The translations under genes and the position numbers were made by a program. From contig PGXM01000012.1 of assembly GCA_002839155.1 (NCBI GenBank), positions 1-64,000 on the forward strand: a DNA stretch of 64,000 nt, given 5' to 3'. Within the stretch, counting starts at the first letter, position 1. Each line of letters opens with the position of its first letter. Positions 1-64,000 of this stretch are shown here, in pieces. Under the pieces are notes generated by a model. It did no database searches. It was not told where the DNA came from and saw only the letters and a list, made by a program, of their open reading frames with translations. The stretch is from Tenericutes bacterium HGW-Tenericutes-1 (lineage in GTDB: Bacteria; Bacillota_I; Bacilli_A; Izemoplasmatales; Hujiaoplasmataceae).

Positions 1-25
1 AATATTTACTATTATTACTTGGCAT
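1..25 (-). CDS. Start of a gene leaving the left edge (possible IS3-type transposase OrfA)
   Basis: On the minus strand an ATG at 25-23 is preceded by AAAGGATGAT, a good Shine-Dalgarno with about five bases of spacing. Only eight codons fit in the window, reading MPSNNSKY. I recall this opening from helix-turn-helix OrfA proteins of IS3-family elements in Clostridia-like genomes, but eight residues cannot prove it. That a gene starts here is reasonably supported by the ribosome binding site. Its identity is a guess. Confidence 0.4.
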
Positions 26-381
26 AGTTTATCATCCTTTCAGTTTGTACCCATATGATACCATATCTTACCCACTGATTAAAAACCATACCAATTCACA
101 TTCCAAACTTGATAAAATATCCATTTTATTCAATAAATTCAAACTGAAAGTGAATCCTACAAACAATATAAAAAATGAGACTCTCAAGTGAAGAGTCTCA
201 AAAAGCAGAATAAAATAATCTTGTATTTGTTAAATCGATAATCAAAAGTCAAGAAAATATCGAATGACTAAATAGTAAATATTATGATAATTTCAAAATT
301 AATAGCCAAAGTAATATTATTAATTCATATGTTCATCTACTAACATCAGAATTGAAAAATTAAGATTAAAACTTAATATTT
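26..381. other. Intergenic stretch between truA and the left-edge gene
   Basis: This 356-base A+T-rich stretch holds the truA terminator (170-200) and the 5' untranslated region of the gene that leaves the left edge. I see no further open reading frame with a ribosome binding site, no RNA gene, and no convincing terminal inverted repeat, although an insertion-sequence end could lie between 26 and 170. rplM-rpsI, which follow truA in many Firmicutes, are absent here. Confidence 0.5.
170..200 (-). terminator. Rho-independent terminator of the ecf-truA unit
   Basis: Stem TGAGACTCT/AGAGTCTCA (9 bp, perfect, 176-184 with 192-200) with a seven-base loop. On the minus strand it runs into TTTTTT at 175-170. 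It lies about 180 bases after the truA stop codon. Confidence 0.8.
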
Positions 382-1386
382 TTAATAGTTTATTCTCACA
401 AGATATAACCCAGATGAGGGTGCTAAATATTTTGTAACTTTTCGACTCTTTGATTCTAAGATTGCATTAATGTCTGAGTTAATTCGATTAGTTGCAATCC
501 CTACGATGACCGCGACGATAATTCTGATCATATTATGTAAGAATCCATTACCAATAAAAGTAAGAATAATTTGATCACCAATTCGTTCTAGTCTAGTTTC
601 ATAAATGGTTCTAACTTTTGAAGATTTATCCCCTTTACAAAAACTGGTGAAATCATGAGTTCCTTCAATTTTCTTTAATTCTTGATTTAAAACGTCTAAA
701 TCAAGAGAATTTGGGATGTGCCACTCATAAAGCCTACTGAAGGGCGAATATTGCCCTAAATTAAGCACGTATCTATATTCCTTGCTAACGACATCAAATC
801 GCGAGTGAAAGAGCTGGGAGACCAATTCTGCGGTTTTGACGCGGATGTCTTTAGGCAAACAATTGTTTAATGCAATCACCCATTTATCTAAAGGAATATC
901 AAGTTCGGTATCAAAATGAGCAACTTGGCCGTAAGCATGAACGCCAGAGTCTGTTCTTGACGCTGCGAAGACATTTGTATTTTGATTGTTAATTTCAGAG
1001 ACTGCTCTTTCAAGCTCTGATTGTATGGTGGTTAAGGTTGACTGTCTTTGAAATCCGGCATAATTGGTTCCGTCATACTCAAGGGTTAATTTAATTCGTT
1101 TTAACAATGGATTGGGTTGATGAATCACAATTTTTTGAATTTTATTATTTTTGAAAGATAGTTTAACGAGATGATTTTCATCCGTCAATCCAATAAAATT
1201 TTCCGATTCGTCGTCATGGGTAATTTTGAATCCTTTGAATAGCGTTGGATGGTTTTTCAAATAATCGGTGACAGGGTTAATATCAAAAATATTAGCTTCA
1301 TCAATCGGTCTTAAAGCGACTGTTTCTAGTAAAACCGATTCATACTCACCTTGAAGTAATCCTTCAACTAAATCTTGCCGGTTCAT
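382..1386 (-). CDS. truA: tRNA pseudouridine(38-40) synthase TruA with N-terminal extension
   Basis: Isomerises uridines 38-40 in the anticodon arm of tRNAs to pseudouridine, in the cytoplasm. The TruA core begins near residue 97 (LEYDGTNYAGFQRQ). It carries the catalytic aspartate D146 in SRTDSGVHA, and later GNGFLHNMIR. The protein has 334 residues against about 250-270 usual for the family, because about 95 residues precede the core. That extension matches nothing I recognise. The start is well fixed: the ATG at 1386 overlaps the ecfT stop as ATGA, so the extension appears to be translated by coupling. Last gene of the ecfA1-ecfA2-ecfT-truA unit, an order common in Firmicutes. Confidence 0.93.
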   Translation of the reverse strand: MNRQDLVEGLLQGEYESVLLETVALRPIDEANIFDINPVTDYLKNHPTLFKGFKITHDDESENFIGLTDENHLVKLSFKNNKIQKIVIHQPNPLLKRIKLTLEYDGTNYAGFQRQSTLTTIQSELERAVSEINNQNTNVFAASRTDSGVHAYGQVAHFDTELDIPLDKWVIALNNCLPKDIRVKTAELVSQLFHSRFDVVSKEYRYVLNLGQYSPFSRLYEWHIPNSLDLDVLNQELKKIEGTHDFTSFCKGDKSSKVRTIYETRLERIGDQIILTFIGNGFLHNMIRIIVAVIVGIATNRINSDINAILESKSRKVTKYLAPSSGLYLVRINY

Positions 1387-2348
1387 AGGTAAATTCTCAC
1401 CAAGATGGAGCCTGCTAGTAACAAGACTGTTGCGAGTCCTGTGAGTAAATCAAGACGTCCTAATTTCAAATCATGAATCCTTGTTCTTTCTCTGCCAGGA
1501 ACGAAGTTTCTTGATTCCATCGCATCCGCTAAATCTTCACTCCGTTTAAAGGCGATGATAAACATCGGCACTAATAAAGAGATAATTTGTTTGATTTTGT
1601 CTTTGAGTTTACCTTCAGCGAAGTCTGCACCACGACTAGCTTGCGCTAACATGATTTTATTGGCTTCATCGAGAATGGTTGGAATATATCTTAAAGAAAT
1701 CGAAATGATTAAAGCAAAATCTTCACTGCTGATGCCGATAACTTTCAGCGGACGCATTAATTTCTCAATGCCTTGGGTTAAATCCGTTGGTTTCGTGGTT
1801 AATGTTAAGACTGTTGATAAAGTAATGATTATGAGTAAGCGAATTACAACGAAGAAACTCATTTCAACACCTTTTTCATAAACTAGAAATTGCCAAGTCG
1901 TAAAAATGGTTCCATACGTTATATATTTCATAATGAGATAAAGTCCACCAATATAAAGAATAAATAGAATCATTTTGAATTTTTTAAATTTTGCGAGCAT
2001 GCGCCAAATGATGGTCCATAGCACCATCGATGTAATCGATACAAAACCAATCGTCATGGTTTCATCCACCCAAAGCGCCCCTTCTTTGTTAAAGAAGATT
2101 TGGAAGACGAAGGTAAAAATGAGTAAGACAAAAATTGGTTTTAGTCCTCTAAAAATCCGGATAATCGAGATTTTACCAGCGATTAAAATCAGAATGGCTA
2201 AACCCATCGCAATCGATAATTGAACAATTGATTTGAGTAAGAAAACCGCCACCATTAAAACAATGACAGAGATAATTTTGGTTCTGGGATCGAGTTTATA
2301 CAAGAATCCTGACCCAGGAATATATTGTCCGATAATAATGTTCTTCAT
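1383..2348 (-). CDS. ecfT: Energy-coupling factor transporter transmembrane subunit EcfT
   Basis: Membrane scaffold of the ECF vitamin transporter. It couples the EcfA1/EcfA2 ATPases to exchangeable substrate-binding S components, none of which is encoded here. Hydrophobic helices alternate with the two cytoplasmic coupling segments recognisable as SRGADF and ESRNF near residues 235 and 280. At 321 residues it is about 55 longer than the usual 265. The surplus lies near residues 100-155, where extra hydrophobic segments (WTIIWRML, MILFILYIGGLYLI) interrupt the normal sequence. It overlaps ecfA2 upstream and truA downstream by ATGA. Confidence 0.92.
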   Translation of the reverse strand: MKNIIIGQYIPGSGFLYKLDPRTKIISVIVLMVAVFLLKSIVQLSIAMGLAILILIAGKISIIRIFRGLKPIFVLLIFTFVFQIFFNKEGALWVDETMTIGFVSITSMVLWTIIWRMLAKFKKFKMILFILYIGGLYLIMKYITYGTIFTTWQFLVYEKGVEMSFFVVIRLLIIITLSTVLTLTTKPTDLTQGIEKLMRPLKVIGISSEDFALIISISLRYIPTILDEANKIMLAQASRGADFAEGKLKDKIKQIISLLVPMFIIAFKRSEDLADAMESRNFVPGRERTRIHDLKLGRLDLLTGLATVLLLAGSILVRIYL

Positions 2349-3205
2349 GAGTTCAACCCCCGTTTAATAGCAGCGGTTGCGTCATGGACAGTCTTTTGAT
2401 ATATATCGATGGATAAATTAAAACGTTCATTGATTCCTTTTAACACCCGTATCGTTTGTGGGTAATCCAAATGGAATTTTGATAAATCATTCATCCGAAA
2501 TAAAACTTCCGGTGATCCATCAAATACCAAATTCCCTTTATCAAGGACTAATACTCTTTTGGCATATTCGTACACTAAATCCATATCATGGGTAATGACA
2601 ATGATACTTTTGCCCGTTTCCTCTTGAATCGATTTAAATAAATCCATCAATTGTCTTTTACCTTTAGGGTCTAATCCAGACGTAGGTTCATCTAATACTA
2701 AGACCTCTGGGTCTAATGCTAAGATGCCAGCGATAGAAACGCGTTTCTTTTCGCCGCCCGATAAATTAAACGGATTACGGTTTAAATAGTTGTCGTTTAA
2801 TCCCACCATTTGTAAGGCTTTTTTAGCGAGAACTTTCGCCTCTTCCTCCGTCTTATGAAAATTCAAAGGACCAAACATAATATCCTTTTCGACGGTTTCT
2901 TCAAAGAGTTGATACTCTGGAAATTGAAAAACTAGTCCCACTTTTTGACGGATATCATTATATTTAATATGACGATCTCTTTTTGAAGTCACTTTCTTAC
3001 CAAATATTTCCAAAGTCCCAGACGTTGGAAATACTAAAGCGTTCATATGTTGCGCTAGCGTTGACTTCCCACTGCCCGTTTGACCCACGAGCGTAATGAA
3101 CTCGTTTTTGGATTCAATGGATAAAGATATATCTTTAATGGCTTCATAATAACCTTTTTGCATGCCAGTATAAGAAAAATTTACTTGCTTGAACTGAATG
3201 CCCAT
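2345..3205 (-). CDS. ecfA2: ECF transporter ATPase EcfA2
   Basis: One of the two ATPases that drive ECF-type uptake of vitamins and trace metals at the inner face of the membrane. Walker A is GQTGSGKST (about residue 41), the signature is LSGGEKKR, Walker B is VLVLDEPTSGLD and the switch histidine is in ITHDMD. 286 residues is normal. GGAGG lies seven bases before the ATG at 3205. The gene begins inside the last 25 bases of ecfA1 and ends in an ATGA overlap with ecfT, so the three ECF genes should be translated together. Confidence 0.93.
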   Translation of the reverse strand: MGIQFKQVNFSYTGMQKGYYEAIKDISLSIESKNEFITLVGQTGSGKSTLAQHMNALVFPTSGTLEIFGKKVTSKRDRHIKYNDIRQKVGLVFQFPEYQLFEETVEKDIMFGPLNFHKTEEEAKVLAKKALQMVGLNDNYLNRNPFNLSGGEKKRVSIAGILALDPEVLVLDEPTSGLDPKGKRQLMDLFKSIQEETGKSIIVITHDMDLVYEYAKRVLVLDKGNLVFDGSPEVLFRMNDLSKFHLDYPQTIRVLKGINERFNLSIDIYQKTVHDATAAIKRGLNS

Positions 3206-3987
3206 AAGTATTCCTCCAGTTCTTGATTGTCATGTCCCGCTTGTTTTAAATCGTAGTAGATTTGAATCGCCGTTGGTAATTCTAAATAAGCTTCTTTAAA
3301 CCACTCTGGGTGCTTTAATAAAGTTGGTATATCGCCCTGTTGGTAGATTTCACCGGATTTAAGTATCACAAGTTTATCCGCATAAAGCGCTTCTTCGATA
3401 TCATGGGTAATCATGATGATCGTTAATCCTTCTTGGTGCAATTCTTTAATATATTCCATCAATTCTGCCCGCGATCCTGGGTCTAACATCGAGGTCGCTT
3501 CATCAAAAATAATGATATCTGTTTGCATCGCTAAAATACCCGCAATCGCAATCCGTTGTTTTTGACCACCAGAGAGTTGTGAAGGTTCCTTATCTAAGAA
3601 ATTTTGCATTCCAACTTTGGTTGCGTAGAAATCGATTTTCTTTAACATGTCGTCTTTCGATACCTGTAAGTTTTCCATGCCAAATGCAATGTCGTCTCTC
3701 ACCGTAACTCCGACAAATTGATTGTCGGGATTTTGAAAGACGATACCGATTTTCTTTCTAATGTCATACACGTTTTCAGGAAGTAGGTCTACACCATCAA
3801 CGGTTATACGACCTTCTTTGGGTTGTAATAGTCCGACAATTAGTTTTGCTAATGTTGACTTTCCACTCCCGTTGTGACCTAAAATAGCGATCCATTCGCC
3901 TTGATTGATTGATAAATTAATATCCTTCAAAATCATTCGTTTCGATGAATATTGAAAGTAAAGATGTTCGATATCGAGATATCCCAT
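3181..3987 (-). CDS. ecfA1: ECF transporter ATPase EcfA1
   Basis: Partner ATPase of EcfA2. It has Walker A GHNGSGKST, signature LSGGQKQR, Walker B DIIIFDEATSMLD and ITHDIE. The D-loop DEATSMLDP, with alanine and methionine where EcfA2 has DEPTSGLDP, is typical of EcfA1. I place the start at ATG 3987 (268 residues, beginning MGYLDIEHL) rather than at the ATG 18 bases upstream, because GAGGTGA lies five bases before 3987 and the mapped -10 box would put the transcript start at about 4003. First gene of its unit. The terminator upstream separates it from rplQ. Confidence 0.93.
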   Translation of the reverse strand: MGYLDIEHLYFQYSSKRMILKDINLSINQGEWIAILGHNGSGKSTLAKLIVGLLQPKEGRITVDGVDLLPENVYDIRKKIGIVFQNPDNQFVGVTVRDDIAFGMENLQVSKDDMLKKIDFYATKVGMQNFLDKEPSQLSGGQKQRIAIAGILAMQTDIIIFDEATSMLDPGSRAELMEYIKELHQEGLTIIMITHDIEEALYADKLVILKSGEIYQQGDIPTLLKHPEWFKEAYLELPTAIQIYYDLKQAGHDNQELEEYLWAFSSSK

Positions 3988-4009
3988 GTTCGTCACCTCA
4001 CGCATAAAA

Positions 4010-4018
4010 ATTATATCA
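4010..4018 (-). promoter_or_regulatory. Extended -10 promoter for ecfA1-ecfA2-ecfT-truA
   Basis: On the minus strand the sequence reads TGATATAAT, a perfect -10 hexamer with the TG extension. The -35 region 17 bp upstream is poor (TGGCAA). It lies between the rplQ terminator and ecfA1, and gives a leader of about 15 bases carrying the GAGGTGA site. Confidence 0.65.
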
Positions 4019-4040
4019 AATTATCGCTTAAATTGCCACT

Positions 4041-4072
4041 AAAAACAAAAAACCGCACCCGAAGGCGCGGTT
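4041..4072 (-). terminator. Terminator of the S10-spc-alpha ribosomal operon
   Basis: On the minus strand AACCGCGCC and GGTGCGGTT form a nine-pair stem (one G-U) closed by a UUCG tetraloop, followed by TTTTGTTTTT. It lies 15 bases after the rplQ stop and separates the ribosomal operon from the ECF genes. Confidence 0.88.
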
Positions 4073-4087
4073 ATGTAATTCGGTTAA

Positions 4088-4447
4088 TTAAACGAGTTCG
4101 ATGATTGCCATTGGGCAGCTATCGCCCAAGCGTGTTCCGATTTTGTAAATACGAGTATAGCCGCCATTGCGGGTTGCGTATTTCGGTCCAATTTCATTGA
4201 ACAGTTTTTGTAATGCCGTTTCGTCATTGATTGACAGTTCTCTAACAGTAGCTCCTGCTAAACGTCTGCTTGCTAAGTCGCCTTTTTTTGCGAGTGTAAT
4301 CAATTTTTCTACGGTGCGTCTTAATTCTTTCGCTTTGACTACTGACGTTTGAATACGTCCGTGTAAAATCAATTGCGTCGAGAGATCGCGGATAAGTGCT
4401 GTTCTATTGTCACTACGACGATTAAGTTTTGAATATCCTCTTGCCAT
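4088..4447 (-). CDS. rplQ: 50S ribosomal protein L17
   Basis: Large-subunit protein near the peptide exit tunnel. 119 residues, collinear with the short bacterial form (opens [15 protein letters not shown], closes with the AIIELV strand). Last gene of the ribosomal operon, 16 bases after rpoA with a good AGGAGG-like site, and followed directly by the operon terminator. Confidence 0.97.
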
Positions 4448-4463
4448 GATTTACCTCCTACCC

Positions 4464-5414
4464 TTAGTGCTTCGCTAAGCCTAAGCCGAGTTCTTCGAGC
4501 TTTTGCTTAACTTCTTTGAGTGATTTTTTACCTAAGTTTCTGACTTTCATCATATCTTCCTCAGTTTTTTCGATTAACTCACCTAGCGAGTGAATGCCAG
4601 CACGTTTCAGACAGTTATAACTTCTGACTGAAAGGTCGAGATCTTCGATGGGTTTTTCCAAGTTACGAGATGATTCTTCATTTTTACGTTCAATCATGAA
4701 ATCTTCTGCCATTGCCTTATTGGATAATTCAACGATAGAATATAAATGATCAATGAGCATTTTAGCTGCCATACCAATGGCTTCCTTCGGTCCGATAGAA
4801 CCGTTGGTCCATACTTCGACAGAGAGTTTGTCATAATCGGCTGAATCATCGACACGGGTTTTATCAACGGAATAATTCGCTTTAACAACCGGTGTATAGA
4901 TGGAATCAACAGGGATCACGCCAACCATGTTTTCGTATTGTGCATTTTTCGTTGCATTCACGTAGCCATTGCCTTTGCGAGCATACATCACCATACGGAA
5001 ACGTTTGCCTTTATTGACATGGCAAATATAATGGTCGGGGTTGACGATATGAACTTCATCGTCGGCGATAATATCACCAGCGGTGACGTCACATGGACCG
5101 TCAACGATCACTTCTAGACGTTTTTCGACGTTTGGATTTTGATTATCAATCGTCAAAACGACGCCTTTCAAATTCAAAACGATAGCTGTTACGTCTTCTA
5201 CGACGTTTTCAATAGCGCAGAACTCATGTTCAACACCATCGATTTGCGTATTGATGATCGCCGCTCCCGGCAATGAAGACAATAAAACTCGTCTTAATGA
5301 ATTACCAATCGTAATGCCGAAACCACGATCTAGCGGTGTTACGATAAAACGACCGTAATTTTCAGTGATTTCTTCAGTAATGGTTTTCGGTTTTTCGAAT
5401 TTCAAGTCCTTCAT
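4464..5414 (-). CDS. rpoA: DNA-directed RNA polymerase alpha subunit
   Basis: Assembly platform of RNA polymerase and contact for upstream promoter elements and activators. The N-terminal dimerisation domain spans about residues 1-230 (LDRGFGITIGNSLRR near the start). A linker follows, then the C-terminal helix-hairpin-helix domain at about 250-310 (LSVRSYNCLKRAGI, RNLGKKSL). 316 residues is ordinary. Standard position between rpsK and rplQ. Confidence 0.98.
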   Translation of the reverse strand: MKDLKFEKPKTITEEITENYGRFIVTPLDRGFGITIGNSLRRVLLSSLPGAAIINTQIDGVEHEFCAIENVVEDVTAIVLNLKGVVLTIDNQNPNVEKRLEVIVDGPCDVTAGDIIADDEVHIVNPDHYICHVNKGKRFRMVMYARKGNGYVNATKNAQYENMVGVIPVDSIYTPVVKANYSVDKTRVDDSADYDKLSVEVWTNGSIGPKEAIGMAAKMLIDHLYSIVELSNKAMAEDFMIERKNEESSRNLEKPIEDLDLSVRSYNCLKRAGIHSLGELIEKTEEDMMKVRNLGKKSLKEVKQKLEELGLGLAKH

Positions 5415-5424
5415 ACATTACCTC

Positions 5425-5814
5425 CTAGCCGCGTGGGCGTTTTGGTGGACGACATCCATTATGAGGAACGGGTGTAACGTCTCTGATAGCCGTGATTTCT
5501 AAACCTGCAATTTGCAAGCTTCTGATGGCGGCTTCACGTCCAGGGCCAGGGCCCTTAACAGATACTTCAACTCTTTGCATGCCATTGTCGATAGCTACTT
5601 TTGCACAAGCTTCACTTGCAAGACCTGCGGCGAAAGGTGTCGATTTACGGCTGCCTTTATAACCGATAGCTCCTGCTGAACTCCATGCAATTGCATTGCC
5701 GGCTGGATCTGTAATCGTGATAATGGTATTATTGAAAGTCGAATGAATATGTGCTACCCCAGAAGGAATATTCTTTTTCAAGCGACGTTTTTTATTAACG
5801 ACTTTACCTGCCAT
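5425..5814 (-). CDS. rpsK: 30S ribosomal protein S11
   Basis: Platform protein of the small subunit that contacts 16S rRNA near the E site and the mRNA. 129 residues with the conserved [15 protein letters not shown] and the C-terminal [13 protein letters not shown] tail. It follows rpsM by 13 bases, with AGGAGG-type spacing. Confidence 0.98.
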
Positions 5815-5827
5815 TTTCTATATCCTC

Positions 5828-6193
5828 CTATTTCTTCTTGTTCGCAACGGTTTTTCTCGGACCTTTTCTAGTACGAGCGTTGTTGCGTGTGTTTTGACCG
5901 CGGACCGGAAGGCCTTTGCGGTGACGGATTCCACGGTATGATCCAATTTCGATCAAACGTTTAATGTTAAGGGATACTTCTCTACGAAGATCGCCTTCTA
6001 CTCTGAATTTTGCAACCTCAACACGAATACGTGATAATTCGTCTTCTGTTAGGTCTTTGACGCGTTTTGATTCATCAACGTTAGCGGCAGCTAAAATCTT
6101 TTGTGATGTAGCTTTGCCAATACCGAATACATACGTTAATGATATTACGACGCGTTTCTCTCTAGGAATATCTACTCCTGCAATACGTGCCAT
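5828..6193 (-). CDS. rpsM: 30S ribosomal protein S13
   Basis: Small-subunit head protein that bridges to the 50S subunit and contacts P-site tRNA through its basic C-terminal tail. 121 residues. It begins [14 protein letters not shown], has [11 protein letters not shown] as helix-hairpin-helix, and [16 protein letters not shown] in the conserved central segment. Usual neighbour of rpmJ and rpsK. Confidence 0.98.
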
Positions 6194-6203
6194 CGTCTAC
6201 CTC

Positions 6204-6320
6204 CTATTTCCCTTGTCTTTGTTTATGTTTTGGATTTTCGCAAATGACCATAACATTGCCATTGCGTTTGATAACTTTACATTTTTCACAGATTTTTTTT
6301 ACAGATGGTCTAATTTTCAT
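6204..6320 (-). CDS. rpmJ: 50S ribosomal protein L36 (zinc-binding form)
   Basis: A 38-codon gene found by translating the gap between infA and rpsM. It reads [15 protein letters not shown] near the start and ends KHKQRQGK. The zinc ribbon is intact: C11, C14, C27 and H32. It is the normal infA-rpmJ-rpsM order. TAG stop at 6206-6204, and an AGGGAGG site precedes the ATG at 6320. The intact Cys3His set marks the zinc-dependent (C+) paralogue rather than a zinc-free version. Confidence 0.96.
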
Positions 6321-6366
6321 ACCATTTACCTCCCTGTAGGTTTTAATTGAATCATATTTTTATAAC

Positions 6367-6588
6367 TTAGTTTATCCGGTAAGTAATACGTCCACGTGTT
6401 AAATCATAGGTTGACATTTCAACCTTGACTTTATCACCTGGTAAAATGCGTATGTAATGCATGCGGATTTTACCAGAAACGTGTCCAATAATCCGATGTC
6501 CGATTTCCAACTCGATTATGAATTGGGCATTAGGCAGTACTTCGACTACGGTTCCCATCATTTCGATTACATCATCTTTTTTTGCCAT
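6367..6588 (-). CDS. infA: Translation initiation factor IF-1
   Basis: Small OB-fold factor that occupies the ribosomal A site during initiation and cooperates with IF-2 and IF-3. 73 residues, opening [19 protein letters not shown] and ending LTRGRITYR. The usual third residue block (K/E)(D)(V/A)IE is present. It lies between map and rpmJ as in Bacillus. Confidence 0.97.
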
Positions 6589-6601
6589 CGAATCTCTCCT
6601 T

Positions 6602-7351
6602 TTAAATCTTTGTCAGTATTTCGTAACCATCTTGAGTTACTAATACCGTGTGTTCATAGTGCGCGCTTAAACTGCCATCGATCGTTTTCGTTGTCCAGTT
6701 GTCGCTTAACACTTTGACTTCTTTGCGACCACTATTAATCATTGGCTCAATAGCCAATGTCATACCAGGTCTTAAAGTAATGCCCTTTCCAGGTAACCCG
6801 AAATTCGGGATTTGTGGGTCTTCATGCATGACTTTGCCGATGCCATGACCGACAAATTCTCTCACAACGGAACAACCTTGGCTTTCAGCGTAAACTTGAA
6901 TTGCATGAGATACGTCTGATAAGCGGGCTCCCGGTTTAACCATTGAGAGACCTTGGAATAATGATTCTTCAGTCACTTTCATCAAGTGTTTTGCGGTTTC
7001 AGAGATGTCTCCACAAGCATACGTCCAAGCAGAATCGCCATGGTAGCCTTTGAGGATGGCTCCGATATCAACCGATACAATATCGCCTGATTTTAGAATT
7101 TGACTTTTAGAAGGAATTCCGTGAACGACAACGTCGTTGACACTGATACATGAGCTAGCGGGGAATCCATTGTAATTTAGAAACGATGGGATAGCGCCTA
7201 GTGAACGAATGGTATTTTCAACAATTCGGTTCAACTCATCTGTCGATACGCCAGGCAAAATATGCTTGGCAACTTCTTGGTGAGCAATGGCAACGACTCT
7301 CCCCGCTTCTCTCATGAGGTCTATTTCTCTTTGTGATTTAATGGTGACCAT
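6602..7351 (-). CDS. map: Methionine aminopeptidase, type I
   Basis: Removes the initiator methionine from nascent proteins, with two divalent metals in a pita-bread fold. Metal ligands are visible in order: D in VSVDIG, D in GYHGDSAW, H in FVGHGIG, E in LAIEPM, and E in HYEHTV. I choose ATG 7351 (249 residues) over an upstream GTG at 7360, because AGGTGA lies six bases before this ATG. It overlaps the adk 3' end by 14 bases. Type I without an N-terminal zinc finger extension. Confidence 0.95.
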
Positions 7352-8000
7352 TTTTTTCACCTAACTTCTCAACGATGTCGTTAAAAACGTCATCAGATGA
7401 TCTTACACCATCAATCACCATTAATTGGTGACGACGTTTGTAATAATCGAGTAAAGGTTTTGTCTTTTCGTTATAAATTCTTAATCGGTTCAACACCGAT
7501 TCTTCTAAATCATCGGCTCTTTGAATGAGTTTTGTGCCACATGCGTCGCACGTACACTCAATTTTAGGAGGATGATTTTTAATATGGTAAGTTGCGTTAC
7601 AAGAAGGACATACTCTGCGGCCTGCCATTCTTTCTAATAGAATCGAGTCATCAACTAAGACGTTGATAACCGCTGTAAGCGACATACCAAATTCTTCAAG
7701 CATTTGGTCTAAAGCAACCGCTTGGGCTTTGGTACGGGGGTATCCGTCAAGCATGAACCCATTTGGAAAATTGCCGTTAGCCAAAACGTCTCTTACGATG
7801 TTGTTGGTCAAATCATCGGGCACTAATTCCCCCTGGGAAATATACTTAGCCGCTTCGATGCCAATGGGTGAACCCTTTAGCATTTCTTCGCGGTAGATAT
7901 TCCCAGTCGAAATATGTGTTAATTGATAATGGCGAAGCAATCTTTCAGACTGCGTTCCTTTACCGGCTCCCGGTTTGCCCATAATCAACAAGTTTAACAT
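7338..8000 (-). CDS. adk: Adenylate kinase (zinc-LID form)
   Basis: Interconverts AMP + ATP and 2 ADP. The P-loop is [10 protein letters not shown] at residues 8-17, and DGYPRT marks the AMP-site region. The LID carries four cysteines (CPSC then CDAC), the structural zinc site typical of Gram-positive enzymes. 220 residues. Lies between secY and map as in Bacillus. Confidence 0.97.
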
Positions 8001-8008
8001 AGTGAAAT

Positions 8009-9382
8009 TTATTCTCTCATGAAACCAGCGTACGTTTTTTCTTGCGTATCGGTTTCAATCTGTTTCGCTGTTTCCAAAGCCACACCCACAATAATTAAGA
8101 GTGAGGTTCCCCCGATTTGAGCATAGGAATGTCCTAAAATCATGGAAGTAACGATTGGTAATGCAGCGATCAAGACTAAGTATAAAGCACCGATAATAGT
8201 CACTCTAAAGAGTGTCTTGGTGATATAGGATTCTGTTTCCAAACCCGGTCTGACGCCTGGAATGTAAGCATTCTGTTTTTGTAAGTTTTCCGCGATATCT
8301 TCGGGTTTGACTAAAATAAATGAATAGAAGAATGTGAAGACCAATACTAAGATCATATAAATGACAAAACCAATCGGTTGATTATATGAAAATATCTGGT
8401 TGATCCAGTTTTGAGCGCTGACAGCCGCATCAGAGGTTCCCCAACCAATATAGTTAAATACGGTTGTTGGTAAGCTGAGCAGAATCGAAGCGAAGATAAC
8501 TGGAATAACGTTTGCGGTATTCAATTTAATCGGTAAATTTGAATCATGTTTACCAGAAAATTTTGAACCGGCTGGACGATTTGCGTATTGAATTGGAATT
8601 TTTCTTACAGCACCTTGCATATAAGTTACGCCAACTAAAACGATGACGAACATTAAAATGCTCACTGCAAATAAGAGATATCCGTTCCAAGCACCTTGTC
8701 CGGCATAAACGTTTGTACCCATAACACCATTTGGATCTGATACATAGTATTGGATCAATGATGCGATGGTTCCTGGGAAGGAAATAACGATACCACCAAC
8801 GATTAACATTGATGAACCGTTGCCGATGCCATGTAATGTGATTTGGTCGGCTAACCAAATCATGAACGCGGTTCCTGCTGTTAATACAACAGCGATGTAT
8901 ACATACACGAAGAACCATAAGTTACGTCCATTGGCAGTTGCCCAGTCAGCAACACCAAATTGGAAGAGGGATGCTTGTTGGGAATGGAAAGCAAACGTCA
9001 TTGCTAAAGCTTGAACAAAAGCAAGTCCAATTGCGATATAACGAGTCAGTCTAGCTGTTTTTTGTCTACCAACTTCGCCTTCTTCGCTCCACTCTTTTAA
9101 TACGGGAATGATATCCATTTGTAATAATTGGATAACGATTGAAGCCGTAATATAAGGGCTGATACCAAGGGCAATGATGGAATAGTTTCTTAAAGCGTCA
9201 CCGCTGATTGAGTTAACGATTCCTAAGAATCCACTGTTATCGAATAAATCGGCTAAAGCAGTTGGATCAATCAAAGGCATCGTTACGTAAGTTAACAATT
9301 TGAAAACTAGAAAAGCTAATAAAGTAAATCCGATTTTTTTCAGAATATCTTTATTCTTTAAAACTCGTTTCAAAGTTTCCAT
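8009..9382 (-). CDS. secY: Preprotein translocase subunit SecY
   Basis: Central pore of the Sec translocon in the cytoplasmic membrane. 457 residues with about ten hydrophobic helices and the conserved SPYITASIVIQLLQ in TM2, GIGNGSS near mid-protein, and the C-terminal loops (PAGSKFSGK, PGLETESYI) that contact SecA and ribosome. Two bases separate it from rplO. Family and position are certain; secE and secG lie elsewhere. Confidence 0.97.
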   Translation of the reverse strand: METLKRVLKNKDILKKIGFTLLAFLVFKLLTYVTMPLIDPTALADLFDNSGFLGIVNSISGDALRNYSIIALGISPYITASIVIQLLQMDIIPVLKEWSEEGEVGRQKTARLTRYIAIGLAFVQALAMTFAFHSQQASLFQFGVADWATANGRNLWFFVYVYIAVVLTAGTAFMIWLADQITLHGIGNGSSMLIVGGIVISFPGTIASLIQYYVSDPNGVMGTNVYAGQGAWNGYLLFAVSILMFVIVLVGVTYMQGAVRKIPIQYANRPAGSKFSGKHDSNLPIKLNTANVIPVIFASILLSLPTTVFNYIGWGTSDAAVSAQNWINQIFSYNQPIGFVIYMILVLVFTFFYSFILVKPEDIAENLQKQNAYIPGVRPGLETESYITKTLFRVTIIGALYLVLIAALPIVTSMILGHSYAQIGGTSLLIIVGVALETAKQIETDTQEKTYAGFMRE

Positions 9383-9384
9383 TG

Positions 9385-9825
9385 TTAAATCACCTCGATT
9401 GTTCCACCAGCTGCTTCAATAATTGCTTTCGCTGACGAAGAAAATTTATGTGCTTGAACCGTGAGTTTAACGTTTAATGAGCCGTTGCCCAAAACTTTGA
9501 TTCCCTTTTCAACACTTTTGATCTTCCCGTCTTTTAGTAACAATTCGGGGGTAACGACGGTGCTTTCGGCATACGTGTTTAGTTCGCTAACGTTGATAAC
9601 GGCATATTCAACACGGAAATGATTGGTAAATCCGCGTTTTGGAAGACGTTTGAAGAACGGTGTTTGACCGCCTTCAAATCCTAATCTAACGCCGCCGCCT
9701 GTGCGAGAGTTTTGACCTCTCATACCGCGACCAGCACTTCTACCGACACCGCTTGATGTTCCGCGGCCTAAACGTTTTTTATAATGTGTGGCGCCTTGTA
9801 CTGGTTGTAAAGCTTCTAATTTCAT
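9385..9825 (-). CDS. rplO: 50S ribosomal protein L15
   Basis: Late-assembly large-subunit protein with a long basic glycine-rich N-terminal arm ([17 protein letters not shown]) that threads 23S rRNA, followed by a globular domain ending in the [13 protein letters not shown] helix. 146 residues. Lies between rpmD and secY. Confidence 0.97.
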
Positions 9826-9836
9826 AGTCAGGCCTC

Positions 9837-10022
9837 CTACTTCACTTCTTTAACTTCAACAAGATGAGCAACAGTATTAATCATACCGCGAATCGCATCA
9901 TTATCGTCTTTAACAACGGTAGAATTGATTTTTCTTGTTAAACCTAAAGCTTTAAGTGTCAAAATTTGATTCGGCTTATGGCCGATGGCGCTCTTAACGA
10001 GGGTCACTTGTAGTTTCGCCAT
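9837..10022 (-). CDS. rpmD: 50S ribosomal protein L30
   Basis: Small large-subunit protein of 61 residues beginning [17 protein letters not shown], with [14 protein letters not shown] as the family core. Its ATG overlaps the rpsE stop by one base (TAATG), so it is probably translated by re-initiation after rpsE. Confidence 0.96.
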
Positions 10023-10576
10023 TATTTCAAAACCTCCTCGGATGTTTTTCCGCGAGTTTGTGCAACAGTTTCAATGTTACGCATAGAAAGTAATCCAGCC
10101 ATCGTTGCTCTAACCATGTTAATGGGTGAGTTTGATCCTAATGATTTACTTAATACGTCTTGAATACCAGCTAATTCTAATACAGCACGAACTGGGCCGC
10201 CGGCGATAATTCCGGTACCTTCAACAGCTGGACGAATAAATACTTTCGCAGCGCCGAATTTTCCTAATGCGGTATGAGGAACAGTGGTTCCATTCATTGG
10301 CACTTTAACAATGTTCTTTTTGGCATCTTCGATACCTTTTTTAATAGCGTCTGGAACTTCACTAGCTTTACCAGTTCCAAATCCAACGTTTCCGTTGCGG
10401 TCGCCAACAACAACGAGGGCAGCAAAACTGAAACGACGTCCGCCTTTAACAACTTTCGTTACACGGCCAATCGAAACAACTTTTTCCTCATAGAGTTTTT
10501 CTTCTTTTTTTCTGTCATTAAATTTTCTGGGCGGTCTTTTGTTATCTTTACCGTCTCTTACATTTCCTGTTTGCAT
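10022..10576 (-). CDS. rpsE: 30S ribosomal protein S5
   Basis: Small-subunit protein at the mRNA entry channel that affects decoding fidelity. Double-stranded RNA-binding domain with [19 protein letters not shown] followed by [10 protein letters not shown], and an [15 protein letters not shown] segment in the C-terminal domain. 184 residues, with a charged N-terminal tail of about 28 residues. GGAGG precedes the ATG. Confidence 0.97.
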
Positions 10577-10592
10577 TGGTTAACCTCCTCCA

Positions 10593-10949
10593 TTAGAATT
10601 CCAAGCCTGCTTCACGAGCAGCCTCGGCTAATGCTTTTACTCTGCCGTGGTAAATATATCCGCCACGGTCGAAAACAACGGCTTTAATACCTTGTGCCAA
10701 TGCTTTTTCTGCAACTAATTTACCAACTGCGGTCGCACCAACGATGTTTCCGCCGTTTACTTCTTTAATGTCTAGAGAAGAAGCGGATACCAATGTTACG
10801 GCTGCGACATCATCAATTAATTGAGCATAAATTGCTTTATTAGAACGGAAAACATTCAAGCGAGGTCTCGCCGAAGTACCGCTGAGATGCACTCTTGCTC
10901 TGCCATGTCTTTTTAAACGCTGAGCGTTCTTATCGATGGGTTTAAACAT
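10593..10949 (-). CDS. rplR: 50S ribosomal protein L18
   Basis: 5S rRNA-binding protein of the central protuberance. 118 residues, with the basic N-terminal arm ([19 protein letters not shown]), [15 protein letters not shown] and the C-terminal [20 protein letters not shown] signature. Standard position between rplF and rpsE. Confidence 0.97.
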
Positions 10950-10966
10950 ATCGTTTCACCAAGCTG

Positions 10967-11512
10967 CTACTTCTTAGCAGTTTTCCCTTCCTTACGACGT
11001 ACGAATTCGCCACGATAACGAATACCTTTACCAAGATATGGTTCTGGTTCTCTGATCTTGCGAACGTAAGCCGAAAATTCTCCAACTAATTGTTTGTCTA
11101 TACCTTTAATCCGGATTTCTGTATTAATTGGAATTTCTACAGTAATTCCTTCTGGAATCTCAACTTCAACAGGATTGGAATATCCAACGTTGACGATGAG
11201 GGTTTTGCTATCCTTTAATGAAGCACGATATCCGACACCTTTGATGTCTAAGACTTTTTCGTACCCTTCAGTTACACCTTTAACCATGTTATTGATTAAC
11301 GCACGCGTAGTACCATGTAATGCGCGATGTGCTAATGAATCAGATGGTCGGGTTACAGAAATATCATTATGAGTGGAAGCAATCGTGATATCTTTATGGA
11401 ATGTGAATTCCAATGAACCTTTTGGACCTTTAACCGTAACGTGATTGTGTTCACCAAGCGTTACAGTAACGCCAGCAGGCAAATGAATTGCTAATCTACC
11501 AACACGACTCAT
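10967..11512 (-). CDS. rplF: 50S ribosomal protein L6
   Basis: Large-subunit protein near the sarcin-ricin loop and factor-binding site. Two related domains; the C-terminal one carries PEPYLGKGIRYRGE. 181 residues, ATG at 11512. The intergenic gap to rpsH is 43 bases, the largest inside this cluster, and holds the ribosome binding site but no evident terminator. Confidence 0.97.
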   Translation of the reverse strand: MSRVGRLAIHLPAGVTVTLGEHNHVTVKGPKGSLEFTFHKDITIASTHNDISVTRPSDSLAHRALHGTTRALINNMVKGVTEGYEKVLDIKGVGYRASLKDSKTLIVNVGYSNPVEVEIPEGITVEIPINTEIRIKGIDKQLVGEFSAYVRKIREPEPYLGKGIRYRGEFVRRKEGKTAKK

Positions 11513-11555
11513 ATCTTTCTTGCACCTCCAAATATTGTCTTTGTGTTAATTTTTC

Positions 11556-11954
11556 TTACCAAATGTAGGCGAGTACTTCGCCGCCGACTTGTAGTTTACG
11601 CGCTTCACGGTCGGTCATAATACCTTGTGAAGTTGAAACAACAGCAATACCTAAGCCATTTAAAACTCTTGGCATTTCATCGGTTTTTGCATACACACGA
11701 AGACCAGGTTTAGAGATTCTTTTTAAACCTCTTAATGCTCTTTCGCTGTTTGCTAAATATTTAAGTGTAACTTTAATGGTACCTTGAATGCCTGTATTAG
11801 CGACGGTAAAATCAGTGATATACCCTTCGTTTTTCAATACGTTCAAGATCTCTACTTTAAGTTTCGAGGCCGGAATTTCCACGACTGCATGTTTCATTTG
11901 ATTCGCATTTCTGATTCTTGTCAGCAAATCTGCGATTGGATCGGTCATAACCAT
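11556..11954 (-). CDS. rpsH: 30S ribosomal protein S8
   Basis: Binds the central domain of 16S rRNA early in assembly; in many bacteria it is the translational repressor of the spc operon. 132 residues, starting [17 protein letters not shown] and ending in the [18 protein letters not shown] region. GGAGG seven bases before ATG 11954 supports the two-residue-longer start rather than the inner MTDPIAD. Confidence 0.97.
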
Positions 11955-11969
11955 AATAGTGCCTCCTTA

Positions 11970-12155
11970 TTACCAACTGGCCTTTTTGACGCCGGGAATT
12001 TGACCTTTGTAGGCTAATTCACGGAAGCAAATACGGCACAGTTTGAACTTGCGATAAACCGAATGAGGACGTCCGCAACGTTCGCATCTGGTATAGTCTC
12101 TAACAGCGAATTTAGCGCCGTTTTTTTGTCTGACTTTAATGGATGTTTTAGCCAT
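11970..12155 (-). CDS. rpsN: 30S ribosomal protein S14, type Z
   Basis: Small-subunit head protein in its short zinc-binding form. 61 residues with two CxxC pairs (CERC, CRIC) and the family ending [16 protein letters not shown] precedes the start. The type Z form is encoded in the spc operon, as in Bacillus subtilis. Confidence 0.97.
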
Positions 12156-12164
12156 GGTTTCCTC

Positions 12165-12707
12165 CTAATTCTTTCTGAAAGGCATTCCGAACAATTTTAA
12201 GAGTTCGAAAGCTTCCTGATCGGTTTTTGCAGTAGTGACAATAACAATGTCCATTCCGCGGACTTTGTTGACCTTGTCATAGTTGATTTCTGGGAAAATT
12301 AATTGTTCTTTAATACCTAATGTGTAGTTTCCACGTCCGTCAAATCCTTTAGGATTGATACCGCGGAAGTCTCTTACGCGTGGTAACGCGATCGTGACGA
12401 GTTTATCAAAAAAGTCATACATTCTTTCGCCGCGAAGAGTTACTTTGCAACCGATTGGCATATCTTCACGAAGTTTGAAGTTCGCGATAGATTTTTTAGC
12501 ACGTGTCACTAACGGTTTTTGACCAGTGATTTGTCCTAATTCGCTAACGGCGTCATCTAAAACTTTTGGGTTAGCAACTGCGTCGCCAGCACCAATGTTT
12601 AAAACGATTTTGCTTAGTTTCGGAGCTTCCATGACGGAAGAATAATTAAATTTTGACATTAAAGCAGGAATTAACTCGCTTTTATATCTTTCTTGTAGAC
12701 GATTCAT
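12165..12707 (-). CDS. rplE: 50S ribosomal protein L5
   Basis: 5S rRNA-binding protein of the central protuberance that touches P-site tRNA. 180 residues with [14 protein letters not shown], the [15 protein letters not shown] segment, and [19 protein letters not shown] near the C terminus. Lies between rplX and rpsN. Confidence 0.97.
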
Positions 12708-12723
12708 TTATATTCTCCCTTCA

Positions 12724-13062
12724 TTATTCTAAGACTTCGCCAGATTTTTTAGCATATCTGACAACTTCTTGAACTTCTTGTTTTTTGACTTTTTTTGTAA
12801 TGGTTTTGTATCCGATTCTGGTTGGTTTTTTGGTTTTTGGATCGATTAACATCACGTTAGAAACATGAATAGGTTTATCTAATTCCATAATACCGCCATC
12901 AGGATTAGCTTGTGAAGGTTTTAAGTGTTTCTTAACCTTACCAAGTCCTTCTCCTTCTAAAACAACGCGTTCAGATTTGTTGAGGACTTTAGAGATGGTG
13001 CCTTGTTTGCCTTTGTCAGCACCAGCAATGATAATGACTTTATCGCCTTTTTTAAGATTCAT
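12724..13062 (-). CDS. rplX: 50S ribosomal protein L24
   Basis: Assembly initiator of the large subunit, located at the tunnel exit. KOW motif at the start ([17 protein letters not shown]). 112 residues, slightly longer than the usual 101-105 because of a charged C-terminal tail ([12 protein letters not shown]). Confidence 0.96.
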
Positions 13063-13072
13063 AAGTTACCTC

Positions 13073-13441
13073 CTACAACACTTCGGGAGCAAGCGAAACA
13101 ATTTTCGTGAATTCGGCTTCTCTCAATTCGCGCGCGACCGGTCCAAAAATACGGGTACCTTTCGGGCTTTTGTCATCTTTAATGATGACTGCGGCGTTGT
13201 CGTCAAACTTAATGTAAGAGCCATCTGCACGGCGTACGCCACGCGTTGTTCTTACGATAACAGCTTTAACTACTTCACCTTTTTTTACGATACCACCGGG
13301 AGTGGCAAACTTCACGGTAGCGATGATAATATCGCCAATATTGGCGTATTTGCGGCTTGTACCGCCTAGGACTTTGATGGTTAGGATTTCGCGGGCACCG
13401 GAGTTATCCGCGATCTTTAATCTGGATTCTTGTTGTATCAT
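13073..13441 (-). CDS. rplN: 50S ribosomal protein L14
   Basis: Intersubunit-face protein of the 50S particle. 122 residues with the hallmark start [19 protein letters not shown] and the [14 protein letters not shown] signature. Lies 20 bases after rpsQ. Confidence 0.98.
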
Positions 13442-13461
13442 AATAGTCTCCTCCTTCGCCC

Positions 13462-13716
13462 TTAAATTGCCTTACGCTCAACTATTTCAAGCAGACGGAA
13501 TCTTTTGGTTTTCGAAATAGGACGGCATTCAACGATGTTTACGACGTCGCCAACTTTAGCTTCATTTTTTTCATCGTGAGCGTGGAATTTTTTTGAAGAG
13601 ATGACGCGTTTATTGTATAGAGCGTGTTTCTTATAAGTTGTGACTAATACAGTGATAGATTTGTCATTCTTAATCGAGAAAACGACTCCACTGAATACTC
13701 TTTGATTTGTTTCCAT
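13462..13716 (-). CDS. rpsQ: 30S ribosomal protein S17
   Basis: OB-fold protein that binds the 5' domain of 16S rRNA early in assembly. 84 residues, with [18 protein letters not shown] and the [18 protein letters not shown] family signature. Confidence 0.97.
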
Positions 13717-13728
13717 ATTTAGCTCCTC

Positions 13729-13923
13729 CTACTCAACTTCTCGTTCGGAAAGAATTGTTTTCATCCGAGCGATCGTTTTTTTAACGGCATTCAAGCGGGC
13801 GGTATTTTCAAGTTGTCCGGTCGCGTGTTTAAAACGCAGATCGAATAGTTCTTTTTTCAGGTTTTCGATTTCATTCAAAATGGTAGAACTTTCCATTTTG
13901 CGGATTTCGCTAACGTGCAACAT
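13729..13923 (-). CDS. rpmC: 50S ribosomal protein L29
   Basis: Two-helix protein at the tunnel exit near the trigger-factor and SRP docking site. I choose ATG 13923 (64 residues, [10 protein letters not shown]) instead of the GTG at 13935, because GGAG lies six bases upstream and the family starts close to [23 protein letters not shown] is the conserved core. It overlaps the end of rplP by 14 bases. Confidence 0.95.
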
Positions 13924-14341
13924 TGGCATCTCCACTCACTTTCTTGACAAACTTAGTTTTAATTGGGAGCTTGTAAGATGCTAAGCGTAAAGCTTCTTTA
14001 GCAACATCTTCTGGAACACCCGCTACTTCAAAAAGGATTAATCCTTCTTTAACAACGGCAACCCAATCATCTGGGGCACCTTTACCAGAGCCCATTCGAA
14101 CTTCCATTGGTTTTTTTGTTTTAGCCAAATGTGGGAATATTTTAACCCATACTTGACCAGCACGTTTCATAAAACGTGTCATAGCAATACGTGAAGCTTC
14201 AATTTGACGAGCACTGATCCATGCGCCTTCTAAAGCGACAAGACCATATTCGCCAAATGCTATTTCAGTTCCGCCTTTTGCTTTTCCTTCATAGCTAACG
14301 CGATGAGGACGGCGATATTTTGTTCTTTTTGGCATTAACAT
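13910..14341 (-). CDS. rplP: 50S ribosomal protein L16
   Basis: Central-protuberance protein that positions A-site tRNA. 143 residues beginning [14 protein letters not shown], with [15 protein letters not shown] and [15 protein letters not shown]. The start at 14341 is kept because GGAGG lies ten bases upstream and the same MLxPKR opening is known from Bacillus. It overlaps rpmC downstream. Confidence 0.97.
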
Positions 14342-14343
14342 GA

Positions 14344-14991
14344 TTATTTGGCCTCCTTCTTAGCTGGAAGGATTTCACCTTTATAAATCCATACTTTGAC
14401 GCCTAGTTTCCCATAAGTGGTTTTTGCTTCGGCCAAAGCATAGTCGATATTGGCTCTTAAAGTATGCAAAGGAACATTTCCTTCGCTATAACCTTCGCTG
14501 CGAGCGATTTCGGCTCCAGCTAAACGTCCAGAAATCAAAGTTTTGCATCCTTTAGCGCCTGTTTTTAAAGCACGTTGAATGGCAACTTTTTGAACACGTC
14601 TAAAGGAAGCACGGTTCTCAAGTTGTTGCGCAATGCTTTCAGCAACTAATTTAGCATCTAATTCAGGATGTTTGATTTCGACGATGTTTAAGTAAACTTC
14701 TTTTTTCGTGAGTGTTTTTAATTTTTCGATAACAGCTGTCTTAGTTACACCGTCACGACCGATAACCATACCTGGTTTTGCGGTGTTGACTGTGATAATA
14801 ACTTTTGATTTGCTGCGTTCGATTTCAATTTTTGAAACGCTCGCATTTTTATAAAGTTCATAGAGTAAGGAACGAATTTTAATATCTTCGAGTAATAAAT
14901 CTGCAACATCTTTCTTGTCTGCGTACCATCTGGATTCCCAATCAAGGATGATGCCGATTCTAAGTCCTATTGGACTGACTTTTTGTCCCAT
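14344..14991 (-). CDS. rpsC: 30S ribosomal protein S3
   Basis: Head protein lining the mRNA entry tunnel, part of the ribosomal helicase activity. It starts [13 protein letters not shown], carries a KH domain ([17 protein letters not shown]), and ends with the C-terminal domain ([37 protein letters not shown]). 215 residues. Confidence 0.98.
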
Positions 14992-15004
14992 GTGTTAGAT
15001 TCCC

Positions 15005-15340
15005 CTATTCCCTTTCTGCCACTGTGATATACACATGGCTAGTTCTTTTCAAGATTGCGAATCCGCGACCTTGAGAGTGAGGTTGCATTCTCTTCAAAGT
15101 TTTTCCGCCGCCAACGAAGATTTCCTTGACGTAGAGTTTATTTTGATCGAGTTGGTAGTTGTGCTCTGCGTTGGCTACTGCTGATTTCAACAGTTTTTCA
15201 ACAACGATTGAAGCACCTCTTGGCGTTCCCCTAAGGATGGCGTAAGCGTCGCCTACGTTTTTCCCTCTAATTAAATTGATTACCAATTCAACTTTACGAG
15301 GAGCGATTCTAACGCTGTTTACACTTGCTTTAGCTTCCAT
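15005..15340 (-). CDS. rplV: 50S ribosomal protein L22
   Basis: Lines the peptide exit tunnel; its loop contributes to macrolide sensitivity. 111 residues with [18 protein letters not shown], and the tunnel-loop region [18 protein letters not shown]. Between rpsS and rpsC. Confidence 0.97.
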
Positions 15341-15354
15341 TATTATCTCTCCTC

Positions 15355-15630
15355 CTACTTCTTAACGACTTTCTTGTCTGCATGACCGCGGAAAACTCGG
15401 GTCGGAGCAAACTCACCTAGTTTGTGGCCGACCATATCTTCAGTGACATAGACTGGAATATGTTCTTTACCGTTGTGAACGCCGAACGTTAATCCAACAA
15501 ATTGTGGGAAAATCGTCGAACGTCTTGACCAGGTTTGAATGACTTTTTTAGAATTGATTTTTGCCGCTTCTAAAACTTTTTTCATTAAGTGGTCGTCGCA
15601 AAACGGACCTTTTTTAATTGAACGTGACAT
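15355..15630 (-). CDS. rpsS: 30S ribosomal protein S19
   Basis: Head protein that pairs with S13. 91 residues, opening [18 protein letters not shown], with [18 protein letters not shown] and [13 protein letters not shown]. Lies 18 bases after rplB. Confidence 0.98.
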
Positions 15631-15648
15631 TTATGAGCTCCTCCTCCC

Positions 15649-16479
15649 TTATTTATTTCTGCGTCTAACGATTAGTTTGTCGCTAGCTTTTTTATTTTTT
15701 CTAGTAATCATACCACGAGCACATTTGCCCCATGGTGTTAATGGTGATGCATGTCCAACAGGTTGTTTACCTTCACCACCACCGTGAGGATGGTCAACTG
15801 GGTTCATAACGGATCCGCGAACGGTTGGTCTGATTCCCATGTGACGTGTTCTTCCGGCTTTACCGATGGATACGAGTTCATGGAATTCGTTTCCAACTTC
15901 ACCGATGGTTGCTTTACATACGCCTAAGATTCTTCTAACTTCACCAGAAGTTAAACGAACTAAGACATATCTTTCTTCACGGCCAAGGATTTGAGCGCTT
16001 GTGCCGGCAGCTCTTACAAGCTGACCACCTTTACCAGGTGACAATTCGATATTGTGGATAACAGAACCCACAGGGATATTCATAATTGGTAATGCATTAC
16101 CGATGACGATATCCGCATTCACACCAGATTCAACGGTTTGTCCTACGACTAACCCTTTAGGTGCTAGAATGTATCTTTTTTCGCCGTCTGCGTAATGGAT
16201 GAGGGCGATGTTTGCCGTACGATTTGGATCGTATTCGATGGTCGCTACTTTGCCGACGATCCCATCTTTATTACGTTTGAAATCGATAATACGGTATTTT
16301 TGTTTCGCTCCGCCGCCTTGATGACGAACGGTTAATTTGCCTTGGTTATTGCGACCGCCTTGTTTCTTTACGGTCTCAAGCAAGGATTTCTCTGGCTTAT
16401 CGGTTGTGATCTCGGCGTAATCCAACTTCGACATTTGTCTTGTACCAGGTGTCATTGGTCTGTATTTAATGATAGCCAT
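15649..16479 (-). CDS. rplB: 50S ribosomal protein L2
   Basis: Primary 23S rRNA-binding protein near the peptidyl transferase centre, needed for subunit joining. 276 residues. It has the invariant [18 protein letters not shown] loop, with the histidine near residue 230 important for peptide-bond formation, and [12 protein letters not shown]. Confidence 0.98.
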
Positions 16480-16496
16480 TAGTTGATTCCTCCCGA

Positions 16497-16778
16497 TTAC
16501 GCTTTGTAAACGTCGATCTTAAATCCTTCCGCCAAAGTGACAATCGCTTTGGATACGGCGGGTTTAAAACCTGAATGTTGCCCGACTCTTTTAGCCTTGG
16601 CAATTTCATTAATGACGTTTACGCTGGTTACTTTCACGTTGAAGATTTCTTCAACTGCGAGTTTAATTTCAATTTTGTTTGCGTTTTTATCTACTTCGAA
16701 CGTGTACTTATTTTGTTCGGCGAGTTTCGTCGATTTTTCGGTCACGATCGGACGCTTGATTACTTGATATTTGTCCAT
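16497..16778 (-). CDS. rplW: 50S ribosomal protein L23
   Basis: Tunnel-exit protein that docks trigger factor and SRP. 93 residues, with [20 protein letters not shown] and [18 protein letters not shown]. One base separates it from rplD. Confidence 0.96.
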
Positions 16779-16779
16779 A

Positions 16780-17406
16780 TTAACCTAATAGTACCTCCTC
16801 GAGTTTTTTAGCTGCGACTTCTGTGGTTACAACAAAGTTTTGATTCATAATGTCATAAACACTAGCATGTTCTGTTGTTTGAGCAACAATATTTGGCATA
16901 TTTCTTGATGCGGTATCAAGATTTTCATTGACACTTTCGAGTAAGAACATTACTTTTCCAGTGACATTTAAATTCTTCAATACTTCAACTAATCCTTTTG
17001 TTTTGAAAGTTTCTAAGAATAAGTTATCAAGAACGATGAATTCGTTCGTACGGACTTTATCCGACAGAACGATTTTCAATGCCAAGCGACGGATTTTTTT
17101 ATTGACTTTGTAGTCATAGCTTCTTGGTTTTGGTCCAAAAGCGATACCACCACCAACATAATGCGGGTTACGCAATGAGCCTTGGCGGGCATGACCAGTT
17201 CCTTTTTGACGGAACGGTTTTTTATTTGTTCCAGAAACTTCAGCTTTAGTTTTAGTGCTGTTAGTTCCTTGACGCATAGCGGCTCTTTGAGCTTTTACAA
17301 CGTCATAGATGACTTGTTGGTTTGGTTCAACACCGTAAACGGCATCAGATAATGTAATCTCCCCAACAGCTTGTCCTGCTTGATTTAACAATGTTAATTT
17401 AGGCAT
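16780..17406 (-). CDS. rplD: 50S ribosomal protein L4
   Basis: Binds domain I of 23S rRNA and reaches into the exit tunnel with its extended loop ([14 protein letters not shown]). 208 residues. In gamma-proteobacteria L4 also represses its own S10 operon through the leader. Whether it does so here is unknown, but the leader upstream of rpsJ is structured. Confidence 0.97.
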
Positions 17407-17432
17407 AGCGAATCCTCCTTTCGATATCGATC

Positions 17433-18065
17433 CTATTTATAATTTTTAACTGCATTTTTAATGACGAGAAGCGATTTATGTGGTCCTGGGACATTGCCTT
17501 TAACCAAGATAATATTGTTCTCTACATCAGCTCTAACAATGACCAAGTTTTGAATTGTCACAGTATCATGACCCATTCTTCCTGGCATTTTCTTTGCTTT
17601 GAAGATTCTATTTGGAGCCATGGAGCCCATTGAACCAATACCTCTGTGGTATTTGGATCCGTGTGTTGCAGGACCGGTTCCGAAGCCGTAACGTTTAATT
17701 ACGCCTGAGTAACCTTTCCCTTTTGTTGTTCCTGTCACGTCTACAATATCCCCAGCGGTAAATATATCACATTTTACCTCTTGGCCAACTTCGTAACCCA
17801 TCATTTCTGGTAAACGAATTTCTTTAATGTAGCGCTTAGGCGTCGTTCCCGCTTTTTGCATATGAGTTGTTAATGGTTTATTGACAAGCGTCGCACGCTT
17901 TTCCATAAAACCTAATTGAACAGCTTCATAACCATCGGTTTCGACTGTTTTCTTTTGTAGGACAACGTTTGGAGTAACTTCAACCACTGTAACTGGGATG
18001 AGTCTGCCTTCGTTGTCAAACACTTGAGTCATTCCTACTTTTCTTCCTAAGATACCTTTTGCCAT
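17433..18065 (-). CDS. rplC: 50S ribosomal protein L3
   Basis: Assembly initiator that binds near the 3' end of 23S rRNA and reaches the peptidyl transferase centre. 210 residues, with [18 protein letters not shown] and the conserved [15 protein letters not shown] and [13 protein letters not shown] loop. Confidence 0.98.
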
Positions 18066-18123
18066 GAGTGCACCTCCTACTTAATATTTTCTTTCTTTTC
18101 GATTTTTTTATTCATAATACTTG

Positions 18124-18432
18124 TTACTTCAATACGATGTCGACGCCAGACGGTAAGTCTAAGTGCATCAACGAATCGATTGTTTGCGCAGATGGATTGA
18201 CGATATCGATTAAACGTTTGTGTGTACGTCTTTCGAATTGTTCGCGAGAATCCTTGTTGACATGCGGAGATCTAAGAACTGTAAAGATTTCTTTTTCGGT
18301 TGGTAGAGGGATTGGACCTGATACCGTTGCACCGGTTTTCTTCGCTGTTTCAACGATTTTCTTTGCTGATTGATCTAACAATCTGTGATCGTAAGATTTC
18401 AATCTAATTCTAATTACTTGATTTTGAGCCAT
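18124..18432 (-). CDS. rpsJ: 30S ribosomal protein S10 (NusE)
   Basis: Head protein that also serves as NusE with NusB in transcription antitermination. 102 residues, with [38 protein letters not shown] and [17 protein letters not shown]. First gene of the superoperon, preceded by AAAGGAGG, a structured leader of about 138 bases, and a near-consensus promoter. Confidence 0.98.
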
Positions 18433-18570
18433 TGTGGTTCCTCCTTTGCATATAATCTGCTTATATACTTGCTCGTTGTGAGTGACCTGACGTCTTTCAC
18501 GCTTTACGTAACAACGCTTACGTGTGTGTCAGCAATCTCACAAGTCATAGCCTACCTGTTTTTACAGGCA
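18433..18570 (-). promoter_or_regulatory. Structured 5' leader of the S10 ribosomal operon
   Basis: Inferred transcript leader between the promoter and rpsJ. It can fold as follows (plus coordinates). A 5' hairpin has stem CCTGT/ACAGG at 18555-18568. A long arm pairs 18476-18482 (TTGTGAG) with 18537-18543 (CTCACAA), continues past a symmetric 4x4 internal loop as CTGAC/GTCAG (18487-18491 with 18528-18532), and encloses an apical hairpin ACGTAA/TTACGT (18506-18523). A small ATATAA/TTATAT hairpin (18450-18466) lies just before the Shine-Dalgarno. The pairings are seen directly; a regulatory role is inference. Confidence 0.55.
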
Positions 18571-18576
18571 TTAACT

Positions 18577-18605
18577 ATTTTAGCAAATAAAAAGCATTAA
18601 AGCAA
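18577..18605 (-). promoter_or_regulatory. Promoter of the S10-spc-alpha operon
   Basis: Minus strand: TTGCTT (18605-18600), a 17-bp spacer, then TAAAAT (18582-18577) with TG one base upstream, an extended -10. Start of transcription is expected near 18570. The -35 box lies inside the 3' arm of the upstream gene's terminator. Confidence 0.75.
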
Positions 18606-18639
18606 GAACTTTTTCTTGTCATTTAACGCTTTTTTTCTT
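18587..18639. terminator. Terminator after the PI-PLC-like gene
   Basis: Imperfect long hairpin, 18592-18632 (AAGCATTAAA paired with TTTAACGCTT, then CAAGAA with TTCTTG). T-rich tails lie on both sides, TTTTTATTT on the minus strand and TTTTTTTCTTT on the plus strand. It should stop readthrough from 18688-19803 into the ribosomal operon. Confidence 0.75.
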
Positions 18640-18687
18640 TCCTATTATTATTTACGCGTATATAAGGGTAAAAACCCGATATTTTTG

Positions 18688-19803
18688 CTAAATAATTATA
18701 TTTTCATTATAGTCAATGATGATTTCCATGACGGCATCATTGAAGTCTTTGTAGTTTGAATCGGAATAATCGACCATGATTATGGGCATAGCAGTCATCC
18801 AAGATAAGAAATCTTCATGCGCAATCAATAAAGGGTTTAACTGTCTAGCTTTCGATAAAAGCGACCAAGAAGTCAAAGCTTCGATGATTCCTTCCCCATT
18901 CATTTGCATCGTTAAGACCCCTTGCATGACGCGAAAACCTTTTAAAGCGTTAATGCCTTCATATCCTGCAATTTGATTTCCGGTTTTCGCTGCCCCTAAG
19001 GCAATGGTCATTGCTTCATCGGTCAGGAAGGTATATAAAGCGTCTTCGCTATCCGTGTTTGCCCAAGCAGATCGAATTGAATCGCCATAACTCCAAAAGG
19101 CATTATCCGTCTCTTCAAATTTAGAAAGGATTATCACACCAGATTTTGTAAGATTATTTGTTATGTCGCCATATGTAATCTGTTCTAAAGGTTTGATGCC
19201 TTCTAAATAAGCATAAGATAAAACCCCTGAGTCTTCAAATAAGGCTTTTATATCGGTAAAATCATCATTTTCATCATAAAGGATTCCGTTAACGTGTTGA
19301 ATATCTAGAATCAAAAATTCACCTGGATGGTCTTCTAAGAATGTATTGATGTCTTCTAAGATATCATCAAAGGGTGTACTAAAATAGGTATGAGCGGTCA
19401 TCCACATATCATGTGTTGTATTATAGGTTAAACGAATATCAAAATACCTTACCCCTCTTTCTAATAAGGTTGTGACATTCGATACTTGAGTTTTGGATTG
19501 TTTCACTGAAAATCCTCTAATGATTGCTCCTGGAACGCCCGTTTGGATGGCGGCGGCTGTCGATAAATCGAGCTCACTGCCATAACGTATTTGATAGGTA
19601 AAAGCATCGTGCGCTCCAAGCATTCCGATATCGATAATTCGTTTTTCAGGAGATAAAGTTTCAAACATCCAATCAGAATAATCGGAATCAGTTTCTATTT
19701 GACGATAAAAGTTGAGTGGGATATTAATCGTAACCAAAAGAATTGAAATGACTAAAACGATTGCTAGTATGATCCGTGTGATAATACGTCTAATTTTTCC
19801 CAT
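18688..19803 (-). CDS. Membrane-anchored PI-PLC X-domain-like phosphodiesterase
   Basis: 371 residues with one N-terminal hydrophobic helix (about 8-30) and a long outer portion. The X-domain signature is visible: H65 in GAHDAFTY, the strand RYFDIR (119-124), and H138 in TAHTYFSTP, the positions of the two catalytic histidines of bacterial phosphatidylinositol-specific phospholipase C. It probably cleaves a phosphodiester of a lipid or glycerol-phosphate compound at the outer membrane face; the substrate cannot be read from sequence. The start overlaps the helicase gene by 14 bases, so the two are likely cotranscribed. Confidence 0.75.
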   Translation of the reverse strand: MGKIRRIITRIILAIVLVISILLVTINIPLNFYRQIETDSDYSDWMFETLSPEKRIIDIGMLGAHDAFTYQIRYGSELDLSTAAAIQTGVPGAIIRGFSVKQSKTQVSNVTTLLERGVRYFDIRLTYNTTHDMWMTAHTYFSTPFDDILEDINTFLEDHPGEFLILDIQHVNGILYDENDDFTDIKALFEDSGVLSYAYLEGIKPLEQITYGDITNNLTKSGVIILSKFEETDNAFWSYGDSIRSAWANTDSEDALYTFLTDEAMTIALGAAKTGNQIAGYEGINALKGFRVMQGVLTMQMNGEGIIEALTSWSLLSKARQLNPLLIAHEDFLSWMTAMPIIMVDYSDSNYKDFNDAVMEIIIDYNENIII

Positions 19804-22138
19804 CTTTCATCCTCCAAAACTTATCAATTCTTTTTTCTAAAGTAACGTTATCGTTAATGACTTCTAAATGACTCCATTCTTTGGGATAAAGTCCCATATA
19901 TCTTCTAGTGGTAAAACGGTCATCGAGTAATATGGCAATCCCTCTATCTGTTTCACTTCTGATGACTCTGCCAACGGCTTGAATGACTTTATTGAGTCCG
20001 GGATACGTATAAGCAAAATCAAATCCACTGGAAAATTCTTCATCGAAATGAGATTTCAAGACATTATTGAAAGGTGCAATCATCGGTAATCCGACGCCAA
20101 CAATGAGAACTCCGGATAACTGATCACCGATGAGGTCGATTGATTCTCCGAATACCCCACCCATCACAAAAAGTCCCACTTGGGTTTTATCACTGGCGGT
20201 TTTAAACAAATCAAGAGTTTCTTGGCGGTCTCTTAAAGACATCTCGCGTTTTTGGACAATAATATCAAAGTCTTCAGGATCTAAATCCAGGTTATCGAAT
20301 ACTTGATTGAGATAAACGTAAGATGGGAAGAAAACAATATAATTACCTTTTTTTCCATTAACCAAGGTTTCAATGGTTTCTACGATTTTATCTAGGGAGT
20401 TTTCTCTATCATTATACCGAGTCGATACATCATCGATCGCAACCAACATCAGGTTCTCCTGAGGGAAAGAGGATAACATCTTAACATCTTTTCCTTTGCC
20501 CTGGGTTAAGAGGGTTTTATAATAAAAAATGGGATCTAACGTTGCACTGAAAAAGACAGTGGAACGACTTCTGTTTTTAGAGGTATCATAGATAAATTCA
20601 GCCGCATTTAAACACTTGATTGAGACGCTTAATTTAGGGCCTTCTTTTTCTAACAAGAAGACGAATTGTTCATTAAAAAACTCATTAATTTTAACAAACT
20701 GGAAGAGTTCATAATAAAGCGGTGTAATCAAACTTTTATTGGGGAACTTCTTGTCATCTAAGAATGCTTGATCAAACTTTCTTAACAGCTTTTTTAAATA
20801 TAATAGCAGCATCTCGTTGACGTTATCTTTTCTTAAAAAGTCTACTTCTAATAACTCGATATCAACTTCATTAAAATAATCCATTATCTTATTTAATTCC
20901 GGTTTTGGGGATGGTTTCATCCCTTTGGTTAATGCAAGTAATGAGGCAAAAGTTTCGTTAGTTAATGTGGCTGAATACATCTCACGACTGCGTGAAATTA
21001 AATTATGAGCTTCATCGACGAGTAATATTGGTTCGTAAGTTGTATCTTCAAAATACCGGATGAGATGGGCTCTTGGATCAAATGCATAATTATAATCGGC
21101 GATGATAATATCACAGTAATTTGAGATATCAAGGGATAATTCAAAGGGACAAACCCGGTGTTTCTTTCCGTAACCGATAATCAATTCTTTGGTCAATAAT
21201 GACTCATTACGAAAGACATCATCAATCGCTTTATAGATTCGGTTGTAATACCCTTTTGCGTATTTACAGACCTCAGGATCACAATCTCTTTCTTTGAGTA
21301 AGCACATTGAATCTTTCGCTGTTATTTCGCATGTTTTGGCGACTAACCCGTGTTTTTCTAATAAGGAAACCGTGTCGATTGCGACACGCTTTCCATCATT
21401 TTTTGCGGTTAAATAGAAGATTTTTTGTCTCGGTACATTAATGGTTTTTAACCCAGAAAATAAAACAGCGATGGTTTTCCCAATGCCTGTTGGCGCAATG
21501 GCATAAAGGATATCTTTATCCATAATATTGCGGTATACATGACCCATAAGTTCACGTTGGTTGCTACGGAAATCAGGAAAGGGGAATGTTATTCCGGCAA
21601 TGGATTTCATTCTTGATTCTTCGTGCTGATCAATCGCCTTTACCCAATCTAAGTATTGGTTTAAGGTTTTAATAAAATACTTTTCTAACGTTTTAAACGT
21701 TAACGATTTATCAATGGTTTTGACGTCACGATTTTCAACTGTTATATAGGTTAAACGAACGATAATTTTATTGAGATTATTCGCAAAACAATACATATAA
21801 GCATATAGTTTTGCTTGTGCCAAATGAGCGGGTGAGGTCGTTTCATCAATGAGTTCTAAATCCATGCGTGTCGATTTGATTTCTTCTAAGATGATTTCTC
21901 CATCACGAACGGTAATGCCATCAATCCTGCCACTGATATCTATCAAAAAATCGTCGGCGCGATATTCGGCTTGGACGACAACTTCTTTTTGATCTTTTTC
22001 GGTGTATTGCGACTGCCAAAACTGATGAATTAACATTCCTTCTTCAGCTCTCGCCATCATTAACCGGTCGCTGGTAATATTACCGCTACCGAATAATAAT
22101 TCCGCAATCTCTTTGGCACTGATGTGAACTGACTTCAT
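19790..22138 (-). CDS. DinG/XPD-type Fe-S DNA helicase with N-terminal PD-(D/E)XK nuclease-like domain
   Basis: 782 residues. The N-terminal 180 show a RecB/Cas4-like nuclease pattern: D73 in GRIDG, E86-x-K88 in EEIKST, and QAKLYAYMYC. A superfamily 2 helicase follows with Walker A APTGIGKT (215-222) and a DEAH box. The cysteines in SMCLLKERDCDPEVC and HRVCPFE fit the 4Fe-4S cluster of XPD/DinG enzymes, and QAVGRVIRSETDRG is motif VI. Expected role is unwinding and trimming of damaged or stalled DNA. GGTGATT precedes the ATG. It is linked to the PI-PLC-like gene only by overlap, and no functional tie is evident. Confidence 0.85.
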   Translation of the reverse strand: MKSVHISAKEIAELLFGSGNITSDRLMMARAEEGMLIHQFWQSQYTEKDQKEVVVQAEYRADDFLIDISGRIDGITVRDGEIILEEIKSTRMDLELIDETTSPAHLAQAKLYAYMYCFANNLNKIIVRLTYITVENRDVKTIDKSLTFKTLEKYFIKTLNQYLDWVKAIDQHEESRMKSIAGITFPFPDFRSNQRELMGHVYRNIMDKDILYAIAPTGIGKTIAVLFSGLKTINVPRQKIFYLTAKNDGKRVAIDTVSLLEKHGLVAKTCEITAKDSMCLLKERDCDPEVCKYAKGYYNRIYKAIDDVFRNESLLTKELIIGYGKKHRVCPFELSLDISNYCDIIIADYNYAFDPRAHLIRYFEDTTYEPILLVDEAHNLISRSREMYSATLTNETFASLLALTKGMKPSPKPELNKIMDYFNEVDIELLEVDFLRKDNVNEMLLLYLKKLLRKFDQAFLDDKKFPNKSLITPLYYELFQFVKINEFFNEQFVFLLEKEGPKLSVSIKCLNAAEFIYDTSKNRSRSTVFFSATLDPIFYYKTLLTQGKGKDVKMLSSFPQENLMLVAIDDVSTRYNDRENSLDKIVETIETLVNGKKGNYIVFFPSYVYLNQVFDNLDLDPEDFDIIVQKREMSLRDRQETLDLFKTASDKTQVGLFVMGGVFGESIDLIGDQLSGVLIVGVGLPMIAPFNNVLKSHFDEEFSSGFDFAYTYPGLNKVIQAVGRVIRSETDRGIAILLDDRFTTRRYMGLYPKEWSHLEVINDNVTLEKRIDKFWRMKDGKN

Positions 22139-22189
22139 ATAATCACCGTGTTTATTATACTACAAAAATATCAATCATGGTACATCGTA

Positions 22190-22214
22190 TTGTATTCATT
22201 AGTCTTGAATACAA
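22190..22214. repeat. Inverted repeat upstream of the helicase gene
   Basis: TTGTATTC and GAATACAA, 8 bp each, separated by nine bases. No T-run follows on either strand, so it is not a normal terminator. It could be a protein-binding site or a chance repeat in A+T-rich DNA. Confidence 0.4.
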
Positions 22215-22312
22215 CATTCAAATTAATCTGTTAAAAATGATAGTTATAAAAATTCAGAGAAACAAACTCACTGCCACGATAAGATATGCGCTACATTTTT
22301 AATTATCAATAG

Positions 22313-23491
22313 TTATAGTAGAAGAAAATCTTCGATATTTAAATGAATTACCCCATTTTGTGAAAAATTAACCTTATCCATGGAAATCACATATTTTGGA
22401 TAGTTATCTTTGATTTGATCAAATATTCCAAATTCTCTATCTCGTGTAGATTCCGTCTCCATTAGATATGAAACTTGATAATAATTTCTTTGATTACCCT
22501 TATAGGCCACAAAATCAATTTCCTTATCATTGACTTTTCCAACATATACAAGATATCCTCTTCGAATCAGTTCAATATACACGATATTTTCTAGAACCGC
22601 CTCGATAACTTTCATATTATTGCCAGCTATTGCTTCACGAATACCATGATCTGCAATGTAATATTTTTCTTCGGTTTTCAGTACGTTTTTTCCAATCAAA
22701 TCATTTCTGCTGACTTTATAAATAAGAAACGCCTCTTGAATCATGTTTAAGTAACTCAATATTGTATCTACAGAAATTGTAATTTTTTGAGATTTGAAAT
22801 ATTTAGCGATTGATAATGCAGAAAACGTCTTTCCAACATTTGTAAAAACATACTCAATTAACTTTTCTAAAACATAAGCATTTCTAATTTGGTATCTTGA
22901 AATCACATTTTGAAGTACTGCAGACCTAAACGAATCTCGCAAGGCATTCATAGAAAAATCGTAATTTAGATTTAACGAATGAATCGAAGGAATTCCACCA
23001 AAAATTAAAAAGTCATTAAAACCAGCTTGTGGATAAAGCAATTTAAATTCCTTATATGAAAATGGATGAATTAATATTTCAATATATCTTCCGGCCAAAA
23101 ATGTTGATAGTTCTGATGAAAGCATATCAGCATTTGATCCAGTTATATATAAATCAAACTGCTCTAGAGCATGAAGAGCATTAACTGCTTTTTCCCAATC
23201 TTTAACTCTTCCTATCTCATCCAAAAAGACATAAAGAGTATCATTTTTATCTTTAGCCCATTGTAAAATATAATTTGTCAACGATTTATAATCTTCAATC
23301 TCAAATGTGTTTGGTAATTCGAAATTAATCTTTAGTATATTTGATTGATGGACTCCTTGATTCAATAAATTTTCAATAAATAGGGTTATTAAAGTTGATT
23401 TTCCAACCCTTCTTAAACCCGTTAATACTTTGATAAAAGGTTTGTTTTTGTATCCATTCAATAATTCAAAATACGATTCTCTTTCTATCAT
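22313..23491 (-). CDS. AAA-type ATPase with DUF4143-like C-terminal domain
   Basis: Walker A is in TGLRRVGKST near residue 30, and the acidic Walker B-like strand is LYVFLDEIGRV. The ITGSNADMLSSELSTFLAGR segment marks the AAA_14 group. The C-terminal third ends with a restriction-nuclease-like stretch (EIDFVAYKGNQRNYYQVSY). Function is unproven in general; members are abundant in archaea and anaerobes and are often strain-specific. The start is ATG 23491, six bases after GAGGTG. Codon use is richer in AAT, ATA and AAA than its neighbours and it has its own strong promoter, which fits recent acquisition (inference). Confidence 0.8.
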   Translation of the reverse strand: MIERESYFELLNGYKNKPFIKVLTGLRRVGKSTLITLFIENLLNQGVHQSNILKINFELPNTFEIEDYKSLTNYILQWAKDKNDTLYVFLDEIGRVKDWEKAVNALHALEQFDLYITGSNADMLSSELSTFLAGRYIEILIHPFSYKEFKLLYPQAGFNDFLIFGGIPSIHSLNLNYDFSMNALRDSFRSAVLQNVISRYQIRNAYVLEKLIEYVFTNVGKTFSALSIAKYFKSQKITISVDTILSYLNMIQEAFLIYKVSRNDLIGKNVLKTEEKYYIADHGIREAIAGNNMKVIEAVLENIVYIELIRRGYLVYVGKVNDKEIDFVAYKGNQRNYYQVSYLMETESTRDREFGIFDQIKDNYPKYVISMDKVNFSQNGVIHLNIEDFLLL

Positions 23492-23504
23492 CGCCATCAC
23501 CTCT

Positions 23505-23563
23505 ATTTCGATTATAATCTAAATAAAATAAAATGTCAACATTTATTTCGATTACAGTCTAAA
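23505..23563 (-). promoter_or_regulatory. Consensus promoter flanked by two 19-bp direct repeats
   Basis: Minus strand: TTGACA (23539-23534), exactly 17 bp, TATAAT (23516-23511), a perfect consensus for the housekeeping sigma factor. Two 19-bp copies differing at two positions, ATTTCGATTA..TCTAAA, lie at 23505-23523 (over the -10 box, containing the palindrome GATTATAATC) and 23545-23563 (just upstream of -35). This is the geometry of a repressor bridging its own promoter. The expected transcript start is about 23504, giving a leader of only some 13 bases. Confidence 0.8.
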
Positions 23564-23602
23564 CCGTTTCTGATTTAAATTCCCAAAGGATTTGCCTAAA
23601 AC

Positions 23603-23638
23603 AAAAAAAGCAGACTCTTTTTTAATTGAAGTCTGCTT
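23603..23638 (-). terminator. Terminator of the SDR reductase gene
   Basis: Stem AAGCAGACT/AGTCTGCTT (9 bp, 23608-23638) followed on the minus strand by seven T. Lies 45 bases after the stop codon at 23684 and insulates the ATPase promoter. Confidence 0.85.
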
Positions 23639-23683
23639 ATTGGGGTTCGGTTCGATTGGGTCTTTTAGAAATTCATAAAATCT

Positions 23684-24706
23684 TCAATTTCTTTTCAGTT
23701 TCTTTTTTCTATATTTAGTATCGTGTTTATCTAAGTGTCTTTCTCGTATAAAATCCATCGTGTCATGAATGGTTTCTTTAATGTTTCTTGTCACATATCC
23801 TAATTCGGTTTTTGCTTTATCATTAGAGAAATGGTAATTGGAGTTAAGAACGATGATTGAGTATCTCGTAAACAAAGGTTTTTGTCTAACGACTTTATAA
23901 TAGATTTCTGCGAAATAACTCATGGCCAAAATAAACCAATAAGCAATTTTCGTCTTAATCTTCTTTTTACCACTGGATAATGCAATTTCATCGAGTAATT
24001 CTTTAACTGTTATTTCTGAACCAGATAGAATATAACATTCGCCTCTTCTACCTTTTTCTGCAGCTAAACGAATGCCTTCAGCGGCGTCTCTCACATCAAC
24101 GAAGTTATAGCCGCCTTTTAAATAAGCGGTGAGTCTGCCTAGCATGAAGTCAATAAACATTTGTGACGTATTGGACATTTTATAATCAAAAGGACCGATA
24201 ACCCCAGAGGGATGAACAATGACGATATCCATCGGGCAATTCTTTTGTTCTAAAACAATTTTGGTAGCTAAAGCTTTGGATTTCGCATATAACCCATTGA
24301 CTTTATCAGGATCAAACTCAGTAATTTCGCTTTGCACTTGCGGCTTTGGAAGTTCTGGAATCGCATGAACGCTTGAGGTATAGATGAACCGTTTGACGTT
24401 ACATTTAATCGCTGCGTTCAAAACGTTTCTAGTACCTTCAACGTTCACGAGATTAATCAGTTTCTTTTTCCCAGAACCTATTTCGACGATACCTGCTAAA
24501 TGGAAGACATAATCCATATCTTGGAATACCGTCTCAAGAAATGTGGTATCAAGAATGTTGCCATAAGCAATGGTAGAATAAGCTTCAATCATCGAAATAT
24601 CATCGCTAGGCAAAACAACGGCTGTTATATCATAGCCGTGTTGATAAAGATTACGAACTAATACATTGCCAATATGACCGGTAGCTCCCGTTACGATACA
24701 TTTCAT
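23684..24706 (-). CDS. NAD-dependent epimerase/dehydratase family protein (dihydroflavonol reductase-like)
   Basis: Extended short-chain dehydrogenase of 340 residues. The nucleotide-binding motif GATGHIG is at residues 7-13, the FHLAGIVEIGSG segment near 68, and the catalytic YAKSK near 139-143. The C-terminal part is variable and ends in a lysine/arginine-rich tail. It resembles the dihydroflavonol-4-reductase/3-beta-HSD group, whose bacterial members act on unknown sugar, lipid or aldehyde substrates. Monocistronic, with its own promoter and terminator. Substrate unknown. Confidence 0.8.
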   Translation of the reverse strand: MKCIVTGATGHIGNVLVRNLYQHGYDITAVVLPSDDISMIEAYSTIAYGNILDTTFLETVFQDMDYVFHLAGIVEIGSGKKKLINLVNVEGTRNVLNAAIKCNVKRFIYTSSVHAIPELPKPQVQSEITEFDPDKVNGLYAKSKALATKIVLEQKNCPMDIVIVHPSGVIGPFDYKMSNTSQMFIDFMLGRLTAYLKGGYNFVDVRDAAEGIRLAAEKGRRGECYILSGSEITVKELLDEIALSSGKKKIKTKIAYWFILAMSYFAEIYYKVVRQKPLFTRYSIIVLNSNYHFSNDKAKTELGYVTRNIKETIHDTMDFIRERHLDKHDTKYRKKKLKRN

Positions 24707-24732
24707 GCTCTCACTTCCCTTATCATAATTTC

Positions 24733-24761
24733 ATTATATACCTGTAAAATAAAAAAGTAAA
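24733..24761 (-). promoter_or_regulatory. Promoter of the SDR reductase gene
   Basis: Minus strand TTTACT (24761-24756), 17 bp, TATAAT (24738-24733). Divergent from the membrane-protein promoter at 24842-24870. A nine-base repeat ACAATAGTT occurs at about 24761 and 24823 between them. Confidence 0.65.
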
Positions 24762-24841
24762 CAATAGTTTATTATTAAGATATCAATCAAATCTCGGTTT
24801 CACTATTCGTTTAGTGTAAGACAATAGTTTCCCATTAAATA

Positions 24842-24870
24842 TTGAATATATGTTATTTATGATTTATAAT
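24842..24870 (+). promoter_or_regulatory. Promoter of the small membrane protein gene
   Basis: TTGAAT (24842-24847), 17 bp, TATAAT (24865-24870), then GAGGTGA (24884-24890) four bases before the ATG at 24895. Confidence 0.7.
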
Positions 24871-24894
24871 AGAAGAAATTAGTGAGGTGACCAA

Positions 24895-25314
24895 ATGTCA
24901 AAATATCAAAAAATATTCCTTTATATTACCTTAGTTCTTGCGCTTCCAGCCATTTATATATTAATTAGGTCATTTTTTGGCGGACTATCTTTTACAAATC
25001 CACTGATATACTACGCTATTCTTATCACTGTCTTACACTGGTTGTTCTTTTTTATTCGAGTCAAATCTAATAATCAACTTAAATTTATCATTTATCTTCC
25101 TGCAATCTTTTTTGGTATAGTAACCCTCTTTTTAGGGACAATTGCAATTATTAATTCAGGAGTCAGTTGCGAGGCAAGTGACCCAGGATGTATGAACGAA
25201 GATTATTCTTTCGTTCTCGCTGTCATTGCTTTTGTCATTATGATATTAAGTTTTTCTTACTCTTTCATTTTTAAATTCTTTTGGTTTAAAAGTGATATAA
25301 AGAAAATCAATTAA
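24895..25314 (+). CDS. Small four-helix membrane protein, function unknown
   Basis: 139 residues, strongly hydrophobic, with four predicted membrane segments (about 7-26, 37-55, 62-85 and 105-132). A short outer or inner loop contains two cysteines in SCEASDPGCMNEDY. I recognise no family. A clear promoter and an ideal GAGGTGA site leave little doubt that it is expressed. No terminator is visible before the next promoter. Confidence 0.75.
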   Translation: MSKYQKIFLYITLVLALPAIYILIRSFFGGLSFTNPLIYYAILITVLHWLFFFIRVKSNNQLKFIIYLPAIFFGIVTLFLGTIAIINSGVSCEASDPGCMNEDYSFVLAVIAFVIMILSFSYSFIFKFFWFKSDIKKIN

Positions 25315-25340
25315 AACCCAACAAATGTATACAAACGCTT

Positions 25341-25369
25341 TTGTCATTTCTCCTTTGATGTGATATAAT
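25341..25369 (+). promoter_or_regulatory. Promoter of the MFS transporter gene
   Basis: TTGTCA (25341-25346), 17 bp, TATAAT (25364-25369) with the extended -10 TG at 25361-25362. Transcript start expected near 25376. GGGAGA at 25395-25400 precedes the chosen ATG at 25408. Confidence 0.75.
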
Positions 25370-25407
25370 TCACTTTAGTGATTTATCAAATTATGGGAGA
25401 TTTTTTT

Positions 25408-26598
25408 ATGAAGAAAAAACTCATTTTACTTGCAGTTATCTATATCATCTTTATTGCACTTGGATTACCTGATGCGTTAATCGGATCAGGTTGGAATTTA
25501 ATCAGAGAAGATTTAAACGTCTCTTTAGGGACATTAGGAATTATGACAATTGCGATTTATTCGATGTCTGTATTAGCGACGTTTAACGCTCCAAGGTTAT
25601 TAAGGCTATTAGAAACGAAAGCAATATCGATTATTAGTGTCTTCATGACCGGATTTGCATTAATCATGATTAGTCAAATCAATGAATTCTATCAAATGCT
25701 CTTCTTTGCGATTCCTTTAGGACTCGGGGCGGGTGCAATTGATGTTTCATTAAATCATTATTTAGCTGCGAATTATGAAGCAAAACATATGAATTATCTT
25801 CATTCATTTTATGGCATCGGCGTAACGTTAGGTCCTTCTGTCATGGCGTATACCTTAAGTCAAAATTCATGGCGAAATGGATATATCATTGTTGGGATCA
25901 TGTTACTAGTGATTGCCTCCATTGCATTGTTTACGAACAAACTTTGGGCAAAAGAACCAAAACAGGAACGTGAAGATACACATGCCCACATAAAAATGAG
26001 CGAGATATTTAAAACCAGAGGCGCAATAGCAAGTATCTTAATTTTTATGATCTATGTTCATATTGAATCTTTAGGTGGCGTCTGGATTGCGAGTTATTTT
26101 TATATCGATAAAGGCGTATCTTACGCGACTGCGGCATTATTTACAACTGTCTTCTATTTAGGATTAACGGTGGGTAGATTGTCTTCAGGGATTTTATCAT
26201 CAAAACTCAGTCCAAGTTTTATGGTTAGGATGGGCCAAACATTCATTGTCATCGCAGCTGTTTTAATGTTATTTAAAGGTTTACCTATTTGGACTTACTT
26301 TGTGATGGTTGGGTTATTTGGATTAGGATGTGCGCCGATTTATCCAAACATGATGTTTTTAAATTCAGTGTATTTTGAGAAGAAAAAATTAAGCAAAATG
26401 GTCAGCCTTCAAATGGCGCTCGGTTATTGTGGTTTTGGGATTCTAACGCCACTTGCAGGATTATTCTTTGATAAAATATCAATTGGTTTTTATCCAGTGT
26501 TTCTCATTGTTTCTAGTTCGTTACTTTATTTTATAACCTTTAAACTGATGCTTCATAAAAAATCAGCACCTAAATATATCGAAATTATTGAAGCCTAA
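25408..26598 (+). CDS. MFS transporter (FucP/sugar-efflux-like)
   Basis: 396 residues with twelve hydrophobic segments. It opens MKKKLILLAVIYIIFIALG and includes GLGAGAIDVSLNHYLA, HSFYGIGVTLGPS and the loop-8/9-like GLTVGRLSSGIL, which place it in the major facilitator group around fucose permease and YfkF. ATG 25408 is preferred over the GTG at 25378, because GGGAGA lies seven bases upstream. The substrate cannot be deduced and no linked catabolic gene is present. Monocistronic. Confidence 0.82.
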   Translation: MKKKLILLAVIYIIFIALGLPDALIGSGWNLIREDLNVSLGTLGIMTIAIYSMSVLATFNAPRLLRLLETKAISIISVFMTGFALIMISQINEFYQMLFFAIPLGLGAGAIDVSLNHYLAANYEAKHMNYLHSFYGIGVTLGPSVMAYTLSQNSWRNGYIIVGIMLLVIASIALFTNKLWAKEPKQEREDTHAHIKMSEIFKTRGAIASILIFMIYVHIESLGGVWIASYFYIDKGVSYATAALFTTVFYLGLTVGRLSSGILSSKLSPSFMVRMGQTFIVIAAVLMLFKGLPIWTYFVMVGLFGLGCAPIYPNMMFLNSVYFEKKKLSKMVSLQMALGYCGFGILTPLAGLFFDKISIGFYPVFLIVSSSLLYFITFKLMLHKKSAPKYIEIIEA

Positions 26599-26604
26599 AC
26601 AAAC

Positions 26605-26639
26605 AAAAAAGTCGCAATGTGAATTGCGGCTTTTCTTTT
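26605..26639. terminator. Bidirectional terminator between MFS gene and ald
   Basis: Stem GTCGCAAT/ATTGCGGC (26611-26630, one T-G pair, loop GTGA). TTTTCTTTT follows on the plus strand and TTTTTTG on the minus strand. It serves both convergent genes. Confidence 0.87.
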
Positions 26640-26655
26640 GGGTCTAAATGATATT

Positions 26656-27756
26656 TTATAAAGGATGATATTCCATACCAAAGGCTTCTGCGACGCCTTG
26701 GCAAGTGACTTTACCGTCATAGGTATTTACACCAAATTTTAATGGTCTAGAAAGTTCAATGGCTTGTTCTAAACCAAATTTAGCAATGAGAAGGCCATAA
26801 CGAATGGTTGAGTTATTTAAAGCGATGGTTGATGTTCTTGGAACGGCACCAGGCATATTCGCTACGCAGTAATGTGTAATGCCATCGACAACAAATGTTG
26901 GGTTGTCATGGTACGTTGCTTTAGAAACTTCAGTGGATCCACCTTGGTCAATGGCGACGTCAACGATGACTGAACCAGGTCTCATATGTTTGTAATATTC
27001 ACGTTTAATCAGTTTCGGAGCTTTTGCGCCAGGAAGTAATACGCCACTGATAACTAAGTCAGCTCTGGTAATTGCTCTTTCTAAGTTTTCAGCGTTACTA
27101 TATAATGTCGTGACTTTATTGCCATAAATATCATCAATATAAGTCAATTTTTTCAGATTCACGTCAAGAATTGTTACATTTGCGTTGAGTCCAACAGCCA
27201 TTTTTAAGGCGTTTTCACCAACAACACCAGCACCGATAATCGTTACGTTCGCTCTTTCAACGCCAGGAACACCCGATAATAAAATTCCAGATCCGCCAAA
27301 TGGCTTTTCAAGATGTTTTGCTCCTTCGATGACGCCTAATCTGCCAGCAACTTCACTCATCGGTTTTAAACAAGGTAGTCCACCATCTTCAGTAACGATT
27401 GTTTCATACGCAACGGATTTCACTTTGCTTTCGATTAAAGCATTCGTTAATGTTTCATCAGCCGCTAAATGAAGATACGTATAAAGAATCAAGTTTTCAC
27501 GGAAATATTTATATTCCGGTTCGAGTGGTTCTTTTACTTTGACGATCATGTCTGATTGATTCCAAACATCTTTTGGATTGTCGATGATTAAAGCTCCGGC
27601 TTTAATATAATCGGCATCGAGAAAACCTGAAGATTCTCCTGCTTTTGTTTCAATTAACACTTTTTGACCCGCGTTGACATATTCTTTGACAGCACTTGGA
27701 GTCAATCCAACGCGACTTTCGTATTTCTTAATCTCTTTGACACATCCTATTACCAT
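26656..27756 (-). CDS. ald: Alanine dehydrogenase
   Basis: Reversible NAD-dependent oxidative deamination of L-alanine to pyruvate and ammonia. 366 residues. It has the amino-terminal catalytic segment (KEIKKYESRVGLTPSAV, with the arginine and lysine that bind pyruvate), AGESSGF, a Rossmann motif GAGVVGENA at about 175, and VDVAIDQGGSTE. RBS GAGGTGA precedes the ATG. Monocistronic. In a fermenter it could run in the alanine-forming direction to dispose of NADH; that is inference. Confidence 0.95.
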   Translation of the reverse strand: MVIGCVKEIKKYESRVGLTPSAVKEYVNAGQKVLIETKAGESSGFLDADYIKAGALIIDNPKDVWNQSDMIVKVKEPLEPEYKYFRENLILYTYLHLAADETLTNALIESKVKSVAYETIVTEDGGLPCLKPMSEVAGRLGVIEGAKHLEKPFGGSGILLSGVPGVERANVTIIGAGVVGENALKMAVGLNANVTILDVNLKKLTYIDDIYGNKVTTLYSNAENLERAITRADLVISGVLLPGAKAPKLIKREYYKHMRPGSVIVDVAIDQGGSTEVSKATYHDNPTFVVDGITHYCVANMPGAVPRTSTIALNNSTIRYGLLIAKFGLEQAIELSRPLKFGVNTYDGKVTCQGVAEAFGMEYHPL

Positions 27757-27780
27757 TATTTCACCTCTTATTTTACCTAT

Positions 27781-27809
27781 ATTTTATCAAAATGTTAGGG
27801 TTTTCACAA
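27781..27809 (-). promoter_or_regulatory. Promoter of ald
   Basis: Minus strand TTGTGA (27809-27804), 17 bp, TAAAAT (27786-27781) with TG one base upstream (extended -10). Gives a leader of about 20 bases. Confidence 0.7.
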
Positions 27810-27920
27810 GAAATATCGTATCTAATGATGAAAAATTTAAACGATTGTTATCATAAGTTGAAAAAATTAAATAGCGACCTAGATAATTCTAAAAATACAC
27901 CGAATAATATCCTTAATTTG

Positions 27921-28916
27921 TTAGTAAGTGTTTATGATTTTTCTATATCTTTGATTTCTATTAGTCGGTATATCGGGTATTGTCATTTCGATGAACCCAA
28001 GATCAAGAGCGGGATTAATATAATTCTTTTTTAGGGTCGCTAAGGACCTAAGATGAAGTAAGTCTAATAGTTCTTTTGCCATGTAGGCTTTATTGCCTTT
28101 CATAACATTTAACAATTTATCAACATAAATGGGTATATCAGTTATTATTGTTTTATTTGATTCAAGTACTCTATTGATAGTTTCTCTAATAGAATCGAGC
28201 ATAAACTCTATGAAGATATCGGAATTTCCAAGTTGATTACATTTAGCTATAGACTCGTAATACTTGTCTTGACGCTCCTTAATTATCGATTCAATTGGTA
28301 GGAACGCAAATATCTCCTCAGTCTTTGCTAGTATGCAAGTCTGAAAAAGTCTGCCTATTCTACCATTACCATCTGAAAAAGGATGAATAAATTCAAATTC
28401 ATAATGAAATACACATGACTTAATTAGAAAATTTTCACTAGCGTCATTTAAATATTCATATAAATTAGCAATCAGTTCAGGAACCAATTCTGCAGAAGGC
28501 GCGATAAATATGACGGTATCTCCATCGAAAACGCCTTCTTGTTTTATTCTAAAATTTCCCGCGTCTTCAATTAATCCATTCATCATGATTTGGTGGTATT
28601 TTAATAATTCTTTTATATCAAAAGGATTGATGTTTAGAATATTATCATAGCAATTGATAGCATTCTGAACTTCTATTATGTCCCTCATTGGACCTATAAC
28701 CGGTTTTCCATTTATTATATCTCTGACTTGGTCCTTGCTTAAAACGTTATTTTCTATTGCCAATGAGGAATAGATTGAATTGATTTTATTGGTTCTCCTA
28801 AGTAGTGGTTTATTATTTAGGTTCTGACTATTTGAGATATAACCAATGAGTTTCATGATATCTGATATATATTCTATCATTTTTGAATTGATTGTATATG
28901 GAGGCTTGTATGTCAT
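27921..28916 (-). CDS. Fic-domain protein (class II), probable AMP transferase
   Basis: 331 residues from ATG 28916. That start is preferred over the GTG at 28925, because GGGTG lies six bases upstream. The catalytic motif HPFSDGNGRIGR is at residues 178-189, with the histidine, Asn and both arginines intact. An N-terminal inhibitory helix SSLAIEN (about 50-56) fits the (S/T)xxxE(G/N) rule of class II Fic proteins, so activity is expected to be self-inhibited. The C-terminal 70 residues look like a winged-helix (LLDLLHLRSLATLKKNYINPA), often seen in Fic/DOC-related regulators. No separate antitoxin gene is adjacent. A+T-rich codon use. Confidence 0.88.
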   Translation of the reverse strand: MTYKPPYTINSKMIEYISDIMKLIGYISNSQNLNNKPLLRRTNKINSIYSSLAIENNVLSKDQVRDIINGKPVIGPMRDIIEVQNAINCYDNILNINPFDIKELLKYHQIMMNGLIEDAGNFRIKQEGVFDGDTVIFIAPSAELVPELIANLYEYLNDASENFLIKSCVFHYEFEFIHPFSDGNGRIGRLFQTCILAKTEEIFAFLPIESIIKERQDKYYESIAKCNQLGNSDIFIEFMLDSIRETINRVLESNKTIITDIPIYVDKLLNVMKGNKAYMAKELLDLLHLRSLATLKKNYINPALDLGFIEMTIPDIPTNRNQRYRKIINTY

Positions 28917-28941
28917 AATAATCACCCATTCCTTATAAACA

Positions 28942-28970
28942 ATTATACTTCAAATGTAATAATAATGCAA
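28942..28970 (-). promoter_or_regulatory. Promoter of the fic gene
   Basis: Minus strand TTGCAT (28970-28965), 17 bp, TATAAT (28947-28942). The -35 box directly abuts the tandem 12-bp repeats. Confidence 0.6.
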
Positions 28971-29018
28971 TTTCTTGTATGTTTTCTTATATGTTTTCTT
29001 GTATGCTTTCTTGTATAA
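28971..29018. repeat. Four tandem 12-bp repeats upstream of fic
   Basis: Unit TTTCTTGTATGT repeated four times without gaps: 28971-28982, 28983-28994 (TTTCTTATATGT), 28995-29006 (last base C) and 29007-29018 (ending AA). The array lies immediately upstream of the fic -35 box and reaches the T-tail of the preceding terminator. The spacing is just over one helical turn, so a multimeric regulator could bind one face; that is inference. Confidence 0.8.
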
Positions 29019-29047
29019 AAAGAAAAGAGAAGCAAATTCTGCTTCTC
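29016..29047 (-). terminator. Terminator of the alcohol dehydrogenase gene
   Basis: Stem GAGAAGCA/TGCTTCTC (8 bp, 29027-29047, five-base loop) followed on the minus strand by TTTTCTTTTT. Thirteen bases after the stop codon. Confidence 0.9.
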
Positions 29048-29059
29048 CTAATTGGTTCT

Positions 29060-30232
29060 TTAACAAGCTAATAAGTATATCTTTCTTGCATCTTCTCTTG
29101 ATAGTTTTTGGAAGTTGCCAAACGGGAATCCGCGGTTGATATCGAGTTTTTCTAATAACTTATCGATATCTTCTTTTTTAGCTCCAATTTCTTCAAAGGT
29201 CAAAGGCATTCCGATTTCATTAAAGAACGATTCAAGACGTGCAATCCCTTCTAAAGCAACGGCTTTAGGATTGTTTGGATTATCATCCACACCAAAGACT
29301 CGTATGGCTAATTGACGGTATCTCTCAATGTCGGAATCAACGGTATATTTCATATAAGCAGGGAACATGACAGCGAGTCCTGCTCCGTGCGTCACATCGT
29401 AAAGCGCTGATAGTTCATGTTCAAGTCCGTGCGTGCTCCAGTCTTCTTCTCTACCGACGCCTAAGAATCCATTATGTGCAATCGTTCCTGCCCAACAAAT
29501 CGTCGCTCTAGCATCATAATTTAATGGATCATGAACGACGACTCTTGCTGCATTGATAATCGATTTTAACGTCGCTTCACATAAATAATCTGTGAGTTCA
29601 ACACCCTCAGTATGTGTTAAGTATCTTTCAAAGATATGAGACATCATATCAACAACTCCGGCAGAAGTTTGATATGCAGGCAGTGTGAAGGTTAATTCAG
29701 GATTCATAATCGCAAATACAGGTCTTAGTAAATCACTCCCCATGCCGCGTTTTAACATTCCGTTTTCATTGGTGATTACGGTCGCTGTGGATGCTTCAGA
29801 ACCAGCGGCAGGAATTGTTAGAATAACACCAACGGGTAATGCTTTTTCTACTCGGGCTTTACGGTCATATAAGTCCCAGAAATCTCCGTTATATAAGACC
29901 CCCGCAGCGATAGCTTTCGCTGAATCAATCGCTGAACCGCCACCAACTGCTAAGATAAAATCGATGGCTTCTTTTTTTACAAGGTCAATTCCTTGATAAA
30001 CTAAACCGCTTCTAGGATTGGGTTGTACTCCACCTAATAAAATATAAGGGATATTTTCTTTTTTTAACGCAGCTTCAACTTTTCCAAGCAAACCGCTTCT
30101 GATAATTGATCCGCCACCATAATGAATTAAAACTTTGTTGGCTTTTGCTTTTTTAACAAGTTTACCAACTTCGTTTTCAGTATTTTTACCGAATACAAAT
30201 TGGGTCGGACTATAAAATCTAAAATTTTCCAT
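29060..30232 (-). CDS. Iron-containing alcohol dehydrogenase, YqhD/BdhA-like
   Basis: Reduces aldehydes to alcohols, in this subgroup usually with NADPH. 390 residues. It has the nucleotide-binding loop GGGSAIDSAK at about 97-106. Metal-site residues are the aspartate of GVVDMMSHIFE and the histidines in DMMSH, STHGLEHEL and VTHGAGLAV. RBS GGAGGTTTTGAG precedes the ATG. Monocistronic and convergent with nothing. It probably serves redox balancing or aldehyde detoxification; the exact substrate is open. Confidence 0.9.
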   Translation of the reverse strand: MENFRFYSPTQFVFGKNTENEVGKLVKKAKANKVLIHYGGGSIIRSGLLGKVEAALKKENIPYILLGGVQPNPRSGLVYQGIDLVKKEAIDFILAVGGGSAIDSAKAIAAGVLYNGDFWDLYDRKARVEKALPVGVILTIPAAGSEASTATVITNENGMLKRGMGSDLLRPVFAIMNPELTFTLPAYQTSAGVVDMMSHIFERYLTHTEGVELTDYLCEATLKSIINAARVVVHDPLNYDARATICWAGTIAHNGFLGVGREEDWSTHGLEHELSALYDVTHGAGLAVMFPAYMKYTVDSDIERYRQLAIRVFGVDDNPNNPKAVALEGIARLESFFNEIGMPLTFEEIGAKKEDIDKLLEKLDINRGFPFGNFQKLSREDARKIYLLAC

Positions 30233-30258
30233 CTCAAAACCTCCATGTGATTAAAAAT

Positions 30259-30287
30259 ATTATAACATAGGAAAGAATCATTCGCAA
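30259..30287 (-). promoter_or_regulatory. Promoter of the YqhD-like dehydrogenase gene
   Basis: Minus strand TTGCGA (30287-30282), 17 bp, TATAAT (30264-30259) with TG one base upstream. Divergent from the gdpD promoter. Confidence 0.7.
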
Positions 30288-30334
30288 AAAATCAAGCTGA
30301 ATCATAAATTGAGATGACTTGATACAGTAAATAG

Positions 30335-30343
30335 TGCTATAAT
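30335..30343 (+). promoter_or_regulatory. Extended -10 promoter of the glycerophosphodiesterase gene
   Basis: TGCTATAAT, extended -10 with a perfect hexamer at 30338-30343. No good -35 lies at 16-18 bp; TTGATA upstream is only 13 bp away. Confidence 0.55.
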
Positions 30344-30375
30344 AAAAGTAATGATTGCGTAGGAGATGATACTTT

Positions 30376-31113
30376 ATGAAAGATTTAAATTGGATTAAAA
30401 ATGGACTATTCACGCACCGAGGATTACATACCTTAGATAAATCCGTTCCAGAAAATACACTGACTGCTTTTAAAAATGCAATAGCGAAAAGCTATGGCAT
30501 TGAAATGGATGTCAATCAATTAAAAGATGGAACGATTGTTGTATTTCACGACAAGAACTTATTAAGATTATGTGGCGTTGATTTATATTTAAAAGATCTA
30601 AACTTTGAAGATTTAAAAGAATACCGGATTTTAAATACAGAAGAAAAAATATACAAACTTGAAGACATTCTAAAGATTATTGATGGAAAAGTTCCTTTAT
30701 TAATTGAATTAAAACCGTTTGGGGAGAAGGAAAGATTTTGTTCCAAATTCATGGAAGTCATGGATACCTATCACGGACAATGGGCAATGCATTCATTTCA
30801 TCCAGCGTTTGTGGCGTGGTTTAAAAAGAATCGTCCCGAAGTTATTCGCGGCCAAATCAGTGAATATTTTGAAGATGATCCGAAGATGAATAAAATCAAT
30901 AAATTCTTAATGAAACATTTATGGATCAATTTAGTATCAAAGCCTGATTTCATTAATTATGGCATCCATAACATGCCTAACATTTATCTGAACCGGGCTC
31001 AAAAACATGGAACTCTAGTCATCGGTTATGCGGCGAGATCTCAAGAAGAGTTTGATAAGGTGAGAAAGTATTATTCTAATCCTGTCTTTGAATTCTTCGA
31101 ACCAAAATTATAA
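30376..31113 (+). CDS. Glycerophosphodiester phosphodiesterase family protein
   Basis: Hydrolyses glycerophosphodiesters to glycerol-3-phosphate and an alcohol. 245 residues, a TIM barrel with catalytic and metal residues H14-R15 (THRGLH), E26 (PENTL), E43 and D45 (EMDVNQ) and H58 (FHDKNL), then ELKPFG. No signal peptide, so it is a cytoplasmic form. GGAGATGAT precedes the ATG. Single gene with its own terminator. Confidence 0.9.
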   Translation: MKDLNWIKNGLFTHRGLHTLDKSVPENTLTAFKNAIAKSYGIEMDVNQLKDGTIVVFHDKNLLRLCGVDLYLKDLNFEDLKEYRILNTEEKIYKLEDILKIIDGKVPLLIELKPFGEKERFCSKFMEVMDTYHGQWAMHSFHPAFVAWFKKNRPEVIRGQISEYFEDDPKMNKINKFLMKHLWINLVSKPDFINYGIHNMPNIYLNRAQKHGTLVIGYAARSQEEFDKVRKYYSNPVFEFFEPKL

Positions 31114-31118
31114 AGAAA

Positions 31119-31158
31119 ATGGCGTATCTCAAACACTGAGATGCGCCATTCTTATTTA
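31119..31158. terminator. Bidirectional terminator after gdpD-like gene
   Basis: Thirteen-pair stem ATGGCGTATCTCA/TGAGATGCGCCAT (31119-31149, one T-G pair, five-base loop). It is followed by TCTTATTTAT on the plus strand and TTTTCTTTAT on the minus strand. Shared by the two convergent genes. Confidence 0.8.
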
Positions 31159-31173
31159 TATAAATTAATTCAA

Positions 31174-32976
31174 TTAATCCATGTCAACGTCAAAGGATTC
31201 TAAGACCGATTCTTTTTGAATAATCTTTGCGTCTCCGTGTTTGACTAAGAACATTGTAATGAATGCAGCACCAACGAATAAAGCGGCGTATGGGAACAAG
31301 ATCTTTCTTCCGAGAGCGTCCATCAAAATACCGGATAAAATCGGTGTTAAGATTTGAGCTGCCATTGAGAAAGTGTAATAATAACCAGTATATTTACCTA
31401 CATTGGATCCCTTAGAAAGTTCCACAACCATTGGATAAGAGTTAACGTTAATCGTTGCCCAACCAATGCCCGTTAATGCGAAGATAATATACATAAAGAA
31501 ACTTGTGCTTTCGGTAATGAAGAAAACCGAACCGAAACAAAGTGTTAATAATGTAATACCAATTAATATCGTTTTTCTACGTCCAATTTTAGTCGCAAGG
31601 ATTCCGATAGGAATGAATGCGATTAACGCTGCGCCTTGAGCAATCAGTAATGGCATAGAGAATCCCATACCTAATACTTTAGGAGCGTAATCGGATAATT
31701 TGGTTGTAACGGCGTTATAACCAATAAACCATAAGAAAACGGAGATTAAAATTAAGAATAAAGAGCGACGTTTTTCTTTTGATAATTCTTCTACGGATTC
31801 ATTCTTTTCTTTTGCTTCATCTTCTTCAGTTAATCCGTATTTAATATCTTCAGCGACTTTTTCTTCGACGAGTTTTGGCTCTTTAACTTTCCACAAGAAG
31901 ATGGCTAATAAGATTAACATTAAGATTCCAACAGAAACAAATGCAGGAGTATAATCGACATACGATTTTTTATCTAACGCAAAAACCGTTAATAATAAAA
32001 TCGATAAGATTCCACCAAACGTTCCCATTAAGTTAATAATCGCATTGGCTTTACTTCTTAACGGTTTAATAATAACATCTGGCATTAACGCAACCGCTGG
32101 TGAACGGAAAGTTGCCATGGAAACTAAAGCGATAAATAAAACAATAACAAAGACGATAAAGACACCGGGTTGACTCATTGTTTTACTCCATGCGGCTTGT
32201 GATAATGAGGCGTCATAAATACCGTCATAGATTTCATCAGCCCAGTATGAATACTCTGCTTGAGAAAGTCCACCGTCAGTTTTTGCGTTTGCGATAGCGA
32301 GTTCCATATTTAAATAGACGTTTTTATACCAACGATCATATTTTGCTTGAGAAATGGATTCATTGGCTAAATCGAGATTCATTTTTTCTAATAAAACCTC
32401 GGTATTAAAAGCTTCCCATTTATCAATGGCTAAAGCAAATTCTTCTTTCCAAGCTAAATAGTCGTCATGGGCGACTTTAATAGCGTCCCAATATTCATCA
32501 AAGGTATATTCGCCATCTTCATATAATACTTCAATAGCGGCGTATTCTTCATTGAGTTCTGCTTTTCTTGTGGTGATACTACCTTTAAAGACACCACCTA
32601 GCATGATATCTTTTTCAACGAGATAGTCTTCGTATTTTTCAACGATTTGAGTTTCACTTTCAATCATCGTTGTTTGTAAATTGTCAGTGAAAGATAAGCC
32701 AACAAAGGCAAAAGCAGCGACAATCGTACCAACGATAATATATGGTGTTCTTCTTCCACGTTTGGAATTTGTTTTGTCTGATAATCCTCCAAAGAGTGGT
32801 AATAAGAATAAAGCTAAAACATTGTCAAAAGCCATGACAACTCCCGACCAAGTTTGGTTTAAACCAAATTTGTCGATTAGGATTTTGGTGATTACAGAAT
32901 CATACGTTTGCCAGAATAGTGAAATCAAAAAAAAGGCTAAACCGACATAAAAGACTTTCTTAGTATCTAACTTCAT
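31174..32976 (-). CDS. SLC45/GPH-type MFS sugar transporter with large soluble insert
   Basis: 600 residues. The N-terminal core has FWQTYDSVITKILIDKFGL and the loop GGLSDKTNSKRGRRTPYI, typical of SLC45/GPH sugar:cation symporters. After the third membrane segment come about 170 polar, acidic residues (about 93-270), rich in tryptophan and tyrosine, with repeated SQAxYxxW-like units. Nine further hydrophobic helices then follow. Probable sugar or glycoside uptake; the substrate is unknown and no glycosidase is nearby. An operator-like palindrome sits in its leader. Confidence 0.8.
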   Translation of the reverse strand: MKLDTKKVFYVGLAFFLISLFWQTYDSVITKILIDKFGLNQTWSGVVMAFDNVLALFLLPLFGGLSDKTNSKRGRRTPYIIVGTIVAAFAFVGLSFTDNLQTTMIESETQIVEKYEDYLVEKDIMLGGVFKGSITTRKAELNEEYAAIEVLYEDGEYTFDEYWDAIKVAHDDYLAWKEEFALAIDKWEAFNTEVLLEKMNLDLANESISQAKYDRWYKNVYLNMELAIANAKTDGGLSQAEYSYWADEIYDGIYDASLSQAAWSKTMSQPGVFIVFVIVLFIALVSMATFRSPAVALMPDVIIKPLRSKANAIINLMGTFGGILSILLLTVFALDKKSYVDYTPAFVSVGILMLILLAIFLWKVKEPKLVEEKVAEDIKYGLTEEDEAKEKNESVEELSKEKRRSLFLILISVFLWFIGYNAVTTKLSDYAPKVLGMGFSMPLLIAQGAALIAFIPIGILATKIGRRKTILIGITLLTLCFGSVFFITESTSFFMYIIFALTGIGWATINVNSYPMVVELSKGSNVGKYTGYYYTFSMAAQILTPILSGILMDALGRKILFPYAALFVGAAFITMFLVKHGDAKIIQKESVLESFDVDMD

Positions 32977-33008
32977 AAAAAGTTCTCCTCATCACATATT
33001 AAGTTTCT

Positions 33009-33066
33009 TGCGGTATAACCGCAGCGTTAAGTATATTATATCACGGCTCATTCAATAAATAGAGCC
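33009..33066 (-). promoter_or_regulatory. Promoter with palindromic operator for the SLC45-type transporter
   Basis: Minus strand TGATATAAT (33043-33035), an extended -10. Downstream over the expected start region is a perfect palindrome TGCGGT-TAT-ACCGCA (33009-33023). Around the -35 position lies a second inverted repeat, GGCTC-N12-GAGCC (33045-33066). This arrangement suggests repression by a DNA-binding regulator; none is encoded next to it. Confidence 0.65.
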
Positions 33067-33096
33067 AAAAAAAGAAAAAACACCCGAAGGTGTTTA
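33067..33096 (-). terminator. Terminator of the PH-like membrane protein gene
   Basis: Stem AACACC/GGTGTT (33079-33094) with a UUCG loop on the minus strand, followed by TTTTCTTTTTTT. The stem overlaps the stop codon at 33096-33094. Confidence 0.88.
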
Positions 33097-33633
33097 TTCG
33101 ACATGGATTTTTCCGGCAATGTATTTTATAGCTTCTTCATTGCGTTTGGTAGGGAAGAATAGTAACGTCGTCTTTTCTTCCATTCCCGATTTTATTTTTA
33201 AAGTGAGTAAACTTCTTGTTTTAAATAACATGAACAATCCAATTAAAAAGAAGAAAGCTCCGGCACCGTAGATGTAAAGCGTATAAAACGCAGCGATGGG
33301 AACATAAGCAACTAATAAGCCACAATAATTACCATATATTAGTGCACCAAAGATTAAAACGATTAAGAATCCGATAAAACGTTTGAATCCCGTTCCTCTA
33401 GGATACTCTAAATAATATTCAAACCGATGAATCGAACGAATATCGATTTCATTCATCATTCTTCGTTTTACTTTTTTGCCCTTTTCAACTTCAAGACCAT
33501 ACGTATAAATAATCAAGCGTTTGTTCGTTAACATCATCGAACAAATCTTTCCTTTTGCCTTCATATCTTTAAAGTTTTTTTGAATTGATTCATTCTTTTG
33601 AAGAATGACATTGCCTTGAATATTCGTTTTCAT
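33094..33633 (-). CDS. Membrane protein with PH-like domain, function unknown
   Basis: 179 residues. The N-terminal part (about 8-75) has alternating strands with MMLTNKRLIIYTYG and IDIRSIHRFEYYLEY, the pattern of bacterial PH-like (YdbS/YvbH-type) domains. Two hydrophobic hairpins follow (about 84-105 and 108-135), then a short basic tail with FFPTKRNEEAIKYI. Membrane-associated; no catalytic residues are visible. AGGAG precedes the ATG. Monocistronic. Confidence 0.7.
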   Translation of the reverse strand: MKTNIQGNVILQKNESIQKNFKDMKAKGKICSMMLTNKRLIIYTYGLEVEKGKKVKRRMMNEIDIRSIHRFEYYLEYPRGTGFKRFIGFLIVLIFGALIYGNYCGLLVAYVPIAAFYTLYIYGAGAFFFLIGLFMLFKTRSLLTLKIKSGMEEKTTLLFFPTKRNEEAIKYIAGKIHVE

Positions 33634-33668
33634 CGGATCAACTCCTAAAATGCAATTCTTTATACTGT

Positions 33669-33697
33669 ATTTTAAACTATTTTATAGCATTTATCAA
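33669..33697 (-). promoter_or_regulatory. Promoter of the PH-like protein gene
   Basis: Minus strand TTGATA (33697-33692), 17 bp, TAAAAT (33674-33669). It lies between the ABC permease stop and the PH-like gene. Confidence 0.55.
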
Positions 33698-33732
33698 CAA
33701 CTTGACAAATAAACCTTGTTTTAGGCGTCAAA

Positions 33733-34494
33733 TTACTCTTTACTATAAAGTTTCTTGGATGTAATCGCCGATTTAGTGTATGAAAAACGACGAATGAATT
33801 GTTCTAAGATGACAACGATGATAATGAGTAATAACGTCCAAGCAAAAACAGAAGCGTAATCTAAATTGACTTTGGCTAAATAAAGTGAATTACCGATTGA
33901 ATTTCTTGTTTGTGATAAATATTCCGCCATCACTAATACTTTAATGCCTAATCCTGCGGATTGTAATAACACGGTTTTAATTTGTGGGCCGATCAAGGGT
34001 AAGTAACAATATCTAACGCCATCCAATAAAGAATCGTCTTCTAGTTTAAATACATCGATAAGTTCTTGTTCAAGATTTTCGATGCCATCTGAGATGGCTT
34101 GGAAAATTAGAGGAAATATCATTAAGAATGTAATGAGATAAGGCGTTATTGTAAAACCAAAGACAATCAGTAAAATCACAACAATTGAAATAACGGGGAT
34201 GGTTCTTAAGAAGGTGACGATGGGTCTTAATACATATCTGATGCTTGTATTAAGTCCAGAAAACACGCCTAGAGTGACACCTAATAAAGTGGCGAAGAAT
34301 AAGGCAACTAATAGTCTAAAAAGGGTTAAGAAAATCGCTTCTAAATGTTTTCCTTCAGTCATTATGCTAAAAAACGCCTTCAGTGTTGATAATGGTGAAG
34401 GCATAACAATCTCATTTGAAATGAGACTAGATGCAATAATCCAAATGATAAAAAGAATAAAGACGCTTCCTAAAGACCATAAGTTTTTCTTCAT
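33733..34494 (-). CDS. ABC transporter permease (SsuC/TauC/nitrate-type)
   Basis: 253 residues with about six hydrophobic helices and the cytoplasmic EAA-like loop (ELIDVFKLEDDSLLDGVRY followed by PLIGPQIK), typical of the BPD_transp_1 permeases of nitrate, sulfonate, taurine and thiamine-precursor importers. The neighbour encodes the binding protein, but no ATPase gene lies in the window next to it, so an unlinked or shared ATPase is needed. Nine bases after the binding-protein gene. Confidence 0.85.
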   Translation of the reverse strand: MKKNLWSLGSVFILFIIWIIASSLISNEIVMPSPLSTLKAFFSIMTEGKHLEAIFLTLFRLLVALFFATLLGVTLGVFSGLNTSIRYVLRPIVTFLRTIPVISIVVILLIVFGFTITPYLITFLMIFPLIFQAISDGIENLEQELIDVFKLEDDSLLDGVRYCYLPLIGPQIKTVLLQSAGLGIKVLVMAEYLSQTRNSIGNSLYLAKVNLDYASVFAWTLLLIIIVVILEQFIRRFSYTKSAITSKKLYSKE

Positions 34495-34503
34495 CTGAAC
34501 TCC

Positions 34504-35424
34504 TTAAGGTTGATAATAAAAATCATCACCAGGTAATGCATTGCCAATTAAAGCCGGATTCAACGCTAGTATCCTATTAAAATAATCCTCGATTGCGGCT
34601 TTTGAGTCAAGGGCATTGGTGAAATTTAAATGACTATTCGGTATCGCCGCTTCAACTATTAAAGCGGTAAACCCAATTTCAAGTTCTTCTGCGAGAATCC
34701 CAGTCTCAGAAGGATTGTCATTGGCGTGATCAATCGAAGCTTTTAAATCAGATAATACCTGATTGATCTGACGTTTTGATAAAGTGTTTAAAACAAAAAT
34801 TCCTGATTGAGGATAACTCGATTCACCCGTCACATCTTCATAAATTGCTTGTAAGTCAATGACTTGTAATGAAGCTACTTTTGAGGCAATTGTTGAGAGT
34901 GTTGGTTCAGCGACCATCACAATTTTTGTTTGATCAGCCATATAAAGGGCAGCCGCATTCGCAACCGAGTCAACGTAGTCTATAGTCACGCTGATATTTA
35001 GTTCATCTATCAAGTATTTGATAATAATATCAGACGTTTGATTTTGACCGAAAACAATTATCTCTTGCCCCTCTAAAGACGCCATATCGAACGTTGTTTT
35101 ATCCTTGGAGATTAAATAATAATTCCCCCATACGACTGTTCCAGCAAATAAATAATTAGAGCCAGAATTATAGGATCTAGCCCCTAAATTCGTTGGGGCA
35201 AAAATGATATCATGGGTCGGTGTTAACGCCATGAACGCCGCAACCAAGGGATCAGCGCCATTGACAACATCAACGCTATATTTTTCAGTATCTTCTTGCA
35301 TATAAAGTTGCGCAAGCGTCGGTGAACCCGCTGGAGTAATGATTCTTAACTGCGACTTTTCTTGACAGCCGATAAGTATCATTGATAGAAATGTGAAAAT
35401 CAAAACTAGAACTATTTTTTTCAT
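34504..35424 (-). CDS. ABC transporter substrate-binding lipoprotein
   Basis: 306 residues. The signal peptide ends in a lipobox (SMILIGC, cysteine about residue 20), so it is anchored to the outer face of the membrane. The mature part opens with LRIITPAGSPTLAQLYMQ, like periplasmic binding proteins of the NMT1/SsuA group (nitrate, sulfonate, thiamine precursor). I choose ATG 35424 over the TTG at 35430, because AGGAG is six bases upstream. It is separated from hndD by a hairpin. Ligand unknown. Confidence 0.83.
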   Translation of the reverse strand: MKKIVLVLIFTFLSMILIGCQEKSQLRIITPAGSPTLAQLYMQEDTEKYSVDVVNGADPLVAAFMALTPTHDIIFAPTNLGARSYNSGSNYLFAGTVVWGNYYLISKDKTTFDMASLEGQEIIVFGQNQTSDIIIKYLIDELNISVTIDYVDSVANAAALYMADQTKIVMVAEPTLSTIASKVASLQVIDLQAIYEDVTGESSYPQSGIFVLNTLSKRQINQVLSDLKASIDHANDNPSETGILAEELEIGFTALIVEAAIPNSHLNFTNALDSKAAIEDYFNRILALNPALIGNALPGDDFYYQP

Positions 35425-35445
35425 AAGCAACTCCTAAAGTAGGAA

Positions 35446-35474
35446 AGGGACTTGACCCAAATAGCCAAGTCCCT
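35446..35474 (-). terminator. Hairpin between hydrogenase and ABC genes (weak terminator or attenuator)
   Basis: Perfect 9-bp stem AGGGACTTG/CAAGTCCCT with an eleven-base loop, lying just after the hndD stop. The downstream tail on the minus strand (TTTCCTACTTT) is only moderately T-rich, so partial readthrough into the ABC genes is likely. It may also stabilise the 3' end of the hydrogenase message. Confidence 0.6.
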
Positions 35475-35479
35475 CAGGG

Positions 35480-37237
35480 TTAAAATTTGGTATAATAATC
35501 TCTTTTCTTGTAATGGGTATGTAATAACTCATGTGCTTCATGTGAAGCCGGATGTTTTAAGAATTCAGCGTAAACTTGTTTAACCGCTTCACTCTCATGC
35601 GATTTACGGAAGGTGGCATTTTGATCGATGTTGTATAAAACTTTTGAACGTTTTTCACGAACATCGACTTTACCTTGCATCTTCGCTGTAACGATGGGTT
35701 GACCGCCGCCGTTGATACAACCGCCGGTGCATCCCATGAATTCAACGAAGTGATATTGTTTATTGGACGATTTCATATGTTCTAAGAATTCACCGATGGC
35801 TTTTCCACCATGAACAACCGCAACGTTCACATCCATACCTTGAACTTTATAGGTAGCTTCTTTGATATTTTCAAGTCCACGTACTTCATTAAATTCAACG
35901 GGCGTTGAATGACCTTCTAAGATTTCGGTCACCGTTCTTAACGCCGCTTCCATAACACCGCCGGTAGCCCCAAATATTGAAGCAGCGCCGGTGTATTCCG
36001 CCAACTGACCAAAAGGTTTAATCGGTTCAAGTTCATTGAATTTGATACCACGATGTCTGATTAATCTTGCGAGTTCTCTCGTGGTTAAAACAATATCAAC
36101 GTCTTTATAACCGTCACGACCCATATCCGGTCTTAAAGCTTCAGCTTTTTTTGCGACGCATGGCATGATGGAGACTGAAACGATGTCGGTAGGTTCTAAG
36201 TTTAATTTTTCTGCATAATACGTTTTGATTAATGCACCAGCCATTTGTTGGGGTGATTTACAAGAGGATAAGTTAGGAATATATTCAGGATAATAAAGTT
36301 CTAAATAATTGACCCAACCCGGTGAACAAGAGGTAAATAAGGGAAGTACTCCACCGTTTTGTACTCGGTTAATGAATTCCGTTCCTTCTTCCATAATCGT
36401 TAAGTCTGCGGTAAAGTTGGTATCCATGATTTCATTGATGCCTAATTCTTTTAATGCCGCAAACATTTGGCCTTCAACGTTCGTACCAATTTTATAACCG
36501 AATTCTTCACCCAATGCGGCACGGACCGATGGAGCGACTTGAACGATAACGGTTTTCTTTGGATCACGAATTGCTCTTTCAAAGGTTCTAATATCATCTT
36601 TTTCTCTTAATGCTCCGGTTGGACAAGATTGAATGCATTTACCGCAATAAATACAACCAGCGTCTTCTAAGTTATGAAATAATGCCGGTCCAACATAAGT
36701 TTGAGATCCTCTTCTGTTAAAGTTTAAAATTCCTAAACCGGTATAATGTTCACAAGCACTGACACAACGTCCACATAGAATACATTTAGAAGAGTCAACG
36801 ACAATGGCTTTTGACGTATCGTTGAGCATCGAATCTTTATGCTTAAACAAATCGGCGTTAGAATAATCATTATCAACGTTAAAACGTCTTAATAAATCTA
36901 AAAATTCGCAGTTCGTTTCTCTTGAACATTTCCAACATTCAAATTTATGATTTCCCGCGAGAAGTTCTAAGTTGGTTTGAACTGAATTATAAACATCTTT
37001 TGAATTTGTTGTAATAAACATCCCTTCAGACACTTGGGTACGACAAGCAGGTTTTAATCCTTTTTGTCCTTCGATTTTTACAACACATACACGACAGTTG
37101 CCTTCTTCGTGAATGCCTTCTAAGAAGCAAAGTCTAGGAATATCAACTCCAGCAACTTCTGATGCCTTTAAAATTGAGTAATCTGAAGGAACTGATACTT
37201 GGTTTCCGTTAATGGTTAAATTCACGAGATTAGACAT
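35480..37237 (-). CDS. hndD: [FeFe] hydrogenase catalytic subunit (HndD/HydA type)
   Basis: Reduces protons to H2, or the reverse, as the catalytic subunit of an NAD(P)-linked, probably electron-bifurcating complex. 585 residues. Order: NuoG-like 2Fe-2S domain (LCFLEG to GNCRVCVV), His-type 4Fe-4S (HKFECWKC), two 4Fe-4S clusters (CILCGRCVSACE, CIYCGKCIQSCPTGA), then H-cluster motifs TSCSPGW, MPCVAKKAEA and FMGCTGGCINGGGQ, and a small C-terminal domain. The first motif is TSCSPGW rather than TSCCPGW; I recall this variant from other NAD-linked hydrogenases. ATG 37237 is chosen over the upstream start because NuoG-type proteins begin at LVNLTINGN. Maturases HydEFG are not in the window. Confidence 0.95.
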   Translation of the reverse strand: MSNLVNLTINGNQVSVPSDYSILKASEVAGVDIPRLCFLEGIHEEGNCRVCVVKIEGQKGLKPACRTQVSEGMFITTNSKDVYNSVQTNLELLAGNHKFECWKCSRETNCEFLDLLRRFNVDNDYSNADLFKHKDSMLNDTSKAIVVDSSKCILCGRCVSACEHYTGLGILNFNRRGSQTYVGPALFHNLEDAGCIYCGKCIQSCPTGALREKDDIRTFERAIRDPKKTVIVQVAPSVRAALGEEFGYKIGTNVEGQMFAALKELGINEIMDTNFTADLTIMEEGTEFINRVQNGGVLPLFTSCSPGWVNYLELYYPEYIPNLSSCKSPQQMAGALIKTYYAEKLNLEPTDIVSVSIMPCVAKKAEALRPDMGRDGYKDVDIVLTTRELARLIRHRGIKFNELEPIKPFGQLAEYTGAASIFGATGGVMEAALRTVTEILEGHSTPVEFNEVRGLENIKEATYKVQGMDVNVAVVHGGKAIGEFLEHMKSSNKQYHFVEFMGCTGGCINGGGQPIVTAKMQGKVDVREKRSKVLYNIDQNATFRKSHESEAVKQVYAEFLKHPASHEAHELLHTHYKKRDYYTKF

Positions 37238-39047
37238 GGTGTTCACGACTCCAATCTTCTGGTCTAGAAGAGATTGCATTCACTGGGCAGGCTTTCTTAC
37301 AAGCACCGCAGCGGATACAGACATCTAGATCAATAAAATGTTTTTGTTTGACTGATCCCGTGATGGCATTCACTGGACAGTTCTTAGCACATTTCGTACA
37401 ACCGATACAATTGTCAAGCACAATGTAGTTGGTTAGGTTACGACAAACACCCGCTGCACAGACTTTTTCAACGACATGTTGCTCATATTCCTTACGGAAA
37501 TGTTTTAATGTTGATAATACTGGATTTGGCGCTGTTTGGCCAAGTCCGCAAAGGGATGAATCTTTAATCATATTCCCTAAATACTCTAAAACATCGAGAT
37601 GTTCTAAAGTACCTTCACCCGCACAAATCTTATTTAAGATATCAAGCATTCTTCTGGTGCCTTCGCGGCATGGTGTGCATTTTCCGCAAGATTCATCTAC
37701 GGTAAATTCAAGATAAAATCTCGCAACGTCCACCATACAGTTATCTTCATCCATGACAATCATACCACCTGAGCCCATCATCGAGCCTAAGGCAATTAAA
37801 TTGTCAAAATCAATTGGCGTGTCTAAAGATTCTTCAGTAATACAGCCCCCTGAAGGTCCGCCGGTTTGTACAGCTTTAAATTTACGGCGGTTAGGAATAC
37901 CTCCACCGATATCGAATATAACTTCTCTTAAGGTGGTGCCCATCGGAACTTCAAGTAATCCCGTGTTCGCAATTTTGCCCCCTAAAGCGAAGACTTTGGT
38001 CCCAGATGATTTTTCAGTACCAATCGATTTAAACCAATCAGCACCTTTTAAATAAACGACAGGAACGTTCGCAAACGTTTCAACGTTATTGACGTTGGTT
38101 GGATGTCCCCATAACCCTTTTACTGCAGGGAAAGGTGGTTTTAGTCTTGGCATTCCACGGTTACCTTCAATGGAAGCCATTAAAGCAGTTTCTTCACCGC
38201 AAACGAAAGCTCCGGCTCCAAGACGAATCTCTAAGTCAAAATCAAATCCGGTGTTAAAGATATTTTTACCAAGCAAACCGAGTTCTTTTGCTTGTCCGAT
38301 CGCGTGATTTAAACGTTCTACCGCTAATGGATATTCAGCACGGCAGTACACATAACCTTGATTTGAACCAATGGCGTACCCACAGATTTCCATTGCTTCA
38401 ATCACAGAATGAGGATCACCTTCTAAGACAGCACGGTCCATGAATGCACCGGGGTCACCTTCATCGGCGTTACATATAACATATTTAATTGGGTCAACTG
38501 ATTTGGAAGCAAATTCCCATTTCAAACCAGTAGGGAATCCACCGCCGCCGCGTCCTCTTAAACCGCTCTTTTTCATTTCATCAATGGTTTCTTTAGGAGA
38601 CATGGTGGTAAGGACTTTACCAACTGCTTGATAACCATCTTTCGCAATGTATTCATTGATGTCTAAAGGATTAATGTTACCGCAGTTTCTTAACGCGATG
38701 CGTTTTTGTTTTGAATAAAACTTGAGTTCACTGAAGTTCTTAACTTTCTTTTTATCGACGGGATCCGTGACGATTAAACGTTCAACGGGACGACCTTTTA
38801 AGATATGTTCTTCACAGATGTCAGTGACATCGCTGACGCGAACATGGGAGTAAAAAATTTCGTCAGGATAGACAATGACGACGGGTCCTTTTTCGCATAA
38901 ACCAAAACAACCTGTCATGACAAGTCCAACTTCTTCTCGGAGATTCATCTCTGTTAATACTTTATCAAATTCATTGCGAATTTCTTTTGAATGGGAGCTC
39001 AGACATCCCGTACCGCCACAGATTAAAATCTGGATTCTTTCTAACAT
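37230..39047 (-). CDS. hndC: NADH-binding hydrogenase subunit (HndC/HydB, NuoF-like)
   Basis: Electron-input subunit carrying FMN and the NAD(P) site. 605 residues. It has an N-terminal thioredoxin-like 2Fe-2S domain (ICGGTGC, MTGCFGLCEKGP), the NuoF core with the NAD/FMN loop GRGGGGFPTG and CNADEGDPG, the 4Fe-4S motif CGKCTPCREG, and a C-terminal two-cluster ferredoxin (CIGCTKCAKNCP, CIRCGACKKACP). The fused ferredoxin matches the bifurcating HydB/HndC architecture. It ends eight bases inside the start of hndD. Confidence 0.95.
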   Translation of the reverse strand: MLERIQILICGGTGCLSSHSKEIRNEFDKVLTEMNLREEVGLVMTGCFGLCEKGPVVIVYPDEIFYSHVRVSDVTDICEEHILKGRPVERLIVTDPVDKKKVKNFSELKFYSKQKRIALRNCGNINPLDINEYIAKDGYQAVGKVLTTMSPKETIDEMKKSGLRGRGGGGFPTGLKWEFASKSVDPIKYVICNADEGDPGAFMDRAVLEGDPHSVIEAMEICGYAIGSNQGYVYCRAEYPLAVERLNHAIGQAKELGLLGKNIFNTGFDFDLEIRLGAGAFVCGEETALMASIEGNRGMPRLKPPFPAVKGLWGHPTNVNNVETFANVPVVYLKGADWFKSIGTEKSSGTKVFALGGKIANTGLLEVPMGTTLREVIFDIGGGIPNRRKFKAVQTGGPSGGCITEESLDTPIDFDNLIALGSMMGSGGMIVMDEDNCMVDVARFYLEFTVDESCGKCTPCREGTRRMLDILNKICAGEGTLEHLDVLEYLGNMIKDSSLCGLGQTAPNPVLSTLKHFRKEYEQHVVEKVCAAGVCRNLTNYIVLDNCIGCTKCAKNCPVNAITGSVKQKHFIDLDVCIRCGACKKACPVNAISSRPEDWSREHHV

Positions 39048-39056
39048 AATTATCCG

Positions 39057-39425
39057 TTACCTTTTAATGGTGCCAAGCATATAACGGTCTAACCGTTTGC
39101 CTGCCATTAAATGTTCTTCGACAATTTCTGCGACCATACGTTCTGAGACCTTCGCATAAATTGTTTTTGTGCCATCTTGTTCCACAATTTCAACAATCGG
39201 TTCAAAAGCACATTCACCCATACAGCCAACTTGAGTGACGATAACGTCTTTTAAGTGACGCGCTGATATTTCTTCTAAAAATTTGTTCATTACCGGTCTA
39301 GCACCAGCGGCGATGCCGCACGTTGCCATCCCGATTTGGATGCGTGTACCTCCGTTATGGTATCGCATATCCATGGTTTTGATTGCTTGATCACGGAGTT
39401 TTTTTAGATCCTCTAGTGATTTCAT
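39057..39425 (-). CDS. hndB: 2Fe-2S thioredoxin-like hydrogenase subunit HndB
   Basis: 122 residues with four cysteines in the thioredoxin-like ferredoxin pattern (MATCGIAAGA and TQVGCMGECAFEP). It matches HndB, the small subunit of the four-gene NADP-reducing hydrogenase (HndABCD) of Desulfovibrio, and similar genes in clostridial HydABC clusters. Overlaps the preceding GHKL ATPase gene by ATGA. Confidence 0.88.
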   Translation of the reverse strand: MKSLEDLKKLRDQAIKTMDMRYHNGGTRIQIGMATCGIAAGARPVMNKFLEEISARHLKDVIVTQVGCMGECAFEPIVEIVEQDGTKTIYAKVSERMVAEIVEEHLMAGKRLDRYMLGTIKR

Positions 39426-39970
39426 AGGGTCCTCCTCAGGTTAATGATATTGTCTTTAATATATGATTTTAAATACGTCATGATGGAGGGTTCTGTTAAA
39501 GGCACACCGTCTAAGATGGAGTTAATGGTGCCTAAATTAAAAGTAAAGGTAGAATCATCAACAACATGGTTGTATTTTAAGTCCTTGAGTTCAGGGTGAA
39601 TCATTAATAAAAATAATGTTTCTTCAATTGCGCCTAATGGCGGCGTATTGATATGATTAAGCTTGAAAGTTGCTTCAATGCTTGTTCCTAGTCCTAGGGT
39701 TGAGTCGATGGTTAATTCACCTTCTGCTAGATTTGAAGCCATTTTAAGAAAGGGAATGCCTAATCCAACCGTTCTAGTATTTCTGGTTGTAAAGAAAGGA
39801 TCTGTTACTTTCGATATGATTTCTTTCGTCATACCGATACCATTGTCTTTAATGGTTAAAGATAATAAATTCTTAGAAGCATTTTCTTCAATGATAATCT
39901 CAATAATCGACGCTTTGGCCGCAATTGAATTTTGAGCGATATCTAAAATATAAAGTGATAAATCATTCAT
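39422..39970 (-). CDS. GHKL (histidine-kinase-like) ATPase of the hydrogenase operon
   Basis: 182 residues from ATG 39970. It opens NDLSLYILDIAQNSIAA (the N-box helix), then has IKDNGIGMTKE (G1 box), TVGLGIPFLK (G2) and LGTSIEATF. No histidine phosphotransfer domain or sensor is present, so it is a stand-alone ATPase domain like RsbW/SpoIIAB or a split kinase. ATG 39970 is preferred over 39994 because family members begin at this helix. It overlaps the PHP gene by eight bases. Such genes recur inside clostridial hydrogenase operons; their role is not established. Confidence 0.8.
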   Translation of the reverse strand: MNDLSLYILDIAQNSIAAKASIIEIIIEENASKNLLSLTIKDNGIGMTKEIISKVTDPFFTTRNTRTVGLGIPFLKMASNLAEGELTIDSTLGLGTSIEATFKLNHINTPPLGAIEETLFLLMIHPELKDLKYNHVVDDSTFTFNLGTINSILDGVPLTEPSIMTYLKSYIKDNIINLRRTL

Positions 39971-40652
39971 TTTGTAAATACCTAAAAAAAGCATCTATTG
40001 ATAAACTTTCAAGTTCAATCGTGTTGTGCTTTTTTGCTTCGGAGATCTGTAATATATCATGAGCGTCTGAATTGTAAAAAATTAAGTAGCGCGATAATCC
40101 GTAGTGAGTAATAAATAATTCATCGCAACTTGTCAGTTCAATTCCATTAAATTTGTACTGATTTAATCGGTTAATGATTGTGCTATTAGGTCTATCAACA
40201 TGGGCTAAAATTATTCGGCAATCAAATAGTTTTAACTCATCAAGCAACATAAGATAATCCAATGTTAAGGGTTCACTTGAGATAAAAGGATACGTCTCAG
40301 TTACAAAATCTTCGATATCCGTTAGACTCGCTAGTCCGTTACTATTTATAACAAGTGGACGGTATTTATCTAGTACTTCATCAAACTTCATTGCATCTTC
40401 AATCGTTTTAAAATAAATCAGTAGGTGTTCGTTTGTTTTTAAAGTAACCTCAACGCCAGGAATGAGTAGAAAATCATAACTTTTCGCTAGTTCATAAATC
40501 ACCGGTAATTGTTTTAAACTATTGTGATCAGTGATTGAAATTATATCTAATCCTTTAAGCATTGCCATATTGAGGATATTATTGGGAGTCATTAAACAAT
40601 CTGCACACGGACTTAAAACCGAATGAATGTGAAGATCATAATGATACATCAT
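39963..40652 (-). CDS. PHP-domain metal-dependent phosphoesterase
   Basis: 229 residues. PHP motifs are visible: HIHS (about 9-12), TDHNS near 41-45, GVEVT near 68, and AHVDRP, with NSDAHD near the C terminus. The cysteine pair SPCADC follows the first motif. It probably hydrolyses a small phosphorylated compound or nucleotide (relatives include nucleoside 3',5'-bisphosphate phosphatases). ATG 40652 overlaps the upstream DRTGG stop as ATGA and replaces a TTG at 40658. Conserved companion of HydABC-type hydrogenase genes; function there unknown. Confidence 0.83.
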   Translation of the reverse strand: MMYHYDLHIHSVLSPCADCLMTPNNILNMAMLKGLDIISITDHNSLKQLPVIYELAKSYDFLLIPGVEVTLKTNEHLLIYFKTIEDAMKFDEVLDKYRPLVINSNGLASLTDIEDFVTETYPFISSEPLTLDYLMLLDELKLFDCRIILAHVDRPNSTIINRLNQYKFNGIELTSCDELFITHYGLSRYLIFYNSDAHDILQISEAKKHNTIELESLSIDAFFRYLQNE

Positions 40653-40981
40653 AAACAACCACGGTCTTTCAAATCTATGATGACTTCATGAGTTTTAAGT
40701 CTTGTTGAAATCAAAGCAATTGCTTCTTTATCCGCTCTTTCTATCATCGCTTGCGATACTTCTTGATTCTCCGTAATAATAATGGCTGGTATGTCTAGTA
40801 AAACCGCTACGGCGATGGTATTAAGATTAGAAATAACACTGATTAAAACACATCCTTTTGAAGCACTTCTCATGACAACGCTTAATAAATCGCCAGCATA
40901 TACACTTTCATAGTGATTATCTAACGTGTCTGAATGATTCATCAAAAGATATTGATTCGTCATGATATCTTTAATGAGCAT
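40649..40981 (-). CDS. DRTGG-domain protein (second copy)
   Basis: 110 residues resembling the DRTGG/CBS-associated regulatory domain (ALISTRLKTHEVIIDL at the end, VLLDIPAIIITEN in the middle). No catalytic residues are evident. It probably binds a small ligand such as a nucleotide. GGAGGACAGTTACG precedes the ATG. It overlaps the RsbW-like gene by eleven bases and the PHP gene by four. Confidence 0.65.
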   Translation of the reverse strand: MLIKDIMTNQYLLMNHSDTLDNHYESVYAGDLLSVVMRSASKGCVLISVISNLNTIAVAVLLDIPAIIITENQEVSQAMIERADKEAIALISTRLKTHEVIIDLKDRGCL

Positions 40982-41411
40982 CGTAACTGTCCTCCGTTAT
41001 ATAAAACTTGAGTTTTAAAACAGTTCCGTTAACATCAGATATCAGTGACATTTCATCTGATGAATTTTTGATATTGGTTAATCCCATGCCCGCCCCAAAA
41101 CCATTCAGTCTTGATTCTTCATTCGCAGTTGTATACCCTGGTGTCATCGCAAGATTAATATCTTGAATGCCAGGACCACAATCGATAAACTGTAAGTACA
41201 CTGCTTTATCAACGATACTGAAATCACCGTAACCGCCATGACTATGGATGACGATATTGATTTCAGCTTCGTAACAAGCAACACTCACGCGTTTAATAAA
41301 ATCAAACTCAAATTTGAGTTGTTTTAAGGTTCGTTTGATATCTGAAGACATCGCGCCTGCTAAATCAAAATCAAATGCTTTGATCTCGTAATGCTTCTTT
41401 AACGTATTCAT
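40971..41411 (-). CDS. RsbW-like anti-sigma/serine kinase ATPase
   Basis: 146 residues of a GHKL ATPase: SVACYEAEINIVIHSHGGYG (N box), FIDCGPGIQDI (G1), and GFGAGMGLTNIKN (G2). It resembles RsbT/RsbW-type serine kinases that phosphorylate STAS antagonists, but no STAS or sigma gene is adjacent. Fixed between the two DRTGG genes. ATGA overlap with the upstream DRTGG gene. Confidence 0.8.
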   Translation of the reverse strand: MNTLKKHYEIKAFDFDLAGAMSSDIKRTLKQLKFEFDFIKRVSVACYEAEINIVIHSHGGYGDFSIVDKAVYLQFIDCGPGIQDINLAMTPGYTTANEESRLNGFGAGMGLTNIKNSSDEMSLISDVNGTVLKLKFYITEDSYDAH

Positions 41412-41788
41412 TTTTTTGCGGTAATGCCTTTAATGCCTTTAGAATAAAGTGCGCCGCTAAAGTTGAACATCGTCAAATCAGTTCCAATTAAAATAATTCC
41501 TGATTCATTCGCAACTTCAATCACTTGAGAAGCAGGAATTTTACCTCTAACCAAAATCACTACATTGATATCAAGCATTTCTGCCGTCCTGATGGATTGA
41601 TTCGTTGTAAGTCCGGTGATTAAAGCGGCGTTATTAAGAACATTTTCGTCTTTAACAGTATTCATAATCATGAGCGCGTCACTCATAAGGTCAGCACAAA
41701 AGCCATAATTTATTTCTTTATCTGGTTCGTAAAGATCATTGGTATAAACAATACATTGATAATCTTTTACAATCTCAGAGAGCTTCAT
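41408..41788 (-). CDS. DRTGG-domain protein (first copy)
   Basis: 126 residues with the DRTGG-type core (NAALITGLTTNQSIRTAEML, VVILVRGKIPASQVI, GIILIGTDLTMFNFSGALY). It is similar in layout to the N-terminal regulatory domain attached to some phosphotransacetylases and CBS proteins. Probably a ligand sensor. ATGA overlaps on both sides (hndA upstream, RsbW-like downstream). Confidence 0.7.
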   Translation of the reverse strand: MKLSEIVKDYQCIVYTNDLYEPDKEINYGFCADLMSDALMIMNTVKDENVLNNAALITGLTTNQSIRTAEMLDINVVILVRGKIPASQVIEVANESGIILIGTDLTMFNFSGALYSKGIKGITAKK

Positions 41789-42273
41789 GAAGCGTTCCTC
41801 AATTGAGCGACGATTTCTTTCGCTTTTTGGACCGTTGAATTACCGTATACTTGATTGTTCACAGTAATCACGGGTGCGAGGCCACAAGCACCAATGCAAC
41901 GCGTTGCTTGAAGGGTATACTTACCATCTTCTGAGGTTTGTCCCGCTTTTAATTTTAATTCATCGCTAAATGCATCTAACAAGCCTTGAGAACCTCTGAC
42001 GTAACAAGCGGTTCCTAAGCAAACGTTAATAACATTTTCACCTTTTGGTTCAACAGAAAAGTTGCCGTAGAAGGTTACGACACCGTTGATTTTAGCGATA
42101 CTTTCATTTAATCCTTCCGCAATAATCTTTTGGATTTCAATTGGTATGCATCCAAATATGGATTGTGCGTCATGCAGAGTAGGCATCAATGGACCCGGTT
42201 TTAGTTTGTTTTTTTCCATTGACGCAGACAATTTGGCAAGTTTCTCTTCAGTAATCTGAATTTTTATGCCCAC
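41785..42273 (-). CDS. hndA: NuoE-like 2Fe-2S hydrogenase subunit HndA
   Basis: 162 residues. The four cluster cysteines are in CLGTACYVRGS and ATRCIGACGLAP, as in NuoE/HndA/HydC, and INGVVTFYGNF is the family core. It passes electrons between the flavin subunit and the hydrogenase. First gene of the operon. Start is GTG 42273, with AGGAGA about eleven bases upstream. A TATAAT promoter lies about 40 bases before it. Confidence 0.93.
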   Translation of the reverse strand: MGIKIQITEEKLAKLSASMEKNKLKPGPLMPTLHDAQSIFGCIPIEIQKIIAEGLNESIAKINGVVTFYGNFSVEPKGENVINVCLGTACYVRGSQGLLDAFSDELKLKAGQTSEDGKYTLQATRCIGACGLAPVITVNNQVYGNSTVQKAKEIVAQLRNAS

Positions 42274-42312
42274 AGTAATAAAAATCTCCTTTCATTAATT
42301 TTAAGCACTCTA

Positions 42313-42321
42313 ATTATAACA
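42313..42321 (-). promoter_or_regulatory. Extended -10 promoter of the hydrogenase operon
   Basis: Minus strand TGTTATAAT (42321-42313), perfect hexamer with TG extension. The -35 region (CTTTTT) is poor, which would fit activator-dependent or moderate expression. It lies between the surface-protein terminator and hndA. Confidence 0.6.
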
Positions 42322-42332
42322 CGGATTTAAAT

Positions 42333-42357
42333 AAAAAAAAGCGTAAGAAAACGCTTT
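42333..42357 (-). terminator. Terminator of the Ig-repeat surface protein gene
   Basis: Stem AAAGCGT/ACGCTTT (42338-42357, six-base loop), followed on the minus strand by eight T (42340-42333). It separates this gene from the hydrogenase operon. Confidence 0.88.
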
Positions 42358-42375
42358 CTTTCTATGAAAACGGTG

Positions 42376-44046
42376 TTATCTTTTTTTATACATCACAAAC
42401 CAAATTATATTTGATATAAGTGCGATGATAAAAATACCACCTAAGGCTAAATAGTGCCAATATCGAAGGATGAACTTTTGTTCAGATTGTTCACCACTAA
42501 AATCGATGTCTGGAAGTTCGTAATCGAAATCTGGGGATTTCTCTCTTACAACGATTTCTAAAGTTTTCGAAAGTTCAGTCTCCCCCGATTTGTTTTTAAA
42601 ATCGAGACTGATATGATAGACGCCTTTTTGGGTAGAACGAGCGGTATATGAGTCAAATATAACAAACACTTCATAAGCCTCGGTGCTTGAAAGTTCACCG
42701 CTATTGATCAGTAATTGTGTAAAGTCTGACAATCCTAAAATCGTATTATTATAAACCATGATAACCGAAGTATCTAAATAAACCACCGGTCCGATAACAT
42801 CAGTAATTTGAACGCTAATGGTTTTGTCTTGAATGTTGCCGCTCGAATCCGAGACTGTTAATACAATTGGATACGTTCCAATTTTTTTCATGTTTGGGGT
42901 ATATAAATCAGTTTTGATGGTAATTGAAGTTGTTAAGTTTTGATCATAATCATCCATGACGGTTTGTGAGGCAATCACGTCTTGAACGGTTAATATGGCA
43001 TTATATCCTATTACAAATGATTCAGGCCCACTAAAGATAGGTGATGCTTCGTCGATGACCTCAATTTCAACCATATAAAAAGTGGTATTATTACTCGAAT
43101 CCGTCACTTTAAAGGTAATTTCATAAAACCCTAAAATCGATTGATTTAATGTATAGTTTTCTTCAACTAATTCAATACTGCTTGAAATATCACCGTCCAC
43201 GTTATCGGAAGCATTCAACTGACTTTTAATTGCATCTATGGTTAATGTATTGGGATAACTTAAAACAATCGTATTATTCCCTGAAATAATCGGTTTCGTC
43301 ACATCGACGACTTTGACAAGAATATTAAAGTATGTAACATTACCACTCGAGTCAGACACAGAATACTCAACTAAGTATTCTCCGACCGTAGACAAGTTCG
43401 TTGTGTAGGTATCATTGACGACGATAATATTACTTGATACATCGCCTTCAATCGCATCATACGCACTGAGTCCAGATGTAATTTCAGCTAAGGTAAAAGG
43501 ATTATCAATATTGACAATCACAACCCCTGAACCGTTATAATAGGGTCCATTGATATCAATCAGATTGCCTATCACAAACGGTTCATAACTGGTGAAACTC
43601 AAACCTTCTTCAAGAATCAATCCATTCACATTATGTGTTAATAAATAATCATTATTATCATTGATAGTGATGGCAATATAGTTGGCGTTGGTTGGGGTTT
43701 GAAAAGTAAAGGATCCATAATAGGGTTCGCTTGAATGAACAAACAAATCATAGCTATCGTGAGATAAAAAATCAATCTCATTGTCATTTTCATAGTAGGA
43801 AATTGTCCATGAGATTTCACCCGGATCATAAAAGTCTCTGGGGAAAGATAATGTATAATACGTATGCGCTTTAATAGCGAAATTATCATTGCTAGAAAGT
43901 ACACCATTTGAATACGTGAAATTGTCGGTAGACAAGTAATTCTTTCCCCCAGGTAAATAATGGGGTGAATAGGTATCTGCGGATACCATCAGAATCATCG
44001 GAAAAAATCCAAGCAAAAGTGTTAAAACCAATAGTAATTTCTTCAA
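42376..44046 (-). CDS. Cell-surface protein with Ig-like (DUF5011-type) repeats
   Basis: 556 residues. It has a signal peptide (1-23), a lectin/carbohydrate-binding-module-like N-terminal region to about 165, then about four Ig-like repeats of some 85 residues. Each repeat has the sequence D(A/N)xxGD(V/I)SS ... GxYxxxxxVxDSSGN. A C-terminal membrane helix (about 530-550) is followed by MYKKR, so the protein faces outward and is anchored at both processed ends. Start is TTG 44046, supported by AAGGAGATGA nine bases upstream; that site lies in a perfect hairpin. Probably adhesion or polymer binding. Confidence 0.82.
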   Translation of the reverse strand: MKKLLLVLTLLLGFFPMILMVSADTYSPHYLPGGKNYLSTDNFTYSNGVLSSNDNFAIKAHTYYTLSFPRDFYDPGEISWTISYYENDNEIDFLSHDSYDLFVHSSEPYYGSFTFQTPTNANYIAITINDNNDYLLTHNVNGLILEEGLSFTSYEPFVIGNLIDINGPYYNGSGVVIVNIDNPFTLAEITSGLSAYDAIEGDVSSNIIVVNDTYTTNLSTVGEYLVEYSVSDSSGNVTYFNILVKVVDVTKPIISGNNTIVLSYPNTLTIDAIKSQLNASDNVDGDISSSIELVEENYTLNQSILGFYEITFKVTDSSNNTTFYMVEIEVIDEASPIFSGPESFVIGYNAILTVQDVIASQTVMDDYDQNLTTSITIKTDLYTPNMKKIGTYPIVLTVSDSSGNIQDKTISVQITDVIGPVVYLDTSVIMVYNNTILGLSDFTQLLINSGELSSTEAYEVFVIFDSYTARSTQKGVYHISLDFKNKSGETELSKTLEIVVREKSPDFDYELPDIDFSGEQSEQKFILRYWHYLALGGIFIIALISNIIWFVMYKKR

Positions 44047-44089
44047 AAAAAATCATCTCCTTGCATAAATATTACACAGGAGATGATTT
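44045..44089 (-). promoter_or_regulatory. Terminator-like hairpin that contains the Shine-Dalgarno of the surface-protein gene
   Basis: Plus coordinates: 44050-44061 pairs with 44078-44089 (12 bp, perfect; core AATCATCTCCT/AGGAGATGATT), loop 16 bases. On the minus strand the 3' arm is the AGGAGATGA Shine-Dalgarno and is followed by a run of T leading into the TTG start at 44046-44044. It is therefore both a plausible terminator for the arsenic operon and a device that hides the ribosome binding site. Confidence 0.75.
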
Positions 44090-44160
44090 CATTCTTTATT
44101 TATATATCGAAGTCATGTATTTCATTAATATCTTATAGTCTTTTGTAAAGCAATCTTTTA

Positions 44161-44406
44161 TTAACTCGCTTCGTTGATAAAGTGGATAATTTGTTCAGTC
44201 GAGGGAACTCTGCCGACAGATTTGACAATGCCATTAATAACTAATGCTGGTGTACTCATGATATTATATTTCATAATTTCTTCAATTTTATCAACTTTGA
44301 TAATTGAAATATCACTACGGTTCAATTCAGAGACAACACGTCTTACTTGTGATTCAGTGACTTTACATTTAGAACACCCAGGACCTAATATTTTAATCTC
44401 AACCAT
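44161..44406 (-). CDS. Thioredoxin-like CxxC protein (after acr3)
   Basis: 81 residues from ATG 44406 (MVEIKILGPGCSKCK), chosen over the ATG 60 bases upstream because AGGAG lies nine bases before it and the domain starts here. The redox motif is CSKC (about 11-14), and STPALVINGIVKSVGRVP is the cis-proline region. It belongs to the small thioredoxin_3 family found with arsenic and permease genes. Possibly an electron donor for arsenate or organoarsenic handling; a separate ArsC is not seen. Confidence 0.83.
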   Translation of the reverse strand: MVEIKILGPGCSKCKVTESQVRRVVSELNRSDISIIKVDKIEEIMKYNIMSTPALVINGIVKSVGRVPSTEQIIHFINEAS

Positions 44407-45460
44407 TTGAGACCACTCCTGTATTTGAATCTGATTTAGGGAACCAGTGAGTTGTCTTGTTCGCAATCTTCACTAATATTAACATGACCGGAACTTCTGT
44501 CAAAACACCCACGATGGTTGCTAAGGCAACCCCGGGATTGAGCGGAAAGAGCGCTATTGCGACCGCTACCGCAAGTTCAAAGAAATTGGATGCTCCTATC
44601 ATCCCTGCAGGTGCAGCGATATCATGAGGCAATTTCAACGCTTTAGAAGCTCCATACGCAATACTGAAGATTAAGAACGTTTGAATGATTAAGGGAATAG
44701 CGATTAATAAGATGTGAAGTGGATTCGATAATATCAATTCACTTTGAAGTGAGAAGATTAATATGAGTGTCAGTAACAATCCTGAGATTGTCACCTTGTT
44801 AAACTTAGAAATAAAGTTGTTATTTAGATAATCTATTCCTTTTTTCTTAATGATAAAGTGTCTCGTGATGGCAGCCGCAACTAAAGGAATCACCACAAAC
44901 AAGAAAACCGATAAGAATAACGTTAACCAAGGGACAGATATACCACTGACATTGAGTAAGAATCCTACAATCGGTGCGAATAACAAAAGAATGATTAAAT
45001 CATTGGTCGCCACTTGAACGAGTGTATAGGCAGGATTGCCTTTCGTTAATCCGCTCCAAACAAAGACCATCGCTGTACAAGGTGCGGCACCTAACAAAAC
45101 GGCACCCGCTAGATAATCATTGGCTAGATTTAAAGGAATCAACGTTTTAAAGATAACGAAAAAGAATAGATAAGCAATGCCATACATCGTGAAGGGTTTA
45201 ATAACCCAGTTTGTGATCCACGTCACAAAGAGTCCTTTCGGATTCTTTCCAACATTTTTAATGGAGCCAAAATCAATCTTTAACATCATCGGATAAATCA
45301 TGAGCCAGATCAAGATACCAATCGGAATATTGACACTGGCAATCTCAAATTGATTTAAGAACTCGGGGACGATTGGAAACAACTGCCCAAGCAATACTCC
45401 TATGACCATGCATACTAAGACAAATAAAGTTAAATACTTTTCAAAGAATCCGATTTTCAT
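44399..45460 (-). CDS. acr3: Acr3-type arsenite efflux permease
   Basis: Ten-helix membrane carrier that exports arsenite. 353 residues with the Acr3 signature GAAPCTAMVFVWSGLT, whose cysteine is important for arsenite recognition, and LIWLMIYPMMLKIDFG. It overlaps the following thioredoxin-like gene by eight bases. Part of the arsR operon, so presumably induced by arsenite. Confidence 0.94.
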   Translation of the reverse strand: MKIGFFEKYLTLFVLVCMVIGVLLGQLFPIVPEFLNQFEIASVNIPIGILIWLMIYPMMLKIDFGSIKNVGKNPKGLFVTWITNWVIKPFTMYGIAYLFFFVIFKTLIPLNLANDYLAGAVLLGAAPCTAMVFVWSGLTKGNPAYTLVQVATNDLIILLLFAPIVGFLLNVSGISVPWLTLFLSVFLFVVIPLVAAAITRHFIIKKKGIDYLNNNFISKFNKVTISGLLLTLILIFSLQSELILSNPLHILLIAIPLIIQTFLIFSIAYGASKALKLPHDIAAPAGMIGASNFFELAVAVAIALFPLNPGVALATIVGVLTEVPVMLILVKIANKTTHWFPKSDSNTGVVSNG

Positions 45461-45468
45461 AAGTCCTC

Positions 45469-45708
45469 TTAGAGTTGATTGTTAATCAAAGATTTCACTT
45501 CTTCAAGTGAGGGTACACGTCCATAAGATGCAACTTTGTTATTGATGATTAATCCAGGCGTTCTTAGTAATCTTGCATTCGCAATTTGCATCATGTCAGT
45601 AATATATAATACGTTCGCTTCGACTTTTAATTCAGCTACAGCAGTTTTCACCGTTTCATAAAGTTTTTTACAGTTTGCACAACCTGATCCTAATACTTTA
45701 ATTTCCAT
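45469..45708 (-). CDS. Thioredoxin-like CxxC protein (before acr3)
   Basis: 79 residues, CANC at about 10-13, and RTPGLIINNKVASYGRVP as cis-proline strand. Paralogue of the 81-residue protein at the other side of acr3 (same layout, GSGCANC against GPGCSKC). It immediately follows the permease gene, an arrangement seen with ArsP/UPF0718-type permeases. Confidence 0.85.
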   Translation of the reverse strand: MEIKVLGSGCANCKKLYETVKTAVAELKVEANVLYITDMMQIANARLLRTPGLIINNKVASYGRVPSLEEVKSLINNQL

Positions 45709-45723
45709 AAATAGTCCTCCCTT

Positions 45724-46755
45724 CTATACAAATAAATGTCCAAATGCATTAAACAAATATCCCATGATGATGATTCCAATCGTGACGATTGAAACAAACA
45801 TCACTAGTAATTTTGTTTTAATCACTTTTTTAATCATAATAATCGACGGTAATGATAAAGCCGTCACAGCCATCATAAAGGCTAATACTGTACCAATCCC
45901 TACACCTTTTAAAACTAAGGCTTCAGCGATCGGTAAGGTTCCAAAAATATCAGCGTACATCGGAATTCCGACTAAAGTTGCTAAGATAACTGAGAAAGGA
46001 TTATTGGAACCTAATACTGTTTCAATCCAAGTTTGAGGAATAAATCCATGAATGATTGAACCTATACCGACACCGATTAAAACATATAACCAAACCTTAT
46101 GAATAATTTCTTTAACTTGATCGATAGAATAGTTGATTCTATCTTTTCTTGTCATTTTATATTCTTCTATAGCATCAAAATCAACTGATTCTACATTTTC
46201 TTGTTTTGCGGTAACAAATTGTTCAACGTATCTTTCCATTTTGAATACACTGATTAACGTGCCACCTAATACAGCGATGATAAGCCCAACGATGACATAC
46301 GCTAAAGCGATTTGCCAGTTGAAAATCGTCGCGAGCAACAATACAGAAGCCAAATCAACTAAAGGTGAAGAGATTAAGAATGAGAAGGTAACACCTATTG
46401 GCAGTCCTGCCTTCGTGAATCCGATAAAAATCGGAATTGATGAGCAGGAGCAAAACGGTGTGACCGTTCCTAAGAGTGCCCCAATGACATTGGCCCAAAC
46501 ACCCTTAAACTTACTTAAAATCTTTCTGGTTCTTTCTGGTGAAAAGAAGGATTGAATATAAGAAGCTAAAAAGATTAAGACTGATAACAAAATGAAGATT
46601 TTAATTACGTCATAAAAGAAGAAAGATAAAGCTTTATAAAGTAATCCCTCAATATCTAATTTAATAACGTCACGAAAAAACCAATTGACGATATCTTGAA
46701 GCCAAGTCATCTTTAAAAACGCATCATTCATCCAACTAAATAGCTCTTTTACCAC
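45724..46755 (-). CDS. ArsP/UPF0718-family permease
   Basis: 343 residues with about eight membrane helices and the family hallmark TPFCSCSSIPIFIGF, where the cysteine pair is the proposed metalloid site of ArsP, which exports trivalent organoarsenicals. Start is uncertain: GTG 46755 is ten bases from GGAGG, and TTG 46761 is only four bases from it. Cotranscribed with arsR, which it overlaps slightly, and with acr3. Confidence 0.87.
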   Translation of the reverse strand: MVKELFSWMNDAFLKMTWLQDIVNWFFRDVIKLDIEGLLYKALSFFFYDVIKIFILLSVLIFLASYIQSFFSPERTRKILSKFKGVWANVIGALLGTVTPFCSCSSIPIFIGFTKAGLPIGVTFSFLISSPLVDLASVLLLATIFNWQIALAYVIVGLIIAVLGGTLISVFKMERYVEQFVTAKQENVESVDFDAIEEYKMTRKDRINYSIDQVKEIIHKVWLYVLIGVGIGSIIHGFIPQTWIETVLGSNNPFSVILATLVGIPMYADIFGTLPIAEALVLKGVGIGTVLAFMMAVTALSLPSIIMIKKVIKTKLLVMFVSIVTIGIIIMGYLFNAFGHLFV

Positions 46756-47036
46756 GCGCAAGATGCCTCCGTATTCTTTAAGTCCGTTAAGAATTGAATC
46801 AACTGATCAATCTTTGTTTTATCGACAAAATGCTTTTTCCAGTTTCCTTCTTTTTTAGCAACCGTTAACCCTGCATCGGTTAATAACCGCAAATGATAAG
46901 AAAGCGTTGGTTGAGAAATTGGAAGTTTATCAATCAAGGTACAACCACAGGTTTCACCTTGAATGAGCAACTCTAAAATCTTTAACCGATTTTCATCGCT
47001 TAAGGCTTTAAATAATAATGCATTTTCTTCAAACAT
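46749..47036 (-). CDS. arsR: ArsR/SmtB-family repressor
   Basis: 95 residues, winged helix-turn-helix (LSDENRLKILELLIQGETCGC, then ISQPTLSYHLRLLTDAGLT as recognition helix). The CxC pair in ETCGC matches the arsenite-sensing cysteines of ArsR; a further cysteine lies near the C terminus (ASCAW). GAGGTG precedes the ATG. First gene of the arsenic operon, divergent from the gntR operon. Expected to repress its own operon. Confidence 0.92.
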   Translation of the reverse strand: MFEENALLFKALSDENRLKILELLIQGETCGCTLIDKLPISQPTLSYHLRLLTDAGLTVAKKEGNWKKHFVDKTKIDQLIQFLTDLKNTEASCAW

Positions 47037-47090
47037 AAAAGCACCTCACAATATAGATAAAACAGAAGATAAAAAATATAAAAAAATAAA

Positions 47091-47152
47091 TTGACACAAT
47101 AAAATGAAAGCGTTATACTTTAACTGGTCATGACAACATGACAACATGACAA
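47091..47152 (+). promoter_or_regulatory. Promoter and operator of the nucleoside operon
   Basis: TTGACA (47091-47096), 17 bp, TATACT (47114-47119). Immediately downstream, over the expected start site, are three perfect 8-bp direct repeats CATGACAA (47129-47152), preceded by a GTCATGAC palindrome (47127-47134). This fits repression by the GntR/HutC protein encoded next. Overlapping the spacer and -10, ATGAAAGCGTTATACT (47104-47119) resembles a CcpA cre site but departs from it at two end positions. Confidence 0.8.
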
Positions 47153-47177
47153 TGTTTTAAAAGGGGGATATTTATTG

Positions 47178-47915
47178 ATGTCAACAGGATACAAAATTCC
47201 AAAGTATTATGTTTTAAAACAAGATATCATCCGAAAAATTGAACAAGACGAACTGAATGATGATCAGATGATACCAAGTGAAAGAGAATTGACCGAAAAA
47301 CATGGTATTAGTCGAATTACAGTTCGAAAAGCAATTGATGAACTGGTAAATGAGGGATATCTATATAGAATTCAAGGCAAAGGCACCTACGTTAAAGGTG
47401 ATTCAGTCAAACAAGAACTGTTCTCTATAACGAGTTGTACACGCGATATTCTTCAAATGGGTAAAATACCAACAAGAAAAGTCATAAATGCACTTGTCAT
47501 CGTTCCAAATTCAAAAAGAATGCGCGAACTAGAAATTACTGCAACCGATAAAATATTCACACTTGACCGTGTCTATTGTGCAGATGGAGCCCCTGTCAAT
47601 AGAACTATAGTTTATCTGCCAATGAAATTATTTCCTGAAATAAACAGGCATGATTTTGGTAGTCAATCACTCTATGACGTTCTTGAAAGAGAGTATAACG
47701 TTAAAATCACTAGAGCAACAAGAACTATTGAAGCCATCGCTGCAGAATCAAAAATTGCTGAATTATTGATGATTCCTGAAGGAATCCCAATTCTATTATT
47801 CCGTGGTGTAACATACGGTATTGTCAATGGTAAAGAAGTCCCAATTGAAACCTTTAAATCATATTATCGCTCAGACAATCGAAGATTTTACATCAATCAA
47901 GTTAAGGTTGATTAA
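47178..47915 (+). CDS. GntR-family (HutC/UTRA) transcriptional regulator
   Basis: 245 residues from ATG 47178, with GGGGGA about nine bases upstream. The N-terminal winged helix has IPSERELTEKHGISRITVRK as recognition region (about 33-52) and a wing YRIQGKGTYV. The UTRA ligand domain follows (about 85-240), with KIFTLDRVYCADGAPVNRT and SLYDVLEREYNV. UTRA regulators sense sugars, amino acids or their phosphates. It is the first gene of the transport-catabolic operon and probably controls it through the CATGACAA repeats; the ligand could be a nucleoside or a pathway intermediate. Confidence 0.9.
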   Translation: MSTGYKIPKYYVLKQDIIRKIEQDELNDDQMIPSERELTEKHGISRITVRKAIDELVNEGYLYRIQGKGTYVKGDSVKQELFSITSCTRDILQMGKIPTRKVINALVIVPNSKRMRELEITATDKIFTLDRVYCADGAPVNRTIVYLPMKLFPEINRHDFGSQSLYDVLEREYNVKITRATRTIEAIAAESKIAELLMIPEGIPILLFRGVTYGIVNGKEVPIETFKSYYRSDNRRFYINQVKVD

Positions 47916-47950
47916 AATAATATAAAAATAATAAAAATACAGGAGGATTT

Positions 47951-49108
47951 ATGAAAAAAGTTTTAGTAGTAGCATTTTCTTTATTCGCATTATTCTTGTT
48001 AGTCGGATGCACTAACGAGAACAACGAAGACATCAAAGTTGGCCTAATTGTGTCAGCTGCTGGTGCTAATGACAATGGTTATAATCAATTCGCCATTGAA
48101 GGTTTAAACCAAGCAAAAGATGAATTCGGAATTCAAATCCAAGTTGTTAATACAGCTAATGATGTTCCTGGTTCGCTAGAAACCCTTGGAGAAGAAGGCT
48201 TTGATTTAGTCTTCTCATTGGAATACAATTTTGGTGCATTAATTACAGATGACGGGTCAGGTCAATCAATCGCTGAAAAATATCCAGATACAACATTTGT
48301 CGTGTTTAACGCTTTCGCAAACACCGATGAAAATGGTGACAAAATTCATGATAACGTCATCGAGGTATTGTTCAATGTTAATGAAGGATCATTCCTTGCA
48401 GGAGCACTCGCTGTTCTTGTTAACGAAAATCATGAACTTTTATTTACTGATGAAGATTACCATTTCACTCCAACTTCCACTTCTAGAGCTGTAGGATTTG
48501 TTGGTGGAACACAATCAGATGGAATATCAGTTTTCGGATATGGATTCGCACAAGGAGTTAACTATATTGCCACTGAGTTAAATGTAGATTATGATTTATA
48601 TGAAACATATTCTGCTGGTTTTGGTGCCTCTACAGAAAACTATAATGTAATCAATTCATATTACACTTCCGGCGCAAACTTTGTTTTTGCTGCTGCTGGC
48701 GGAGTTAGTACAAACATGAAAAACGCTGCTGCTGCTAATGGTAAATTAGCCATCGATGTTGATGCTAACCAAGATGCTTCAGTCCCTGGTTCAGTATTAA
48801 CAAGCGTTTTGAAAAATACAAACGTTGCCATTTATGATATCGTTGAACAATTTGTTGAAGATAAACTAGAAAGTGGAAAACATGTATTCTATGATTTAGC
48901 CTCTGGAGCAACAGGAATTACTGATTTAACAACCATTCAAGGATTTGTGTCAACAGAAGCTGCCGCACAAACAAAATGGAATGAAATTAAAGCTAAAATT
49001 GCCGAACTAGTAGCAGATATCTCTGATGGAACAATTGATGTTATCGATGCACAAGCTGGTGAAGTATTAGACTATTCAACATTAACGCATGTAAATAAAG
49101 CTAACTAA
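47951..49108 (+). CDS. BMP-family nucleoside-binding lipoprotein
   Basis: 385 residues, signal peptide with lipobox LLVGC (cysteine about 20). The mature chain opens DIKVGLIVSAAGANDNGYNQ, the typical PnrA/BmpA/Med start whose residues line the nucleoside pocket, and FVGGTQSDGISVFGYGF is another family segment. It captures extracellular purine or other nucleosides for the ABC system encoded next. AGGAGG precedes the start. Slightly longer than the usual 330-360 because of an insertion near residues 150-165 (LLFTDEDYHFTPTSTS). Confidence 0.92.
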   Translation: MKKVLVVAFSLFALFLLVGCTNENNEDIKVGLIVSAAGANDNGYNQFAIEGLNQAKDEFGIQIQVVNTANDVPGSLETLGEEGFDLVFSLEYNFGALITDDGSGQSIAEKYPDTTFVVFNAFANTDENGDKIHDNVIEVLFNVNEGSFLAGALAVLVNENHELLFTDEDYHFTPTSTSRAVGFVGGTQSDGISVFGYGFAQGVNYIATELNVDYDLYETYSAGFGASTENYNVINSYYTSGANFVFAAAGGVSTNMKNAAAANGKLAIDVDANQDASVPGSVLTSVLKNTNVAIYDIVEQFVEDKLESGKHVFYDLASGATGITDLTTIQGFVSTEAAAQTKWNEIKAKIAELVADISDGTIDVIDAQAGEVLDYSTLTHVNKAN

Positions 49109-49134
49109 CAAATTTTTATTTTGAGGTGATCGGT

Positions 49135-50700
49135 GTGGAAATCATCAAAACCATTGAATTGACAAGGATGTTTGGCGATTTTATCGCAAACAATCAAATT
49201 GACCTAACAGTTGAAGAAAATGAAATTAAGGCAATTGTTGGTGAAAATGGCGCTGGAAAATCCACGCTGATGAACATGTTATATGGACTATTAAAACCTA
49301 CCGCGGGTGAAATTTACATCCGCGGTGAGGTTGTTCATTTTGATTCACCAAATGATGCAATCAAAAAAGGAATCGGTATGGTGCATCAGCATTTCAAATT
49401 AGTCCCAAGCTTAACAATCTATGAGAATGTGATATTAGGTATCGAAGTAGAAAGAAAAATCAAACTCGGAAAATATTCTTTTTCTTTGCCTTCAATTGAC
49501 CACAAATATGAAGCAAAAGCAATCCAAGATTTAATCGATCGATTTCAATTTGGTTTGAAATCAACCGACATTGTTAAAAATTTGTCTATTGGAGCAAAGC
49601 AAAAAGTTGAAATATTAAAAATGTTATATCGCAATGTTGATATTGTTATATTTGATGAACCCACTGCAGTATTAACTCCTCAAGAAATAAAAGCCTTTTT
49701 TGTGACATTAAAAGAACTAAAAAAACAAGGAAAATCAATTATCTTAATTACCCATAAACTGCAAGAGGTAATGGAGGTCAGTGATTCTGTCACTGTCATA
49801 AAACAAGGGAAAGTCATAGGCAACAGAGTAACAAAAGAAACTTCAGATAAAGAACTAGCCAGAATGATGGTTGGAAGAGAAGTTTTATTAAATGTTGAGA
49901 AGAAATATCAAGACTATAGTAAAAATGAAATCGTATATGAAATAAAGGACTTAACAACCTATAACCATGATGGAATTAAAGTAGTAAATGGCATATCATT
50001 TCACTTGCGAAAAGGTGAAATTCTTGGTATCGCTGGTGTAGAAGGAAATGGTCAGTCAGAATTACTCGATCTACTAACAGGTTTGTCGCAATCAATAAGC
50101 GGAAAAATCATATTTAACGGTATTGATATAACTAATAAATGGCCAGATGAAATGCGTACACAAAAAATCGGATTTATTCCTGAAGATCGCTATGAACAAG
50201 GACTTTGTCTAGACATGTCAATCGCTGAAAATATGATTGCCGGTCATCATGGTAAAAAAGAAGTTTGTAAACATGGATTACTTCTCACACAAAAGATCAA
50301 CGAAAAACGAGATCGATTAATTAAATCTAATGATATAAGAGTCTCCGATTGTGAAGGAAATGTCTCATCGTTATCAGGTGGAAATGCTCAAAAAATTATT
50401 CTTGCGCGCGAATTTGATGCAAATCCTGAATTATTAATCGCCGCACAACCGACGAGAGGTGTAGATATTGGCGCAATTGAATATATTCACAAAAGTCTAT
50501 TGAACTTACAAGCTCAAGGAAAATCGATATTACTCATATCAAGTGAGTTATCAGAAATAATGTCATTAGCTGATCGAATCGCCGTAATATACAAAGGCCA
50601 AATCATTGGAGAAGTCAATGGCATAAACGCTTCTCGTGAAGAAATCGGATTACTCATGGCCGGAATTTGTGAAAGGAAACCTGAAAATGAAGTACGATAA
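49135..50700 (+). CDS. Nucleoside ABC transporter ATP-binding protein (two NBDs)
   Basis: 521 residues from GTG 49135, five bases after GAGGTGA. The upstream GTG at 49126 lies inside that site. Two nucleotide-binding domains: the first is complete (GENGAGKST, LSIGAKQK, IVIFDEPTAVLT, ITHKL). The second has the altered Walker A GVEGNGQSE, with LSGGNAQK and AAQPTRGVDIG. This asymmetry is normal in the YufO/NupO nucleoside importers. The end overlaps the first permease gene by 14 bases. Confidence 0.93.
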   Translation: MEIIKTIELTRMFGDFIANNQIDLTVEENEIKAIVGENGAGKSTLMNMLYGLLKPTAGEIYIRGEVVHFDSPNDAIKKGIGMVHQHFKLVPSLTIYENVILGIEVERKIKLGKYSFSLPSIDHKYEAKAIQDLIDRFQFGLKSTDIVKNLSIGAKQKVEILKMLYRNVDIVIFDEPTAVLTPQEIKAFFVTLKELKKQGKSIILITHKLQEVMEVSDSVTVIKQGKVIGNRVTKETSDKELARMMVGREVLLNVEKKYQDYSKNEIVYEIKDLTTYNHDGIKVVNGISFHLRKGEILGIAGVEGNGQSELLDLLTGLSQSISGKIIFNGIDITNKWPDEMRTQKIGFIPEDRYEQGLCLDMSIAENMIAGHHGKKEVCKHGLLLTQKINEKRDRLIKSNDIRVSDCEGNVSSLSGGNAQKIILAREFDANPELLIAAQPTRGVDIGAIEYIHKSLLNLQAQGKSILLISSELSEIMSLADRIAVIYKGQIIGEVNGINASREEIGLLMAGICERKPENEVR

Positions 50701-51754
50701 ACAGGCCCTTAAACAATCGGGCTTTAAAATTTTAAGCATGATAATTCCAGTACTCATCGCCTTTGCGATTGGTGCAATTGTGATTCTATTCGCAAAAGAG
50801 AACCCTTTAAAAATCTATTTTATATTATTTGATCGTTCTTTCTTTAGAATTCAAGGATTATTAAAGACGCTCCATTATGCTGGACCACTCATTTTAGCGG
50901 GACTAGCAATCGCATTGAGTTTTAAAGCAGGGCTGTTTAATATGGGTATTGAAGGACAAATAATCTCTGCTGGATTTGTGGTAGCTGTTTTAGGATACCT
51001 ATGGCAATCACTTCCATCGATAGTTTTAATACCACTATTATTAATCATCGGTACACTCGTTGGAGTCATTGTAGCGATACTTCCAGCTATTCTAAAAGCG
51101 CGATATAATGTCAATGAAATGGTCGTTACTTTACTTTTAAATTATGCGATTATTCAAGTTTTAGAATATTTAACTTCCAATGTATTCAGAGATCCATCTA
51201 GCGGTTATGTATCAACCAACATGATTGGACAAAGTGCAATTATGACTCGATTGTTTGGGTCGAAACTTACCATGTTTTTCTTTGTTGTCGTTGTAGTATT
51301 TGTGATTTTTTATTATATCTTTAATCGATCCAAATTAGGCTACGAGATAACAGCGATGGGAAAAAATCGTTTCTTTGCAGAAGCAACTGGAATGAGAATA
51401 CAAAGAAAGATTATGATAATAATGCTTACCAGCGGTGCGCTAGCTGGGCTAGCTGGAGCTGGATGGATGTTATCAGAAAAATTTTCATACACCCTTGATT
51501 TTTCCGGTACTCCAGGTTTGGGATGGGATGGAATGTTAATAGCATTATTAGGAAGTCATAGTCCGATTGGGATATTGGTTGCTGGTATCTTTTATGCTAT
51601 ATTAAAAACTGGTAGTTCTAATATTGCAATTTTTACCAATGTTCCAGCAGAAATTATTGTTCTTCTTCAAGCGCTTATAGTCCTATTTTTATCATTAAAA
51701 ATGATTATTAAAGCCGCTTCTAAAAGGGCATCAAAAAGAAAGGAGAAAAACTGA
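50687..51754 (+). CDS. Nucleoside ABC transporter permease 1
   Basis: 355 residues from ATG 50687, preceded by AAAGGA. ATG 50636 upstream lies deep in the ATPase gene and lacks a site. About nine hydrophobic helices; KAGLFNMGIEGQIISAGF and NEMVVTLLLNYAI are typical of YufP/NupP permeases. A basic C-terminal tail (KKAASKRASKRKE-like) faces the cytoplasm. Works with permease 2. Confidence 0.9.
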   Translation: MKYDKQALKQSGFKILSMIIPVLIAFAIGAIVILFAKENPLKIYFILFDRSFFRIQGLLKTLHYAGPLILAGLAIALSFKAGLFNMGIEGQIISAGFVVAVLGYLWQSLPSIVLIPLLLIIGTLVGVIVAILPAILKARYNVNEMVVTLLLNYAIIQVLEYLTSNVFRDPSSGYVSTNMIGQSAIMTRLFGSKLTMFFFVVVVVFVIFYYIFNRSKLGYEITAMGKNRFFAEATGMRIQRKIMIIMLTSGALAGLAGAGWMLSEKFSYTLDFSGTPGLGWDGMLIALLGSHSPIGILVAGIFYAILKTGSSNIAIFTNVPAEIIVLLQALIVLFLSLKMIIKAASKRASKRKEKN

Positions 51755-52671
51755 TGGACTTCATCATAAAAATTTTCTCTGATTCTCTCTATTTTACCGG
51801 GCCGATACTTTTGTGTACATTAGGTGGCCTCTTTGCTTATAAAGCCAATATGATTAATATTGGATTAGAAGGTATGATGTTATTTGGAGGCTTTATATCT
51901 GCGTTAATCTTATTCTTTACTCACAGTTGGATTATTGCATTTATAGCAGCGATATTATTAGCAATCTTACTGGGTCTATTATTTAGTTATTTTGGAGTAA
52001 CTAAAAAAGCAAACTTTATTATTACAGGGTTCGCCATCAATTTATTAGCAATTGCGGTCGGAAAGTATGTTTTGGCCGCATTAGGGTCAATTGATATCAA
52101 CGTCATTTCAGATGTGACTCGACAAATGGCTGCAATCGACTTAGGCATTATCGGTGAAATTCCAGTCATTGGACCCATTATCAATAAACAATCATTCTTA
52201 ACTTACTTTTCATTCATTTTGATATTTATCTGCCAATTTGTTTTATTTAATACCAAATTTGGAACTTATGTTCGCGTTGTTGGTGAATCAGAGGAAGCGG
52301 CTAAGTCAATTGGTATATCCATTAATAAAATTAAATATTTAGCTGTCATTATCGGTGCGTTATTATGCGCTTTTGCAGGATACAATGTCGCAATTAATCA
52401 ATTAGCTTCTTATACACCAGATATTACTGCGGGAACGGGATTTATTGCAATTGCTGCGATCTATTGTGGTGCAGGAAACCCAAAAAATTCATCACTCTAC
52501 GCCATTTTATTTGGATTATCAAGATCATTAGCCGTCAACTTATCATTAAGAATTGGAACAATTGCTGGATTACTTGAGATGATTCCATATATTATGATTA
52601 TTATTGTCCTAACCGTTGTCGGAATAATCCGAAAACGCAAAACATTATATAGGGGGTTTTTACATGAATAA
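51754..52671 (+). CDS. Nucleoside ABC transporter permease 2
   Basis: 305 residues, eight or more hydrophobic helices, with ANMINIGLEGMMLFGGF and GTGFIAIAAIYCGAGNP, typical of YufQ/NupQ. Its ATG overlaps the previous stop (TGATG), and AGGAGA lies upstream. It completes an importer of one lipoprotein, one double ATPase and two permeases. Confidence 0.92.
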   Translation: MDFIIKIFSDSLYFTGPILLCTLGGLFAYKANMINIGLEGMMLFGGFISALILFFTHSWIIAFIAAILLAILLGLLFSYFGVTKKANFIITGFAINLLAIAVGKYVLAALGSIDINVISDVTRQMAAIDLGIIGEIPVIGPIINKQSFLTYFSFILIFICQFVLFNTKFGTYVRVVGESEEAAKSIGISINKIKYLAVIIGALLCAFAGYNVAINQLASYTPDITAGTGFIAIAAIYCGAGNPKNSSLYAILFGLSRSLAVNLSLRIGTIAGLLEMIPYIMIIIVLTVVGIIRKRKTLYRGFLHE

Positions 52672-53227
52672 AACAGCGCTCATTGTCGTTGATATGATCT
52701 ATGATTTTACCAACCCCGAGGGAAAAGTTTATTACCCACAAAATCAAAAAGTAATCTATCATATTATTGATTTAGTTCGAGAGGCGAGACAATCTAATTG
52801 TCAAATTATCTACATTCAACATACCGTTACGAAAGAAATGTTAGCTAATAATATCAAAAAAACACGCGAGTGTTGTGTAGAAGGCACGGGCGGAAATAAC
52901 ATTGATGAACGTCTTGAGGTTCAACCAAATGATTGGATTATTAAAAAGCATAAGTATAGTGCGTTTTTTGAAACGCCACTCAATCATTTACTTAAGAAAA
53001 ATGACATCACACAATTAATTGTCGTTGGAACAAAGACCAACAATTGTGTGTATGCTACAATTTTAGATGCTTACAATCATGATTACATTACCTACGTTGT
53101 AAAAGAATGTGTTGGAACAAGCGATATAACAACGAATGAAATTTATTTACGTGATATTGGCAAGTACTTAGGTGAAGTACGATCAATGGATGAAATAAAA
53201 GTGTTATTAAGAGCAGGTGTTTTATAA
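52664..53227 (+). CDS. Isochorismatase-family cysteine hydrolase
   Basis: 187 residues, Rossmann-like fold with the catalytic triad D10 (VVDMIYDF), K95 (KKHKYSAF) and C128 (TNNCVYATI) in place. A possible cis-peptide/oxyanion GTKTNN precedes the cysteine. The DxH metal site of nicotinamidases is not visible after the second strand (YIQHTVTKE instead), so a carbamoyl or ureido amide hydrolase (RutB, N-carbamoylsarcosine or biuret type) is more likely than nicotinamidase. It overlaps permease 2 by eight bases, so its substrate probably derives from the imported compound. Confidence 0.85.
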   Translation: MNKTALIVVDMIYDFTNPEGKVYYPQNQKVIYHIIDLVREARQSNCQIIYIQHTVTKEMLANNIKKTRECCVEGTGGNNIDERLEVQPNDWIIKKHKYSAFFETPLNHLLKKNDITQLIVVGTKTNNCVYATILDAYNHDYITYVVKECVGTSDITTNEIYLRDIGKYLGEVRSMDEIKVLLRAGVL

Positions 53228-54183
53228 TGTTCGATTTAATTGCGAGTGGCTATTGTTCAATGGACCGAATCATCAAGATTGATCCAAAAGCAAAAATATC
53301 GAAAACTTCTATTGTTCAAAATGATGATAACTCAGTGATTCGATATGGTGGTTGTGGTATTAACGTAGCCACATGCCTTTCAAGACTTGATAAAAAAGCA
53401 TTACCAATCATCCGTGTCGGTGATGATTATGAATCAACTGGATTTAAAGATTTTATCGAGAAAGAAAAACTAAGTTCTGATGCAATTACTCGTGTTCAAG
53501 GTGTGTCTACGAGTTGCTGTTATTTGATTGAAAATCCCACATCTGAACATATCACATTGTTTTATCCTGGTGCTATGAATGCAGATCACTTCCGAAAGTA
53601 TGATAGACAATGGTTTTCATCATCTAAATTAGCTTTAATGACAGTAGCATCGAAAATTGATAATGTTGAATTTTTAAAAAGAACGATGGAAGCAAAGTTA
53701 CCTTTATTTTTAGGTATGAAGTTTGATAAAAATGCTTTTCCATCCAGATTCTTAAATAAAGTTGTAAGAAATGCAACAGGTATTTTTGCAAATGAGATTG
53801 AGTCAGATTATATTTTATCGGTCATGAAACAAAACACGATTGAGGACCTATTTAAGACTAATCCGTTGCTTGATTTTTATATCATCACCAAAGGGAAACA
53901 AGGAAGTTTAGGATACTTCCGTCATAACAAGGAAGTTCATATTCAAAATGCACCAATTGTTCCAGCTAAACAATTCGTAGACGCAGTTGGATCAGGAGAT
54001 GCGTATATCGCAGGTTTCATCTATGGATATCTTGGTGGTCAATCAATCCTCGATTCCATGCGAATTGGAGCTACATTAGCCAGTTTTGTTATTGAAGGCA
54101 TGGGGGCAACTTCTAATGCACCAAATATAGAGTCATTAAACGCAAGATATCATGCCACATTTTTTGAAGGAGATCAATTATGA
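53227..54183 (+). CDS. PfkB-family sugar or nucleoside kinase
   Basis: 318 residues, ribokinase fold. The N-terminal glycine motif is YGGCGINVATCLSRLDKKA, and the catalytic base D258 is in DAVGSGDAYIAGF. IGATLASFVIEGMGA is the adenine-side region. It phosphorylates a sugar, sugar-1-phosphate or nucleoside with ATP. The adjacent phosphorylase suggests ribose-1-phosphate, deoxyribose or the nucleoside itself. Members of the family include ribokinase, pseudouridine kinase, and archaeal ribose-1-phosphate kinase. It overlaps the hydrolase gene by one base and the phosphorylase gene by ATGA. Confidence 0.88.
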   Translation: MFDLIASGYCSMDRIIKIDPKAKISKTSIVQNDDNSVIRYGGCGINVATCLSRLDKKALPIIRVGDDYESTGFKDFIEKEKLSSDAITRVQGVSTSCCYLIENPTSEHITLFYPGAMNADHFRKYDRQWFSSSKLALMTVASKIDNVEFLKRTMEAKLPLFLGMKFDKNAFPSRFLNKVVRNATGIFANEIESDYILSVMKQNTIEDLFKTNPLLDFYIITKGKQGSLGYFRHNKEVHIQNAPIVPAKQFVDAVGSGDAYIAGFIYGYLGGQSILDSMRIGATLASFVIEGMGATSNAPNIESLNARYHATFFEGDQL

Positions 54184-54950
54184 AGCCAACACTTTATATG
54201 AAATGTACCAACGAGACCGTCTCACCTTATGTCATCTTTTCAGGAGATCCGTGGCGAGTTGAAGTTTTAAAAACATATCTTGATAACCCAACTCACGTTG
54301 CGTTTTCAAGAGAATTTAATACCTATACTGGATATTATAAAGGGATGAAAGTGACTGTTTCATCGACTGGAATTGGAGCTCCATCTGCCGCAATAGCCAT
54401 GGAAGAGATGTATGAATGTGGCATGAAAGTGGCACTTCGAATGGGTACTGTTATGTCATTAAAAGATGAACTTCTAGGGCATTACATTGTTCCAGTTGGT
54501 TCTGTAAGAGACGAATCCACGAGTTCGACATATATCGATAAATCATACCCTGCGGTTGCTGATTTTAATTTTGTGAGCATTATAAGCCGAGTCATCAAAA
54601 ACACAGGGTCAAAAGTAGATAATGGTATTAATGCCACTATGGATGGATACTACTCACAAATGAGAGAATCAAAACTATCTCTTGAAAGAGAAATTAACAT
54701 CCAATCAATTTTTGATAATCTCAAAAAAAATCACGTTTCAGGTATTGATATGGAATCAGCTTGTATGCTTGTCGTAGGTCGATTGATGAATGTTAAGACG
54801 GCATCTCTTACCCTTGTTACCGTTCTAGAAAATCTTAAAGACATGTTGAAAGATAAAGAACGTGAAACTAAAGAACAAGAATTATGTCAAATAGCATTAG
54901 AGAGCATTTATCAATATTACTTAGAGGAGAATAAAAATGAATCAAAATAA
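54180..54950 (+). CDS. Uridine phosphorylase-like nucleoside phosphorylase
   Basis: 256 residues of the NP-I family. FSGDPWRVEVLK holds the phosphate-site GDPxR, SREFNTYTGYYKG and STGIGAPSAAIAMEE are shared with uridine phosphorylase, and RMGTVMSL replaces the usual RxGTxGxx. VSGIDMESACMLVVGRL holds the ribose-binding MES. It splits a nucleoside with phosphate into base and (deoxy)ribose-1-phosphate. Base specificity cannot be called. It lies between the PfkB kinase and BtpA genes and overlaps both. Confidence 0.87.
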   Translation: MKPTLYMKCTNETVSPYVIFSGDPWRVEVLKTYLDNPTHVAFSREFNTYTGYYKGMKVTVSSTGIGAPSAAIAMEEMYECGMKVALRMGTVMSLKDELLGHYIVPVGSVRDESTSSTYIDKSYPAVADFNFVSIISRVIKNTGSKVDNGINATMDGYYSQMRESKLSLEREINIQSIFDNLKKNHVSGIDMESACMLVVGRLMNVKTASLTLVTVLENLKDMLKDKERETKEQELCQIALESIYQYYLEENKNESK

Positions 54951-55737
54951 TGTAATAGGATTAAACAAAAAAACAGTTATCGGCATGGTCCACTGTTTAC
55001 CTTTACCTGGAAGTGCTGGATTTCAAAATAATATGAATGAAATTCGAGTTCAAGCAATTGAGGATGCAATCACGCTTGAAAAAGCGGGGTGTGATGCACT
55101 AATCGTAGAAAATATGGGTGATGGACCTTTTTCAGTCTTTCTTAACACAGAACAAATTGCTGCCTTATCATCAATTGCAACTTTAGTAAAAGAAAAAGTA
55201 TCAATTCCGATTGGAATTGATGCTGCATTTAGTGATTATAAGGCGTCTTTAGCTATTGCTAAAGCAATTGAAGCTGATTTTGTTAGAATCCCTGTTTTTG
55301 TAGACACTGTCATGTTTTACGGAGGTACTATTGAACCTTGTGCTCGTGAAACACTGCTTTATAGAAAACAACTAAATGCTGATAATATTCTCATATTGGC
55401 TGATATTCAAGTAAAACATACGTATATGATTAATCCAAGTATCTCAATTGAAGATTCAGCACATATGGCAGAAAAGTGTGGCGCTGACGCCATCATCGTT
55501 ACAGGAGCTTCTATCGGCGCAGAAACGCCCTTTGATATTATTGAAAGAGTCAAAAAAGTAGTGAGTATTCCTGTTATCGCGGGCTCTGGAATAAAACCAT
55601 CCAATATAAAGAAACAGTTATCACTTGCAGATGGATGTGTCGTTGGTTCAAGTTTAAAAGAAAACGGCATCATCAGTAATCCCGTTTCTTATGATTTGAC
55701 AAAAAAAGTGATTGACGCTTTAAGGAAGGGTGAGTAA
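54937..55737 (+). CDS. BtpA/SgcQ-family TIM-barrel protein
   Basis: 266 residues. The hallmark GMVHCLPLPGSAGF is near residue 17, with ALIVENMGDGPF, DFVRIPVFVDTVMFYGG and a C-terminal phosphate-binding-like GSGIKPSNIKK then VVGSSLKENG. BtpA is named for a photosystem I biogenesis factor in cyanobacteria, but most bacterial members (for example SgcQ) sit in sugar operons and are presumed to act on phosphorylated sugars. Here it may be the isomerase or a second aldolase of the route (inference). It overlaps the phosphorylase gene by 14 bases, with GGAGAATAAAA before the ATG. Confidence 0.87.
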   Translation: MNQNNVIGLNKKTVIGMVHCLPLPGSAGFQNNMNEIRVQAIEDAITLEKAGCDALIVENMGDGPFSVFLNTEQIAALSSIATLVKEKVSIPIGIDAAFSDYKASLAIAKAIEADFVRIPVFVDTVMFYGGTIEPCARETLLYRKQLNADNILILADIQVKHTYMINPSISIEDSAHMAEKCGADAIIVTGASIGAETPFDIIERVKKVVSIPVIAGSGIKPSNIKKQLSLADGCVVGSSLKENGIISNPVSYDLTKKVIDALRKGE

Positions 55738-55743
55738 ATACAC

Positions 55744-56895
55744 ATGATGAGACCGATGAAATTAGGTGGACAAGAACTGTTATTTGGCGAAGGGACACTA
55801 GCTCACCTAGCTACATTAAAGTATAAAAAAGCGGTGATTGTTCTTGCCAACGATGTGATGATTCAAAACGGTGTCATGTCGATTATAAAAGGCCACTTAA
55901 CTACTGCACAAATTCCATTTGAATCATTTATTGGTATTGAATCTGATCCAGGCTTTTCAACGGTCATGCGAGGCGCAGAGTTCATGAGAAAACACGAACC
56001 AGATTTAATAATCGCTGTTGGTGGCGGTTCAGCAATGGACGCTGCGAAAGCGATGTGGATTTATTATGAAAATCCTGAGATAAAAGATTTAGTGACGTTA
56101 ATGGATAAAAATAAATTCCCGTTATTAAGAAAAAAAGCAAAACTAATTTGTATTCCTTCAACAGCCGGCACCGCCTCAGAAGTATCTCGTTCAATCGTCA
56201 TTACTGATGATAAAACAGGGATAAAATACGGCATTGGAAACATGGAAATGGTCCCTGATATTGCCATATGTGACCCTGTCACGACCTTATCACTACCAAA
56301 ATCAATTACTGCTGAGACTGGTATGGATGCAATGTGCCATGCTTTAGAAGCTATTGTATCAAATCGTGCTAATTATATATCAGATATTTTAGCAGAAAAG
56401 GCTATACTAGATATCTTTGAAACCTTACCTAAAGTTCTCAAGGATGGATCAAATGTATCCTATAGAGAAAAAATGCTGACCGCAGCGATGGTGGCTGGTT
56501 TAGCATTTACCAATGTATCGTTGGGGATAACACATTCGATCGCTCATGGATTAGGAAGTTTATTTAAAATGCCCCATGGGTTGGCAAATGCTATATTATT
56601 ACCCTATATCGTAGAATTCAATTCACAAAATGAAAGTGCCAAAAAAATCTATGATGGTTTAGCAACGAAACTAGGTTATGTCGATTTAGTCTCTGCCCTA
56701 AAAGATTTAAATCATACATTGGGTATTCCAAGTAATCTGTCCGAAAAACTATCAGACAAGTCAAAATTTGATGAAAATCTTTCTACATTAATCGAGTATG
56801 CTCTTTCAGATGGTTGCACAAAAACGAATCCAATTATTCCAACAAAAGCACAAATGCAAGCCATTATTGAATTGGCTTATAAAGGAGGACAATAA
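55744..56895 (+). CDS. Iron-containing alcohol dehydrogenase of the nucleoside operon
   Basis: 383 residues. Nucleotide loop is VGGGSAMDAAKA (near 93). Metal ligands are the aspartate of GMDAMCHALEA with its histidine, and the histidines in THSIAHGLG and FKMPHGLANAILLP. It differs clearly from the YqhD-like enzyme at 29060 and is closer to the 1,3-propanediol/lactaldehyde type. Likely role is reduction of a short aldehyde released from the sugar, regenerating NAD. Six bases after the BtpA gene, with a GGGTGAG-like site. Confidence 0.9.
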   Translation: MMRPMKLGGQELLFGEGTLAHLATLKYKKAVIVLANDVMIQNGVMSIIKGHLTTAQIPFESFIGIESDPGFSTVMRGAEFMRKHEPDLIIAVGGGSAMDAAKAMWIYYENPEIKDLVTLMDKNKFPLLRKKAKLICIPSTAGTASEVSRSIVITDDKTGIKYGIGNMEMVPDIAICDPVTTLSLPKSITAETGMDAMCHALEAIVSNRANYISDILAEKAILDIFETLPKVLKDGSNVSYREKMLTAAMVAGLAFTNVSLGITHSIAHGLGSLFKMPHGLANAILLPYIVEFNSQNESAKKIYDGLATKLGYVDLVSALKDLNHTLGIPSNLSEKLSDKSKFDENLSTLIEYALSDGCTKTNPIIPTKAQMQAIIELAYKGGQ

Positions 56896-56898
56896 ACG

Positions 56899-57618
56899 AT
56901 GAATTTGATTCTTTATATGTCATTAGGATCGCCTTCACTTGAAAAAAGCATTGAGACTGCTCGTAACTACGTTGCGGGTGGTTGTGATGTGATAGAGGCT
57001 GATTTCCCAGCCAAAGATCCTTATCTTGATAGTCCTTATATTCAAAGTCGTATGGCTGAAGCATTAAGAAATTGTCCAGATTATGATCAATATATGGCTG
57101 CCATTGAGACAATAAAATTACAAAATCCAAAAACTCAGTTTTTTTATTTAATTTACGAAAGAACAATTCTTGAAATCGGTCTCCAGAAATTTATTGATTT
57201 TTGTCATCGAAGCAATCAAAAAGATGTCATCTTAGTGGGCACTGAGTTTCCTCATGTCAGAAAAGCTCTGGTTGATTCAGGCTTGCTCGCAAGTGCGTTT
57301 ATTCGTTATCATTTACCGGATGAAGATATCGAAGTAGCCAAGAAAGCCAATGGTTTTATTTACTTACAAGCCTCTCCTGCCGGGCTATTACACCCTAAGT
57401 ATCAAACGCTTAAAGATATTATTCATCACTTAAGGGTTGATCATGGATTACAAAACCGTATTAACTGTGGTATTGGTGTATCATCCCCTGAATACGTAAA
57501 ACTTGTTAAAGAGGCTGGGGCAGATGGCGCATTTGTTGGAGCTATTGTCTTGCATCTTCATGAAAAACCAGAAGAAATGAAACAATTAATTCGAAAATTA
57601 AAAGATCAAACACTATAA
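56899..57618 (+). CDS. TrpA-like TIM-barrel lyase (orphan, not tryptophan synthesis)
   Basis: 239 residues, about 25-30 shorter than TrpA. It shares the catalytic pattern: E33 and D44 in EADFPAKDPYLDSP are 11 residues apart, as E49 and D60 of tryptophan synthase alpha. FIYLQASPAGLLH and NCGIGVSSPEYV correspond to the later barrel strands. The phosphate-loop GSA is replaced by GAI in FVGAIVL. No trpB or other trp gene is linked. TrpA performs a retro-aldol cleavage releasing glyceraldehyde-3-phosphate, so this enzyme may cleave a sugar phosphate in the operon's pathway (inference). AGGAGGACAATAAACG precedes the ATG. Last gene before the terminator. Confidence 0.82.
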   Translation: MNLILYMSLGSPSLEKSIETARNYVAGGCDVIEADFPAKDPYLDSPYIQSRMAEALRNCPDYDQYMAAIETIKLQNPKTQFFYLIYERTILEIGLQKFIDFCHRSNQKDVILVGTEFPHVRKALVDSGLLASAFIRYHLPDEDIEVAKKANGFIYLQASPAGLLHPKYQTLKDIIHHLRVDHGLQNRINCGIGVSSPEYVKLVKEAGADGAFVGAIVLHLHEKPEEMKQLIRKLKDQTL

Positions 57619-57626
57619 AATAATAA

Positions 57627-57662
57627 AAAGATTCTTGCTGAATACAAGAATCTTTCTTTTTT
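57627..57662. terminator. Terminator of the nucleoside operon (bidirectional)
   Basis: Perfect 11-bp stem AAAGATTCTTG/CAAGAATCTTT (57627-57655, seven-base loop) followed on the plus strand by CTTTTTT. On the minus strand the tail is TTATTATTTT, so it may also serve the GGDEF gene. Confidence 0.9.
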
Positions 57663-57722
57663 ATGTAAAAAATCCAAATAAATATAAATTAACGATATTA
57701 AAACTAAAAATCAAATGAGAAG

Positions 57723-60317
57723 CTATAATTCTTTTCTTAAAATCATTTGAATAAATGTTTCAGCTAATGTCGGATCGAACTGCGTTCCAGAAAATTTTCT
57801 AATTTCAGCTAACGCTTGTTCTTTTGTCATCGTTTCGCGGTACGGTCTTTTAGAAGTCATCGCATCGTAGGCATCTGCTAAAGCAATCATTCTCGCTTGA
57901 ATTGAAATATTATTCCCCTTTAATTTCCTAGGATAGCCAGTCCCATTCCATTTTTCTTGATGTTCTAAAACATAAATTGACATCTTTGAAAACTCATTGA
58001 CAGAAGATAAGATTCTAAATCCAACTTCAGGATGTTTCGCAATCTCTTTCCATTCTAAGTCGGTGAGTTTTCCTTCTTTATTCAGGATGACTTCAGGAAT
58101 ACCAATTTTGCCAATATCATGAAGTAATCCTGCAACTTCGATTTCTTTAATATCATTATCATCCCAGTAGAGTTCTTTAGCGAATTCAGCGCAGATTTTA
58201 CTAACACGTTTAGAATGATAGAGTTCTCTATCGTTTTTAGCATATAATGCGTTCATCACCACATCGATGGTTTTACTCTTTTGAGACGAATTCTCCGTAA
58301 TTTTATGTCGGTACATATGATTTTCTGCTTCAGTTAATATTTCACGAATATTATTTGTAACATCAGTGACGACTTCAAACCCCATGGCCATTGAAACGGT
58401 GATGGGTTCAAACTGTTTAAATGAGAAAGATTCTTTCAAATGCGTTATCATTGATAAGCCTTCTTCATATTTCATCTTCGGAAATGCCATGACAAATTCA
58501 TCACCACCATAGCGGAAGATTAATGCGTCTTTTGGACAATATTCTATTAATTGTTTAGCAAACGATATTAATAGTTGATCCCCAGCCGCGTGTCCAAAGG
58601 AATCATTGATTAATTTGAGACCATTAACGTCTCCCATCATGAGCGTTAATGGTAGATTTTCTTCTTTTAATAGTTTGTTTATTTCAATGTCAAAAGCACG
58701 GTAATTATATAATCCCGTTAAAGAGTCATGAAGACTAGCATATAAGATCTCTTCTTGACGTTGCTTCATAAAAGAGATATCTCTAAAGATTAAAACAACA
58801 CCATCCAAATTGTGGTCCTTATCAAAAATCGGTGATACGGATCCTGAGATTGGAATCGCTTTATCATTCTTCAATTTTAATGTCGCACAATCACTAAGTT
58901 CTTCCGTTCGTGCCCCCTGAATTACCCGATGCACGACGTGAATGGCTTTATTCAAATCGCAATCTTCATGAATTCTCATGAAATTTTCGATTGGTAATTT
59001 ATAGACCTTTTCAATCGATACTTCAAGCATCTTTTCTGCCGCTTTATTCATTAACAAAATAAGGCCTTGGTTATTACATGAAATAACCGCATCAGCGACA
59101 GATTGAAGGGTTGTTTCCAATAAATCCTTTTGTTTCTTTAAACTGATTTCTAGTAATTTGCGAGCAGTAACCACTTCAGTATAAACTATGATTCCACCGA
59201 TAGTTCCGTCATCTTCATAAAACGGACGACATTCCCAACTGGTCCAATCGATTTTACCGTTTTCATGAACATAAGGATCATCTTTCGCACTTGAAACGAC
59301 GCCTTGCATTGCGAGTTGATGTACTTTTCTCCATTTTTCTGGAAGATCCGGAAAAACATCATAATGATTTTTTCCGATTACATCTTCTTTTGAAATGCCA
59401 TATTCATCTAAATAATGTTGGCTGACATAAATATAGTTCATATTAAGATCATGAACGGCGACACCTCCATTGTTATGCTCAATGATGTATCGCATTAAAT
59501 TCATGGAATGATTGAGTTTCTTTTGAGATAAGACCCGTTCGGTCATGTCGATTCCGACACCGGTAAAGTAAGTTTTACCATTCATTTCTAAAGGAACACC
59601 ATTAAATAACATCGGGATTTTAGAACCATCTTTGATTTTAAGATTGGCTTGAACTTGACCAAATCCGTGGTCATAAATACTTTTAACACCCGCAATAATT
59701 TCAACATAGTCTTCATGATCAAACCATTTTTCTAAAGGCATGTTGGTAAGTTCTTCTTTAGTATACCCTGATATTCCTTCGTGTTTAGCATTCCAAAGGA
59801 TTAATCTTTGTTGATCATCATAGACATAAAGCATTCCAGGAATACTATCAAAGAGTGCTTCTTTAAACCTAAGTTCTTGTTGTAAAAGATACGTTTTTTC
59901 CGCTACCGCTGCTTCAAGTCTTAGTCTTTCAATTTCGTTGTTAGGATTTTTTTCCACAAGTGTTGTGATATCTTGGACAAACGAAACAATTTTTTTCGTT
60001 TTCTCAAATAGAATTGGAAAAGATCTGACTTCAACATTTCTAATCTCGCCACTGGCTAAACGATGTTTAAAGTAGAAAACCTCTCTCTTCAGTTCTTGAG
60101 CGAGTTTCATTTCTTCCTTGATTTGTTCTAGTGATAAAGTATTGATTTCAAGAATCGTCATGGCTAAAAGGCGTTCTCTTGGATAACCATAGAACTGTAT
60201 GGCAGCAAGATTGGCATTTTCTATCCGACCATCACTTGGATTAATGACTAAGACAATGGTAGGATTGTTTTCAAAAAACTCGGAGTAAAATAAAGGTGTT
60301 GAGTTATTCATTGTCAT
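57723..60317 (-). CDS. PAS-GGDEF-HD-GYP cyclic-di-GMP signalling protein
   Basis: 864 residues from ATG 60317 (AGGAGA about nine bases upstream; the in-frame extension to 60389 lacks a site). About four PAS domains fill the first 530 residues (for example ANLAAIQFYGYPRERLL, LILWNAKHEGISGYTKEEL). The GGDEF domain has an intact FRYGGDEFVMAFP, and the HD-GYP domain has HDIGKIGIP and HQEKWNGTGYP. Both synthesis and hydrolysis of c-di-GMP are therefore possible in one cytoplasmic protein; no transmembrane segment is evident. Neighbouring genes give no clue to the signal. Confidence 0.92.
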   Translation of the reverse strand: MTMNNSTPLFYSEFFENNPTIVLVINPSDGRIENANLAAIQFYGYPRERLLAMTILEINTLSLEQIKEEMKLAQELKREVFYFKHRLASGEIRNVEVRSFPILFEKTKKIVSFVQDITTLVEKNPNNEIERLRLEAAVAEKTYLLQQELRFKEALFDSIPGMLYVYDDQQRLILWNAKHEGISGYTKEELTNMPLEKWFDHEDYVEIIAGVKSIYDHGFGQVQANLKIKDGSKIPMLFNGVPLEMNGKTYFTGVGIDMTERVLSQKKLNHSMNLMRYIIEHNNGGVAVHDLNMNYIYVSQHYLDEYGISKEDVIGKNHYDVFPDLPEKWRKVHQLAMQGVVSSAKDDPYVHENGKIDWTSWECRPFYEDDGTIGGIIVYTEVVTARKLLEISLKKQKDLLETTLQSVADAVISCNNQGLILLMNKAAEKMLEVSIEKVYKLPIENFMRIHEDCDLNKAIHVVHRVIQGARTEELSDCATLKLKNDKAIPISGSVSPIFDKDHNLDGVVLIFRDISFMKQRQEEILYASLHDSLTGLYNYRAFDIEINKLLKEENLPLTLMMGDVNGLKLINDSFGHAAGDQLLISFAKQLIEYCPKDALIFRYGGDEFVMAFPKMKYEEGLSMITHLKESFSFKQFEPITVSMAMGFEVVTDVTNNIREILTEAENHMYRHKITENSSQKSKTIDVVMNALYAKNDRELYHSKRVSKICAEFAKELYWDDNDIKEIEVAGLLHDIGKIGIPEVILNKEGKLTDLEWKEIAKHPEVGFRILSSVNEFSKMSIYVLEHQEKWNGTGYPRKLKGNNISIQARMIALADAYDAMTSKRPYRETMTKEQALAEIRKFSGTQFDPTLAETFIQMILRKEL

Positions 60318-60393
60318 GAAATCTAGTCTCCTAATAAATAGTTTAAGGTCGGTCGTTTTCTTATATTGTCGAGTTATTAAAAATATCATTTTA

Positions 60394-60402
60394 ATTATAT
60401 CA
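60394..60402 (-). promoter_or_regulatory. Extended -10 promoter of the GGDEF/HD-GYP gene
   Basis: Minus strand TGATATAAT (60402-60394). The -35 region is poor. It gives a leader of about 70 bases to ATG 60317. Confidence 0.5.
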
Positions 60403-60511
60403 TTACTTTTATGATTGTATGGCGAGATATTGAGAATATCTAGTTAAAAAAATAAATATATTGGGTAAAAAAGGACACAATAAAGTCTTTCGTTAATTTG
60501 TAAAGACAGGC

Positions 60512-60540
60512 TTTCATTAATCATAATTAAGTGATACAAT
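60512..60540 (+). promoter_or_regulatory. Candidate promoter of the two-TM gene
   Basis: TTTCAT (60512-60517), 17 bp, TACAAT (60535-60540) with TG at 60532-60533. AAAGGA precedes the ATG at 60584. Confidence 0.45.
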
Positions 60541-60583
60541 TACTTTATATTACAATAATAGATTTCATTGAAAGGAACCCCTT

Positions 60584-61870
60584 ATGAAAAGAACGAAACT
60601 GATTAAAACACTTAAGAAAATCATCGTTTCAAAACCCTTTATTATTCTCATATGTGTGTTGATTGTTTATTTGTTATTGAAACTCGGTATCGGCGTTAGC
60701 GAACAAGATAGCATCTTAGATTTAATTGAGTTTAACGTTGTTATCAGTGTTGGGATAACAACAGTCGTTGCAGTATTTGTGAATTGGATCTCAAATTATT
60801 TAAATAAATATCTTGAGGAAGGCTTAAAACTAACAGAGAGTTATGAAGCATTGATTAAACGTTACAAGAAAGAAAAATTTATGCCAGGCAAAATTATCAC
60901 AAAACAAAAAGGACTATATGTCGTAAAAGACGTAGATTGTCCTATAGTTGAATTGGCAGATAAACCAAGTTCACTTGACATTATCGTGAACAAAGAAAAT
61001 TTTAAACTTGATCCCATCATCGTCACTAACGCAAATAAACTTATTAGCGCTCATGAAAATTCTAAAATTAACAATAAAGATATTTTGAGATTAGATCATT
61101 TTGATAAAGATGTTAATGGAAAAATCACCTTAGAAATCTCAATGACTAATTTTTATAATACCCTTTTGACTAATCGGGCTATGGACTATGAATTGACTAA
61201 AAAAATGTCCGTTAGAGAGATGTTTGAGTATGGTCCACACTTAAACACATTCAAACTTTCTAAGATGGCAAATGGTGTTGGTGTTTCAAGTATTGTATTA
61301 ACGAAAGATGGATACTATGTGATGTTATATCGAGGGATGAAAAACCCAACAGGAAAACATCAAATAAGCATCTGTAATAGTACTTTAAACTTCTATTTAT
61401 CAAACAAAAATACATTGATTAAAAACGCAGATTCAAGTCAAAAATTGAGTAAAGAATTAACCGATGATTTAATCTATGAAAGCATTCTTAATGGCTTAAT
61501 CGTCAAATTACATTATCCTACAAAAGGCGAATACGCGTTAAGCAAAAAAGACTATCAACTTATAGGGATGGTCAGAAACATCAAAGAAGGCGGAAAGCCT
61601 GAGTTGTTTTATGTTGTTAAAACGAAGTATACAAAACAAGGACTTCTAGATAGAATGAAGCATTGGTATGAAGAAGATTATAATTCAGAGAACAAAGATG
61701 AAGTAAGACCTAAAAAGAAAGAAAACGAAGATACTTACAAAGCTGTTTTCATTAACAAAGAATCCATTGAAAGTTGTTCGCTATATTGTTTAAAAACTGG
61801 TGGAAAACGCTATAATATGCACTTTAACGCTTTATATTTTGTTCAAAAAATAATGACTGATTCAATCTAA
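60584..61870 (+). CDS. Two-TM membrane protein with possible degenerate Nudix-like domain
   Basis: 428 residues, no family recognised with certainty. Two membrane helices lie at about 18-37 and 50-70, then a basic amphipathic stretch, and the remaining 350 residues are soluble. Residues 231-250 (GVGVSSIVLTKDGYYVMLYR) and 324-346 (LIGMVRNIKEGGKPELFYV) have the strand pattern of some Nudix-like proteins. The catalytic Nudix box (GX5EX7REUXEEXGU) is not present; ESILNGLIVKL stands in its place. Probably an anchored binding or sensing protein. Own terminator, no partner gene. Confidence 0.7.
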   Translation: MKRTKLIKTLKKIIVSKPFIILICVLIVYLLLKLGIGVSEQDSILDLIEFNVVISVGITTVVAVFVNWISNYLNKYLEEGLKLTESYEALIKRYKKEKFMPGKIITKQKGLYVVKDVDCPIVELADKPSSLDIIVNKENFKLDPIIVTNANKLISAHENSKINNKDILRLDHFDKDVNGKITLEISMTNFYNTLLTNRAMDYELTKKMSVREMFEYGPHLNTFKLSKMANGVGVSSIVLTKDGYYVMLYRGMKNPTGKHQISICNSTLNFYLSNKNTLIKNADSSQKLSKELTDDLIYESILNGLIVKLHYPTKGEYALSKKDYQLIGMVRNIKEGGKPELFYVVKTKYTKQGLLDRMKHWYEEDYNSENKDEVRPKKKENEDTYKAVFINKESIESCSLYCLKTGGKRYNMHFNALYFVQKIMTDSI

Positions 61871-61887
61871 TTAGAGGTAAATAAGAT

Positions 61888-61919
61888 AAAGGACCCATTC
61901 GTTTGAATGGATCCTTTTT
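61888..61919. terminator. Terminator after the two-TM gene
   Basis: Stem AAAGGACCCATTC/GAATGGATCCTTT (61888-61917, loop GTTT, one C-A mismatch) followed by TT on the plus strand within a T5 run. The reverse side is followed by TTATCTTATTT, so it may act on both strands. Confidence 0.8.
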
Positions 61920-61950
61920 GATATAGAAGAAATGATTAGTTGTTTAGGAA

Positions 61951-63210
61951 TTAAATAACCATTATATCAAAATAGTCGCTATCATTACGATTGCTGATAA
62001 ATATATAAGGGGTTTTACAGACTGAATTATTGCGATATAATAATTTATTAGTTTCATAATCATAGATTTCAAGATATCCTGAAATGCTAAAACCATGAAG
62101 TCCATTGCCAGAAACAACATAATATAATTGATTGTTAATTTGAACAATCCGTATAAATGTTATCAATGTTTCCATTGTCAATTTCGGTAGTTCTTTGATT
62201 GTAACGTTTGATTCACTATCAATGATATAGTAGGTAAAATGATGATTCTCATTTACGATGACATGTGTATTAAAATCACTATCAAAATAAAGTTCACCCG
62301 GGGTTGCGCTCAATAGATTATCAGGAGTTGATTCGTCTCTTAAATCAGATAGAATGAAATGTGTCCACTCAGTTCCATTATATTGAAAGTACCTTGTATA
62401 GTCTCTTGCTGGATTGGGATAGGATTGCCCATATTCATCCTTGCTTGTATCCCTACTCGCAACAACCCTGATTTGGTTAATGCCATTTAATCTTACGTAG
62501 GGATAGAGATTACTATCTCCTTCATAGGTATCAAGGTAGTGTATGATTTCATGTTTTATCCATAGGTCATTTGAAGCATCATAAACATGGACAAACATGA
62601 CGCCATGATAATTACCAAATGCTATAGCTAAATTCCCTAAAGCATCAATATGAGCCCCAACGCGAGGGTTTGATTCTTCTACTATATTTTGGTCATCTGC
62701 CAGAGTATGAGTGTTGATTAGAGATATTACATCTCCCTCTATATGATACGTATATATTTTTACTGATGAATAATAGACACCTTCCACAAGCACTTCTTCA
62801 TAGGTTGTATAATAGATTAAGTTTCTTGTTTCATCAGTTAAGACATTACCATGCATCCATACGGGGATTGAATCAAAGATACTATATGTTCCATCTTCTT
62901 TGATTCGAATCAATTGTAATGTTTTATCATTTCCACGGGCGTTAGGATCAAAACAATTAGAGTTATCGAGATAATAAGTGAAAACATCATTATTTAATCT
63001 TGATAATTTAATTTGATTATCACCCTTCGCCGTTGAAGTGACTTTAAATTCTTCACTCTTGGGTAATATGATATTCACTTCTTCAGTCAATGCATCATTA
63101 ATCATATTTGGTCCATTAGAAGCTAATAAATACAATACTGCACTTGAAATCAGCAACAAACCAAAGATTGATATAAAAATAATTATTATTACTTTCTTCA
63201 ATAGAATCAA
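61951..63210 (-). CDS. Membrane-anchored extracellular protein, function unknown
   Basis: 419 residues. One hydrophobic segment near the start (about 5-29) and a long outer part rich in beta-strand-like stretches and aromatic residues (for example YHGVMFVHVYDAS, YYIIDSESNV, YLEIYDYETNKLLY), which suggests a beta-propeller; I see no catalytic motif. The start is TTG 63210, overlapping the GNAT stop as TTGA, with GGAG upstream, so translation is probably coupled to the acetyltransferase gene. No cysteine-rich or lipobox motif. Confidence 0.65.
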   Translation of the reverse strand: MILLKKVIIIIFISIFGLLLISSAVLYLLASNGPNMINDALTEEVNIILPKSEEFKVTSTAKGDNQIKLSRLNNDVFTYYLDNSNCFDPNARGNDKTLQLIRIKEDGTYSIFDSIPVWMHGNVLTDETRNLIYYTTYEEVLVEGVYYSSVKIYTYHIEGDVISLINTHTLADDQNIVEESNPRVGAHIDALGNLAIAFGNYHGVMFVHVYDASNDLWIKHEIIHYLDTYEGDSNLYPYVRLNGINQIRVVASRDTSKDEYGQSYPNPARDYTRYFQYNGTEWTHFILSDLRDESTPDNLLSATPGELYFDSDFNTHVIVNENHHFTYYIIDSESNVTIKELPKLTMETLITFIRIVQINNQLYYVVSGNGLHGFSISGYLEIYDYETNKLLYRNNSVCKTPYIFISNRNDSDYFDIMVI

Positions 63211-63722
63211 CTCTTCTCCATATAGACGGGAATAAAATCAATGTTATCTAAATCCTCTTGATTGATGAGATGTTTGGGCATTTGACTTCTGACAAATCCA
63301 AGTCTTTCATATAATGAGATAGCTTTTATATTATTTGGATTGGGATCAACCCAAACTTTAATCGCACCTTGTTTGAAAGCTTCTTCAATAGCGTAAGATA
63401 ATGCTTTATAAGCAATACCTCTACCCTGAGCAACCGGTAATAGTTTGATATCTAAAGAAGCATACCCTAATTCATAGATTGAGTAAAAAGTTTCTCCACA
63501 ATAGCCAATAACTTCATCATAGATTGAATAATGGTTGGTCTTGGGTCTTTTATTTTCGATATATTTCAGCCACTTTTGAAGTTTTTCATGAGTTATCCCA
63601 AGTCCATTTGGAAAACCAACAAACTTCATAACTTCACCGCTATTCCATAAAGTAAAGGTATTGTCCAAGTCTTCAAATGAAGTTTCTTTAATAATAATAA
63701 TATGAGTATTGTCTAGTGCCAT
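63207..63722 (-). CDS. GNAT-family N-acetyltransferase
   Basis: 171 residues. The acetyl-CoA-binding motif A is present as LLPVAQGRGIAYKALSYAI (about 94-112), followed by VWVDPNPNNIKAISLYERLG (motif B). It resembles the RimJ/RimL-like group that acetylates small amines, antibiotics or protein N termini. Substrate unknown. Coupled to the following membrane-anchored gene by a TTGA overlap. Confidence 0.88.
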   Translation of the reverse strand: MALDNTHIIIIKETSFEDLDNTFTLWNSGEVMKFVGFPNGLGITHEKLQKWLKYIENKRPKTNHYSIYDEVIGYCGETFYSIYELGYASLDIKLLPVAQGRGIAYKALSYAIEEAFKQGAIKVWVDPNPNNIKAISLYERLGFVRSQMPKHLINQEDLDNIDFIPVYMEKS

Positions 63723-63756
63723 AAGCTAAATGCCTTTCCATATTTTATCTATTAAA

Positions 63757-64000
63757 TTATAATAGTACTTCTTGATTTGTTCCATAAAAGATATCAGAAT
63801 GATTCCCTAATCTTTGACAGATCTTTTCGATTAAATCCCAGTTATCATCAACATCAAATTCATAACTATGACCAAATAAATAAAAGATTTGGGGTTCATC
63901 AGATTTTGAATTTAAGAACTCATCAATGAGTTCAAAAATGTGAGGATATAAATGATGACAGGTGGGTTTAAATCTCAGTAAATCGGTTTGAATTTTAAAA
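63757..64000 (-). CDS. 3' end of a polysaccharide deacetylase-family gene (cut by window edge)
   Basis: Translation of the minus strand from the right edge gives 80 residues ending in TAA at 63759-63757. It includes TCHHLYPHIFELIDEFL, QIFYLFGHSYEFDVDDNWD and IFYGTNQEVLL. The F(Y)L(W/F)GHSYEFD..NNW segment is typical of the C-terminal part of polysaccharide deacetylases of the NodB/CE4 type, which remove N-acetyl groups from peptidoglycan or oligosaccharides. The catalytic N-terminal part lies beyond the window, so activity cannot be judged. The gene ends 34 bases before the GNAT start. Confidence 0.72.
   Translation of the reverse strand, partial: FKIQTDLLRFKPTCHHLYPHIFELIDEFLNSKSDEPQIFYLFGHSYEFDVDDNWDLIEKICQRLGNHSDIFYGTNQEVLL

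Follow-up and report, generated by a model that had tools for sequence, protein, structure and literature searches.

A window of 64,000 nucleotides from Tenericutes bacterium HGW-Tenericutes-1 (contig PGXM01000012.1) contains an operon that raises the question of what a nucleoside-type importer, a phosphorylase and a kinase do together with two TIM-barrel proteins, one BtpA-like and one TrpA-like. Analysis of open reading frames and family profile matches bore out the claim of an earlier note that these genes form a single plus-strand operon with overlaps and short gaps and belong to the families named there. Gene content and order were observed directly: 11 genes (47175-57618) are bounded by a promoter-like site and a terminator-like hairpin, with intergenic gaps of −14 to +35 bp when ATG 50687 is taken as the start of the first permease, and a ribosome-binding site is visible at most starts. 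The same 11-gene block, in the order listed below from the GntR-UTRA gene to the TrpA-like gene, is present in four other genomes, which rules out a chance arrangement; the five carriers span two families, with protein identities of 39-90%. As counts, promoter-like and terminator-like matches were no commoner than in shuffles, and matches like the cre-like sequence, which has two mismatches, were not above chance in the window. Nevertheless, the operon unit is supported by where these sites lie and by the fact that other carriers have a similar promoter region. By eye, three other carriers showed a similar promoter, cre-like and ACTGGTTATAAC-like arrangement upstream of the GntR gene, and similar repeats of the octamer GTYATRAC occur in other carriers, suggesting that the tandem repeats may be a binding site for the regulator.

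Table 1. Features of the operon and its flanks (positions in the window).
Feature	Position	Strand	Basis
Promoter-like site, TTGACA-17-TATACT, 11/12 match; overlaps cre-like sequence 47105-47118	47091..47119	+	sequence scan
Tandem GTCATGAC / CATGACAA repeats immediately upstream of GntR; putative GntR-UTRA operator	47127..47151 (approximate)	+	read from sequence
GntR-UTRA (HutC-type) transcriptional regulator	47175..47915 (start TTG 47175 or ATG 47178)	+	GntR and UTRA over cut-off
BMP/PnrA-type substrate-binding lipoprotein	47951..49108	+	PF02608, 113 bits
ABC transporter ATPase, two ABC domains	49126..50700	+	profile matches
ABC permease 1	50687..51754 (relatives favour ATG 50687; the longest ORF starts at 50636)	+	ORF, profile, relatives
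ABC permease 2 (BPD_transp_2)	51754..52671	+	profile match
Isochorismatase-family cysteine hydrolase, N-carbamoylsarcosine amidase/RutB-like	52664..53227	+	profile matches, closest relatives
PfkB-family kinase	53227..54183	+	best PDB match MJ0406 sugar kinase, 71 bits
NP-I nucleoside phosphorylase, uridine-phosphorylase-like	54180..54950	+	PF01048, 106.8 bits
BtpA/SgcQ-family TIM barrel	54937..55737	+	TIGR00259, 224.5 bits vs cut-off 153.4
Iron-containing alcohol dehydrogenase (Fe-ADH), closest to ADH domain of AdhE	55744..56895	+	profile matches, closest relatives
TrpA-like TIM barrel of a separate clade	56899..57618	+	PF00290, 91.4 bits vs cut-off 27
Terminator-like hairpin, 11-pair stem, T-rich tail	57627..57655	+	sequence scan

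The operon appears to be a testable, not yet proven, variant of known shunt pathways that proceeds by an uncharacterised route. Our leading but tentative reading, to which we give somewhat less than an even chance, is that its products take up a ribonucleoside and catabolise it; we infer the substrate, each reaction and which of the BtpA and TrpA-like steps comes first. The BMP/ABC importer would take up the ribonucleoside, the NP-I enzyme would split it by phosphorolysis into base and ribose-1-phosphate, and the PfkB kinase would phosphorylate O5 to give ribose-1,5-bisphosphate, the same product expected if the nucleoside were phosphorylated first. BtpA would convert the phosphorylated aldose to a ketose, which the TrpA-like barrel may cleave by TrpA-type general acid/base retro-aldol chemistry to a triose phosphate and a C2 aldehyde, either glycolaldehyde or, without prior phosphatase action, its phosphate. 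Fe-ADH would then reduce the aldehyde, re-oxidising NADH in a fermenter, and the isochorismatase-family amidohydrolase may act on the released base or on an amide group of the substrate.

The whole route would resemble the haloarchaeal non-carboxylating pentose bisphosphate pathway with its isomerase and aldolase replaced. In haloarchaea, a chain of NP-I phosphorylase, PfkB ribose-1-phosphate (R1P) kinase, isomerase, phosphatase, aldolase and aldehyde reductase, the last annotated as a glycerol-1-phosphate dehydrogenase, has been established experimentally (PMC9700705). The operon has the NP-I phosphorylase and PfkB-family kinase in common with that pathway, and its proposed logic of isomerisation, aldol cleavage to triose phosphate and C2 aldehyde, and aldehyde reduction is likened to the haloarchaeal one. 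In contrast, the five carriers have BtpA and the TrpA-like barrel instead of the usual enzymes: neither IF-2B (PF01008; R15P isomerase/MtnA) nor Aldolase_II (PF00596; FucA/Ald2) was detected in them, a lack that may be usual in small genomes (the carrier genomes are 86-99% complete). The operon also adds a BMP importer and an amidohydrolase. No counterpart of the haloarchaeal RuBP phosphatase (HAD) was found within the operon, which argues against the ribonucleoside route because the aldehyde released from RuBP would be glycolaldehyde phosphate, which suits Fe-ADH poorly.

Analysis of the BtpA protein pointed to a sugar-phosphate substrate. Its structure model (pTM 0.78) resembles the phosphate-binding barrels PcrB, TrpA and HisF, and it scores below the photosystem I biogenesis BtpA equivalog NF045918 (162.7 vs 400). 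BtpA exceeded its cut-off in only 11 of the 296 genomes of the class. Its neighbours are a PfkB kinase in haloarchaea and alphaproteobacteria and an FGGY kinase or PTS elsewhere, suggesting that BtpA most likely acts on phosphorylated sugars; we predict it to be a sugar-phosphate isomerase. One cluster combines BtpA with an Rpe-like protein and a class II aldolase, so that BtpA need not be the aldolase there. The earlier note regarded association of the two barrel genes with unrelated substrates as evidence against its proposal, and this was found in part, BtpA being a common companion of PTS, FGGY and PfkB sugar systems. Since BtpA joins such systems and the BtpA/TrpA-like pair also occurs in a PTS operon without a phosphorylase, neither protein is nucleoside-specific, a point against the ribonucleoside route. 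The BtpA of that PTS operon falls in the sister group of the operon BtpAs with moderate support (83/84).

The TrpA-like barrel separated from true TrpA with 100/100 support. Its E33 and D44 correspond to TrpA E49 and D60, E33 being invariant and position 44 D or E across the clade, and the indole-pocket Phe212 of TrpA is replaced by I, V or S. Retention of both catalytic acid positions makes the proposed retro-aldolase function plausible. Among 296 genomes of the class, six were found to carry a member of the clade, always in a gene cluster that encodes BtpA as well; thus, the two genes are a real module. The presence in the source genome of a trpB without an adjoining trpA, and of no other TrpA-family match at E ≤ 1e-12, could suggest that the barrel is the tryptophan synthase alpha subunit for this orphan trpB. 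This is extremely unlikely: four of the six TrpA-like carriers lack a trpB over cut-off, the gene sits invariably within a nucleoside operon or a PTS cluster, and the protein belongs to a separate clade with an altered indole pocket and scores below the TIGR00262 trpA equivalog cut-off (81.3 vs 102.35). Among plasmid records there were only distant TrpA matches (24-26% identity), none assigned to the TrpA-like clade; viral contigs yielded no relatives, and a single-protein scan of genome contigs returned only the same or a sister organism and one probably spurious short match, so the survey describes the sampled class.

The window PfkB exceeded no equivalog cut-off, and its 47 bits on the R1P-kinase model NF053626 (cut-off 330) fell below its scores for IolC (74) and ribokinase (72), so it does not favour the R1P-kinase assignment on which the ribonucleoside route draws. 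The rhizobial kinases described below and haloarchaeal BtpA-linked kinases scored best on the ATP R1P-kinase model, although under cut-off. All five operons retain the kinase, as does the rhizobial core, and it is predicted to phosphorylate O5 of a ribosyl substrate, ribose-1-phosphate or a nucleoside. The first version of the pathway in the earlier note, from pentose-1-phosphate to ketopentose-1-phosphate, fits poorly as it leaves this kinase without a job. In the NP-I protein the phosphate-binding motifs are kept and the purine Asp204 equivalent is absent, and the NP-I proteins vary at the Gln and Arg through which uridine phosphorylase contacts the base. The likeness to uridine phosphorylase does not fix the base specificity, as a haloarchaeal enzyme of this type prefers guanosine (PMC9700705).

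The conserved kinase also bears on a dihydroxyacetone phosphate (DHAP) shunt for 5′-deoxy- or otherwise 5′-modified nucleosides, a form of the earlier note's first version in which the phosphorylase would yield 5-deoxyribose-1-phosphate, BtpA would convert it to the ketose-1-phosphate, the TrpA-like barrel would release DHAP and acetaldehyde, and Fe-ADH would reduce the latter. The known shunt (mtnK/mtnA/ald2; PMC12632272) follows the scheme proposed for the operon: a phosphorylase or nucleosidase acts with a kinase, an isomerase and an aldolase, and the aldehyde is disposed of. The phosphorylase, isomerase, aldolase and aldehyde-disposal steps are all matched, the nearest match of Fe-ADH is the AdhE domain that reduces acetaldehyde, and the presence of canonical deo genes elsewhere hints that the sugar is an unusual one. 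However, a kinase of ribokinase or R1P-kinase type requires a 5′-hydroxyl, which 5′-deoxy substrates lack, and the operon kinase is PfkB rather than MtnK; likewise, the phosphorylase is Udp-like rather than MtnP, the NP-I lacks the purine-type Asp204, and the MtnA and Ald2 families are absent from the carriers. We therefore regard this shunt as unlikely.

Comparison with the rest of the source genome revealed deoB (526 bits), deoC (TIGR00126, 258.6 vs cut-off 117.3) and deoD (290.7 vs 232), as well as transketolase and Rpe. Thus, the absence of deoB and deoC from the operon stands, but both are encoded elsewhere, and the operon is an extra route. This counts against the ribonucleoside route, as ordinary ribonucleosides need no second one. 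It also counts against a route in which the TrpA-like barrel acts as a deoxyribose-5-phosphate aldolase analogue yielding glyceraldehyde-3-phosphate and acetaldehyde, the latter reduced to ethanol. TrpA chemistry does release glyceraldehyde-3-phosphate and Fe-ADH does resemble AdhE, but this second version from the earlier note duplicates deoB and deoC, deoB is present in all six TrpA-like carriers, and the isomerase would have no role because 2-deoxyribose has no C2 hydroxyl, making this route quite improbable.

The isochorismatase-family hydrolase, of N-carbamoylsarcosine/RutB type, is a fixed member of the core in two phyla. Together with the ordinary nucleoside genes elsewhere and the unfixed base-contact residues of NP-I, this raises the possibility, to our minds a minority one, that the substrate is an unusual nucleoside, with a non-ribose sugar or a base carrying a carbamoyl or amide group, and that the BtpA/TrpA-like pair handles an odd phosphosugar; yet the sequence names no candidate, and NP-I members act mostly on ribosyl or deoxyribosyl compounds. 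Two NP-I relatives adjoin pnuC, one on a Salmonella and one on an Enterococcus plasmid, as might be expected if NP-I split nicotinamide riboside and the hydrolase were a nicotinamidase. This use is highly improbable: nicotinamidases carry a DxH metal motif that is missing from the hydrolase, whose closest relatives are N-carbamoylsarcosine amidases, and salvage needs no sugar-degrading tail.

Returning to the ribonucleoside route, the predicted metal ligands of Fe-ADH (D, H, H, H) are conserved in the alignment, and its score on the glycolaldehyde reductase model NF053832 is only 23 bits. The glycerol-1-phosphate dehydrogenase of the haloarchaeal pathway belongs to the same broad superfamily as Fe-ADH. 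A distant syntenic operon on the rhizobial plasmids NZ_AP023270.1 (Agrobacterium vitis) and NZ_CP050307.1 (Rhizobium lusitanum) shares the eight-gene front end in the same order (GntR-BMP-ABC-permease-permease-isochorismatase-PfkB-NP-I), with 23-39% identity for the A. vitis proteins; the R. lusitanum GntR and BMP form a single reading frame. Its tail differs, consisting of a SIS-family sugar isomerase and an aldehyde dehydrogenase without BtpA, TrpA-like or Fe-ADH, and supports a logic of isomerisation, aldehyde release and disposal, with Fe-ADH probably the anaerobe's version of the last step. Disposal by a dehydrogenase, as proposed earlier, is thus supported, as is the broader view of a catabolic, shunt-like operon with non-orthologous enzymes, although no aldolase is encoded in the rhizobial operon, which weakens the ribonucleoside route.

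Literature on BtpA, SgcQ, TrpA-like aldolases and this gene set offered functional precedent only from the two pathways above (PMC9700705, PMC12632272); we found no catalysed reaction for the BtpA/SgcQ family in the BtpA and SgcQ literature and no solved structure in a structure search. With a phosphorylase, a kinase, a candidate retro-aldolase and an aldehyde reductase as its companions in one small operon, BtpA is left with a short list of possible reactions, each open to assay. We consider it possible, if somewhat speculative, that the TrpA-derived barrel is a carbohydrate retro-aldolase and BtpA/SgcQ proteins are sugar-phosphate isomerases, forming a new bacterial route from nucleoside-derived pentose (bis)phosphate to triose phosphate and a C2 alcohol, with the same BtpA step serving PTS and kinase sugar pathways in other lineages, including E. 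coli sgc. If so, pentose-bisphosphate nucleoside catabolism, known from archaea, would extend to bacteria, and a biosynthetic lyase domain would have been recruited to sugar catabolism. The sgc operon (sgcXBCQAER), itself an orphan with a BtpA/SgcQ member, likewise combines that protein with another TIM barrel among sugar genes, but there sugar enters by PTS and the partner is the Rpe-like SgcE. The BtpA/SgcQ family is spread across haloarchaea, proteobacteria, Bacilli and cyanobacteria.

Analysis of the window revealed that the operon described in the earlier note is present as one uninterrupted plus-strand run of eleven genes, neighbours either overlapping or lying no more than 35 bp apart; ribosome-binding sites are mostly clear, and each end has a candidate signal (see table). 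Pfam and NCBIfam models assigned the products as GntR-UTRA, BMP lipoprotein, ABC ATPase, two permeases, isochorismatase-family hydrolase, PfkB, NP-I, BtpA, Fe-ADH and a TrpA-like barrel, and the operon likely directs nucleoside import and phosphorolysis. The identical eleven genes in identical order were found in four other sampled genomes (two families), G263, G112, G036 and G126, whose TrpA-like proteins are 85%, 59%, 44% and 39% identical to the window protein, respectively; BtpA of G126 was found by a separate location step, and the GntR gene of G263 is visible in its fetched locus, L014. The eleven-gene block is thus an old, coherent unit.

Coordinates of the operon, its flanking signals and related loci
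Feature	Coordinates	Strand	Remark
Promoter-like site	window 47091-47119	+	5' boundary, exactly before the eleven genes
Eleven-gene operon	window 47175-57618	+	GntR-UTRA to TrpA-like
Terminator-like hairpin	window 57627-57655	+	3' boundary, exactly after the eleven genes
Divergent cluster	window 44161-46761	-	
Orphan trpB, window genome	G000:C4:94306-95451 (L117 8292-9458)		604 bits, no trpA adjoining
Acetoanaerobium noterae importer and NP-I	L107 2066-8726		
NP-I relative adjoining pnuC, Salmonella plasmid	L115 8001-9472		
NP-I relative adjoining pnuC, Enterococcus plasmid	L116 6947-8383		

A similar order of promoter, cre-like motif and ACTGGTTATAAC-like repeats was observed upstream of GntR in three of the conserved loci. 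By itself the cre-like motif was not above chance, its weight coming from position and recurrence only, and the operon may be subject to catabolite repression. Judged by eye, the divergent cluster, with its Acr3-like transporter, DUF318-type permease and thioredoxin-like protein, resembles an arsenic or thiol-metal operon; it appears to include the start of an ArsR-type regulator just upstream of the GntR promoter.

Two established routes provide precedents of the same logic: the haloarchaeal pathway of NP-I, PfkB R1P kinase, R15P isomerase, RuBP phosphatase, Ru1P aldolase and aldehyde reductase (PMC9700705), and the DHAP shunt (PMC12632272). The isomerase and aldolase families of both precedents, IF-2B and Aldolase_II, were undetected in all five carriers of the block, as expected if BtpA and the TrpA-like barrel replace them; such absences may also be ordinary in small genomes. 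Because the operon includes PfkB, which points to an O5-phosphorylated intermediate, haloarchaeal logic is favoured over the 5'-deoxy shunt, the family scores of the window PfkB being neutral on the R1P-kinase question. The second phosphate is a difficulty for this reading: cleavage of a bisphosphate without a phosphatase would yield glycolaldehyde phosphate. The proposal of a shunt-like route with non-orthologous enzymes holds in part: judged from sequence, a non-orthologous isomerase and retro-aldolase are plausible, whereas the 5'-deoxy version is disfavoured.

The TrpA-like clade occurred in six of the 296 genomes of the class and BtpA exceeded its cut-off in 11; BtpA lay in the same gene cluster in all six TrpA-like genomes. 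By our own arithmetic a random draw would give this with a chance of ~5e-10, a figure that overstates independence since five of the six genomes come from one order. The two barrels belong together. The sixth genome, G291, is the most informative: there they lie on either side of a PTS, assigned to the mannose type by eye, in a cluster lacking both phosphorylase and PfkB, and its BtpA is placed within the clade sister to the operon BtpAs (moderate support, 83/84). The pair thus follows a phosphorylated sugar and not nucleosides as such.

The TrpA-like clade split from true TrpA at 100/100 on a long branch. In the alignment, numbered on an enteric TrpA sequence (fetched TrpA proteins fall in the same columns), E33 (TrpA Glu49) is invariant, position 44 (Asp60) is D or E, with E also in two fetched true TrpAs, and phosphate-site glycines 213 and 234 are retained; indole-pocket Phe212 is replaced by I, V or S, the loop around Thr183 is unconserved, and Tyr155 and Gln157 are invariant within the clade. 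A role as a tryptophan synthase subunit might be considered for the window genome and G112, each with an orphan trpB and no canonical TrpA detected. Given the separate clade, the altered indole pocket and the lack of trpB in four of the six carriers, this role is unlikely, and the barrel likely keeps general acid/base lyase chemistry.

The best AlphaFold model of BtpA (pTM 0.78, mean pLDDT 72), built from two sequences and too shallow for active-site reading, predicts a phosphate-binding type of TIM barrel resembling PcrB, TrpA and HisF. Across annotated plasmids and sampled genomes, BtpA is accompanied by a PTS, an FGGY kinase or, in three haloarchaea and most of the alphaproteobacterial cases seen, a PfkB kinase; an Rpe-like epimerase is often close by as well. 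The presence of a kinase or PTS in most contexts points to a sugar phosphate substrate; both were missing nearby in one haloarchaeal and one Acidisoma case. One cluster combines BtpA and an Rpe-like epimerase with its own class II aldolase, which, together with the rhizobial exchange described below, suggests that BtpA is an isomerase rather than an aldolase.

BtpA also appears in other settings. On haloarchaeal plasmids L042, L047 and L104 the PfkB gene adjoins BtpA convergently, and the two tested (L042 and L104) matched ATP ribose-1-phosphate kinase as best NCBIfam model, under cut-off. In some genomes of Bacilli the BtpA/SgcQ paralogues number up to eight (L080-L092; G291, G230, G161, G076). 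Most of them lie in PTS operons whose other members are Rpe-like, HAD, SDR or amidohydrolase-like, and they point to a large sugar-catabolic family that is still uncharacterised. A recurrent, varying cluster on alphaproteobacterial plasmids (L043, L045, L046, L105, L106), comprising an ABC importer, phosphotriesterase-like protein, GATase1_like protein, PfkB, BtpA and an M20-family hydrolase or TenA, is another unexplained BtpA pathway.

Plasmids of Agrobacterium vitis and Rhizobium lusitanum carry GntR, BMP, ABC, two permeases, isochorismatase, PfkB and NP-I ordered as in the operon (A. vitis front-end proteins, 23-39% identity; GntR and BMP within one frame in R. lusitanum). Where the window operon has BtpA, Fe-ADH and TrpA-like, the rhizobial tail encodes a SIS sugar-isomerase-domain protein (NF002805, 270 bits; cut-off 135), then an aldehyde dehydrogenase. 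The rhizobial PfkB best matched ATP R1P kinase, under cut-off, which is suggestive, as are the scores of the haloarchaeal kinases paired with BtpA. The simplest reading is that both operons would serve one pathway with differing sugar-phosphate isomerases and opposite aldehyde disposal; against it, the rhizobial operon lacks an aldolase gene.

The absence of deoB and deoC stated in the earlier note applies to the operon and not to the genome, which carries both elsewhere, along with deoD, transketolase and Rpe; deoB is present in every TrpA-like carrier. The operon is an additional, dedicated route, so an uncommon nucleoside could well be what it takes up. Speculatively, the base may bear an amide or carbamoyl group, given the fixed N-carbamoylsarcosine/RutB-like hydrolase. 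In A. noterae, a BMP-ABC-permease-permease importer precedes a flavoprotein-like gene and NP-I (34.5% identity), the remainder of the eleven genes being missing from this locus. NP-I relatives on the Salmonella and Enterococcus plasmids directly adjoin pnuC, possibly as an uptake pair for nicotinamide riboside or another nucleoside.
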